Source of the DNA: Chromatiales bacterium
GTDB taxonomy: Bacteria > Pseudomonadota > Gammaproteobacteria > Steroidobacterales > Woeseiaceae
Assembly (NCBI GenBank): GCA_024679535.1
Contig: JAIBDF010000008.1
Location: forward strand, 1 to 41,999
Direction: 5' to 3'
DNA length: 41,999 nt
The position numbers and the translations under genes are program-made. The stretch's first letter is position 1. Each line of letters starts with the position of its first letter. Positions 1-41,999 of this stretch are shown here, one piece after another. The notes under the pieces are model-generated. The model was not told where the DNA came from, did no database searches, and worked only from the letters and a program-made list of their open reading frames with translations.

Positions 1-112
1 CAAGGAGGCGGACCTTGTTCGAAAAAACGCGCCAGCGTTTTAGACGCCGCAGGCGCCCGTTAGGGTGAAGATCGCCATAAGGCGATCTGAATCAATCCTG
101 TCGGGCGCGCCA
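1..112 (+). repeat. tRNA-Arg(CCG) 3'-half repeat, copy 1, T loop split by hairpins
   Basis: The right end (T-stem strand CCTGT, acceptor strand CGGGCGC at 102-108, G109, CCA at 110-112) matches the 3' end of gammaproteobacterial tRNA-Arg(CCG). The T loop is interrupted after TTCGA by successive hairpins: AAACGC/GCGTTT (25-30/35-40, loop GCCA), CGCC/GGCG (45-48/52-55, loop GCA), CCC/GGG (56-58/63-65, loop GTTA) and GATCGCC/GGCGATC (70-76/81-87, loop ATAA). The left part (1-24) is a diverged tRNA-like stretch. The 5' half of the tRNA is not in the window, so this is not a working tRNA here. It belongs to the same family as the copies at 918, 3005, 4111 and 27013. Confidence 0.75.
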
Positions 113-130
113 ACCTTTTCAAGGTGAAGA

Positions 131-175
131 CCGGTCACATGGTTTACACCTTATTCCGGGCACATGGCTAACACC
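131..175. repeat. Tandem 25-bp motif CCGGNCACATGGNTNACACC, IS-end-like
   Basis: Two units, CCGGTCACATGGTTTACACC at 131-150 and CCGGGCACATGGCTAACACC at 156-175, repeat with a 25-bp period right after tRNA-like copy 1. The same pair recurs after copy 4 at 4247-4291. Such tandem CACATGG motifs resemble transposase-binding ends of DDE insertion sequences (possibly IS481-like); no transposase belonging to them is visible. Confidence 0.5.
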
Positions 176-195
176 TTGTCCGGCACGAACGGATT

Positions 196-222
196 GGGGC
201 CGGGTTCTACCCGGCCCCTTTC
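196..222 (+). terminator. Strong GC hairpin followed by short T run
   Basis: GGGGCCGGGT (196-205) pairs perfectly with ACCCGGCCCC (209-218) around a TCT loop and is followed by a T-rich stretch on the plus strand. Nothing coding reads into it from the left except the tRNA-like repeat, so it may be the relic terminator of an ancestral tRNA transcript, or an end signal for the plus strand opposing the doc gene. Confidence 0.55.
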
Positions 223-274
223 ATTATCGAAATGTCTCGCGCCAGCATCATCGCCTGTCGAACCAACATCTTCT

Positions 275-661
275 TCACACGGTAGATATGTGCGCTTGAA
301 TCCACGTCAGGATTTTTTCGAACGAACGGTCGTTGGCCTCTAGCATTCCAATGATGAATTGTTCGCCTTCGTCGGCTCTAACCACTAGTTTCCAGCCATT
401 CAGGCGTAGAAAAATATCCGTCCCAAAGAAAGCGACACGCTTGTTGCCATCGACGAATGCGTGATTAACGAGAAGAGATTCAAACATTGCGGCCGCCATC
501 TCTTCAATATGCGTGTAGTAACCGGTTTGCGGTCGAAAAAGGGCACTTTCAAGAAGGCCCTGATCTCGCACGCCGTGGTCGCCACCAAAGCGCTCGATCA
601 AGCGCTCGTGAATCGCGAGCACCTCATCAAGGGACAGGAAGTCGACCGTGTTACCGGGCAA
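275..661 (-). CDS. doc: Doc-type (Fic fold) toxin
   Basis: A 128-aa protein of Doc/Fic family length. The Fic motif reads HAFVDGNKR at residues 67-75, with the His and the NKR that Doc uses to phosphorylate EF-Tu and stop translation (family knowledge). The only start in frame near the N terminus is TTG at 661, which overlaps the 3' end of the upstream antitoxin gene by 11 bp, so translation is probably coupled. Gene order antitoxin-toxin is the usual phd-doc order, but the antitoxin here is ribbon-helix-helix-like rather than classical Phd. It lies in a cassette between tRNA-like copies 1 and 2. Toxic activity is inferred. Confidence 0.88.
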   Translation of the reverse strand: MPGNTVDFLSLDEVLAIHERLIERFGGDHGVRDQGLLESALFRPQTGYYTHIEEMAAAMFESLLVNHAFVDGNKRVAFFGTDIFLRLNGWKLVVRADEGEQFIIGMLEANDRSFEKILTWIQAHISTV

Positions 662-863
662 GTCGGCGGCCTAGCTCTTCGTTCTCCTGGATAGAGTCTT
701 CGAGGTGATCCATCACGACAGGGCGCAGTCGGCGCTTCCGAACGTAGTCGCTGATTGCTTCAGTGAGCAGACCGGAAATGCTCTGATGGGACTCCTTTGC
801 GAGGTCCTGCAGTGCTTTCCAATGAGCTTGTTCGACTTTTGAGCTGATCTTTATGCTGGCCAT
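651..863 (-). CDS. Ribbon-helix-helix antitoxin of the Doc module
   Basis: A 70-aa protein whose first 45 residues have the pattern of a CopG/RHH DNA-binding domain: a short beta strand (ASIKISSKV) followed by two helices ending near YVRKRR. The acidic tail (DHLEDSIQENEELG) is probably the toxin-neutralising part. ATG start at 863; no clear Shine-Dalgarno. It directly precedes doc and overlaps it. Three 10-bp-spaced TATNTCAAG direct repeats lie just upstream at 874-900 and are the likely operator for autorepression. Exact family not certain. Confidence 0.8.
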   Translation of the reverse strand: MASIKISSKVEQAHWKALQDLAKESHQSISGLLTEAISDYVRKRRLRPVVMDHLEDSIQENEELGRRLAR

Positions 864-873
864 TTGGAGACCA

Positions 874-900
874 TATCAAGCTATGTCAAGATATGTCAAG
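874..900 (-). promoter_or_regulatory. Direct-repeat operator of the RHH-Doc module
   Basis: TATCAAG (874-880), TATGTCAAG (882-890) and TATGTCAAG (892-900) recur with 10-bp spacing, one helical turn, immediately upstream of the antitoxin start. Phased direct repeats are typical of cooperative RHH dimers. Assigned by position and periodicity. Confidence 0.6.
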
Positions 901-917
901 ATTATGCAGGTTGAACC

Positions 918-1043
918 CACCGAAGGCAGGGGTCACAGGTTCGACCCGAGACCGACGAAGTCGGTCGACGGACGCACGAACGCGGTGAGTGCGCCCTTTA
1001 GGGTGAGGGCCGTAGGCCCGAATCAATCCTGTCGGGCGCGTCA
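918..1043 (+). repeat. tRNA-Arg(CCG) 3'-half repeat, copy 2, with hairpins
   Basis: Begins in the anticodon loop (CCG at 920-922), then anticodon-stem strand GGCAG (925-929), variable region, ACAGG and TTCGA; resumes with AATCCTGT and acceptor strand CGGGCGC. Inserted in the T loop are GACCGAC/GTCGGTC (950-956/960-966, loop GAA), CGCAC/GTGCG (973-977/989-993, longer loop), CCC/GGG (994-996/1001-1003, loop TTTA) and GGGCC/GGCCC (1007-1011/1015-1019, loop GTA). CCA is replaced by TCA. It separates the Doc cassette from the ion-channel/nucleotidyltransferase cassette. Confidence 0.8.
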
Positions 1044-1155
1044 CTTTCTTTTTAATATCAATAATTTAGAGTTCTACCGGTCTGGGTTGGTGTCCTCGAT
1101 GGTGTCCGGGACACGCAGGGGACACAGCGGTAATACGGGTTCTGGTTGATGCCTT
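1026..1155. repeat. 130-bp duplicated segment, left copy
   Basis: Runs from the 3' end of tRNA-like copy 2 into the IS3 remnant. It matches 3066-3195 with only two mismatches (1099 A/G and 1137 G/A). It contains the self-complementary GTGTCCGGGACAC, probably part of an IS end. Confidence 0.9.
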
Positions 1156-1252
1156 TCTTGCGGCACAGCTCAGCAATACTGGATTCGCCGCGAAGGCCCT
1201 CCAACACAATCCGGATCTTTTCTTCTGCTGAATACTGCCGACGGGTTGCTCG
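1044..1252 (-). mobile_element. IS3-family remnant (OrfA fragment plus end)
   Basis: On the minus strand, 1252 to 1127 encodes an OrfA-like fragment containing RRQYSAEEKIRIVLEGLRG and the GINQN.YYR motif, characteristic of the helix-turn-helix N terminus of IS3-family transposases. It runs straight into terminal, non-coding IS sequence at 1044-1126. The rest of OrfA and all of OrfB are missing, so the element cannot move by itself. A second remnant with the same end is at 3084-3260. Confidence 0.7.
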
Positions 1253-1693
1253 ATGGATGTCTCGAAGTCGGAATTCTCGGAGTTTGTTGTCACGGTAGAG
1301 ATCAAGCGGCGTCCGCTGCACTTCCTGCTGAGTATCGTTTTCCCAATGGTCTTGCTGGTCAGCCTTACGTGGTGTGTCTTCTGGATGGATGGAGAAACGC
1401 TCGCTAATCGGGTGAATATTACGTTCGTCGGAATTCTTAGCGTGGTTGCGTATTACTTCGTAGTGCTAGGCCATGTGCCGGAGGTCAGTTATCTCACACT
1501 GATAGACGCATTCGTTCTTGCTACCTTTCTGATTCTTGCCGCCGGCGTCACACTGATTGTCGTTGTCGAACGTATTGGTGGATATAAGAACCCGGAGATT
1601 ATGGCCAGGGCCGACCGAGTCTGCAGGTGGGCATTTCCATTGGCCTAGCTGACTATCGCGACGTTGCTAGGGATTGTCTTTCTGCTCCTGTAG
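1253..1693 (+). pseudogene. Pentameric ligand-gated ion channel, transmembrane-domain remnant
   Basis: The reading frame encodes about 146 residues matching the membrane domain of bacterial pentameric (Cys-loop-type) channels: an IKRRP-like junction before M1, an M1 segment ending LTWCVFWMD, an M2-M3 part with the VSYLTLIDAF motif that typifies M3, then M3 and M4. The extracellular ligand-binding domain is absent; the frame starts exactly at the IS3 remnant. A TAG at 1646-1648 interrupts M4 and the homologous frame ends at 1691-1693. Truncation plus nonsense codon make this a pseudogene. Family recognition is from the motifs; no alignment was run. Confidence 0.7.
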
Positions 1694-1799
1694 CCCCTGC
1701 TTTGGTTGTAGCTGCCCCGGCGCGGACGCGCATATTCTTCTTCAGACTCGCGAAGGTAAGACGAGGTTGGTCTATGCACCTGCCGGGGTTTTATTACTC

Positions 1800-2828
1800 C
1801 TAAACCAATTTGCGTACCTCAGTGGCAACGTCCTGGTTCACGAGGTCGAGTCCGGCCTGAATCCTGTCCTGAAATGCCTTGTCCCTTTCCATGGCAGCGC
1901 GAAGCGCTAACGCAATATCACTCGGCCGAAGTTCAAGCAACGCTTGCAACACCTGCTCAGCCTGGCTCAGGTCCTTGCGAATCTTGGCAGCAGAGCTACT
2001 GCTTCGCATCTGGCTGATTGCACACTTGTGAATCGCAAATCTCCCCGGTGCTGGCACATTGATCATGATGCCGTGTCCGTACAAGAGTACGGCCGGCTGA
2101 ATGTCCTCAAGCAGGTAATCCAGGTGTCTCAACGGAGTTGCGTAGGTTCCAAAATGATCCAGCTTGACAGGTCGGGTGGTTTCCCGGCCGCGCATTGGAG
2201 CCAGCACATCCACACGAAAATCCCGATTGCGAATTCGAAATGACGTCGAAGGTTGTCTTGGGTTGAGAGTAGGTACCTCAATGAATCCCATTCCGCTGTC
2301 GAGGATCAGCTGCCCCAGATTTACAGGTGTCTTGGGTCTAGGCAACGCAAGCAGATATCGGTTGTCCATCGCGATATCGACGTCCTGTGTTCCGGCGTCG
2401 CTATGCCACGAAACACCGAGCATATTTGAGTACGCCCTGAACGCGAGTGTCCCGACCAACGCTGCGCCTGCCAGAAATACGCCGTTTCGTTCGAGCAACG
2501 TCAGGACTTTGCCCTCGTCTTTGCTCAGGGCAGACATTCCGCCGCCGATAAGCATGTTGACCAATCGGGTTCTCAGGTCTCGATCATCGACGTTGGATTG
2601 CCACAGCGCCTTTTCGTCGTCGATCCGGTCCAGGAGTTCGGTCGTTCCCTCGCCGAGATAGTGCTCCCTCCTCGTCTTACCGATGCTTATATAGAGATAC
2701 CAGTAGCGCTTTCTGTTGATGTCTTTGTACTTGAACGACAGGTTTGAGCCGTCCGATACTGGCTGGACACAGTTTTGCATCAGCTCGCTGTACTGCACCA
2801 TCAGGCTGTTCGGGAGGTCTTCTATCAA
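1800..2828 (-). CDS. GSU2403-type nucleotidyltransferase-fold protein (PF12281-like)
   Basis: A 342-aa protein. The nucleotidyltransferase-like core spans about residues 110-260, with LAGAALVGTLAF followed by TQDVDIAMD, which resembles the G[GS]-x(n)-DxD active-site arrangement of minimal nucleotidyltransferases, and a conserved VLLYGHGIMINVPAPGRFA block. Related families (AbiEii/MenT-type) act as toxins or phage defence, but this family has no settled function that I can cite. The start is uncertain: TTG at 2828 is the longest, ATG at 2801 is an alternative. Two perfect inverted repeats lie upstream. A decayed second copy of the same gene family is at 13245-13395. Confidence 0.75.
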   Translation of the reverse strand: MIEDLPNSLMVQYSELMQNCVQPVSDGSNLSFKYKDINRKRYWYLYISIGKTRREHYLGEGTTELLDRIDDEKALWQSNVDDRDLRTRLVNMLIGGGMSALSKDEGKVLTLLERNGVFLAGAALVGTLAFRAYSNMLGVSWHSDAGTQDVDIAMDNRYLLALPRPKTPVNLGQLILDSGMGFIEVPTLNPRQPSTSFRIRNRDFRVDVLAPMRGRETTRPVKLDHFGTYATPLRHLDYLLEDIQPAVLLYGHGIMINVPAPGRFAIHKCAISQMRSSSSAAKIRKDLSQAEQVLQALLELRPSDIALALRAAMERDKAFQDRIQAGLDLVNQDVATEVRKLV

Positions 2829-2841
2829 TGTTCGGTGCCTG

Positions 2842-2877
2842 TTTTATACCGTAATTAATTGATATTGCGGTATAAAA
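2842..2877. promoter_or_regulatory. Perfect inverted repeat TTTTATACCG/CGGTATAAAA
   Basis: Ten-bp arms at 2842-2851 and 2868-2877 with a 16-bp AT-rich spacer, immediately upstream of the nucleotidyltransferase gene. Shares the half-site TTATACCG with the repeat at 2945-2976. Likely operator for an unidentified repressor. Confidence 0.65.
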
Positions 2878-2944
2878 TAATATGTTGTTTTACAACCTAT
2901 TTATTGGATTTTTCACCCAAAAAGTGCCTCAAGAATAGCATGGT

Positions 2945-2976
2945 TTATACCGCAGTCATAATTGTTTGCGGTATAA
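2945..2976. promoter_or_regulatory. Perfect inverted repeat TTATACCGCA/TGCGGTATAA
   Basis: Ten-bp arms at 2945-2954 and 2967-2976 with a 12-bp spacer. It lies about 100 bp from the similar repeat at 2842-2877 and 10 bp before a possible ATG at 2986 that is cut off by tRNA-like copy 3. The pair looks like a two-operator intergenic region of a once divergent gene pair. Confidence 0.65.
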
Positions 2977-2985
2977 GGTGGTCGT

Positions 2986-3004
2986 ATGCAGATTGACGAC
3001 TACA
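2986..3004 (+). pseudogene. Possible start of a gene truncated by the tRNA-like repeat
   Basis: ATG at 2986 follows AAGGTGG at a plausible Shine-Dalgarno distance and is divergent from the nucleotidyltransferase gene. Only about six codons remain before tRNA-like copy 3 begins at 3005. A partner or antitoxin gene may have been lost here; this is inference from promoter layout only. Confidence 0.3.
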
Positions 3005-3083
3005 CTCCGAAGGCAGGGGTCACAGGTTCGATCCGAGGAGCGAAGCGAGGACAGGCCGAAGGCCCATCCTGTCGGGCGCGTCA
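3005..3083 (+). repeat. tRNA-Arg(CCG) 3'-half repeat, copy 3, shortest insert
   Basis: Starts exactly with the seven-base anticodon loop CTCCGAA (3005-3011), then GGCAG, GGGTC, ACAGG (3022-3026), TTCGA (3027-3031); resumes at 3066 with ATCCTGT and CGGGCGC (3073-3079), G3080. The T-loop insert (3032-3065) contains GCGAAGC, the sequence of a well-known very stable DNA mini-hairpin, and GGCC-GAA-GGCC (3054-3064). It separates the nucleotidyltransferase cassette from the HigBA cassette. Confidence 0.82.
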
Positions 3084-3195
3084 CTTTCTTTTTAATATCA
3101 ATAATTTAGAGTTCTACCGGTCTGGGTTGGTGTCCTCGGTGGTGTCCGGGACACGCAGGGGACACAGCGGTAATACAGGTTCTGGTTGATGCCTT
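3066..3195. repeat. 130-bp duplicated segment, right copy
   Basis: Matches 1026-1155 with two mismatches and continues into the second IS3 remnant. The near identity implies recent duplication or gene conversion compared with the much more diverged hairpin inserts just upstream of each copy. Confidence 0.9.
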
Positions 3196-3260
3196 GTTTG
3201 GTCCGACTACCGCTGACGGCGCACACAATGGGCCTGGCAGTACTGGATTTCAGGCGTGCA
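3084..3260 (-). mobile_element. Second IS3-family end remnant
   Basis: Carries the same IS end and the minus-strand GINQN.YYR codons as 1044-1252. Beyond 3195 homology to the first copy becomes patchy (a CAGTACTGGATT segment near 3238 parallels CAATACTGGATT near 1171). No transposase frame remains. Confidence 0.55.
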
Positions 3261-3293
3261 GAAATCGGACTGCCGGAAAACTGCCGGGAATAG

Positions 3294-3626
3294 TTACTTA
3301 CGAGCGGATTTGGAACGAGACTTGATCGGGCGCGTTGCAAAGTCAATTCCGCATGCTGTTAGCAAGGAATGATAAGTAGTAAATGATGTACGTGTTTCTG
3401 GTTTCAGCGTCTTGAAAACAGTGACGCGATTTACACCGGCGGCAGCCGCAACTTTGCCGACTCCGCGAGCGCGAATAACGTCCGCAACGGCAGTCTTGAA
3501 TACAACTTCGTCACCTTCAAGAAGCGCTTCATTGACGTACGCAGCAGCATACGATGGATCCCGAAGATCCTCGTAGAGCTTCTCTTTCATATTCCACGAT
3601 GCTGCCGCCTTGATTTTTTTACTCAC
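3294..3626 (-). CDS. HigA-like antitoxin (HI1420-type antidote)
   Basis: A 110-aa protein with a C-terminal helix-turn-helix (GVGKVAAAAGVNRVTVFKTL) and an N-terminal DPSYAAAYVNEALLEGD segment typical of the probable addiction-module antidote family that pairs with Gp49/HigB-like killers. GTG start at 3626 overlaps the toxin stop by 8 bp (GTGAGTAA). Toxin-first order is characteristic of higBA. It presumably binds the inverted repeat at 3959-3980. The cassette lies between tRNA-like copies 3 and 4. Confidence 0.85.
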   Translation of the reverse strand: MSKKIKAAASWNMKEKLYEDLRDPSYAAAYVNEALLEGDEVVFKTAVADVIRARGVGKVAAAAGVNRVTVFKTLKPETRTSFTTYHSLLTACGIDFATRPIKSRSKSARK

Positions 3627-3942
3627 TGTTTCGTTCCCGAAAATTTTTCAATCTTTCTCTCGCTCGTTCTATAGCTCGCCTCTGATCGCTTTTCCCTGAG
3701 CCACCGAGCAAAAGCATAATTGTTCCGTCGACGTTTGCGAAATAGACTCTCAGGCCGATGTGGCCTGCCAATCGCATTTCGTACAAGCCGTTTCTCAGTG
3801 AAGAGCAGTCTCCCAGGTGGTTATGTTCTTCGACGGCGCGTAATCGTCTTCTGACAGAAGCCTGGCGCCGACCATCCAATCGCTCGAACCATTCAAGAAA
3901 TGGCCGTCGCCCCAAATCCGTTTCGTATACCAGCAACTTCAT
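3619..3942 (-). CDS. HigB/Gp49-type addiction-module killer protein
   Basis: A 107-aa basic protein of the RelE/ParE superfamily, Gp49-like branch: LEWFERLDGRRQASVRRRL in the first helix pair, LRNGLYEMRLAGHIGLRVYFA in the central sheet and a LLLGGSGKSDQRRAIERA end. Family members are mostly mRNA interferases. ATG start at 3942. It precedes and overlaps the antitoxin. A perfect inverted repeat and a TATAGT -10-like box lie directly upstream on the minus strand. Confidence 0.87.
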   Translation of the reverse strand: MKLLVYETDLGRRPFLEWFERLDGRRQASVRRRLRAVEEHNHLGDCSSLRNGLYEMRLAGHIGLRVYFANVDGTIMLLLGGSGKSDQRRAIERARERLKNFRERNSE

Positions 3943-3958
3943 CGACGATACTATAGGG

Positions 3959-3980
3959 GATGTTGCCTACAGGCAACATC
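3959..3980. promoter_or_regulatory. Perfect inverted-repeat operator of higBA
   Basis: GATGTTGCCT (3959-3968) and AGGCAACATC (3971-3980) form a perfect 10-bp inverted repeat with an AC spacer. On the minus strand it sits just upstream of a TATAGT box, so a bound antitoxin would cover the -35 region. Confidence 0.7.
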
Positions 3981-4110
3981 AGAGAAACTCGGGGATTGTG
4001 TGAGATTTGTGTGACTGAGTGGTGCACGGTTGTGATGAGTACTGCAGTCGCAATGGGCGCCCTTCCAATTAGTGTTAATTAATTCAGTTGCTTACGATTG
4101 AAATAGCGTA

Positions 4111-4229
4111 CTCCGAAGGCAGGGGTCACAGGTTCGATCAATCGCGAAGCGATTAAGATGCACGAAGTGCGCCCCGCAGGGGTGAAGATCACCATTAGGC
4201 GATCTGAATCAATCCGGTCGGGCGCGCCA
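4111..4229 (+). repeat. tRNA-Arg(CCG) 3'-half repeat, copy 4, with hairpins
   Basis: Starts with anticodon loop CTCCGAA (4111-4117) and ends with CGGGCGC (4219-4225), G4226 and CCA (4227-4229). The T-loop insert contains AATCGC/GCGATT (4140-4145/4149-4154, loop GAA), GCAC/GTGC (4160-4163/4167-4170, loop GAA), CCCC/GGGG (4172-4175/4179-4182, loop GCA) and GATCACC/GGCGATC (4187-4193/4198-4204, loop ATTA, one mismatch). The distal T-stem strand has CCGGT for CCTGT. It closes the accessory array. Confidence 0.82.
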
Positions 4230-4246
4230 TTTTCATCGGGTCCGTT

Positions 4247-4291
4247 CCGGGCACATGGGTTACAGGTGATTCCGATCACATAGGTAACACA
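4247..4291. repeat. Tandem 25-bp CACATGG motif, second site
   Basis: CCGGGCACATGGGTTACAGG (4247-4266) and CCGATCACATAGGTAACACA (4272-4291) repeat the motif seen at 131-175, with the same 25-bp period and the same position relative to a tRNA-like copy. Probably an IS end or a shared outer boundary of the array. Confidence 0.5.
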
Positions 4292-4310
4292 TTTCATTCC
4301 ACCTATCACA

Positions 4311-4515
4311 CCACCCGCAGCAGCCTCCCGTAGCGGCCAAGCGTGTGGACGGCATTCTCGAAGAGAATAGTGATGTCGAGCACGAAGTTGCGATCCTCCG
4401 TCGACAAGTCCTGCTCCGATTCGAAGTAGTTGTGGCGAATCTTCGTCATCATTGCGGAGCGTTTGGTATTGAAGTGGCTGATTTTGCGGCGTACGGGCGA
4501 TACAAGATCACCTCA
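4311..4515 (-). pseudogene. Unrecognised protein-coding remnant
   Basis: On the minus strand a frame of about 67 codons ends with TGA at 4311-4313 and reads through TKIRHNYFESEQDLSTED and FENAVHTLGRYGRLLRVV, which has a protein-like composition (about 46 residues from the tandem ATGs near 4450). No ribosome-binding site is evident, the frame is closed upstream by a stop near 4516, and I do not recognise a family. It could be a short real gene, or the tail of a transposon gene next to the 25-bp motifs. Confidence 0.3.
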
Positions 4516-4573
4516 ATTTTCTCGCGACAAATCGGTTTGACCCCATAATCTTCCCTGTTCGACGTCAAGCCCT

Positions 4574-5377
4574 CTATGTCATGGTGATTCGATAACCGTT
4601 GTGCTTGCGGATGTTCAGTACGCGGTTGTCATCGAATATCAGGTACTGGCCCTTGATGCCCGCGAGGTGACCCTCGATCTCCGCATGCTTGTCAAATCCG
4701 ACGCTCTTTACTTTCTCCGGGTACCGGTTAACGGGATAGTCGATCGAGCAGACTGTGTCATCGGTGTCGACAAACCGCCGCAGGTCGGCATCGAGCGTGT
4801 CAGTCAACGATGCCTTTGTGGCGACGAGGTCTGCATCAATCAGCTCGTTCTTCAACATGCGCTGCCAGTTCGTTCGATCGGTCAGGTGCTCTTTCATGGC
4901 GAGTTCAACGAGGCCGGCTGTGTAGCGATTGGGAACGCGAGCAAACACGATAGCATTGGTTGCGCCCTGATCGATCCAGCGCGTGGGCATTTGCGAGGCC
5001 CGCGTGATGCCTACCTTGACCGCGGAGCTCCTCGCGAGATAGACAATCTGCTCCACCAGGCAATGTTTCTCGGCCCATGCCATATCCCGCGCCTCGCCTT
5101 CGTGCGCCCGGCACAGCTCTGGACGGATGATGCATTCGCTGGACTCCGGGGCGTCCCTGAAACACGGGTAGCAGAAACCCTGCCCGAAAGACTTCTTCGT
5201 CAGCCGGTCGCAGGCAATACAGTTGATCGTGCCGTCAAAACTCAGCTTGATGGTTTTTCCGATCATTGCGTTCATATCAATCGGAACGTCATCCAGCACC
5301 AGCGAGTAGTGCGCGACATCCTCGAGCCGGGTCTGCATTTTTCGCAGGTTGCCGGAAAGGGGTGCTTTGGAGTGCAT
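4574..5377 (-). CDS. DUF2797 family protein
   Basis: A 267-aa soluble protein from ATG 5377 (a longer frame to 5482 is unlikely: AGG lies just upstream of ATG 5377, and homologs begin near GNLRKM). Features of DUF2797 are a CIAC...CYPC four-cysteine, probably zinc-binding cluster, the CRAHEGEARDMAW segment with nearby Cys/His, then VYLARSSAVKVGITR with a GIY-YIG-like look and RWIDQGA. The biochemical role is unknown to me. Divergent from the efflux operon. Confidence 0.8.
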   Translation of the reverse strand: MHSKAPLSGNLRKMQTRLEDVAHYSLVLDDVPIDMNAMIGKTIKLSFDGTINCIACDRLTKKSFGQGFCYPCFRDAPESSECIIRPELCRAHEGEARDMAWAEKHCLVEQIVYLARSSAVKVGITRASQMPTRWIDQGATNAIVFARVPNRYTAGLVELAMKEHLTDRTNWQRMLKNELIDADLVATKASLTDTLDADLRRFVDTDDTVCSIDYPVNRYPEKVKSVGFDKHAEIEGHLAGIKGQYLIFDDNRVLNIRKHNGYRITMT

Positions 5378-5869
5378 AGGGACTGCCTGGTCGGTTCGGG
5401 ACAGATGTAATTGTAGTGCATCAGGAGAAAGGTGATGTTGCCGCAGTCCTTTCAAATGAGTCGAACGGCACAGGCGCAACATGCAAAAAACGCGCAGGGA
5501 GGGGGCGTCGTCGTATCCGAATCAGGAAGCCGCGCGCCACAGTCGATGGACTCGTTGTTCCTACCTTCAGCACGAACAGAATTAACCAACTGGTTAGCTT
5601 CTGCATACAGTCACTCCACAACAGACTCCTGCACCAGGTGTTTCTGTGTGCAAACAGGATTCCTTTCGCAGGATGCGGGAGATCCTCCTGCGCGGGGCTT
5701 GCAGTCACCGGTCCCTGATAGCATCATCGATCTGCCGGGAGCGCCCTTCGGCGGACTGGCAATCTTTAATAGAAGAGTATTGCACCGAGCGGCTTCCGGA
5801 CATTCTGCGAACCGTGCACAGCCCCTCTCCAGTCCGGGCACGGCAAAAAATAAATTGAGCGGAGCTCAA
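5378..5869. other. Intergenic region before the efflux operon
   Basis: About 490 bp between divergent genes. Overlapping frames here have no recognisable protein similarity. The only notable structure is the inverted repeat at 5583-5596. Confidence 0.5.
5583..5596. promoter_or_regulatory. TetR-type operator candidate TAACCA-AC-TGGTTA
   Basis: A perfect 6-bp inverted repeat with a two-base spacer in the region upstream of an RND efflux operon. The AACCAnnTGGTT form resembles operators of TetR-family efflux repressors. No tetR gene is in the window, so the regulator would be encoded elsewhere. Confidence 0.4.
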
Positions 5870-7033
5870 ATGAACGTTGCACACCACTCCTATTCACGCC
5901 GGTTAGTCTGCGCGCTGCTGGTGTCCGGCCCAGCCTTTCTGACCGCATGTGCTCCGGAGGCGCCACCGGCGCCGCCGCTGATCGAGATCGCTGTGCTTGA
6001 GGTTCAGGAGCAGGATATTCCGATCTATTTCGACATGATCGGGCAGACCAGCGGTTCGGTTGATATTCCGATTCGCGCCCGTGTTGATGGTGTGCTCGAG
6101 GAGATGCAGTTCAGGGAGGGACGCGGTGTCAAGAAGGGTCAGTTGCTGTATGTCATCGATCCTGCGCCCTATCAGTCGAAAGTCGTAGAGGCAGAGGGCC
6201 GGCTCTCCGAGGCGCAAACCAATCTCGCCAAGACCAGGAGTGACCTGGATCGCATTCGCCCGCTCGCGGAGATGGACGCGGTCAGCCAGCAGGACCTCGA
6301 CTCTGCCGTCGCTCAGTACGAGGCAGCCCAGGCATCCCAGAAGTCCGCCGGTGCCCAGGTCGAGCAGGCTGAGATTCAGCTTGGCTACACCCGCATCCGC
6401 GCACCCATTGATGGGCGGATTGGCATTTCCAAGGCCAAGGTCGGTGAGTACGTAGGGCGGGATCCAAACCCTGTCGTTCTCAACTTCGTTTCACAGACTG
6501 ATCCCATTCGCGTTCGTTTCTCCATCAACGAGCGCGAGTACCTGAGATTCAGCAGGCAGTATGCGGCCAATGTCCGGCCCGGTGATCCTGAGGAGGAGGC
6601 GCCAACCAACCTGCAACTCTTCCTCGCCGACGATTCCGTTCACAATCACCTCGGCAAGATCGTGAATTTCGACGCAGCTATCGACCCGACCACGGGCACA
6701 TTTACGCTCGAGGCTGACTTTCCGAACCCCGAAAGAATTGTGCTTGCCGGCCAGTTTGCCCGGGTCAGGGGCCAAGCCGAAGAGCGTTCTGCCGCGATTG
6801 CCGTGCCCCAGCGTGCCGTGATGGAAATCCAGGGGCTCTACCAGCTGGCGGTAATCGGTGACGACGATATTGTCGAGATCCGGCAGGTAGAAATGGGCCC
6901 ACGGATCGACGATGACTGGATTGTCGATTCCGGCCTGGAGGCTGGAGAGCGGATCGCGCTCGAAGGCCTGCAGCGATTGCGCCCTGGCGCCAAAGTTGTT
7001 GTCAAGCCGGCATCCGGCGTGACGGGCGGCTGA
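5870..7033 (+). CDS. RND efflux periplasmic adaptor (AcrA/MexA type) lipoprotein
   Basis: A 387-aa membrane fusion protein. GGAG at 5861-5864 fixes the ATG at 5870, far inside a longer open frame. The signal ends in lipobox FLTAC, so it should be anchored by lipidation. Then come the barrel-sandwich/lipoyl halves (SVDIPIRARVDGVL and DPAPYQSKV), an alpha-helical hairpin (about residues 100-165) and a second lipoyl half with GYTRIRAPIDGRIG, followed by beta-barrel and membrane-proximal domains. It bridges the inner-membrane pump (start 4 bp downstream) and the outer-membrane channel. Confidence 0.93.
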   Translation: MNVAHHSYSRRLVCALLVSGPAFLTACAPEAPPAPPLIEIAVLEVQEQDIPIYFDMIGQTSGSVDIPIRARVDGVLEEMQFREGRGVKKGQLLYVIDPAPYQSKVVEAEGRLSEAQTNLAKTRSDLDRIRPLAEMDAVSQQDLDSAVAQYEAAQASQKSAGAQVEQAEIQLGYTRIRAPIDGRIGISKAKVGEYVGRDPNPVVLNFVSQTDPIRVRFSINEREYLRFSRQYAANVRPGDPEEEAPTNLQLFLADDSVHNHLGKIVNFDAAIDPTTGTFTLEADFPNPERIVLAGQFARVRGQAEERSAAIAVPQRAVMEIQGLYQLAVIGDDDIVEIRQVEMGPRIDDDWIVDSGLEAGERIALEGLQRLRPGAKVVVKPASGVTGG

Positions 7034-7036
7034 TCG

Positions 7037-10000
7037 ATGGCTGAGTTTTTCGTCGGCCGACCCATCGTGGCGATGGTCCTCGCGATCGTCATCGTCATCG
7101 TGGGTGTGGTGGCGATGAGCGCACTGCCCATCGCGCAATATCCTGACATTACACCGCCGCAGGTATCCGTCACCGCCAACTACACCGGTGCTAACGCGAT
7201 CGCAGTTGAAGAGTCTGTCGCCACGCCGATCGAGCAGAAGGTCAACGGCGTGGAAAACATGATCTACATGAAGTCCACGAACGCCAGCAGCGGCTCCATG
7301 TCTCTGCAGGTTTCGTTCGAGGTTGGGACCGACCTCGACATGGCAAACGTGCTGACCCAGAACCGCGTCTCGGAAGCGCAGGCGTTACTGCCCGAGGAGG
7401 TCAAGCGCCTGGGCGTCACAGTGAAGAAGAAATTGTCTTTTCCGCTGCTACTGATTTCATTGATCTCACCCAATGGCACCTACGATGAAGAGTTCCTGAC
7501 CAACTACGCAACGATCAACGTATTGGATGAGCTCGCACGTATCCGCGGCGTGGGGCAGGCCGAGGTCACCGGCGGTGCGGCGTTCGAATACGCAATGCGC
7601 GTCTGGATCAAGCCTGACCAGCTGGCCAAGCTGGGCCTCACCGTGCCCGACATCACCAACGCGATCCGCGAGCAAAACGTACTCATCCCTGCCGGGCAGA
7701 TAGGCGGCCCTCCGGCACCGCCTGGCACCGAATTCACCTACACGGTGAAGACGCCAGGCCGTCTGGTGACGGCACAGGAGTTCGGGCAGGTGGTTGTTCG
7801 TTCCAATCCGGATGGCTCGCAGGTGTTCCTCCGCGATGTGGCGAGAATTGAGCTGGGTACACAGAACTACCTGGTCTCGGCAAAACTGAATGCTGCAGCG
7901 TCGGCATTGTTGATGGTCTATCAGCTGCCCGATGCGAACGGCCTTGACGTTGCTGACGAGGTGTTCACAACACTGGAGCAACTCAAGCTCCGCTTTCCGC
8001 AGGATGTCGACTACGTCATTTCTCTTGATACCACCCGGCCGATCGAAGCGGGTATTCGCGAAATTGTTGTAACGCTGTTCCAGGCTGTCGCGCTCGTCAT
8101 CCTGGTTGTATACATCTTCCTGCAGAATGTCCGCTCAACACTGATACCAGCGCTCGCTGTGCCGGTGTCGCTGATCGGCACGTTCGCGGTATTTCCGCTG
8201 CTCGGATTCTCGATTAACACCTTGTCATTGCTGGGCCTGGTGCTCGCAATCGGCATAGTGGTCGATGATGCCATCGTAGTTGTAGAAGCGGTCGCGCAGA
8301 AGATGGAAAAGGGCATGCCCGCCAAGGAAGCGACGATCGAGGCAATGCGCGAGGTATCCGCTCCCATCGTCGCTACGTCGTTGTCGCTGATCGCGGTGTT
8401 TGTGCCCGTTGCCACCATGGGTGGTATTACCGGCAGTCTCTACCAGCAGTTCGCCATCACGATCGCTATTTCTGTTGCGATATCGTCGGTTAATGCGTTG
8501 ACGCTGAGCCCGGCACTATGCGGCATGCTGTTGAAGCCGCCCGGCGAAACCAAGTCGACATTCCAGAAGTTTTTCGATGCGTTTAACACCCGCTTCGAGT
8601 GGGTGACAGAAAAATTCATGATCTTCACCGGCTTCTTTACCCGCAAGCTGGTTCGAGCAGGTGTGCTGCTCGGGGCGCTGATTGTCGCGCTCGCGTTACT
8701 GTTCCAGGTGGTACCTGGCGGGTTTGTGCCGGAAGAGGACCAGGGCTACATCATGGCTGCCGTGCAGCTGCCCGATGCCGCGTCCCTGCAACGCACCGAA
8801 GAAGTGATGGCGAAGGTTGACGAGCTGCTCGCAGAGTTCAACGCCATTGAAACCTATACGTCGATCGCCGGCTTCAGCATGCTGACGGGCACCACCCAGC
8901 CGAATGCCGGCTTCGTGTTCCTGCAGTTAAAGGAGTGGGACGAACGACCCGAGGTCGAGGACAATGCCAGCAACCTTGTGCGGCGGCTGAACGCAGCGTT
9001 CGCGACCCGTATCGTCGACGCCTTTGCCTTCGCATTTGGACCGCCGGCAATTCCCGGGCTCGGCACCGGATCGGGCTTTACGATGATGTTGCAGGATCGT
9101 CGTGGCAGCAGCCCTGAATACCTTGCTGAACAAACCTCCAGGTTTGCAGCTGCGGCAATGGAACGACCGGAGATTGCCAGCTCGGGTACGTTGTACCGTG
9201 CCAGTGTTCCGCAGGTTTCTCTCGACATTGACTCCGCGCAGGCATTGAAGATGGGCGTTGCGCTTTCTGACATCAATACGTCAATCGGTGCCTTTCTCGG
9301 TGGCGCGTACGTCAACGACTTCAATCGTTTTGGTCGCCTTTACAAGGTCTATGTCCAGGCTGAGCCGGAGTACCGCGCGCGTGAAGACGGTATCCGCATG
9401 TTCCATGTGCGCAATCACGACGGCGACATGGTGCCGCTGGCAACGCTCGTTACCACGAATCGCACCCAGGGCCCCGAGTTTACGAACCGCTTTAACCTGT
9501 TCCGCTCCGCAGAACTGACCGGCCAACCCTCAGCTGGCTATAGTTCCGCCCAGGCATTGACAGCGCTCGAAGAAGTTGCCGAACAAACACTGCCGTCTGA
9601 CATGAGCTACGCGTGGGCAAACATGTCGTTCCAGGAGAAGGCGGCCGAAGGTACCGGTTCCGTTGTGTTCATCATGGCGCTGGTGTTCGTATTCCTGATC
9701 CTGGCCGCGCAGTACGAGAGCTGGTCGCTGCCGGTAAGCGTCATGTTGGGTACGCCGATCGCTGTGTTCGGCGCGATCCTCGGTTTATGGGTTGCGCGGC
9801 TGTTCAGCGAAAGCTACGTGAACAACGTGTTCGCACAGATCGGGCTTGTCTTGCTGATTGGCATGGCGGCGAAGAATGCCATCCTGATTGTCGAGTTCGC
9901 ATCGCAGGAAATGCAGCGCGGCAAAGACCCGTTACAGGCAGCACTGGATGCGGCAAAGTCTCGATTCCGACCTATCCTGATGACTGCTTTCTCGTTCATT

Positions 10001-10195
10001 CTGGGCGTGGTGCCGCTGCTGATTGCATCGGGCGCTGGTGCGGAAGCGCGTAAGGTCATGGGCATGACGGTATTCAGTGGAATGCTCGCCGCAACCATTA
10101 TCGGTGTGCTGGTCGTACCGGCCATGTTCGTCTTCGTCGAGAAATACATCAGCAAACGCAAGCCGGCTGAGTCGACGCCGGGGGGTGCAGGCTGA
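7037..10195 (+). CDS. RND efflux inner-membrane transporter (HAE1, AcrB/MexB type)
   Basis: A 1052-aa proton-driven multidrug transporter of full family length, with N-terminal FFVGRPIVAMV membrane helix, a porter domain starting IAQYPDITPPQVSV, and TM4 containing GIVVDDAIVVVEAV with the two essential Asp residues of proton relay. GFVPEEDQGY opens the second half. It belongs to the hydrophobic/amphiphilic efflux-1 group by these motifs. It starts 4 bp after the adaptor and its last codons overlap the outer-membrane factor start (TGATG), so the three genes are one operon. Substrate cannot be read from sequence. Confidence 0.95.
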   Translation: MAEFFVGRPIVAMVLAIVIVIVGVVAMSALPIAQYPDITPPQVSVTANYTGANAIAVEESVATPIEQKVNGVENMIYMKSTNASSGSMSLQVSFEVGTDLDMANVLTQNRVSEAQALLPEEVKRLGVTVKKKLSFPLLLISLISPNGTYDEEFLTNYATINVLDELARIRGVGQAEVTGGAAFEYAMRVWIKPDQLAKLGLTVPDITNAIREQNVLIPAGQIGGPPAPPGTEFTYTVKTPGRLVTAQEFGQVVVRSNPDGSQVFLRDVARIELGTQNYLVSAKLNAAASALLMVYQLPDANGLDVADEVFTTLEQLKLRFPQDVDYVISLDTTRPIEAGIREIVVTLFQAVALVILVVYIFLQNVRSTLIPALAVPVSLIGTFAVFPLLGFSINTLSLLGLVLAIGIVVDDAIVVVEAVAQKMEKGMPAKEATIEAMREVSAPIVATSLSLIAVFVPVATMGGITGSLYQQFAITIAISVAISSVNALTLSPALCGMLLKPPGETKSTFQKFFDAFNTRFEWVTEKFMIFTGFFTRKLVRAGVLLGALIVALALLFQVVPGGFVPEEDQGYIMAAVQLPDAASLQRTEEVMAKVDELLAEFNAIETYTSIAGFSMLTGTTQPNAGFVFLQLKEWDERPEVEDNASNLVRRLNAAFATRIVDAFAFAFGPPAIPGLGTGSGFTMMLQDRRGSSPEYLAEQTSRFAAAAMERPEIASSGTLYRASVPQVSLDIDSAQALKMGVALSDINTSIGAFLGGAYVNDFNRFGRLYKVYVQAEPEYRAREDGIRMFHVRNHDGDMVPLATLVTTNRTQGPEFTNRFNLFRSAELTGQPSAGYSSAQALTALEEVAEQTLPSDMSYAWANMSFQEKAAEGTGSVVFIMALVFVFLILAAQYESWSLPVSVMLGTPIAVFGAILGLWVARLFSESYVNNVFAQIGLVLLIGMAAKNAILIVEFASQEMQRGKDPLQAALDAAKSRFRPILMTAFSFILGVVPLLIASGAGAEARKVMGMTVFSGMLAATIIGVLVVPAMFVFVEKYISKRKPAESTPGGAG

Positions 10196-11601
10196 TGCTT
10201 GTCAGGTACACCACCCTCACAGTCGCCGCGGTGGTGACTGGCGGCTGTACGCTCGGGCCCGACTATGAGCGCCCCGAGCTTGCGACGCCGGAGTCCTACA
10301 TTCAGCCAGTGCAGGAGGGCGTTAGCATCGCCAATGCGCCGTGGTGGGAGTTGTTTGAAGACCCGGTATTGAATGAACTCGTCGAAACGGCGCTGGTTGA
10401 GAATCAGGATCTCGGCATCGCTGTCGCCCGCATCCAGGAATTCCGCGCGATCCTGGGCGTTACCCGTTCCTCGCAATTTCCGACCGTTGATATCGCTGCC
10501 CGTGGTGGCCGTACGGACCCCAGTCAGAACACGGTTAACGGCCAGCTGACAGATGGCTTTGCCGACAGCTACCAGCTGAGCGGTGACGTCTTCTTTGAGC
10601 TTGACCTGTTCGGCCGGCTCCGTCGCTCGACAGAAGCCGCGCGGGCTGAGCTGCTCGCGGTCGAAGAGAACCGGCGCAATGTCACGATCAGTCTGATCGC
10701 CAGCGTCGCATCAACCTACATGCTGCTGCGCGATCTCGACGCTCAACTTGAAATCTCCACGCGCACAGAAGCTGCGCGTGCCGACAGCCTGCGCATCATT
10801 GAGGCCCGGTTCGAAAAAGGCACGGCGCCGCGCCTCGATGTCGACCAGGCGGAGATCGAGCTTGCCATCGCCAGCGCTTCGGTCGCTGCAACTGAACGCC
10901 TTGTCGCGCAGACCGAAAATTCGCTGAGCGTGCTCATCGGACGCAACCCCGGTGCAATTATTCGCGGGCTGAGTCTGGAGCGGCAAACAGTGCCGCCGAG
11001 CATTCCTGCCGGACTGCCCTCCGAACTTTTGCAGCGCCGCCCCGACGTGCTGGCTTCCGAGGCATCGCTTGCAGCACAGACAGCGCGAATTGGCATTGCC
11101 GAGGCGGCGCGCTGGCCGTCAATTTCGCTCACCGGTTCACTTGGATTCGAAAGCACAGATCTGTCGACGCTAACGGATAGCGAGTCCGGTTTCTGGAATT
11201 TTGGCGGCAACATCCTGCAGCCGCTGTTCAATGCCGGTCGTAATCGCAGCCAGGTCGAGGCCGAAGTGGCACGCACCGAGCAGGCATTGTTGAGCTATGA
11301 GCAAATTGTACTGCGTGCTTTTGCGGAAGTGGAAGACGCGCTGGTCGCAGTGCGAACCTACCGTATTGAGTACGACGCGCGCACCCGGCAAGTCAATGCG
11401 GCGCGTAATGCGTCCATCCTCTCAAGGGCCCGATACAACGGCGGTGTAACCAGCTACCTCGAGGTGCTCGACATCGAGCGGTCACTGTTCAGCGCCGAAC
11501 TCAGCCAGTCGCAAACCCGACGCCTGTATATCACCTCGATCATTGATCTCTACAAGGCGCTTGGCGGTGGCTGGGTGCCCGAGGAGCCTGAATCCGGGTA
11601 G
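10195..11601 (+). CDS. Outer-membrane efflux lipoprotein (OprM/NodT type)
   Basis: A 468-aa TolC-family channel. The N terminus has a short signal with a TGGC lipobox, followed by LGPDYERPE, the typical start of NodT/OprM proteins. Two repeats of the outer-membrane efflux domain follow, the first with DLFGRLRRSTEAARAEL and the second with LLQRRPDVLASEASLAAQTARIG. The start codon overlaps the pump stop. It completes the tripartite efflux system. Confidence 0.93.
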   Translation: MLVRYTTLTVAAVVTGGCTLGPDYERPELATPESYIQPVQEGVSIANAPWWELFEDPVLNELVETALVENQDLGIAVARIQEFRAILGVTRSSQFPTVDIAARGGRTDPSQNTVNGQLTDGFADSYQLSGDVFFELDLFGRLRRSTEAARAELLAVEENRRNVTISLIASVASTYMLLRDLDAQLEISTRTEAARADSLRIIEARFEKGTAPRLDVDQAEIELAIASASVAATERLVAQTENSLSVLIGRNPGAIIRGLSLERQTVPPSIPAGLPSELLQRRPDVLASEASLAAQTARIGIAEAARWPSISLTGSLGFESTDLSTLTDSESGFWNFGGNILQPLFNAGRNRSQVEAEVARTEQALLSYEQIVLRAFAEVEDALVAVRTYRIEYDARTRQVNAARNASILSRARYNGGVTSYLEVLDIERSLFSAELSQSQTRRLYITSIIDLYKALGGGWVPEEPESG

Positions 11602-11861
11602 TACACCGGGCTGGCGTTACGTCACATCCCGCAACGTGAATTCATGAGCACGCGACGAAATGTCCCGTTCGCGCACCCAGAGACCAGACGCCAGGGCCCG
11701 CCGATTCTTCGGCTTCGGGCGCAATGTGACATTGCTACCTTCAAAAAACAGGGGATCGAACTTCCGCTGGATTGATTGTTTCGGGTGGGTCTTGCGAGGA
11801 GCCAGGCAAAGAATACGCTATAGTCCGGTTTGCTTGAAAACATCAGAAGAAGGCGATCAAT

Positions 11862-13166
11862 ATGCTAAGAAGAGAATTTTTGGGGGTCGCAGGCCTCGCT
11901 CTGGGAGCAACCGCTTATGGTTCAGGCTCCAGCATTGCAGCAGCAGCGACGCCGGGTTCCAGCGCCATTGAAGCAGGTGATTGGGTGGCGCTGAGAAACC
12001 TGTTTCCTCTGACACGCGACTACATCCAACTTTCTACGTTCTTGCTGGCGTCCCATCCCAAGCCGGTTTCCGACGAAATTGATCGCCACCGTCGCGGCCT
12101 GGACGAAAATCCTTCTGATTACTGGCATGAACATTTCGAAACGATCGACGGAGAAGTTTCCGCTGCAGCAGCTCGTTACATGGGCGGGCAGGGAAGACAG
12201 ATCGCGCTAACCGATAGCACTACGATGGGGCTCGGGCTGGTCTACAGCGGTTTGAATTTGCGGCCCGGCGACGAAATTTTGCAGACCACGCATGATCATT
12301 ACTCCACTGATCTGTCGTTGGCTAACAGGGCTGAAAGAACCGGCGCAAAGATTCGCAGGATTTCGCTCTACGAAAATCCTGCCAGGATATCTGAAGACTC
12401 GATCGTCAGTAACTTGCGGCAGGGCATTTCGGATAGCACGCAAGTGGTTGCGGTGACCTGGGTGCACTCGTCAACGGGTGTGAAGTTGCCGTTGCGGGCC
12501 ATGGCAGATGCGATTGGCGAGATCAATCGAAAACGCGCTGAGGAAGACCAGATTCTATTTTGTGTCGATGGAGTCCATGGTTTCGGCGTAGAAGATCAGG
12601 ATGTGAGCAAATTGGGCTGTGACTTCTTTATCGCGGGAACACACAAATGGATTTTTGGGCCGCGCGGGACAGGCGTGATCTGGGGAAATGATCGTGCATG
12701 GCAACAGTCGGTAGCCGTAATTCCGAGCTTCAGTGCATCGTACAATGTTTGGCTTGGGCTGGAGGCGCAAGACCAGGTTCCCGTAGGTGAGCATATGTCA
12801 CCCGGTGGGTTCCACTCTTTCGAACATCGCTGGGCGCTTCCTGCCGCGTTCGAATTGCACTTACAACTGAATAAGGCCAAGGTTCAGGAACGCATACATC
12901 AGCTCAATACCCAGACCAAAGAAGGACTGGCAAAGATGTCGCACGTGAAACTCTATACGCCGATGAGCAGCGAATTGTCAGCCGGCCTGGCGTGTTTCGA
13001 TGTCGATGGAATCAGCGCCCAGGAAGTTGTCACGCGAATGCATGACAAAGGCATCATCATGAGCAGCACGCCCTACCGCGAGAGCTACGCGCGTTTTGCA
13101 CCGAGCTTGATTAATAACGAGAACGAAATCGATCGGGCGTTGGCCGGTATCGCTGAATTAAAATAA
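11862..13166 (+). CDS. Tat-exported class V aminotransferase family protein
   Basis: A 434-aa PLP fold-type I enzyme. The N terminus (LRREFLGVAGLALGATAYG) is a twin-arginine signal, so the folded, cofactor-loaded protein is probably exported. The class V signature is present: D236 in CVDGVHGFG (contacts the PLP ring), and FIAGTHKWIFGPRGTG with the probable Schiff-base Lys262. It is closest in layout to isopenicillin-N-epimerase/cysteine-desulfurase-like members; substrate unknown. It is monocistronic, about 260 bp after the efflux operon. Confidence 0.85.
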   Translation: MLRREFLGVAGLALGATAYGSGSSIAAAATPGSSAIEAGDWVALRNLFPLTRDYIQLSTFLLASHPKPVSDEIDRHRRGLDENPSDYWHEHFETIDGEVSAAAARYMGGQGRQIALTDSTTMGLGLVYSGLNLRPGDEILQTTHDHYSTDLSLANRAERTGAKIRRISLYENPARISEDSIVSNLRQGISDSTQVVAVTWVHSSTGVKLPLRAMADAIGEINRKRAEEDQILFCVDGVHGFGVEDQDVSKLGCDFFIAGTHKWIFGPRGTGVIWGNDRAWQQSVAVIPSFSASYNVWLGLEAQDQVPVGEHMSPGGFHSFEHRWALPAAFELHLQLNKAKVQERIHQLNTQTKEGLAKMSHVKLYTPMSSELSAGLACFDVDGISAQEVVTRMHDKGIIMSSTPYRESYARFAPSLINNENEIDRALAGIAELK

Positions 13167-13244
13167 GCAGAAAGATTTTTCGGTAGTTGCTGCTGCCTGC
13201 TTCGGTGGTTCGACAGACTCGGCCTTGCGTCACTTACTTATTGC

Positions 13245-13395
13245 TCTCTGCAACGAACGCGACCGGTCTCTTCTGGCTGATCGCACACCTGTGCATTGCG
13301 AAGCGACCGGGCGCCGGTACGTTAATCATGATTCCGTGTTCGTAAAGTAAAACAGCAGGCTGCAGATCGTTCAACAGCAGTGGCCTGAACAAAGT
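13245..13395 (-). pseudogene. Decayed second copy of the GSU2403-type nucleotidyltransferase
   Basis: The minus strand encodes LNDLQPAVLLYEHGIMINVPAPGRFAMHRCAISQ in pieces, closely matching the C-terminal conserved block of the protein at 1800-2828. The nucleotide match to 2006-2110 is also visible. The N-terminal part and the true C terminus are missing. It sits alone between the aminotransferase gene and the riboswitch. Confidence 0.75.
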
Positions 13396-13524
13396 TCGCT
13401 AAATTTCTTCTATTCGATGAAATTAACTTGTCAGTACCGTGCCCAGTTTGCCTTACTCACTTACAGCGTACTGACACATATGTTAAGTCGGGCTTGCAAC
13501 GCAGTGAGCACTGCTCTAGGTTGA

Positions 13525-13613
13525 TCCCACTGATAAAGGCAAACCCGTTGAAAGACGGGGACGCAAAACCACCGGTCTAAGGACGAGAATCGTCTAGGAC
13601 AGCGGAGTCGCCA
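13525..13613 (+). ncRNA. Cyclic di-GMP-I (GEMM-I) riboswitch
   Basis: The conserved GEMM-I elements appear in order: AAAGGCAAACC (from 13534), the hairpin closed by a GAAA tetraloop (GAAAGACGGGG), GACGCAAAACCACCGG, then TAAGG...AGGACAGCGGAG and GTCGCC. Order, spacing and sequence fit the class that binds c-di-GMP. GGAG at 13604-13607 lies inside the 3' part of the aptamer and 7 bases before the ATG at 13615, so ligand binding probably controls translation directly. Confidence 0.88.
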
Positions 13614-13614
13614 G

Positions 13615-14436
13615 ATGAAGCTCGAAGATTCAGGGTTACGGAGACAACCGTTTCAAACCCACGGGAAGCCAATAGTGCTGGTCCCGTACGCGTCGCAGAA
13701 AGCCGCAATCCGGTTTCTCAACGAAACGCGTTTTAATGACCACGGCCTGGGCCTGTTTCATGGCCCGCCTCTGTCTGGCAAAACCTCCGCCATTCGACAA
13801 TTCACAACCCTGCTGCCGGACGACTACGCCGTTGCCGTTGTCGACGGCGCGGACAGGGACCCGAAAGCGTTCTTGCAGGAAATCCTGAGCCAGTTCGGGT
13901 ACGACCTCGGCCTCGAATCCGCCAACGAGCACTTCAGTATGGTCAGGGTTTTCGCCATGCAACAGACGGTCAGTGCCCAGGCTCCGTTGCTCATCGTCGA
14001 AAATGCGCATGCGATGAAACCGGTTCTATTGGACGTGCTTTGTGAGCTCGCCGAATTGACGGCCAACGGGAAAATGGCCCTGCGGATTGTTCTTGTGAGC
14101 GACCGGCCAATGCTGCCCATTGTCCAGGCACCGGCCATGCAATCCATAGCGACTCGCGTAACCGGCAAGTTTCTGCTGCAGCCATTGAAGCGGAAAGAAA
14201 CGGCTAACTACATTCACAAGAAGCTCGCGAGCGGCGGCTGCCACAACCCTCGGTCCCTCATACCGATGACCGTCTGCGATTGCTTGCACATAGCATCCAG
14301 CGGCTGGCCCGGTGTGATTGACCGCATGGCCATGATGGCCCTGGCCAAGGCCGAACATTTCCCTTTGCGCGCCGATCACATTCCCCGGCCGGCGACAACA
14401 AATCACAAATTACTTGTACCAAGGAGAGTGTCATGA
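13615..14436 (+). CDS. ExeA/GspA-like AAA ATPase under c-di-GMP riboswitch
   Basis: A 273-aa ATPase of the short ExeA-like (AAA_22) type. Walker A is GPPLSGKTS at 50-58 and Walker B is PLLIVEN at about 124-130, followed by AHAMKPVLLDVL. There is no peptidoglycan-binding or membrane domain, unlike full ExeA/GspA. The ATG at 13615 directly follows the riboswitch aptamer. Its stop overlaps the start of the OmpA-like lipoprotein gene (ATGA), so the two are translationally coupled. Envelope or exopolysaccharide/secretion work is an inference from its partner and c-di-GMP control. Confidence 0.85.
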   Translation: MKLEDSGLRRQPFQTHGKPIVLVPYASQKAAIRFLNETRFNDHGLGLFHGPPLSGKTSAIRQFTTLLPDDYAVAVVDGADRDPKAFLQEILSQFGYDLGLESANEHFSMVRVFAMQQTVSAQAPLLIVENAHAMKPVLLDVLCELAELTANGKMALRIVLVSDRPMLPIVQAPAMQSIATRVTGKFLLQPLKRKETANYIHKKLASGGCHNPRSLIPMTVCDCLHIASSGWPGVIDRMAMMALAKAEHFPLRADHIPRPATTNHKLLVPRRVS

Positions 14437-14945
14437 ACCAATACAGCGTATTCCTTATCAGCCTGCTGGCCGCTTTTGCCACTGGCTGCGCATCGAACGC
14501 GATCCCTGATCCTGATCCCAATGTGGAAACCGCAGACACCAACGACAGCACGGACACCTACGATGCCGGCGATTTCGACCGCGGAGAATCGCTCGCAGAA
14601 GCTGTGTCAGCTCAACTAGGCACGGTCATTTATTTTGACTTCGACCAGGCGGAACTGAAGCGCGAGTATGTTGATCTGCTTGCCAAGCATGCCGACCAAA
14701 TATCCGGTAGCTCTGATGTTCAGGTGCGGCTCGAAGGTCATGCCGACGAACGGGGATCGCGCGAATACAATGTTGGGTTGGGTGAGCGTCGCTCACAAGC
14801 CGTGCGCAGCATATTGCTGGCCAACGGCGTCTCTACCGAGAACCTCTCGACCGTCAGCTTCGGCGAAGAACAGCCTGTCGTGTCTCGTAGCGACGAGCAA
14901 TCCTATGCCCTGAACCGTCGAGTCGAAATACTCTATGTGAATTGA
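14433..14945 (+). CDS. OmpA/Pal-family peptidoglycan-binding lipoprotein
   Basis: A 170-aa protein with a signal peptide and lipobox ending at Cys19 (AFATGC), an acidic linker and a C-terminal OmpA domain: VIYFDFDQAELK, LEGHADERGSREYNVGLGERRSQAV and a NRRVEILY end. The Asp and Arg of HADERGSREYN are those that hold peptidoglycan diaminopimelate in this family. It should sit in the outer membrane and grip the cell wall. Coupled to the upstream ATPase gene and therefore under the same riboswitch. Confidence 0.9.
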   Translation: MNQYSVFLISLLAAFATGCASNAIPDPDPNVETADTNDSTDTYDAGDFDRGESLAEAVSAQLGTVIYFDFDQAELKREYVDLLAKHADQISGSSDVQVRLEGHADERGSREYNVGLGERRSQAVRSILLANGVSTENLSTVSFGEEQPVVSRSDEQSYALNRRVEILYVN

Positions 14946-15055
14946 CTGGAACTTAGCCAGACGGAAGTTTGCAATAGAGAACGACGCATCCCTCGCAACG
15001 CGTACAGGCCTCGTGAAATATTGCCAGGTTAATTTTTTCCGCCGAAGAATATTTT

Positions 15056-15460
15056 TCAGTACCCCAACAAGAATTTCACCGGGCCAAGCGGATCGTGCGT
15101 GCGGGCGATGAAGTACATGCATGTGTAGATGGCGATTGCCGCAACGAAACAGCCGCGCCTGATGCCAACCGTGCGGCCTCGTTTGAGTGCCAGCGTTCCG
15201 AGCCCGATGTAGACGACCAGCAGTGTCAACTTGAGCCAGAGCCAGCCGTTGCTGTAGACCGCTGACGGCAAGATCGCGAGCAGCGACAACGCGGCGGTCA
15301 ATAGCACGATGTCGATTGTGTAACTCAAATAACGGATAGGCGCGATCATTCCCCAACGGCCGCCCCAATTGACCGCTGTTCCGCGCAGCAGGAACAAGGT
15401 GCCGCTCGCCACCGCGGCTGCCACGTGCACGAATTTTATATCGGGGTAGAACTCGAGCAT
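15056..15460 (-). CDS. SirB2-family membrane protein
   Basis: A 134-aa protein with four predicted membrane helices, matching SirB2 (KFVHVAAAVASGTLFLLRG; a central RYLSYTIDIVLL helix; WLKLTLLVVYIGLGTLALKRG). SirB2 proteins have no proven biochemical role. ATG start at 15460 with weak ribosome-binding site. An FNR/DNR-like box lies 124 bp upstream (15584-15597), and may serve this gene or the opposite operon. Confidence 0.8.
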   Translation of the reverse strand: MLEFYPDIKFVHVAAAVASGTLFLLRGTAVNWGGRWGMIAPIRYLSYTIDIVLLTAALSLLAILPSAVYSNGWLWLKLTLLVVYIGLGTLALKRGRTVGIRRGCFVAAIAIYTCMYFIARTHDPLGPVKFLLGY

Positions 15461-15583
15461 GATCAGTTGCCGGTCGATGCGATTCTCGCGGTCGGCAGGC
15501 CTGTCAGTCTCGCCCGCGATGTGTGGGTATCATTCATGACGTATCTTGTGCATGAATGCTGCCCGAAGTCTCGTGCCGTCGCC

Positions 15584-15597
15584 CTGATCTAGATCAA
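15584..15597. promoter_or_regulatory. FNR/DNR-type box CTGAT-CTAG-ATCAA
   Basis: One base off the palindromic FNR/DNR consensus TTGAT-N4-ATCAA and with the same CTAG centre as the boxes at 15701 and 26929. Its centre is about 117 bp upstream of the second box; it could act on the SirB2 gene or as an auxiliary site for the NO operon. Confidence 0.65.
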
Positions 15598-15700
15598 TGC
15601 GAGATTCTCGTCCGCGGCGACGGCATCCTGGCCGTCGACGATCGCCTGGTGTTCGTCCATAGCCTTGCCAGGCTGAGACCGTACGACTGACTTACTCCTC

Positions 15701-15714
15701 TTGATCTAGATCAT
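15701..15714 (+). promoter_or_regulatory. FNR/DNR-type box TTGAT-CTAG-ATCAT before the NO operon
   Basis: A one-mismatch match to TTGAT-N4-ATCAA. With class II geometry (box centred at -41.5) transcription would begin near 15749, with a -10-like TACATGAT just before it. That places the leader ahead of the ATG at 15786 and excludes the ATG at 15738 as a start. Confidence 0.75.
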
Positions 15715-15785
15715 GGAGCCGCTGCCAAGGCGGGTACATGATCCGGATTAGCGGTGCGTTTGTGGGCCGCAACGGCAGGTCGCTT

Positions 15786-15980
15786 ATGAGCATTGTGTAC
15801 TTCACGCTGACTGCAGTTGTTTTGTACCTGTTGTCAGACTGGATCCTGGAGCGGGTGGAGGTGACCGCGGGCCGGCGCTTCCAATATCGGTCGCTCGTGT
15901 TTCTTAGCATCCTGTTGACGCTGGCTATGACCAGTTTCGCGCTCATCGGCCATCTGACTGGAAACACTATTGGGGGATAG
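15786..15980 (+). CDS. Small two-helix membrane protein, first gene of NO operon
   Basis: A 64-aa protein with two hydrophobic segments (MSIVYFTLTAVVLYLLSDWI and SLVFLSILLTLAMTSFALIG) separated by a basic loop. The ATG at 15786 is preferred over 15738 because the DNR-type box predicts a transcript start near 15749. I do not recognise the family. It ends 3 bp before the next small gene and shares its orientation and spacing with the heme-copper operon, so an accessory subunit role is plausible. Confidence 0.6.
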   Translation: MSIVYFTLTAVVLYLLSDWILERVEVTAGRRFQYRSLVFLSILLTLAMTSFALIGHLTGNTIGG

Positions 15981-15983
15981 ATT

Positions 15984-16160
15984 GTGACAGAAGAACACAA
16001 ATCAGAAGACGAAGGCTTGCAGGACGACGAACAACTTCCGTTCATGCAGCGGCTCCTGGATAACCCGTTCCTGCTTTTATTCCTCGGCATCGCGGTACCG
16101 ACAGTGTTCTACATCATATGGGGGATCATGGAGATCACCCAGATTCCGATCGCGGACTAA
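15984..16160 (+). CDS. Small single-helix membrane protein of NO operon
   Basis: A 58-aa protein starting GTG at 15984 with a GGGGGA Shine-Dalgarno at 15972-15977. The first 25 residues are acidic and soluble (EEHKSEDEGLQDDEQLP), followed by one membrane helix (NPFLLLFLGIAVPTVFYIIW). Heme-copper oxidases often carry single-helix accessory subunits in this position; function is inferred from that. It ends 15 bp before the CuA subunit gene. Confidence 0.7.
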   Translation: MTEEHKSEDEGLQDDEQLPFMQRLLDNPFLLLFLGIAVPTVFYIIWGIMEITQIPIAD

Positions 16161-16175
16161 ACAGGGGGCTGAACC

Positions 16176-16709
16176 ATGGCTATAACACCGCCGAGTGAAC
16201 GAAACTGGTGGAAGCAACCGATCGCCAAGGTCGAACTCACCTGGATCATCATCGCGTTCTTCTGGGGCCTCTTCATGTTCTTCATGATGATCTACTGGCA
16301 TGGCGCGGGAGAGCAGAACCTCTCTAACGAGGCTTACAAGATCAAGCCCGAGAAATTCGCTGCGAAAACGCAGGAAATGATCGAGGCATACACCGTGCGT
16401 GAAGAGACTGGTTTTCCGGTCGTGCATCCGCCGGCAGGTAGCGACGTGTATCTGACGGGACGATTGTTCAACTGGTGGCCGATACTGGAGCTCGAGAAAG
16501 ACCAGACCTACCGTCTGCACCTCTCGTCGGTAGACGTACAACACGGCTTCTCGCTGCAGCCCATCAACATCAATCTTCAGGTGCATCCGGGCTACGACAT
16601 GGTGGTCACGATCAAGCCTGACCAGGCCGGAGAATACGGCATCGTCTGCAACGAATTTTGCGGCATTGGCCACCACCTGATGGTAGGCAAGCTGTACGTC
16701 ATCGAGTAG
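16176..16709 (+). CDS. CuA-containing subunit II of heme-copper reductase
   Basis: A 177-aa protein: one N-terminal helix (about residues 20-42) and a periplasmic cupredoxin domain. All CuA ligands are present: H123, C158, E160, C162, H166 and M169 (CNEFCGIGHHLM). It should take electrons from a cytochrome c and pass them to the low-spin heme in subunit I. The short form with one helix is typical of B-family (ba3-like) enzymes. AGGGGG precedes the ATG, and the gene is followed 12 bp later by subunit I. Confidence 0.9.
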   Translation: MAITPPSERNWWKQPIAKVELTWIIIAFFWGLFMFFMMIYWHGAGEQNLSNEAYKIKPEKFAAKTQEMIEAYTVREETGFPVVHPPAGSDVYLTGRLFNWWPILELEKDQTYRLHLSSVDVQHGFSLQPININLQVHPGYDMVVTIKPDQAGEYGIVCNEFCGIGHHLMVGKLYVIE

Positions 16710-16721
16710 GGGGGCACAAAC

Positions 16722-18416
16722 ATGTCAACAAAAACAGAATTTCGCACTTGCCCCACGACAGGCCTCAAGGTGGATCTCAATGCCGAGAAACTGATCAAGG
16801 CCAACGCGGTCGCGGCCGTTATCTTCCTCGCAATTGGCGGTCTGTTCGGTTTGCTGGTGGCGCTGACACGCTGGCCCGAGGTTCATCTCCTGCCAGCCGA
16901 CTGGTTTTACCTTGCATTAACTGCGCACGGTTTTGACGTCCTGCTCGTCTGGATCATTTTCTTCGAGATGGCGGTGCTCTATTTCGCTTCGGCCGTCCTG
17001 TTGAACAGCCGAATCGCGGGTCCACGCTGGGCCTGGACAGGTTTTGGACTCATGCTGGCCGGTGCGCTGATCACGAATATTGTCGTGCTGCAAGGCGGTT
17101 CCAGCGTGATGTTCACGTCCTACGTACCGCTGAAGGCCGAGCCGGGCTTCTATCTCGGCATCATCCTGTTCGCGGTCGGCGCGCTCATCGGCTGCTGCGT
17201 CTTTTTCGGTACGCTGGTCGTTGCCCGCCGGGAACGCACCTACAAGGGCTCGATCCCTCTCGTGACCTTCGGCGCACTGACCGCGGCGATAATCGCGGTC
17301 TTCACGATCGCGTCCGGTGCAATCATTCTGATTCCGACATTGCTCTGGTCGATCGGCCTCGTCAGCCATATTGATCCGCTGCTATACAAAACGATCTGGT
17401 GGGCCATGGGTCACTCGTCACAGCAGATCAACGTCTCCGCACACGTCGCTATATGGTATGCGATCGCGGCCATTACATTCGGCGCGAGGCCGCTGTCCGA
17501 AAAGGTCAGCCGGACGGCGTTCCTCATGTACATCCTGTTCCTGCAGCTTGCGAGCGCGCACCACCTGCTGGCCGAACCCGGACTCAGTTCAGAGTGGAAG
17601 ATCTTTAACACGAGTTACGCGATGTACCTGGCCGTGCTTGGCAGCATGGTTCACGGCATGACGGTGCCTGGATCTATTGAAGCCGCGCAGCGTGCGCGCG
17701 GACTGACAAAGGGGATGTTCGAGTGGCTGCGCAAGGCCCCTTGGGGCAACCCGGCATTTGCCGGCATGTTCATGTCACTTGTGTTCTTTGGCTTCATAGG
17801 CGGTATTTCCGGCGTGGTTATGGGTACAGAACAAATCAACCTGATCATGCACAACACGCTCTACGTGCCAGGTCACTTCCACGGCACGGTTGTCGCCGGC
17901 ACGACGCTGGCGTTCATGGCTATCACGTACTACCTGGTGCCGCTTGTCTTCCGCCGCGAGATCATGTTCATGAAGCTGGCGAGGCTACAGCCCTACCTGT
18001 TCGGCATCGGTGCAGCCGGCATTTCGGTCTTCATGATGGGCGCAGGCACGCTGGGCGTCTCACGACGGCACTGGGACATGCAGTTTGCGGACGCTATTCT
18101 GCCGTTCGACTATCCATCGGCAGCCTTCCTGATGATGGGTCTGAATGGCATGTTCGCCGTGCTGGCAGCGGTCGGTGGCATCGCGTTTATTGTCGTTGTC
18201 GTCGGCTCAGTGTTCTTCGGCCGTAAACTCGGCGTAGACGAAAAGCCAAGCTATCCGGAGGTGCCGCCCCAAGCCGCGGTGGTCGCGGAGCATGGCAGCG
18301 CACACTCGCTGAAGATCCCGGGCACGACGATGCTGGTCGCAATCTTCTTCATCGCCTTTGTGCTGTATTACTTCGTCAACTGGAAGTATCTGTCGGAGGT
18401 CTGGCCGCTGAGCTGA
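16722..18416 (+). CDS. Heme-copper subunit I lacking the cross-linked Tyr; candidate NO reductase
   Basis: A 564-aa polytopic protein. Metal ligands are conserved: H69 (low-spin heme), H231 and H280/H281 (CuB-type site), H385 (high-spin heme) and H387 (low-spin heme) in VPGHFH. After H231 the sequence is SSQQIN, so Gln235 replaces the Tyr that follows the CuB His by four residues in oxygen reductases (HPxVY). Loss of that Tyr marks proposed NO-reducing families inside the superfamily (eNOR, sNOR, gNOR and similar). It is not a classical NorB, which uses Glu-rich FeB sites. Adjacent nirS, hemerythrin and DNR-type boxes support NO as substrate. Which family it belongs to cannot be settled here. 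Confidence 0.8.
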   Translation: MSTKTEFRTCPTTGLKVDLNAEKLIKANAVAAVIFLAIGGLFGLLVALTRWPEVHLLPADWFYLALTAHGFDVLLVWIIFFEMAVLYFASAVLLNSRIAGPRWAWTGFGLMLAGALITNIVVLQGGSSVMFTSYVPLKAEPGFYLGIILFAVGALIGCCVFFGTLVVARRERTYKGSIPLVTFGALTAAIIAVFTIASGAIILIPTLLWSIGLVSHIDPLLYKTIWWAMGHSSQQINVSAHVAIWYAIAAITFGARPLSEKVSRTAFLMYILFLQLASAHHLLAEPGLSSEWKIFNTSYAMYLAVLGSMVHGMTVPGSIEAAQRARGLTKGMFEWLRKAPWGNPAFAGMFMSLVFFGFIGGISGVVMGTEQINLIMHNTLYVPGHFHGTVVAGTTLAFMAITYYLVPLVFRREIMFMKLARLQPYLFGIGAAGISVFMMGAGTLGVSRRHWDMQFADAILPFDYPSAAFLMMGLNGMFAVLAAVGGIAFIVVVVGSVFFGRKLGVDEKPSYPEVPPQAAVVAEHGSAHSLKIPGTTMLVAIFFIAFVLYYFVNWKYLSEVWPLS

Positions 18417-18435
18417 GATTCAAATCGATACGACA

Positions 18436-19302
18436 ATGTCTGCAACGATCAAACTTATCTACCACACCGCGAAGGTACGCCTCGGTTTCCTGATTATGGC
18501 GTGCGCCCTTACGGGTGTGGCCGTGATTCCGGATCACAGTCTTGGTGCGTGGCAGATACTCGCTCTCGGTGTTGCAGTGCTGGTCGCCTCTTCGGCAGCC
18601 GGGGCCTTCAACCAGTTTTACGAACGTGATCTCGATGTCCACATGAAGCGCACGCGATCGCGGCCGTTCGTGACAGGACGGTTTCAGGCAGACCGGATCT
18701 GGCTGGGAGGCATCGTCCTTTCGCTGCTGCTCGCGCTCGCAGCTGCCGCGGTGGCGACCAACTGGCTTGCGACCTTTTTCGTGTTTATGGGAGCGTTTAC
18801 CTACGGTGTCGTGTACACGGTCTGGCTCAAGCGACGCACCTGGTTAAACATCGTTATAGGCGGCCTCGCGGGCAGTTTCGCCGTGCTCGCCGGTTCTGCA
18901 GCTGCCGGGGCGACTTTCTCGCCGGTCGCGTTCATTATCGCCGGAGTACTGTTTCTGTGGACTCCTCCGCATTTCTGGTCGCTGGCATTTGCCTGCAAAG
19001 AAGATTACAGGCGCGCGGGCGTCCCGATGCTGCCTGTGATTGTCGACGACAAGGCAGCAACTTTAACCATTCTCGCGCATACCGTTGCACTGGTTATGCT
19101 GTCAATCGCACCGCTCTGGTACGGCATGAGCTGGATCTACGCGTTCGGCGCCATCGTTGGCGGCGCCTATTTCCTGTTTGCCTGCGCGCGTCTCTATATC
19201 GCTCCAGGTATCACCAACGCGTGGCATGCGTTTGCCGCTTCCATCGTACAGCTCGGCCTGTTGCTGGTTGCCGCTATGCTGGATGGTTTGCTGGTCGGCT
19301 GA
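18436..19302 (+). CDS. ctaB: Protoheme IX farnesyltransferase (heme O synthase)
   Basis: A 288-aa UbiA-superfamily prenyltransferase with about nine membrane helices. The first Asp-rich motif is in NQFYERDLDVHMKRTRSRP, the second region in WTPPHFWSLAFACKEDYRRAGVPML; both are diagnostic of CtaB/CyoE. It makes heme O, indicating that the subunit I upstream uses heme O or A. It lies 20 bp after subunit I and 4 bp before the SCO gene in the operon. Confidence 0.95.
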   Translation: MSATIKLIYHTAKVRLGFLIMACALTGVAVIPDHSLGAWQILALGVAVLVASSAAGAFNQFYERDLDVHMKRTRSRPFVTGRFQADRIWLGGIVLSLLLALAAAAVATNWLATFFVFMGAFTYGVVYTVWLKRRTWLNIVIGGLAGSFAVLAGSAAAGATFSPVAFIIAGVLFLWTPPHFWSLAFACKEDYRRAGVPMLPVIVDDKAATLTILAHTVALVMLSIAPLWYGMSWIYAFGAIVGGAYFLFACARLYIAPGITNAWHAFAASIVQLGLLLVAAMLDGLLVG

Positions 19303-19305
19303 GCC

Positions 19306-20082
19306 ATGCATTGCCGCACTGGGATTCTTTTCCTGACGCTGGTCGCGGTTTCTGCCTTCGGCGCGGAATACGATCGCTCAACGGCACTCGACATCAGTCA
19401 GGGCGCGATCGGTCGTCAGTTAGACAACTACACGCTGCGCGATTCAGAAGGACAGCCGTTCGTGATGTCAGAGCTGCGCGGCAAACCGCTTGTCGTCAGC
19501 ATGATCTACACGAGCTGTCATCACATCTGTCCGACGATCACCCGCAATTTGCGTGACAAAATTGAAGTCGCACAGGAGGCCCTTGGTGAGGACGCCTTCA
19601 ATGTCGTCACGGTCGGTTTCGACTGGCGGGTAGACACACCTGATCGCATGCGCGAGTTCCAGTCGCGCTTAGGGTTAGACAACGTACCGAACTGGCACTT
19701 TCTTGCCACCGACGCTGGCGTTGTCGATGAGTTTAGCGACAATCTCGGCTTCCTGTTCTATCCCAGTGCCAAGGGTTTCGATCATCTCGCCCAGGCGACG
19801 GTCGTCGATGCTAACGGCAGGATTTACAGGCAGGTCTATGGCGTCGACGTGGAGACGACGGCGATCGTCGAGCCTCTCAAGGAGCTCGTGTTCAACACGC
19901 CACGTTACGCAGGATTTGCAGAGCACTGGCTCAGCACCTTCAAACTGTTTTGCACTGTTTACGATCCCAATAGCGATCGCTATCGCTTCGACTACTCGAT
20001 ATTCCTGGCAATCGTCGTCGGCATACTGAGCTTGGGGCTGATCGCAGTTTTCATCGCAAAGGAATGGCAACGCGCCCGATAG
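19306..20082 (+). CDS. SCO1/SenC copper chaperone
   Basis: A 258-aa thioredoxin-fold protein with signal peptide. Copper ligands C71 and C75 (SCHHIC) and H160 (GFDH) are present. SCO proteins load copper into the CuA centre, fitting the subunit II gene upstream. Unusual is the extra C-terminal helix (about residues 230-252, FLAIVVGILSLGLIAVFIAK) followed by a basic tail, giving a membrane anchor at the C terminus in addition to the N-terminal signal. Confidence 0.9.
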   Translation: MHCRTGILFLTLVAVSAFGAEYDRSTALDISQGAIGRQLDNYTLRDSEGQPFVMSELRGKPLVVSMIYTSCHHICPTITRNLRDKIEVAQEALGEDAFNVVTVGFDWRVDTPDRMREFQSRLGLDNVPNWHFLATDAGVVDEFSDNLGFLFYPSAKGFDHLAQATVVDANGRIYRQVYGVDVETTAIVEPLKELVFNTPRYAGFAEHWLSTFKLFCTVYDPNSDRYRFDYSIFLAIVVGILSLGLIAVFIAKEWQRAR

Positions 20083-20089
20083 GTCCACA

Positions 20090-21598
20090 ATGGAACTGAT
20101 CAAACGAGCACTCGCGCGTGCGTTCGCGCGCTTTGAGGCGGTCTTCGAGTACGCTTTCGGGCAGCGCAACACCCCGTTTGCATGCCTCGGTGCCCTGGGC
20201 TGGTATTTTTACTGGATCGTCGCGGCAACGGGCGTCTACCTGTATATTTTTTTTGACACGGGTATCACCGATGCGTACGCATCGGTCGAATACATGACGC
20301 ACGACCAATGGTACGCGGCCGGCGTCATGCGCAGCCTGCATCGCTACGCCTCCGATGCGTTGGTCATCGTTGTTGTACTGCATATTTTTCGGGAGTTCGC
20401 GTTCGACCGGCTGCGGGGCCGCCGCTTCTTCGCGTGGCTGACGGGCTTGCCGTTGCTTGCATTCATATATATATGCGGTATCAGCGGGTACTGGCTCGTA
20501 TGGGACCAGCTCGCGCAGTACATTGCCGTTGCGACGACCGAGTGGCTCGATACCCTGCCTGTGTTTGGCGAACCGATAGCAAATAACTTTCTCGATAGCA
20601 CGACACTGGGGGGCCGCTTCTTCACCCTGATGGTGTTCATTCACATATTCGGCCCGCTGTTCATGTTGTTGCTGATGTGGATTCACATCCAGAGACATTC
20701 CGGGGCGAAGGTCAATCCACCGCGGCCGCTGGCCATCGGCACAGTCGGGGTGCTTGTCGTCCTGTCGGTCGTTTTTCCGGCTGTCAGCCAGGCCCCGGCG
20801 GATCTCGATGTCGTGCCTGCGGAACTCGGGTTCGACTGGTTCTACCTTGCAGGCTATCCGCTGCTGGATATCGTCCCGGGCGGGCAGCTCTGGCTGTATA
20901 TCTTCGCCGCATTCCTGGTGCTCGCTGTGCTGCCGTGGATGCCACCCGCCAAACGTGTTCCGGCAGCTGCCGTCAACCTCGAGAACTGCAATGGCTGCAC
21001 GCGCTGTTTCGACGACTGCCCGTTTAGTGCCATCAACATGGTCCCGCGAACTGACGGGCGTGCCTATGAGTCCGAGCCCGTCGTCAACGTGAACCAGTGC
21101 ACCTCCTGCGGAATCTGCGCGGGCGCCTGCCCGACGTCGACACCGTTCCGGCGCTCGGGACCCCTGCAACCCGGCATCGAGCTCCCGCATAGAAGCATTG
21201 CAGATCTCCGCGACGAACTCGTGGCCGGGACCGAGAAGGCCCGCGTTGTCATATTTGCCTGCGATACCGGCGACACAGACGATCTCGAAGAGGGCGGCGT
21301 GAAAGTCATGCGGTTACCCTGCGTCGGAATGCTGCCGCCGTCATTCGTCGACTTTGCCCTGGCTCGCCATTATGCCGATGGCATCATGATCGCGGGCTGC
21401 GCTGAAGGCGATTGCCACCACCGGCTTGGCAACGAATGGACCATCGAGCGCATGGCGCGAAGGCGGGACCCGTACCTGCGACAGCGCGCCGACGAACGGC
21501 GCCTGTGCCTGAGCTGGCTGCCACGGGGTTCCTCCCGAAGGCGACAGCGTGCCCTGGCGGAATTCCGGGCGGCACTATCCGAGATCGATGATGAATAA
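20090..21598 (+). CDS. Cytochrome b / 2x[4Fe-4S] ferredoxin / MvhD fusion
   Basis: A 502-aa three-part redox protein. Residues 30-285 resemble the N-terminal cytochrome b of bc1/b6f complexes, with two bis-His heme pairs of the classic 14-residue spacing: H84/H98 and H185/H199. Residues 300-347 hold two [4Fe-4S] clusters (C300, C303, C306, C310 and C337, C340, C343, C347). Residues 385-480 resemble MvhD, the hydrogenase/heterodisulfide-reductase iron-sulfur subunit, with C391, C411, C437 and C442. It could couple quinol or membrane heme to a soluble low-potential partner. Placement in the operon suggests electron supply to NO reduction; direction of flow is unknown. Confidence 0.82.
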   Translation: MELIKRALARAFARFEAVFEYAFGQRNTPFACLGALGWYFYWIVAATGVYLYIFFDTGITDAYASVEYMTHDQWYAAGVMRSLHRYASDALVIVVVLHIFREFAFDRLRGRRFFAWLTGLPLLAFIYICGISGYWLVWDQLAQYIAVATTEWLDTLPVFGEPIANNFLDSTTLGGRFFTLMVFIHIFGPLFMLLLMWIHIQRHSGAKVNPPRPLAIGTVGVLVVLSVVFPAVSQAPADLDVVPAELGFDWFYLAGYPLLDIVPGGQLWLYIFAAFLVLAVLPWMPPAKRVPAAAVNLENCNGCTRCFDDCPFSAINMVPRTDGRAYESEPVVNVNQCTSCGICAGACPTSTPFRRSGPLQPGIELPHRSIADLRDELVAGTEKARVVIFACDTGDTDDLEEGGVKVMRLPCVGMLPPSFVDFALARHYADGIMIAGCAEGDCHHRLGNEWTIERMARRRDPYLRQRADERRLCLSWLPRGSSRRRQRALAEFRAALSEIDDE

Positions 21599-22082
21599 AG
21601 TCGTCCAGGCACTGTTATACGGGGCCTTCGCGGCATGCATCGGCTACCTGTCCGCCGCGCCGACTTATCAGTATGCGGACCCGGAGCTTGCCGTGATCAA
21701 GCTGTCGTTGAACCATGCGGCGGATCGCGTCGAGGAATGCACCAAGCTGACGCCACAGCAGATCAATGAGCGCGCCATGAAGGGCGAGCCGATCAACGAA
21801 TGCGCACGGGCACGGCGGCCACTTGCCGTCGAGCTCGATGTGGACGGGACGACGGTCCTGTCCCTGGCAGCCATTCCTTCGGGGCTTTGGAATGACGGTC
21901 CGGCCTCGGTGTACGAGCGGTTCGCAATCGAGGCCGGGGCCCACACGATCACGGCGCGCCTGAGAGATTCGGCACGCGAGACGGGGTGGGACTATGAGTA
22001 CTCGGAAGAGGTAGACCTGGTGCCCGGACGCTACTTCACAATTACGTTCCGTGCGGGAAACGGAGGTTTTGCATTTCGATGA
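21588..22082 (+). CDS. Membrane-anchored protein of unknown function in NO operon
   Basis: A protein of about 164 aa starting at the tandem ATGs 21588/21591, overlapping the end of the fusion gene. An N-terminal hydrophobic segment (VVQALLYGAFAACIGYLSAA) is followed by a periplasmic domain with two cysteines (EECTKLTPQQ, INECARARRP) and an Ig-like C-terminal half (ELDVDGTTVLSLAAIPSGL...HTITARLRD). I do not recognise the family. Its stop overlaps the hemerythrin start (ATGA), so it is a genuine operon member, perhaps an assembly factor. Confidence 0.72.
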   Translation: MMNKVVQALLYGAFAACIGYLSAAPTYQYADPELAVIKLSLNHAADRVEECTKLTPQQINERAMKGEPINECARARRPLAVELDVDGTTVLSLAAIPSGLWNDGPASVYERFAIEAGAHTITARLRDSARETGWDYEYSEEVDLVPGRYFTITFRAGNGGFAFR

Positions 22083-22471
22083 GCCTGATTACCTGGAAAG
22101 ATGAATTCAGCGTCGGCGTTGCCGCCGTCGACCTCGAGCACCGTGAACTTATCGAGTTGATCAACGGCCTGGAGGCCGGCATGCGGGAATGCGCCACCCA
22201 GACGATGGTTGTGGAGACGCTCGGCGAGATCTACGCACGCATTTCGGCTCACTTTGCACTCGAAGAGAAGATCATGCGCAAGGCGCGCTATGACAGCTTC
22301 GCCACGCACAAGCACGACCACGAACGGCTATTGGATGAATTGCTGGACGTTATCGACAGTGTCGACGCCGCCGGCCGCTATGATCGGGCGGGCCTTTCCC
22401 GCGACCTCGATCGCTGGTTTTCCGACCACTTTCGAACACACGATGCACAACTGCATCAAAAGCTTGGCTAA
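22079..22471 (+). CDS. Bacteriohemerythrin
   Basis: A 130-aa four-helix protein with the complete diiron ligand set: H21, H58, E62 (HFALEE), H77, H81 (HKHDH) and H117, D122 (HFRTHD). Single-domain hemerythrins bind O2 and some bind NO; here, as the last gene of the NO operon, it may store or buffer either gas in the cytoplasm. Start overlaps the preceding stop. Confidence 0.92.
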   Translation: MSLITWKDEFSVGVAAVDLEHRELIELINGLEAGMRECATQTMVVETLGEIYARISAHFALEEKIMRKARYDSFATHKHDHERLLDELLDVIDSVDAAGRYDRAGLSRDLDRWFSDHFRTHDAQLHQKLG

Positions 22472-22476
22472 CACAA

Positions 22477-22502
22477 ACGGGGCCCCGCGAGCGAGGCCCC
22501 GT
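22477..22502. terminator. Bidirectional terminator between hemerythrin and nirS
   Basis: ACGGGGCC (22477-22484) and GGCCCCGT (22495-22502) form a perfect 8-bp stem with a 10-base loop, placed between two convergent genes (stops at 22471 and 22517). It probably ends both operons. Confidence 0.75.
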
Positions 22503-22516
22503 CAATATTTCTCCGT

Positions 22517-26867
<4,351 letters not shown>

Positions 26868-26928
26868 GCTGACCTCTGGATCGGCGTGATCGGATGCTTA
26901 AATTGTCCGCCTCTGACCGCCAGCATCC

Positions 26929-26942
26929 ATGATCTAGATCAA
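26929..26942 (-). promoter_or_regulatory. FNR/DNR-type box ATGAT-CTAG-ATCAA before receptor-nirS
   Basis: Same CTAG centre as the boxes at 15584 and 15701. With the centre at -41.5 the minus-strand transcript would start near 26894, 27 bases before the ATG at 26867, with an AATTTA -10-like stretch near 26899-26904. This geometry matches that of the NO operon promoter. Confidence 0.75.
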
Positions 26943-27012
26943 GCCGGGATCATGGTTATTTTTTTATTTTTGCGACCGCCGATACGAACCTGTTGAGTGT
27001 GCCGCCCAGGGA

Positions 27013-27096
27013 GGCGATCTGAATCAATCCTGTCGGGGCCGCTTTCGCGCATCCCTGCGCTGCGCGGCACTCGTGCATCCTGCACATCGCGCGCCA
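27013..27096 (+). repeat. tRNA-Arg(CCG) 3'-end repeat, copy 5, rearranged
   Basis: GGCGATCTGAATCAATCCTG starts at 27013 and matches the end of copies 1 and 4 (hairpin arm, T-stem strand, then TCGGG). The acceptor strand is then interrupted by about 50 bases before GCGCGCCA resumes at about 27089. The insert holds GCGCA-TCCC-TGCGC (27047-27060) and GTGCA-TCC-TGCAC hairpins (27073-27085); read on the minus strand the second loop is GGA, a GNA triloop. CGAACCTGT at 26996-27004 is the reverse complement of ACAGGTTCG. It lies far from the array at 1-4300. Confidence 0.6.
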
Positions 27097-27277
27097 TTTT
27101 CTTCGTCTGAAGACGTGTAAGTAGTTGTTTGTTAGTTAACGACTGGAGACGCCCGTCGACGACGTATCTGGATGAAGCACGACCGAGCTCAGCTAACTCC
27201 GGCAAGAATCCGGCAAGAGCCATTCATTTAGTGGGCACCGCTTTGTGCCACAAGCCCGGCTTGCGGATAACCCCGCA

Positions 27278-28576
27278 TCACATTGTAAATATCGCTCTTA
27301 AGCCAACGATCCAGACCGAACTCTCGCTGGGGTCGTTGGCCGGATTGAATACGACCTGCACGTCGGGTGTGATCGAGAAATTCTGCGACAACTGAAACTT
27401 GTAGGAGGTTTCGAGCACGGTCTCGCTGCCGAGGTCTGGCCCGAACGTCTCGCGTGATGGCTTGGCCCAGCCAGCGCCTATTGTCCAGATCTCGTCGAAG
27501 CGTTGCGCGATTTCGACGCCGGCACTGATCGCGCTTTCGGCTGCGACGCCACCACCACCGTCGGAATGACCCATTCGAACAAACGGGAAGAACTTGTCAT
27601 CCAGCCTATAGGCAGCACTGACTGCCCAGCCACTGCCTTTCGAGACGCCAGCGAGTGTGCGCTCGTCTTTTTCCCAGTAGGTGAATTGCACGCGCTTGTC
27701 ATTGCGCTCTGCGAATGAGGGCGCATAGCCGATTTCTACGGCTTTTAGCCACTCGCCTTCACCAACCGTGTCCCAGTCGAAGTCACCGCTCGCCGCATTC
27801 GCGTCGTGAATCTGGGCGCCGATCCAGATGTTGTCGGAGACAAATCCTTTGACCACGCCACCAATCGCGCCAGTCCCGGTTGTGGGCAATGTCGGGTTCA
27901 ATATGAATGAGCGATTGAGAAAGCCTCTCGAGAACGTCTGGAAAGGAAACGCATCGAGATAAACGTCAAAGGCCAATCGCCCAACGGCGTAGCCAGCCCG
28001 ACCGTTGGCGAAACCCTGTGTCCAGTTGAGGATCGGGATGTCGAGGTCGAAGTTATCCGAGTAGGCGAAGCCAGGAACCACAGTGGCGATACCGGTTGCC
28101 GAACCGAGCGACCCCGGCGCCTGGAAGCTGCCAAGGCTGGAGCGGCTCTCGACGCGCCACTCAATTCGGCCAAGGTTGCCATTTTGATGCTTGAACACCG
28201 TCCAATTGCCAAACAACCGAAAGATGTCGCCGAAGGCATCGTCATCACGGCCATCGAGGCTGGAACTCGCGTCTTGATACAACGCATAGAACTGCAGGCC
28301 AAGCGCGACACCGTGCTCCTCGTTGATACGTTGCTTCCAGTCGAAGTAGGGCCTCAGAGCCCGCTGCAAACCGTCCCACTGAAACGTCGACTCTCGCTTT
28401 TCATCATTGCGTTTGAGCGTTTGGCTGACACCTTCCGGGCCACCGAATTCCGGCAATTCGTCGTAGCCGGACTGCGTCTCATCGTCATTCCTCGCGTCGG
28501 ACTCATCCTGTCCCAGCGCTGGCGTCGACAGGATGGCTGCCACCAGGAGAATAATGCTGACGTTATTAACGATCAT
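27278..28576 (-). CDS. OprB-family carbohydrate-selective porin
   Basis: A 432-aa outer-membrane barrel protein with signal peptide (ending PALGQ). OprB traits include a RPYFDWKQRINEEHGVALGLQF first strand region in pieces, a KAVEIGYAPSF strand, AAYRLDDKFFPFVRMGHSDGG, and a C-terminal strand ending in Met after AIF. GAGAG precedes the ATG. It is the last gene of a three-porin operon, 11 bp after the OprP chimera. The natural solute is unknown. Confidence 0.85.
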   Translation of the reverse strand: MIVNNVSIILLVAAILSTPALGQDESDARNDDETQSGYDELPEFGGPEGVSQTLKRNDEKRESTFQWDGLQRALRPYFDWKQRINEEHGVALGLQFYALYQDASSSLDGRDDDAFGDIFRLFGNWTVFKHQNGNLGRIEWRVESRSSLGSFQAPGSLGSATGIATVVPGFAYSDNFDLDIPILNWTQGFANGRAGYAVGRLAFDVYLDAFPFQTFSRGFLNRSFILNPTLPTTGTGAIGGVVKGFVSDNIWIGAQIHDANAASGDFDWDTVGEGEWLKAVEIGYAPSFAERNDKRVQFTYWEKDERTLAGVSKGSGWAVSAAYRLDDKFFPFVRMGHSDGGGGVAAESAISAGVEIAQRFDEIWTIGAGWAKPSRETFGPDLGSETVLETSYKFQLSQNFSITPDVQVVFNPANDPSESSVWIVGLRAIFTM

Positions 28577-28587
28577 CTCTCGATGCC

Positions 28588-30237
28588 CTACTGAAGAATT
28601 AGCATAACTCGAGCGACAAATGCGTCCATCTCTCCCTCGAGGTCGCGGCGGTCCAACCAGGTACGCCGATAGTTAAGGCTCACAGCCATTGAGTTGGTAA
28701 GCCACCAATTGAACTGCGCCGTAGCAACGTCCATTTCACCGCCCGAGATCAGTCCGTCTGTTAGATCAATTGACGAATAGCGAAGGGCGACTTCGGTGGT
28801 GCCCTTACCACCCTGGCTGACGCTCTGAGCGACTGGTAAGCCGTCGAAGACTCCCCGGCTATTTTTGTACCCGCGCATCTCACCCGTGAGGCTCCAGGTG
28901 CCGGATAGGTGATAGCCCCTAAAATTCGGGTCTCCTGCGTCCGGTGCATCGATATGGTTGTCGCTGTATTCCGCCATCAGCCAAAGCCGGCCTCGTCGCC
29001 AGCCGAGCTCCCAGTTATAGAGTATTGATGACTCAGCATCGAAAGGACCGGTATCGACGAAACTCGGCATATTGCCGGTTTCTGGTCTGGCAGCGTATGC
29101 CAGGCCCTGCTTTGCATTGGTATGCCGAACGCCAAGCCCCAAATGAACAAGGTTGCTTTCGTCTTCAGATACGAAGGGCAGCCAGGTAATCCGGCCAATT
29201 GTCTGAGTTGCGCTTTCGCCCAGATCCTCGCCTTGCGTAAGCCAGTCGTTGAACAGGCCGGCTGCCCAGGCGACTCGCTGATTTGCGGCGATACCATAGA
29301 GCGTAACGCCGACATTGCGTGACGGAAACATTGCGTCCGCAGCGGCATATCGCTCCTGCGAGGCAATTTGAATCATCGTCATTGATCGGTCCATATTGAT
29401 CGGCTCTTTTTGCTTGCCGACACGAACCGTCATATTCTCGCCCGCGGGAATATCTACCGAAAAGTCGAAGAACGAGAACTCAGTCGAATCACCGTCCTTC
29501 GAATCAAACCCCCGGTCGAACGTATTCCACGCACCTGCGATGTTGAAAATCCAGGGTTTGTCGAAATTGATGGTGCCGGCAGCGCCAAACCGCCATCCGC
29601 GAATTGTGCCTCGTTCGCGTTCGACGGACAGATCACCCCACTGAGCGATGCTGCCGTCGTCCTGACTTATCCACTGGCGATCGAGAGCGAGTGCGGAGAT
29701 GAACAGGCCATTGGTCCATTTGCTCTTCCAGGTATTCCACTTCTCAGAGCTAATACTGCTGGGCAGCGCGAAAGGGGGAGGGTCGTATGCGAGCCATTGC
29801 TCTTGGTCACCGTCGGACGTCGACGGCTCCGGCGCTGCATCCACAAGCTGGTTGATGAGTATTTCGCCTTCGTCAATCGCAAATACGACATGGGGCTCTG
29901 CGTCCAGAAGAACCATAATGTCGGCTACCGGGTCCTCGTCGAGGATCATGAATTTCGGCGGCGCACCGACCGAGAGCTTACCCAACAGGTAACCGCCGCC
30001 GGCATCCAAAATTTTGTCGCCGTCCCCCGCCGTGATTTGATCCTTGGATACGACGTCCAGGATGCCATCTCGAATCCATATATTAGCGAGGTCCGCGTTC
30101 GCCTGATCGTCTGAATTGATGATGCGGACATTTCGAATAAGCAGATTCTGAGAATCGCTCCCCTGGGCTTGCGCGGCAATGGCCAGGGTGAGTACGAGAA
30201 ATGCCAGTGTCCACAATTCTGGTTTGTTGATTCTCAT
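28588..30237 (-). CDS. OprP/OprO-type porin fused to amidohydrolase-derived N terminus
   Basis: A 549-aa protein starting ATG 30237, whose A is shared with the stop of the upstream porin gene (TGATG); a GTG at 30273 would precede an implausible extension before the signal peptide (LAFLVLTLAIAAQAQG). Residues 30-140 resemble the two halves of the composite beta-sandwich of metal-dependent amidohydrolases (LIRNVRIINSDDQ, then FMILDEDPVADIMVLLD and EGEIL) with the catalytic TIM barrel missing. From about residue 170 it is a phosphate-selective-type porin (GTINFDKPWIFNIAG, RVGKQKEPINMDRSMTMIQ, FPSRNVGVTLYG). Confidence 0.8.
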   Translation of the reverse strand: MRINKPELWTLAFLVLTLAIAAQAQGSDSQNLLIRNVRIINSDDQANADLANIWIRDGILDVVSKDQITAGDGDKILDAGGGYLLGKLSVGAPPKFMILDEDPVADIMVLLDAEPHVVFAIDEGEILINQLVDAAPEPSTSDGDQEQWLAYDPPPFALPSSISSEKWNTWKSKWTNGLFISALALDRQWISQDDGSIAQWGDLSVERERGTIRGWRFGAAGTINFDKPWIFNIAGAWNTFDRGFDSKDGDSTEFSFFDFSVDIPAGENMTVRVGKQKEPINMDRSMTMIQIASQERYAAADAMFPSRNVGVTLYGIAANQRVAWAAGLFNDWLTQGEDLGESATQTIGRITWLPFVSEDESNLVHLGLGVRHTNAKQGLAYAARPETGNMPSFVDTGPFDAESSILYNWELGWRRGRLWLMAEYSDNHIDAPDAGDPNFRGYHLSGTWSLTGEMRGYKNSRGVFDGLPVAQSVSQGGKGTTEVALRYSSIDLTDGLISGGEMDVATAQFNWWLTNSMAVSLNYRRTWLDRRDLEGEMDAFVARVMLILQ

Positions 30238-31499
30238 CAGAAGGCAAAGCGAGCGCGTATGTTCAACATCCACAAGGTACTTTCATCGGGGTTTAAAGCC
30301 GGATCCTTGATGAGCTGTGTATCCGCTGTGATCGCAACCCGTTTTCCCACCGGTACGCGATAGAAAGCTTCGATCGCGAATTGATCACTCAGGCCGGGAC
30401 CGAATGTATCCTCATTGGGTTCGCCCCAATTCAAACCCAGACCAAGAAGTCCAGAAAATGCTTCGGTCTGATAGCCCATGCCGACGCTCAGTGATTTCTG
30501 CAACAAGGTACCGCCATCGTCAGCGTAGGCGCCGCGAACAAAGGGCATGAGATTGTCATTGAGGTAGCGGGAGTAGGAAAATGCGGCACCCCAGCCACTG
30601 TTGACGCCGAGTTCCACCTGCCGGTCCTTGTGCCAAACAGTCAAGTGCGTGTTGTCGAAAATGATTCGTTCGTGCGAGGATGTCCAGCCGATTTCGACAC
30701 TGGTGAAATACTCATTGTCGCTCAAGAAGTTATCAAAGCCATCAAATGGCTTTGATGGATCGCCGTTCGTGTCGGTGATGCCAGCGATCACATAGATGTT
30801 GTCGGTGAGCATCGATCCATAAGCTACACCGACGGCGGCATCGTTAGGCAGACCAATCGCGGCGCTACCCGTACTGAAGCTGAAATTCATAAAGTGCAGC
30901 CACGGGCTTGCCAGCGCAAATGCGTCGACATAGTCAGTCGCATCCATGATGCCCGCGACAATCGTAGAGCGGCCGCCGTTTAGTCGCTGTCGCCAGTACA
31001 GGTTCTGTGTTCTGAAGCCGCTGTCATTAAAAGGGGGTTCCTGCAAACCAACATAACCCATCTGGCCCAATGAAAAGTCGAACGGTGATGTGTCCCCGTA
31101 CGAGTGGCGATGCTCGAACTTCCAGATCAGTGCACCAGCACCTTCATGCCAGAGATCCCATGAGCCATAGGCGCGAGCTATTCCGCCGGCACCGGTACTG
31201 TCAGAAAAGGTCTCACTGGCGCTCAGTACCACGCTGGTGTAATCGAGACTGAAGGAGAAACCGTGGTCCTCCTTTAGACTTTGCCGCCAGTCGTCAAGAG
31301 ACAAGTCGTCATCAGCCATGGTGTTTTCAACGGCGCCAGGTCCGCCAAATCCTGGCGCGGCGGCAGATTTGCCGTCGGCCGACGCATCCTGAGCAATTGC
31401 AGAGAATGCAAAAGTCGCAGATGCCAGAACGATAATTTGTATTGATATTTTGGACATAATAAAAATCGTGTTTTCCGCTGAAATGGCTATGTGATTCAT
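30237..31499 (-). CDS. OprB-family porin, first gene of the porin operon
   Basis: A 420-aa frame; the signal peptide (SKISIQIIVLASATFAFSAIAQ) suggests the true start is ATG 31457 rather than 31499 (406 aa). OprB traits: SLKEDHGFSFSLDYTSV, QNLYWRQRLNGGRSTIVAGIMD, EIGWTSSHERIIFDN, NDNLMPFVRGAYADDGG and a terminal LNIRARFAF strand ending in Phe. The stop overlaps the start of the OprP chimera. Homologous to the third gene of the operon and to the decayed fragment at 34800-35180. Confidence 0.87.
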   Translation of the reverse strand: MNHIAISAENTIFIMSKISIQIIVLASATFAFSAIAQDASADGKSAAAPGFGGPGAVENTMADDDLSLDDWRQSLKEDHGFSFSLDYTSVVLSASETFSDSTGAGGIARAYGSWDLWHEGAGALIWKFEHRHSYGDTSPFDFSLGQMGYVGLQEPPFNDSGFRTQNLYWRQRLNGGRSTIVAGIMDATDYVDAFALASPWLHFMNFSFSTGSAAIGLPNDAAVGVAYGSMLTDNIYVIAGITDTNGDPSKPFDGFDNFLSDNEYFTSVEIGWTSSHERIIFDNTHLTVWHKDRQVELGVNSGWGAAFSYSRYLNDNLMPFVRGAYADDGGTLLQKSLSVGMGYQTEAFSGLLGLGLNWGEPNEDTFGPGLSDQFAIEAFYRVPVGKRVAITADTQLIKDPALNPDESTLWMLNIRARFAF

Positions 31500-31555
31500 A
31501 AGATACGGTGTTATTGCCCGAATTTGTTGATGTTACTGGTCAGCTTTAGATCCAA

Positions 31556-32034
31556 TTGAGACAAAATCATCAAAAAAACTCCTTGGTCCGCTGCTACCCT
31601 TTGGACCGAAGTGTTGGGAGCACCACCACGCCACGGGACAGGAATGACCAGCAATCTACCCCTCATACGCCTCGTTCGGCAAACCCATTTTTGCTGGAGC
31701 TTCGTAGTCGCAAGCTCGATGCCGTTCTGTTGCTCCGTGAGATGGGCCTGCCTGAAAAAATTCCGGTGTCCGGCGAGCTATTTGTGTCGTCTCACGTGAT
31801 GTACGAACTCGTTGAAAGATCCAGTGAGCTGGCCGACGATCGGAACTTCGGCTTTACCATCGGGCGAAGAATTGATCCCCAGGACTGGAGCCCGATTGCG
31901 ACAGCCGCCTCCGAGACGGACACAGTCGGGGACCTACTGAATCACTTCACCGTCAAAGCGCTAAGTTACTCGTCAACTACGCAGAAGAACTTGCTGCCAA
32001 GCTCTCGAACCCGACCTCGCAATTTCTGCAATAG
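31556..32034 (+). pseudogene. AraC-family regulator remnant (arabinose-binding-like N domain)
   Basis: Codons from about 31680 read LELRSRKLDAVLLLREMG, ELFVSSHVMYELVERSSELADD and NFGFTIGRRIDPQDWSPIATAA, which match the N-terminal domain of AraC-type regulators. After FTVKA the homologous frame shifts and continues as LVNYAEELAAKLSNPTSQFLQ (31969-32031), then TAG. The C-terminal AraC DNA-binding domain is absent. A frameshift plus truncation make it a pseudogene. It diverges from the porin operon and may once have regulated it. Confidence 0.65.
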
Positions 32035-32094
32035 TCTCGTTCATGAATCTCGCGACGCAGACAGCGAGGATCCCAATTAGCGAGGTATAACGGA

Positions 32095-32676
32095 ATGAAG
32101 CTGACGATAACGCCAATCAAAACCACGATTTTGGGGGGACTTGTTTTCCTGGTGCCCTGCATCATCGTCATCCTCCTGGTTGCCGAGGTGTTCAAAGTAA
32201 TGGGCGTGTTGGCGGCGCCACTGAGCGCATGGATTCCGGTGGATTCGATCGGCGGCATTGCAACCGCAAATATCATCACGGTACTCGCCATTCTTGTTGT
32301 GTGTTTTCTGGCGGGGCTCGTCGCAACGAGCGGCATGGGCCGAAAAGCTTACCGGTCAATGGACGACAAGTTGCTCATGCTCTTTCCACGTTATGCGTTC
32401 ATCAAGAGCATGACCGAAGGCATGAATTCTGATGAAGTCAAAAATACCCTGCAACCCGTTCGCGTGACTTTCGACGATCATTCACAAATTGCGTTCGAGG
32501 TCGAGCGCGACGAGCAGGGGCTGGTTACCGTCTTCTTGCCAGGCGCGCCTGATCCGTGGTCAGGCTCTATTGCGCACGTGACGAATGACAGAGTTGAAAA
32601 TCTGGACACGAATTTCAACTCCGTTGTTCAGAGTTTGCGAAATGCAGGACGAGGAGCAAGTCAGCTGTTAGGCTAA
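32095..32676 (+). CDS. DUF502 family membrane protein
   Basis: A 193-aa protein with two N-terminal membrane helices (TILGGLVFLVPCIIVILLV and IITVLAILVVCFLAGLVA) and a cytosolic domain with PRYAFIKSMTEGM, PVRVTFDDHSQIAFEVE and VTVFLPGAPDPWSGSI, the signature blocks of DUF502. No function is established. GAGG precedes the ATG. Apparently monocistronic. Confidence 0.88.
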   Translation: MKLTITPIKTTILGGLVFLVPCIIVILLVAEVFKVMGVLAAPLSAWIPVDSIGGIATANIITVLAILVVCFLAGLVATSGMGRKAYRSMDDKLLMLFPRYAFIKSMTEGMNSDEVKNTLQPVRVTFDDHSQIAFEVERDEQGLVTVFLPGAPDPWSGSIAHVTNDRVENLDTNFNSVVQSLRNAGRGASQLLG

Positions 32677-32927
32677 CAGTCTGGTCCAGTTTGTCGTTCC
32701 TCCCGAATTGGGATCTCGAGTAATCGCGCCGACGCTACCACGCAGTTCTACACTTGCTCCGCAGGAACACGAGTGCGGCATTGCGTAAGATACGATAGGT
32801 TGGCCGGCTCATGGACTGATGCGCTATATTATTTCAAAGCAATCATGCATCAGGCTGACGTCCGGATAACGGCGATCGTCGCCGCACTCGGACGCAAGCG
32901 AACACGGGAATCAGGAGCAACGAAGTT

Positions 32928-34598
32928 TTGACTACGAGAGTGTCTTGGACCCACGCCTATTGGAAGCCATTTTCAATTGTCGGTCTTTTAGTCGGCACGT
33001 TGTTCTTCAGTGCATCCTTGAGTCCTTCGCTTGTGCCGAGAGCGGTTGTGCTGCAGGGCGCGTTATCGGGACTCACCCTGGCTATCGGGTATTGTTTCGG
33101 AGTTTTCGGCCACTGGCTTTGGAGTTACCTGGAACTTCCGTCTCCGGAGCGAAGACATGCCCGCATAGTAAGAAATATTGCAGTGGTTATTTGTTTGCTC
33201 GTTGCTGGCAATTTTCTCTTGCAGGCCATGGTTTGGCAGAACTCCATTCGAGAACTCATGGAAATGGAGCCGCTGGATGGAAGACAGCCATTCACCGTTG
33301 GCTCGCTTGCCCTCGTCGTGTTTCTGGTGCTGATCATCTTTGGCCGAGCGTTTCAATTTGTCTTTCGTTTTCTTTCCCGGCGGCTCGCGTCGAGAGTTCC
33401 ACGACGCATTGCCAATGCGCTCGCCCTAATTCTCGGGGCACTGATATTCTGGTCTGCGATCGATGGGGTCCTGTTTCGTCAAGCGCTGCGCATCGCCGAT
33501 TCGTCTTACGAGGCTTTCGATTCGTTAGCGGATGTGGATCTCGAGCAGCCGAGAGAGAATTGGAAGACGGGTAGTGATGCTTCATTGATCGACTGGATGA
33601 GCATGGGGACGCGGGGCCGAGAATTCGTTGCCTTAGCGCCTGCGCGTCAAGACATCGCGAGCGAGTTGGGCCAGGAAGCGATAGACCCTCTGCGAGTATA
33701 TGTGGGCCTGAGATCGGCCGACGATGCAAAAGCTCGTGCCAGACTTGCGCTTCAGGAGATGTTGCGTGTCGGTGCTTTCGATCGGTCCGTGCTGGTAGTT
33801 GCAACGCCGACAGGCACGGGCTGGATGGACCCCATGGCATTCGACACGCTCGACTATTTGCACCGTGGGGATGTTGCGACTGTTGCTATTCAGTACTCAT
33901 ATCTTGCGAGTTGGTTGTCTTTGCTCGTCGAACCCGGCTACGGTGCGGAGGCGTCACGAGAGTTGTTCACCGTAGTGCATGAGCATTGGTCAACGCTCCC
34001 GCGGGAAAGCCGCCCGCGACTATATCTGTTTGGGTTGAGCCTCGGTGCTCTGAGTTCCGAGCGGTCCGCTCAGTTTTACGATCTACTGGCAGATCCACCG
34101 CAAGGTGCGCTCTGGGCAGGCCCGCCATTCGCGAGCAAATTTTGGCGCCATGTGACCAGCGATCGTAAGCCGGAGTCTCCCCCTTGGTTGCCTATTTTCG
34201 GTGACAGCTCGATCGTGAGGTTCACCAGTCAGAGCAATGCGTTGAGTCTACCTGACGCTCGTTGGGGCCCGCTGCGAATTGTCTACCTGCAGTACGCCAG
34301 CGACCCCATTACGTTTTTCGAGCCATCGATGTTCTTCCAGAGGCCGGCCTGGTTTGCCATGCCTCGCGGGCCCGATGTTTCGCCGAAGTTGCGTTGGTAC
34401 CCAATCGTGACCGCGTTGCAATTGGGTGTTGACGTGATGCTGGCTACCGAAGTGCCGCTCGGATACGGACACGCCTATGCGCCCGAGCATTACATCGACG
34501 GATGGCTCGAAGTGACCGAGCCTCCGGGTTCCAGCGCTGCAGATGTTGCCGTGCTAAAGTCGATTTTCAAGGAGCGCCGCCTCGAAGTGCAACAATAG
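32928..34598 (+). CDS. Alpha/beta-hydrolase family membrane protein (Abhydrolase_9 type)
   Basis: A 556-aa protein. The first 190 residues contain about four membrane helices and correspond to the conserved N-terminal domain of this family (SASLSPSLVPR). The C-terminal domain has the nucleophile elbow LFGLSLGALSS near residue 370 and a late acidic/His region (GYGHAYAPEHYIDGW). Members are predicted serine hydrolases anchored in the inner membrane, of unknown substrate. The start is TTG at 32928 with AGGAG ten bases upstream; GTG at 32940 is an alternative. Confidence 0.85.
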   Translation: MTTRVSWTHAYWKPFSIVGLLVGTLFFSASLSPSLVPRAVVLQGALSGLTLAIGYCFGVFGHWLWSYLELPSPERRHARIVRNIAVVICLLVAGNFLLQAMVWQNSIRELMEMEPLDGRQPFTVGSLALVVFLVLIIFGRAFQFVFRFLSRRLASRVPRRIANALALILGALIFWSAIDGVLFRQALRIADSSYEAFDSLADVDLEQPRENWKTGSDASLIDWMSMGTRGREFVALAPARQDIASELGQEAIDPLRVYVGLRSADDAKARARLALQEMLRVGAFDRSVLVVATPTGTGWMDPMAFDTLDYLHRGDVATVAIQYSYLASWLSLLVEPGYGAEASRELFTVVHEHWSTLPRESRPRLYLFGLSLGALSSERSAQFYDLLADPPQGALWAGPPFASKFWRHVTSDRKPESPPWLPIFGDSSIVRFTSQSNALSLPDARWGPLRIVYLQYASDPITFFEPSMFFQRPAWFAMPRGPDVSPKLRWYPIVTALQLGVDVMLATEVPLGYGHAYAPEHYIDGWLEVTEPPGSSAADVAVLKSIFKERRLEVQQ

Positions 34599-34760
34599 GA
34601 ATCCGGTGCGTTTTTTCCTGCGTTGGGGCCAGAGTATGACAACGTTCGGTTAGCCCTCGCCTGGTTTGACTATCGACTAATTTGCCGAAACAGCGCACGC
34701 CGCTATTGCCAACTTCCTTACCGTCGTATTCGCCATGATTGCGACCGTCTGTGTAGTAGC

Positions 34761-35180
34761 CTATGCGGGCTCGGCGTGATGGCAACGTTTTCCGAAAACT
34801 GAAAGCGCCAGAATGCTTCGACCGAAGTCTGGTCGCGCAAATGGCATCCAACGGTCATTAAAGGTCCAGTTGGCGGCGAGTGCTATGCCATGCGCCGAAT
34901 CAATGCCGAGATCCTCGCGTTCATCGACGTGCCAGGTCATGACATGCACATTTTTGAAAAAGCGCTCATCTTTGGAGGGCGTCCAGCCAATGTGTGCGAA
35001 CGTGAAGAACTCCGCACCCTCATCGAAAGACTCCAGCTTGTCGGTGGCAAGGCCGTTGGCATCATTGATGCCGCCCAATACTTACACCTGGTCGCTGATC
35101 CAGGTACCTCCCGCGACGCCCCAGCTCGAGTCGGCCTCGTCGATCTCTCCAGAGGGTGAATTGCGCCCACCAAATCTAGG
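34761..35180 (-). pseudogene. Decayed OprB porin fragment
   Basis: The minus strand encodes a part parallel to the porin at 30237: ISDQVYVLGGINDANGLATD, FFTFAHIGWTPSKDERFFKN, VHVMTWHVDEREDLGIDSAH and LAANWTFNDRWMPFARP. The N-terminal half is missing, and the frame runs into unrelated sequence after ARPDFG. No start or complete barrel remains. Confidence 0.75.
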
Positions 35181-35267
35181 TGGCGACTTCGTATAGCCGA
35201 TCTTCGACCCGCGCGAGCGAAAGCCGCGTGCTATCGCGCCGGGTGTCTCACCCGTGGCCTGCGCCGC

Positions 35268-35699
35268 CTACACATAATCCTCGAGACGGAAAACGAGAGT
35301 TGTGTCAGCCGTTTGCAGAGTCAGGTTTTTTTCGGTATCGAGTGAGATCGTCGACTCGTGTCCCAACGCAGTCTGCACAGTGAGTTCGATGTCGCCCCAC
35401 GGTGGCGGGCATATCATGTGCGTCGACACCATGGCCTCGATCAGGAAATAGCCGTCTCGCAAAACCGCTTTGCCATTGAACGGGTTACAACCCAGGTTGC
35501 CGCCGATCTGCATCTGCTCACCGAAGGCCAGTTCGGGAATTTTCCCCGTGCCTTCGGCGGCTGGCAGCGCCTCGCCGTTGATACTTAGGAGGACCCAGCG
35601 ATGATGCTGAAGATCCGTCGCCGTCACAGTCAATTGAGCAAACACGGTCGATACGACAAAGCTGCCGATCAGTGCAATCAAAATAGTGCGCGTCCACAT
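35268..35699 (-). CDS. META/HslJ-domain secreted protein
   Basis: A 143-aa protein with signal peptide (to VFAQ, residue 22) and a META domain: HHRWVLLSINGEALP, GNLGCNPFNGKAVLRDGYF with the typical G-C-N-x-F-x-G pattern, and MVSTHMICPP carrying the second conserved Cys. HslJ-type domains are linked to novobiocin resistance and heat shock in other species; the role here is open. AGGAA lies about 11 bases before the ATG. A COG3650-like fragment lies directly upstream. Confidence 0.8.
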   Translation of the reverse strand: MWTRTILIALIGSFVVSTVFAQLTVTATDLQHHRWVLLSINGEALPAAEGTGKIPELAFGEQMQIGGNLGCNPFNGKAVLRDGYFLIEAMVSTHMICPPPWGDIELTVQTALGHESTISLDTEKNLTLQTADTTLVFRLEDYV

Positions 35700-35919
35700 C
35701 CTTGAAGTTTCCTGTTTGTTTGATGGTTACTGAGACTTCGAACTCTTCACCGCTTATCGAATCCGTGCACGGCTCGACGCAGGGCATGCTCGAACGCGTC
35801 GACCCGTAATCCGAAACCAGCAGAATCTCGTCGCCGTTGCTGATCTCGAGCAGCCAGCCGGGTTCCTGACCAACGGCGCGAAACGCCGCGAATACGACCA
35901 GGCCGCTGATTCGGTTCAT
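35700..35919 (-). pseudogene. COG3650-like domain fragment upstream of META gene
   Basis: Reads FRAVGQEPGWLLEISNGDEI near the start and PCTDSISGEEFEVSVTI, which resemble the two ends of the COG3650 lipoprotein domain, with the middle apparently deleted. No stop occurs before the META start. COG3650 and META domains often occur fused or adjacent, so this may be a broken fusion gene. Confidence 0.5.
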
Positions 35920-36027
35920 CGGTCGGCTGCGCCGGAATATTGGTCGGCGAGGGCACCTTGGGTGAGCCGCAATGCCATCACAGAAAGGGTCGATTGAATT
36001 TGATTAAAGGACCCCCTACAGCGTGTT

Positions 36028-36264
36028 CTAGTATATCTTGCCGTCTTTCATGATCAAGCGGAGGGTCTCAATGCCTCGATCACGCCCAGCTTTCCTGGAT
36101 ACCCATTTCTCGTGATCACGATGCTTGCGAAAGTTGACACCCGTCTCGTTTACCAGGTCAGCCGTAAAAGCCATCTTTGGCTTCACTTTTTTCATGATTT
36201 CGACATGGTTCTGGCAGTTTTTTCCGAAATGACCTGCATGCAGCCCGTGAAGATACGTCCACAC
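36028..36264 (-). pseudogene. Amidohydrolase C-terminal remnant
   Basis: Encodes KKVKPKMAFTADLVNETGVN, then a deletion-like jump to RGIETLRLIMKDGKIY, the C-terminal strand signature of metal-dependent amidohydrolases. The catalytic core is missing. It may derive from an intact relative of the N-terminal part of the porin chimera at 28588. Confidence 0.6.
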
Positions 36265-36289
36265 AAGAACCCCGTTACGCCCGGCTGGC

Positions 36290-36495
36290 GCGCCTACTCG
36301 CCACCGTCGGTACGATCAACTTCAAACGGCCGTGGGTGTACACCGTGTTCAGAAACGCGAACCTGAGCGTAGGTAATCAGAAAGAACCGATTTCGATGGA
36401 GCGTCTGATGTCGATGGCTCATTTGCCAATGCGGGAACGCTCATCCGTCTCCGATGCATTCCTGCCATCGCGCAATTTTGGCGCAGTCAGGTAAC
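36290..36495 (+). pseudogene. OprP-type porin fragment
   Basis: The plus strand reads [40 protein letters not shown] and [13 protein letters not shown], then a stop at the equivalent of FPSRNVGVTLYG in the porin at 28588. Both ends are missing. It abuts head to head with the amidohydrolase remnant. Confidence 0.75.
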
Positions 36496-36546
36496 CGGTC
36501 AGACGAAGCGTTTGTCTGATGGAGAGATTTGCTCCTCATGGTCATT

Positions 36547-37602
36547 TTATGCGGCAACACCCCGCCAATCGTCACAGCAGCGATTCCTACGCGAGTAATG
36601 ATCGCCAGATCTAATCGCGGCCTTTCGCCTGCTACCGCGGTTCCCCAGGACCTTCTCCAGCATCGCATCCACGATCCTTTGCTGGACCTGCTCACCGCTC
36701 ACTGCATTAATCTGGCGAATTGCTGAGGGGCTGGTGATGTTGAGCTCCGTCAGGTAGCCATCTATGAAGTCGGCGCCGGCCAGAAAAATTCCATGATCGA
36801 TGAGGAAGGGTGCGATCGTCCTGATAATTTGAGCTTCTCTCGCACCAAGGCGTGCGCGTTCACATTGTGCGCCTTGGTGAATGTTGGCGAGATAGCTGCC
36901 GTGCCGTGGGATCCGGTTGACCATGCCTACCGCTTTTCCATTGAGGAGATAGACTCTCTTGTCGCCCGCACTTACTGCGGGCAGGTATTTCTGGGCAACG
37001 AGGTAGCGGGGCTTGCCATTGGCACCAACGAGCGCTGCGTCAATTTGCGCTCGAAATTCTCCGCGCTCATCCCATTTCAATCTCGAGATACCGCGCCCTG
37101 AACAATCGTTTAGTGGTTTCAACAACAGGTGCCGGTGCTCCACAGTGAATCGCTCGAGTTGATCTGTATTCATTGTGATCAAGGTCGGCGGGGTAAACTC
37201 GGGCCAGCGCAGAGGCAGCATCTTTTCGTTGAAGTTCCTGAGCGCTTTCACATCATTGAACTGTGCGATGCCAGGATCAAGATGATCGAGGATCAACGTC
37301 AGCTGCAGGTATTCCGTATCGAACGGTGGGTCCTTACGCACCAGGACCGCGTCAAACGAGTTCAGGTCCGACCAGCGTGCCTCCATAAGCGCCAGCGGAT
37401 CAGTCGCAGTGACAGGAGAAATCCTGCCAATTGGCTGATCATGTACCAGCGCGATGTCTTCCTGTTGCAACCAAAAAACGCGCTGCCCTCGCTTGATCAA
37501 TTCCTGCATCAGAATGAGTGACGTTTCCGTTTCCAGGTTCAACGATTCGAAAGGATCCATGACGAACAGGAATTTTGTAGGCGTGTCCATATTCATTTCC
37601 AT
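36547..37602 (-). CDS. gshB: Glutathione synthetase
   Basis: A 351-aa ATP-grasp ligase that joins gamma-glutamylcysteine and glycine. N-terminal substrate domain: FVMDPFESLNLETETSLILM, VLVRKDPPFDTEYL; ATP-grasp part: LLLKPLNDCSGRGI, KYLPAVSAGDKRVYLLNG, and metal-ligand end GADFIDGYLTELNITSP. The C terminus is about 30 residues longer than E. coli GshB and basic (GSRRKAAIRSGD), suggesting a lost original stop next to the decayed region. Several tandem ATGs allow starts at 37602, 37596 or 37590. Confidence 0.9.
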   Translation of the reverse strand: MEMNMDTPTKFLFVMDPFESLNLETETSLILMQELIKRGQRVFWLQQEDIALVHDQPIGRISPVTATDPLALMEARWSDLNSFDAVLVRKDPPFDTEYLQLTLILDHLDPGIAQFNDVKALRNFNEKMLPLRWPEFTPPTLITMNTDQLERFTVEHRHLLLKPLNDCSGRGISRLKWDERGEFRAQIDAALVGANGKPRYLVAQKYLPAVSAGDKRVYLLNGKAVGMVNRIPRHGSYLANIHQGAQCERARLGAREAQIIRTIAPFLIDHGIFLAGADFIDGYLTELNITSPSAIRQINAVSGEQVQQRIVDAMLEKVLGNRGSRRKAAIRSGDHYSRRNRCCDDWRGVAA

Positions 37603-37621
37603 TTGTGTTCGTGCAAGCTGT

Positions 37622-38719
37622 TCACATTACTGTAAGAAAAAATTGGTAGGCCCAGCCTGCAGCCATCGCACCGACCAATGCCAGCGAGACATACCAGATA
37701 AATAACGCACGTTTGACCAGTGAGAACACGGCGATCGCGGCAGGAATACTGGTCATGGCACCAGCCAACATGAAGGTCAGTGCGGCAGCCGGCGTCATGC
37801 CATTTTCAATCAGGCCGGCCACGACGGGGACCGCCACAAAACCGTTCAGATAAGCCGGAACGCCGATCACAGCCGACAGCGGAATCGCCCAGGTTGAACC
37901 GGAACCCAGCCATTGCCCAAGGAGTTCGGCGGGTACGTAGGTGATCATCAGGCTTTCCAACACAAATGCCAATGTCAGCCATTTGCCAAGGAACAGCACC
38001 ATGGCCGCTGTCTTTCCCCGCAGAATCTCAACGCGCTCCGGATGTTGCCAGACGCGCCACGCCGTCGCGCTGCCCTTGATTTTTTGGGCAGGATCGTCGC
38101 TGCCACAGGAAGAGACGAGCGATGACCGTAAAGGACTCCTGAATACGCCCATCTGCTGCAAGAGCAAAGTTAGTCCGCCGGCAGACAGCCCAACAGCGAT
38201 GGCCGAGAACATCTTCACGACGGCGAATTCCACGCCGAGACCCGCTGCGGTGACCACGAACATTGACGGAGACATGATCGGTGAGGCCACCCAGAATGCC
38301 ATCACGGCTGCGAGCGGAACGCCCGCTACCAACAACGCAGCAATCAACGGAATAACCCCGCACGAGCAAAACGGAGACAGAGCCCCAAATACGGCGGCTG
38401 AAACGACAGCGAGGACGACACGATCGGAGAATACCTTGCCAATCACCCGATCGGCGCCGGCTGCTTCAAGATACCCCGCCACGGTTGCGGACAGCAGTAA
38501 AAAGGGAGCAATACCCCATAGATTGTCGATCGTGAACCGGACGCTGGTCAAAAAATGTGACGGCAACCCGATCGCGATCGCGAGAAAAAGCAAACCGATC
38601 AGAAGCCAGGTCCTGTCGATGCTTTTCAGGTAGTCAATGGCTCCACTGCCGGGCTTCTCCGGACTGCCTGTGTTGTATGCATCATCGACACTGTCACAAC
38701 AGGACTGATTCGAAACCAT
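37622..38719 (-). CDS. ArsP/DUF318-type permease
   Basis: A 365-aa membrane protein with about nine helices of the ArsP_1 family. The SPFCSCGVIPL motif near residue 110 is the Cys-rich signature, and CC plus SCGSDD Cys residues occur elsewhere. ATG 38719 is preferred over TTG 38731 because GGAG sits 7 bases upstream. ArsP relatives export trivalent organoarsenicals; others have unknown substrates. Paired with an ArsR-type repressor gene just upstream, with matching operator motifs in front of both genes. Confidence 0.85.
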   Translation of the reverse strand: MVSNQSCCDSVDDAYNTGSPEKPGSGAIDYLKSIDRTWLLIGLLFLAIAIGLPSHFLTSVRFTIDNLWGIAPFLLLSATVAGYLEAAGADRVIGKVFSDRVVLAVVSAAVFGALSPFCSCGVIPLIAALLVAGVPLAAVMAFWVASPIMSPSMFVVTAAGLGVEFAVVKMFSAIAVGLSAGGLTLLLQQMGVFRSPLRSSLVSSCGSDDPAQKIKGSATAWRVWQHPERVEILRGKTAAMVLFLGKWLTLAFVLESLMITYVPAELLGQWLGSGSTWAIPLSAVIGVPAYLNGFVAVPVVAGLIENGMTPAAALTFMLAGAMTSIPAAIAVFSLVKRALFIWYVSLALVGAMAAGWAYQFFLTVM

Positions 38720-38732
38720 ATTACTCTCCAAT

Positions 38733-38745
38733 ATACTAGAAATAT
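38733..38745 (-). promoter_or_regulatory. ArsR-type operator motif before permease
   Basis: The minus strand reads ATATTTCTAGTAT, identical to 13 bases at 39118-39130 in front of the repressor gene. A shared TCGAAT lies beside each copy. Confidence 0.6.
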
Positions 38746-38771
38746 CGAATTAATAAATCAAAAAAAACCGG

Positions 38772-39080
38772 CTAACTGGGCGCTTGAAACTGTGACTCCT
38801 CCGTACAGCAGTTACGCGCCAGGAATGTCATCAGGGTATCCATATTCGCAAAGTCCGCTTTGCAAAACAGGCTGCGACTGTCCCGTTCCTGGGTAATAAG
38901 TCCGGCGTTCACGAGCTTGGCGATGTGGTGTGAAAGGGTCGACGCGGGTATCTCCACTTTCTTCCTGATCTCGCCGACAGGACACCCGTCCTTACCGTGC
39001 CGAATAAGGATCCGGTAGATGGCCAGGCGAGTCGGATTGCCCAACGCCTCGAGCTGTTTCGCGGCTTCGTCAATTTTCAT
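38772..39080 (-). CDS. ArsR-family metalloregulator
   Basis: A 102-aa winged helix-turn-helix repressor: LEALGNPTRLAIYRILIRHG, then IPASTLSHHIAKLVNAGLI as recognition region. Candidate metal-binding cysteines are in GCPVGE and the C-terminal RNCC. ATG 39080 is preferred to an upstream GTG at 39095 on family length, without strong ribosome-binding evidence. It likely controls itself and the permease through the 13-bp motif found before both genes. Inducer (arsenite or other soft metal) is inferred. Confidence 0.87.
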   Translation of the reverse strand: MKIDEAAKQLEALGNPTRLAIYRILIRHGKDGCPVGEIRKKVEIPASTLSHHIAKLVNAGLITQERDSRSLFCKADFANMDTLMTFLARNCCTEESQFQAPS

Positions 39081-39117
39081 AACTGGAAAATACACTTCAC
39101 TGTGGGGCGTGTCAACT

Positions 39118-39130
39118 ATATTTCTAGTAT
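39118..39130 (-). promoter_or_regulatory. ArsR-type operator motif before repressor
   Basis: ATATTTCTAGTAT, identical to the reverse complement of 38733-38745 in front of the permease gene, about 40 bp upstream of the repressor ATG. Confidence 0.6.
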
Positions 39131-39261
39131 TATCGAATCAATGGAACATTAGTGGCCGTAACCCGGGCTCACAGAAGCCTACGGTCATAGCGTATTGCGA
39201 ATCCGACCGAAGAGGCCTATATGAGGGTGCAGCCACCTGTCTTTGCCAAGGAGAAAGCCTC

Positions 39262-39738
39262 ATGGGTTTTGCACTTTCCGACATGACGTTATCGAGCTCG
39301 GCCTTCGACCGAGGCGCACCGATTCCGACGCAGCACACCGGTGAAGGTGACGACGTGTCACCTGCATTATCGTGGCGTGACGAGCCTGACGGTGTCCGTT
39401 CTTACGCGCTGATCTGTCACGATCCCGACGCACCGCTGGTGAAACCGGGTACCTATGGGTTTGTGCACTGGGTGCTGTACTCCATTCCGGGGTCTGTCAC
39501 CGAACTTGCCGAAGGCGTCGGCGACTATATTCAGGGAGTCAACGATTTTGGTCAGTTGGGTTACGGCGGGCCAATGCCGCCAGAAGGTCACGGCACACAC
39601 CACTACTTTTTCTGGCTGCTGGCATTGGATGCGGACGTCGACCTCGAGCCAGGACTGACGCTGTGGGCGCTGCTGGAAAAGATCGAACCCAACGTAATCG
39701 CCATGAACCGACTCGTGGGAACCTATACGCGCTCGTAG
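39262..39738 (+). CDS. YbhB/YbcL-type PEBP-family protein
   Basis: A 158-aa phosphatidylethanolamine-binding-protein homolog: ALICHDPDAPLVKPGTYGFVHWVLYSIP contains the DPDxP...HW core in pieces, and GYGGPMPPEGHGTHHYFF is the GPxPPxGxHxY block. AAGGAG precedes the ATG at 39262; the longer open frame upstream has no support. Bacterial members have no defined substrate. It ends 22 bp before the acyl-CoA synthetase gene, a possible two-gene unit. Confidence 0.9.
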   Translation: MGFALSDMTLSSSAFDRGAPIPTQHTGEGDDVSPALSWRDEPDGVRSYALICHDPDAPLVKPGTYGFVHWVLYSIPGSVTELAEGVGDYIQGVNDFGQLGYGGPMPPEGHGTHHYFFWLLALDADVDLEPGLTLWALLEKIEPNVIAMNRLVGTYTRS

Positions 39739-39760
39739 CGCGATGCCGTAGACTGTTCCG

Positions 39761-41923
39761 ATGACGAGCGCTTTTATCCCGGAACATGAGATCTACCAAT
39801 TATTGTCTCGCGTTGGCATCAAGACGCCCCGCCATTGTCTTGTCGATGATGAGAGCAGCGTGGCCGATGCGCCGTTCGCAAGTGGCGACCCGGTCGTTAT
39901 CAAGGGCATCGCCCGGGACCTGTGGCACAAGTCGGATCATGACGCCCTGGCGTTTTGTGACTTCGATATAGATGCTGTCCGTGCGCTGCACAACCGCATG
40001 GCGGCGCGAGTCGGCCGGCAGTTTGACTGGCTGGGTACGCTCATTGCGGAGCGGGTTCAGGCCCAGCATGCCAGGAATGCGCCGAGTGAGATATTTGTCA
40101 GCCTGCAACGGGACAGGTGTTGCGGAGCCATTATCAGTTTCGGTTTCGGCGGCTTGCTGACCGAGGACTGGGCGCGGGAACTCAAGCAGTCACTGCTCGT
40201 ATGGCCTGCCTCGGTGTATTCGCCCAAAGAAGCCTTCGAAGAACTCAGCGGCCATTGGTTGGGCAGGATCCTGCTCGGCCGGGCACGCCAGCAGGCGGCT
40301 CTCGTTGATGGCCAGACGCTGTTGGACTTTCTCGAAAAGCTTTGGAAACTCGATGAGTTGATGGCCCTGGAGCAGCTCAGCCTGCTCGAAATGAATCCAT
40401 TGGTCGTTGATCGTGCGGGCGACATCGTCGCGCTTGACGGCGTCGGCCTGCGTTCCGAAGAAGGGCATGTCGAGACTTGCCCGGTGCCTTTACACGACGA
40501 CAGTTTCCTGAAGCCCAGGCGGATCGCACTGGCCGGTGTCTCGGCGAAAGCAGGCAGCGTCGGCGGACTGATACTGGAAAACCTTCGGCAGTCGTCCTTG
40601 TCGGAGGACGGCTTACTGGTAGTCAAGCCGGGCATCGATCACTTCGCCGGCATTCGATGTGTTCCTGATGTAGCCGCGTTGGCGGACGCTCCGGTCGATG
40701 TGTTGATCCTGGCATTGCCGGCGGAACCCTGTGTGCAAATGGTTGAACGACTATGCGCAGAGGGCGGTGGCGCTGAGGTTGTTTACATCGTGGCCGGCGG
40801 CATCGGTGATGGCGCTGACAAAAGTGGCTTCGGCGAGCGGCTGTCCGAACTGATTGAGTCGCGCCGGCAAAGCGGGCAGTGGTGCCCGGCGATTGTTGGC
40901 CCCAACGGCTTGGGCATGCTGTTGTCCCCACTCAAGCTGAACAGCCTGTTCATTCCACAAAGCAAACTGAATGTACAGTTTGCGCCGGACTCCGACGTCG
41001 CGCTGATCAGCCAAAGCGGCGCGTTTCTCATAACGCGCCTGTCACGCCACTCCAACCTGAATATCAAATACGGGTTCTCTATCGGCAATCAACTCGACAT
41101 GAAGCTTTCGGATTTCATGGCGTTGATGGTGCGTGATAAGTCAGTACGCGTATTGGGTGTCTATGTCGAAGGATTCGTCGGTGCCGATGTCTGTGCGGTC
41201 GCGAAACTGGTTGAAGAATTTCGTGCGGAACATCGCCACGTCATCCTGTACAAAGGCGGGCGCTCGCAGCTCGGTCAGACCGCAGCCGCCGGCCATACCG
41301 GCGCCATGACGGGTGATTATCATGTGCACAAAAGACTGCTGCTCGCGGCCGGAGCGATACTTGCCGAGTCGTTTAACCAGTTCAACGCGGTGCTGAAATG
41401 GATGGCGGCCTATCCGGACCTGCAGACACTCGGCAAGTTGGCCATCGTCACGAATGCCGGCTACGAAACCGTCGGCAGCGTCGATACGCTGGGCGACAAT
41501 GATTCGGAACGCCTTTATGAGCTCACTGACAACAATCGTAACGCACTTGGCGAAGTGCTCCAGCGTCACAACATGCAGGGGCTTGTCGCGGCGTCCAATC
41601 CGCTGGACCTGACGCCGATGGCGGACGAAGACGTGTACTTCGATTGCGTCAGGGCGATGATCGAATTTGGTGCCGGCGTCGTCATGCTGGGGCTGGTGCC
41701 GTTATCGGAGCAACTCGACACGGACCAACTGACGCAGGCGGAAGCTTTTGCGGCCAGGCTGAAATCACTTGCAGAGTCGAACGGCCGCCTGGTCGGGATC
41801 GTTATCGACGCCGGCGTGCCCTACCAGCGATACAAGGCAGTTTTCGAGCGCGCGGGCTTTCCCGTGTTCGACGGCATGGATATGGGCGTACTCGGCATTA
41901 ATGTCCTCAAGAATAGTCGGTAG
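39761..41923 (+). CDS. ADP-forming acyl-CoA synthetase (acetate-CoA ligase family)
   Basis: A 720-aa enzyme with both halves of NDP-forming acyl-CoA synthetases in swapped order. An ATP-grasp domain comes first (residues 1-230, LLEMNPLVV), then the CoA-binding Rossmann domain (KPRRIALAGVSAKAGSVGGL) and the succinyl-CoA-synthetase-like flavodoxin domains, with the phospho-accepting His near residue 512 in AAGHTGAMTGD. It converts an acyl-CoA, ADP and phosphate to acid, CoA and ATP or the reverse. Acyl substrate is not readable. Confidence 0.88.
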   Translation: MTSAFIPEHEIYQLLSRVGIKTPRHCLVDDESSVADAPFASGDPVVIKGIARDLWHKSDHDALAFCDFDIDAVRALHNRMAARVGRQFDWLGTLIAERVQAQHARNAPSEIFVSLQRDRCCGAIISFGFGGLLTEDWARELKQSLLVWPASVYSPKEAFEELSGHWLGRILLGRARQQAALVDGQTLLDFLEKLWKLDELMALEQLSLLEMNPLVVDRAGDIVALDGVGLRSEEGHVETCPVPLHDDSFLKPRRIALAGVSAKAGSVGGLILENLRQSSLSEDGLLVVKPGIDHFAGIRCVPDVAALADAPVDVLILALPAEPCVQMVERLCAEGGGAEVVYIVAGGIGDGADKSGFGERLSELIESRRQSGQWCPAIVGPNGLGMLLSPLKLNSLFIPQSKLNVQFAPDSDVALISQSGAFLITRLSRHSNLNIKYGFSIGNQLDMKLSDFMALMVRDKSVRVLGVYVEGFVGADVCAVAKLVEEFRAEHRHVILYKGGRSQLGQTAAAGHTGAMTGDYHVHKRLLLAAGAILAESFNQFNAVLKWMAAYPDLQTLGKLAIVTNAGYETVGSVDTLGDNDSERLYELTDNNRNALGEVLQRHNMQGLVAASNPLDLTPMADEDVYFDCVRAMIEFGAGVVMLGLVPLSEQLDTDQLTQAEAFAARLKSLAESNGRLVGIVIDAGVPYQRYKAVFERAGFPVFDGMDMGVLGINVLKNSR

Positions 41924-41932
41924 AATGATCCA

Positions 41933-41999
41933 GTGAGCGATAAAACCCAGAACGTCCACAGTGGCATCAGGCAGCACGGCATTCGCGTAGCCCGGCTCG
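41933..41999 (+). CDS. Possible gene start, cut by window end
   Basis: GTG at 41933 opens a frame (VSDKTQNVHSGIRQHGIRVA...) that stays open to the window edge. No ribosome-binding site is obvious and 22 codons are too few to assign a family. Confidence 0.3.
   Translation, partial: MSDKTQNVHSGIRQHGIRVARL

Follow-up and report, generated by a model that had tools for sequence, protein, structure and literature searches.

The first tRNA-linked repeats (TLRs; Rfam RF00391, RtT) to be described were those of E. coli tyrT. A source citing Egan and Landy 1978 and Bosl and Kersten 1991/1994 dates the first description to 1978 and presents TLRs as being without known function (PMC8144298). According to the same source, each TLR repeats 18-19 bp from the 3' end of the tRNA or rRNA gene that lies upstream, with one to five TLRs per locus and 22 in K-12, and transcription and processing to a small RNA have been reported for three rrn-linked TLRs of E. 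coli (PMC8144298); another paper mentions a tandem GA motif in RtT (PMC7657543). Another closely comparable system is that of the cis-mobilizable elements (CIMEs), described as att-bounded segments without integration genes that are stacked at one site (PMC5704250). Searches of open-licence papers turned up no account of RtT or TLR copies in Woeseiaceae or at integrase half-sites.

The window analysed here, a 41,999 nt stretch from a Chromatiales bacterium of the Woeseiaceae, carries four repeats which, on sequence comparison, are divergent TLRs and not a new class of element. We consider it likely that two known processes meet at this locus, namely RtT-type repeats and an integration array at tRNA-Arg(CCG). 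New here is the occurrence of the repeat in near-full-length tRNA copies, and also in tRNA 3' halves that start at the anticodon loop.

Layout of the repeat array and its cassettes

The array lies at the left end of the contig, which begins inside copy 1, and comprises the following features.

4..112, +, copy 1: TLR/RtT-like repeat of the downstream type (29.5 bits); TTCGA at 18-22, hairpins at 24-41, 45-55, 56-65 and 69-88, T-loop end and tRNA 3' end with CCA at 89-112
275..661, -, cassette 1: Fic/Doc-family toxin-like gene (Pfam Fic, E 7.5e-15)
651..863, -, cassette 1: small ribbon-helix-helix antitoxin-like gene, a partner by position (RHH_4, 18.7 bits against a Pfam cut-off of 25)
918..1043, +, copy 2: att-type 3' half of tRNA-Arg(CCG), running from the anticodon loop (86.1 bits; leftward identity 23/24 nt); TTCGA at 940-944, four T-loop hairpins at 950-966, 973-993, 994-1003 and 1007-1019
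1058..1321, -, cassette 2: transposase-like remnant (HTH_Tnp_1, E 1.6e-7)
1253..1648, +, cassette 2: ORF resembling a channel transmembrane region (Neur_chan_memb, 32.4 bits)
1800..2828, -, cassette 2: nucleotidyltransferase NTP_transf_8 (Pfam, E 2.9e-46)
3005..3083, +, copy 3: att-type 3' half with a short insert (34.8 bits; leftward identity 22/22 nt); TTCGA at 3027-3031, two hairpins, one with GCGAAGC and the other, GGCCGAAGGCC, at 3054-3064
3294..3626, -, cassette 3: addiction-module antidote dnstrm_HI1420 (Pfam, E 9e-14)
3619..3942, -, cassette 3: Gp49-like toxin gene (Pfam Gp49, 25.6 bits, cut-off 23.9)
4111..4229, +, copy 4: att-type 3' half with CCA (53.1 bits; leftward identity 22/22 nt); TTCGA at 4133-4137, four hairpins at 4140-4154, 4157-4171, 4172-4182 and about 4186-4205
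27012..27041, +: detached copy fragment (end of hairpin 4, T-loop end and tRNA 3' strand)

The initial annotation had recognised four hairpin-split 3' fragments of tRNA-Arg(CCG), and these were confirmed as genuine (n = 4), at the positions it gave and with the stems it quoted. The first-hairpin stems are AAAACGC/GCGTTTT in copy 1 (24-41), GACCGAC/GTCGGTC in copy 2 (950-966) and AATCGC/GCGATT in copy 4 (4140-4154), and GGCC/GGCC is at 3054-3064 in copy 3. Also as described there, GCGAAGC is present in copies 3 and 4, and CCA terminates copies 1 and 4. The proposed start at an anticodon loop reading CTCCGAA had to be amended for copy 1, inside which the contig starts, and for copy 2, which reads CACCGAA. 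Identity to tRNA-Arg(CCG) on the right side extends over 15, 15 and 18 nt in copies 2, 3 and 4, respectively. The arrangement of copy 1 resembles that of copies found after an intact tRNA-Arg(CCG) gene and its terminator at four loci (L106, L111, L154 and L165), and likewise that of copies following a displaced 3' half and terminator at two more (L124 and L157).

A search of the organism's own genome with the 20-base 5' part of the repeat returned three matches, every one in the window array; elsewhere, this genome holds the fragment at 27012-27041 and one more copy, at C6. No intact tRNA was found in the window, and the 30 of the genome's 32 tRNA matches that were typed included no intact tRNA-Arg(CCG). 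The expectation that copies flank gene cassettes was borne out by Pfam cargo matches in the window and by relatives: the cassettes are small, the att copies all lie in one orientation, and several cargos are toxin-antitoxin-like. By analogy, the NTP_transf_8 gene (1800..2828) may also act as a toxin. The same family occurs in a cassette of another genome (G042), and a DNA stretch similar to the transposase-like remnant at 1058..1321 also follows copy 3.

Relationship to RtT repeats

The view that no element of this kind had been described did not withstand comparison with E. coli and with relatives. At E. coli tyrT, RF00391 gives four RtT matches (132.9-137.5 bits), and all four repeats were matched by R1, a model built from five relatives, at 15.3-24.1 bits. 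R1 also recovers nine of the ten loci found by RF00391, and at least 18 of the 55 RF00391 matches listed in relatives overlap R1 places, a lower bound given that the comparison covered 51 of the R1 places listed; at one locus (L162) the RF00391 score, 54.8 bits, exceeds the cut-off. The anatomy at tyrT, consisting of a T-loop start, hairpins with mostly GNA loops, a T-loop end and a tRNA 3' end, is the same as here, and the hairpins between the T-loop halves follow the same order, although copy 3 has only two and not four. On these R1 matches at tyrT, RF00391 matches in relatives and shared anatomy, a new element class was rejected.

The RtT anatomy is also present beside the E. coli tRNA-Arg genes argZ, argV and argQ, where RF00391 scores 31, 29.2 and 22.8 bits, all below its cut-off of 45; R1 missed one of these three repeats, gave 4.2 bits for another and stretched its match to the third into the neighbouring tRNA. 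At E. coli rrnB, the site of a described TLR, neither model identified RtT, and neither did so at proL or glyVXY. RF00391 produced no match in the window at E≤10 and nothing in genome G000 at E≤0.01, and membership of the RtT family therefore rests on the bridging relatives.

Features shared with RtT/rttR of tyrT further include a CCCGAAGGG-type third hairpin, GA(A/G)T-AATCC before the tRNA 3' end, the placement of repeats after tRNA, and the tandem GA motif (here in 32 of 122 copies). As with the E. coli TLRs, in which 18-19 bp are an exact match to the 3' end of the tRNA or rRNA concerned, right-side identity to the tRNA 3' end, among copies with a TTC match near their start, was most commonly 18 nt in att and downstream copies, and less in near-full-length copies. 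Unlike RtT/rttR, however, the window sequences are too distant for the Rfam model, the flanking sequences correspond to Arg, Ser, Glu, Met, Gln and Pro tRNAs, and the repeat sits both on attachment half-sites and within near-full-length tRNA copies. Described TLRs follow their gene, whereas only 53 of the 122 copies had an ARAGORN tRNA within 100 nt on the same strand (none on the opposite strand), with 29 following that tRNA and 24 preceding it, and others border cassettes; the nearest tRNA is not always that matched by the copy.

The initial annotation's family of tRNA-fragment repeats, with GNA-loop hairpins at a single T-loop position and compensatory stem variation, was upheld. Among 121 distinct copies of the 122, 228 of 305 triloops are GNA, compared to a mean of 4.9 and a maximum of 11 in 50 dinucleotide shuffles. 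All 24 modelled pairs vary on both sides, and the observed values were reached in none of 500 shuffles, in an alignment fitted to the structure, which biases the result in its favour, and with copy 1 (29.5 bits) outside the set. Far from being confined to a few copies without covariation beyond chance, the repeat is present in 95 of 149 relatives, at up to 21 places. Hairpins are not a general feature of the region: the window contains four GNA hairpins with a stem of at least six, against 0.8 in shuffles, of which two lie in the copies and the others at 4354 and 5855. An acceptor-like minihelix was also rejected as a general feature, with 8 of 37 downstream-type copies scoring at least 14, against 4% of mismatched controls. 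TLRs are abundant in this lineage, at many tRNAs and strongly covarying, and occupy three contexts, after tRNA, before tRNA in near-full-length copies, and on integration half-sites. The set is far more diverse than that of E. coli alone, which should permit a proper structure model and offers natural experiments on the origin of the repeat and on the importance of tRNA linkage.

Putative attachment half-sites and integrases

The 3' halves look like attachment-site remnants of putative tRNA-Arg(CCG)-specific integrases, bounding small cassettes. Direct att repeats beginning inside the tRNA gene were found, as in a tRNA-targeted or CIME array; in common with CIMEs accreted in tandem, the segments are att-bounded, have lost integration genes and are stacked at one site. 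Unlike in CIMEs, some att copies here bear RtT hairpins. At tRNA-Arg(CCG), copies of the repeat also flag integration arrays whose cassettes include toxin-antitoxin-like and defence-like ones.

Displaced halves start at the anticodon loop, 22 nt ahead of the TTCGA at which hairpins enter. Identity extended over 22-28 nt in 37 displaced contexts, compared against 28 full-length genes, the set being composed of contexts with 54 bases on the left. Because the pattern used to fetch these displaced copies starts at the anticodon loop, the sharpness of their left edge is partly built in. Boundary tests not requiring the anticodon loop also gave an identity peak at 22 nt, and in a repeat test across 65 loci (53 full genes, 10 partial and 2 cut), all six partial tRNA-Arg(CCG) copies start there, the other four of the ten partial copies belonging to other tRNAs or an interrupted tRNA. 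That test used a T-arm/acceptor pattern and took from its places those with 0 or 1 mismatch and those given as loci. Hairpins are absent from 26 of the 37 distinct displaced tRNA-Arg(CCG) copies, in a set defined by TTCGA that leaves hairpin copies with TTCGC or TTCGT outside the 37; of the 13 copies classed as not intact, two (L097 and L113) have point changes, not hairpins.

Of 18 genomes searched, 5 (G005, G010, G023, G027 and G040) have an integrase within about 1 kb of a tRNA-Arg(CCG) gene or half; in the other 13 none adjoins the tRNA, and none was found in the window array. Plasmids yielded two short matches and nothing more. Five viral records contained the 20-base pattern, four in the context of another tRNA and the fifth (L083) as a displaced copy without hairpins.

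Origin of the hairpin-split halves

In the explanation we favour, the hairpin arrays would be repeats of the RtT kind, in which a T loop split by usually four hairpins precedes the final ~18 nt of the tRNA. By analogy with E. coli, the repeat is probably co-transcribed with the neighbouring tRNA, would form a multibranch RNA closed by the T-stem, and would probably be released by tRNA-processing enzymes that cleave at the copied 3' end. Tyrosine integrases with specificity for tRNA-Arg(CCG) would recombine at the anticodon loop, each integration displacing the old 3' half downstream, and decayed elements would retain the displaced half-sites, so that small cassettes line up in an array, several of them bearing toxin-antitoxin-like genes. 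Once displaced, the halves would no longer be used as tRNA, and their T loops would therefore be free to carry repeat hairpins, which may have arrived by exchange with repeats beside tRNA genes.

The initial annotation had suggested that the hairpins may act as folded single-stranded DNA in recombination, and such sites, moving cassettes in the manner of integron attC, could be suspected from the dominance of GNA triloops and from small cassettes with one-way att copies and several toxin-antitoxin-like cargos. Integron attC arrays likewise have small cassettes, structured sites in one orientation and toxin-antitoxin-like cargo. We regard this reading as extremely unlikely, since displaced halves start at the anticodon loop, 22 nt before the hairpins enter, most of them lack hairpins, many copies lie beside tRNA genes and not between cassettes, and the E. 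coli archetype is annotated as a small RNA, rttR; recombination at a folded hairpin by IntI does not fit this boundary or the hairpin-free halves. The recombination role thus found no support, although the hairpins may still have some role as DNA, GNA triloops being stable in DNA as well. Plain decay of attachment sites appears very unlikely. Displaced or duplicated tRNA pieces escape tRNA selection, and template switching, which produces palindromes without selection, could have left functionless hairpins in unused DNA; against this, the hairpin order is fixed, linkers are conserved, and GNA loops and the tandem G.A motif recur across many genomes and E. coli, and copies from different genomes that share the tRNA-Arg(CCG) site stay paired despite stem changes.

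It is unlikely, too, that the hairpin core is a small mobile element with T-loop specificity, transferred in folded form, as DNA or RNA, from one tRNA gene or fragment to another and tolerated only if an intact copy of the tRNA persists. The core does occur in T loops of fragments of all six tRNAs named above, and in near-full-length copies; grouping of cores by host tRNA or genome was rejected (category means of identity 0.44-0.57 for 93 of 122 copies), and some cores are 84-91% identical between different tRNAs and genomes. However, no enzyme is linked to it and no empty and filled pair of any site was seen, short linkers and palindromes easily give high identity by chance, and tandem duplication with gene conversion accounts for the same pattern. 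Quite unlikely is an extended version, in which the RtT core would be a T-loop-specific mobile RNA/DNA module spreading among tRNA genes of the Gammaproteobacteria, and in displaced halves would also lock the array: it could not be lost because excision would fuse the 5' half of the tRNA to a 3' half split by hairpins, destroying tRNA-Arg(CCG). At one locus (L141) there is an almost complete tRNA-Arg(CCG) whose T loop contains the hairpins, which, were the lock real, is what such an excision would leave.

Interrupted tRNA-Arg(CCG) copies in the window

The window comprises one entire contig of a 3.49 Mb draft genome and carries, at its left end, four direct copies of the tRNA-Arg(CCG) 3' part, each with an interrupted T loop:
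4-112, copy 1
918-1043, copy 2
3005-3083, copy 3
4111-4229, copy 4

All four were present with the stems and loops quoted in the initial annotation, though copy 1, described there as beginning in or near the anticodon loop, is truncated by the contig start and is not of the anticodon-loop kind. The intact tRNA-Arg(CCG) gene that was to be sought was not found among the 30 typed of 32 tRNA hits in the same genome. Because copy 1 resembles copies located 3' of an intact tRNA-Arg(CCG) and terminator in four loci of relatives (L106, L111, L154 and L165), and also copies that in two others (L124 and L157) follow a terminator preceded by a displaced 3' half, the absent gene is probably situated a short way past the contig end, unless a further displaced half occupies that place.

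The right flanks of copies 2 and 3 are nearly identical over ~115 bp (1044-1160 and 3084-3200, a transposase-like remnant), yet the hairpin types of the two copies differ. Directly 3' of copies 1 and 4 (121-180 and 4238-4290) are motifs resembling insertion-sequence ends, which we take to be of the IS481 type. A second insertion in tRNA-derived copies, with its own hairpins, was observed at 27012-27099 and near 1590-1630 of L184, a relative's stretch; it sits within the acceptor 3' strand (CGGGG...GCGCGCCA), and the window and genome G109 have similar forms of it. Elsewhere, a c-di-GMP-I riboswitch (13528-13615, + strand, 82.5 bits) lies immediately 5' of an ORF at 13615.

Relationship to the RtT family

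The initial observation was a good one and is confirmed, but the element was mistakenly thought to be undescribed, as it belongs to the known RtT (RF00391) or tRNA-linked repeats. An Rfam scan of 11 sources returned RtT on L162 (54.8 bits against a cut-off of 45), along with weak matches on L182, L129, L249 and L141. The four RtT repeats of E. coli tyrT have the same anatomy as the copies here, in the order AAGGTTCGA, hairpins, GAGTAATCC and tRNA end, with hairpins including CGTTGCC-GCA-GGCAACG, CCC-GAA-GGG and AGCGC-GCA-GCGCT. R1, a covariance model built from five relatives, matched all four tyrT repeats and nine of ten loci found by RF00391. One such repeat occurs at each of the E. coli tRNA-Arg genes argZ, argV and argQ (RtT 31, 29.2 and 22.8 bits; E values 0.0056, 0.016 and 0.58), where R1 matched well at only one, its alignment stretched. 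RF00391 detected no repeat at E. coli rrnB, proL or glyVXY, and no match in the window. At least 17 of 55 R1 places in the class (G000, the own genome, and G109 excluded) overlapped RF00391 matches among those listed, whilst at least 18 of the 55 RF00391 matches listed for the order overlapped R1 places. The window copies are a divergent, strongly expanded form of this repeat family in a new setting. PMC8144298 names the E. coli family tRNA-linked repeats, counts 22 in K-12 with 18-19 bp common to the 3' end of the linked gene, and describes in vitro interaction of the rrn-linked members with Hfq and CsrA, the repeats earlier having no known function.

At E<=0.01, R1 matched 95 of 149 relatives (own genome included, founders matching by construction), with a maximum of 21 places per genome; at E<=1e-4 it reached 28 of the 369 class genomes. 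RF00391 at E<=0.01 matched 80 of 369 class and 34 of 296 order genomes. The 27-base stretch from anticodon loop to T loop, allowing <=3 mismatches, was present in 46 of 99 genomes searched (own included), and the copies then read were mostly intact tRNA genes or hairpin-free halves. A split-form scan of named genomes returned 21 stretches; four (L131, L134, L143 and L146) were ordinary tRNA runs and the rest split copies, several on contigs already represented in the set. Apart from one Ectothiorhodospiraceae and one Salinisphaera, the sources of the split copies were Woeseiaceae and unclassified Gammaproteobacteria or Proteobacteria. Tandem RtT-like repeats spaced at 168-213 bp, as in E. coli tyrT, were seen in L215 (G021:C29), L266 (G276:C1:491283-491814) and G431:C23:54253-54912.

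In the model-fitted alignment, 93.1% of cells paired, 24 of 24 pairs were altered on both sides and the covariation score was 0.486 (0.131 shuffled, <=0.068 slid), figures that are generous because the alignment was fitted to the structure; T-stem variation arises in part because each copy's T-stem comes from its own tRNA. An independent hairpin count gave GNA in 228 of 305 triloops, versus 4.9 of 61 in shuffles. By strict count, 53 copies had three perfect hairpins, 28 two, 19 four and 10 one, four not being seen in every copy. Hairpin 4 contained tandem G.A/G.A in 32 of 122 copies, and two standard pairs at the same place in 80; a tandem GA motif is mentioned for RtT in PMC7657543.

tRNA linkage, attachment boundary and cassettes

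The 122 matches read derived from 100 sources (51 genomes). ARAGORN placed a same-strand tRNA within 100 nt of 53 copies (14 isoacceptors), and an opposite-strand tRNA within that distance of none of the 122. Twenty-nine lay downstream of the tRNA, 23 of them at 57-79 nt, and 24 upstream, 20 of them at 0-43 nt. The tRNAs matched by the flanks (Arg, Ser, Glu, Met, Gln and Pro) were not always the nearest. Left-side identity to a tRNA formed three groups, with some intermediates. In one it spans ~22 nt and stops at the anticodon loop, in a second it is close to full length (~48-69 nt), and in a third it covers 0-10 nt, like E. coli tyrT. On the right side, copies of the first and third groups mostly share 18 nt with the tRNA, and most near-full-length copies share less.

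Across 37 distinct displaced tRNA-Arg(CCG) contexts, retrieved by a pattern that itself includes the anticodon loop, identity to the gene was 40% where the stem ends and 97% at the first base of the anticodon loop, with one earlier stem base at 86%. Because this pattern contained the loop, the test was repeated without it: of 65 loci with the T-arm/acceptor stretch, 53 proved to be complete genes, and each of the six partial copies of tRNA-Arg(CCG) started at the loop. R1 hits, which are independent of the loop, gave the same 22-nt peak. Hairpins were present in 11 of the 37 contexts and absent from 26. A tyrosine integrase was located within ~1 kb in 5 of 18 genomes searched, adjoining the tRNA-Arg(CCG) gene in G005, G010, G027 and G040, and the displaced half in G023.

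Sixteen segments between neighbouring attachment copies measured 0.7-3.6 kb, with no integrase in their scanned ORFs; two larger segments (10.6 and 11.8 kb) hold one. Cargo in the window includes a Fic gene next to a weakly matching RHH partner, an NTP_transf_8 gene, and an antidote paired with Gp49. Four cassettes in relatives encode DUF6036 nucleotidyltransferases (two of the four matches below the Pfam cut-off), and other cargo in relatives comprises another NTP_transf_8, a RelE/MqsA-like pair and an AAA_14-DUF4143 gene. The relatives' cassettes also encode a subtilase and proteins of the TPR and FG-GAP kinds, and several of their genes had no Pfam match. This pattern agrees with PMC5704250, which describes how decayed integrative elements (CIMEs) accrete. 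A small ORF in a window cassette (1253-1648) matched the neurotransmitter-gated ion-channel transmembrane family at 32.4 bits.

Possible mechanism and interrupted tRNA genes

Beyond the anatomy, conserved fold, tRNA linkage, anticodon-loop boundary and cassettes established here, the history may have been one of integration and later decay, by integrases that would be specific for tRNA-Arg(CCG), with hairpins perhaps entering displaced halves by exchange; by analogy with E. coli, the repeats would be transcribed and processed. There is room for mobility of the cores, the hairpin sets between the T-loop halves, since their grouping follows neither host tRNA nor genome. L141 contains a nearly full-length tRNA-Arg(CCG) bearing hairpins, a form to be expected from recombination between a tRNA and a hairpin-bearing displaced half, which is one possible route among others.

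Two tRNA-Arg genes, in L147 (G105:C128:2452-3196) and L148 (G104:C227:4003-4722), are interrupted by ~700 bp with an ORF, resembling a group I intron in its motifs, but no Rfam intron match at gathering score was obtained in L147, L148, L153 or L163. A 3' junction similar to that of the two interrupted genes was observed in L341 and L350.
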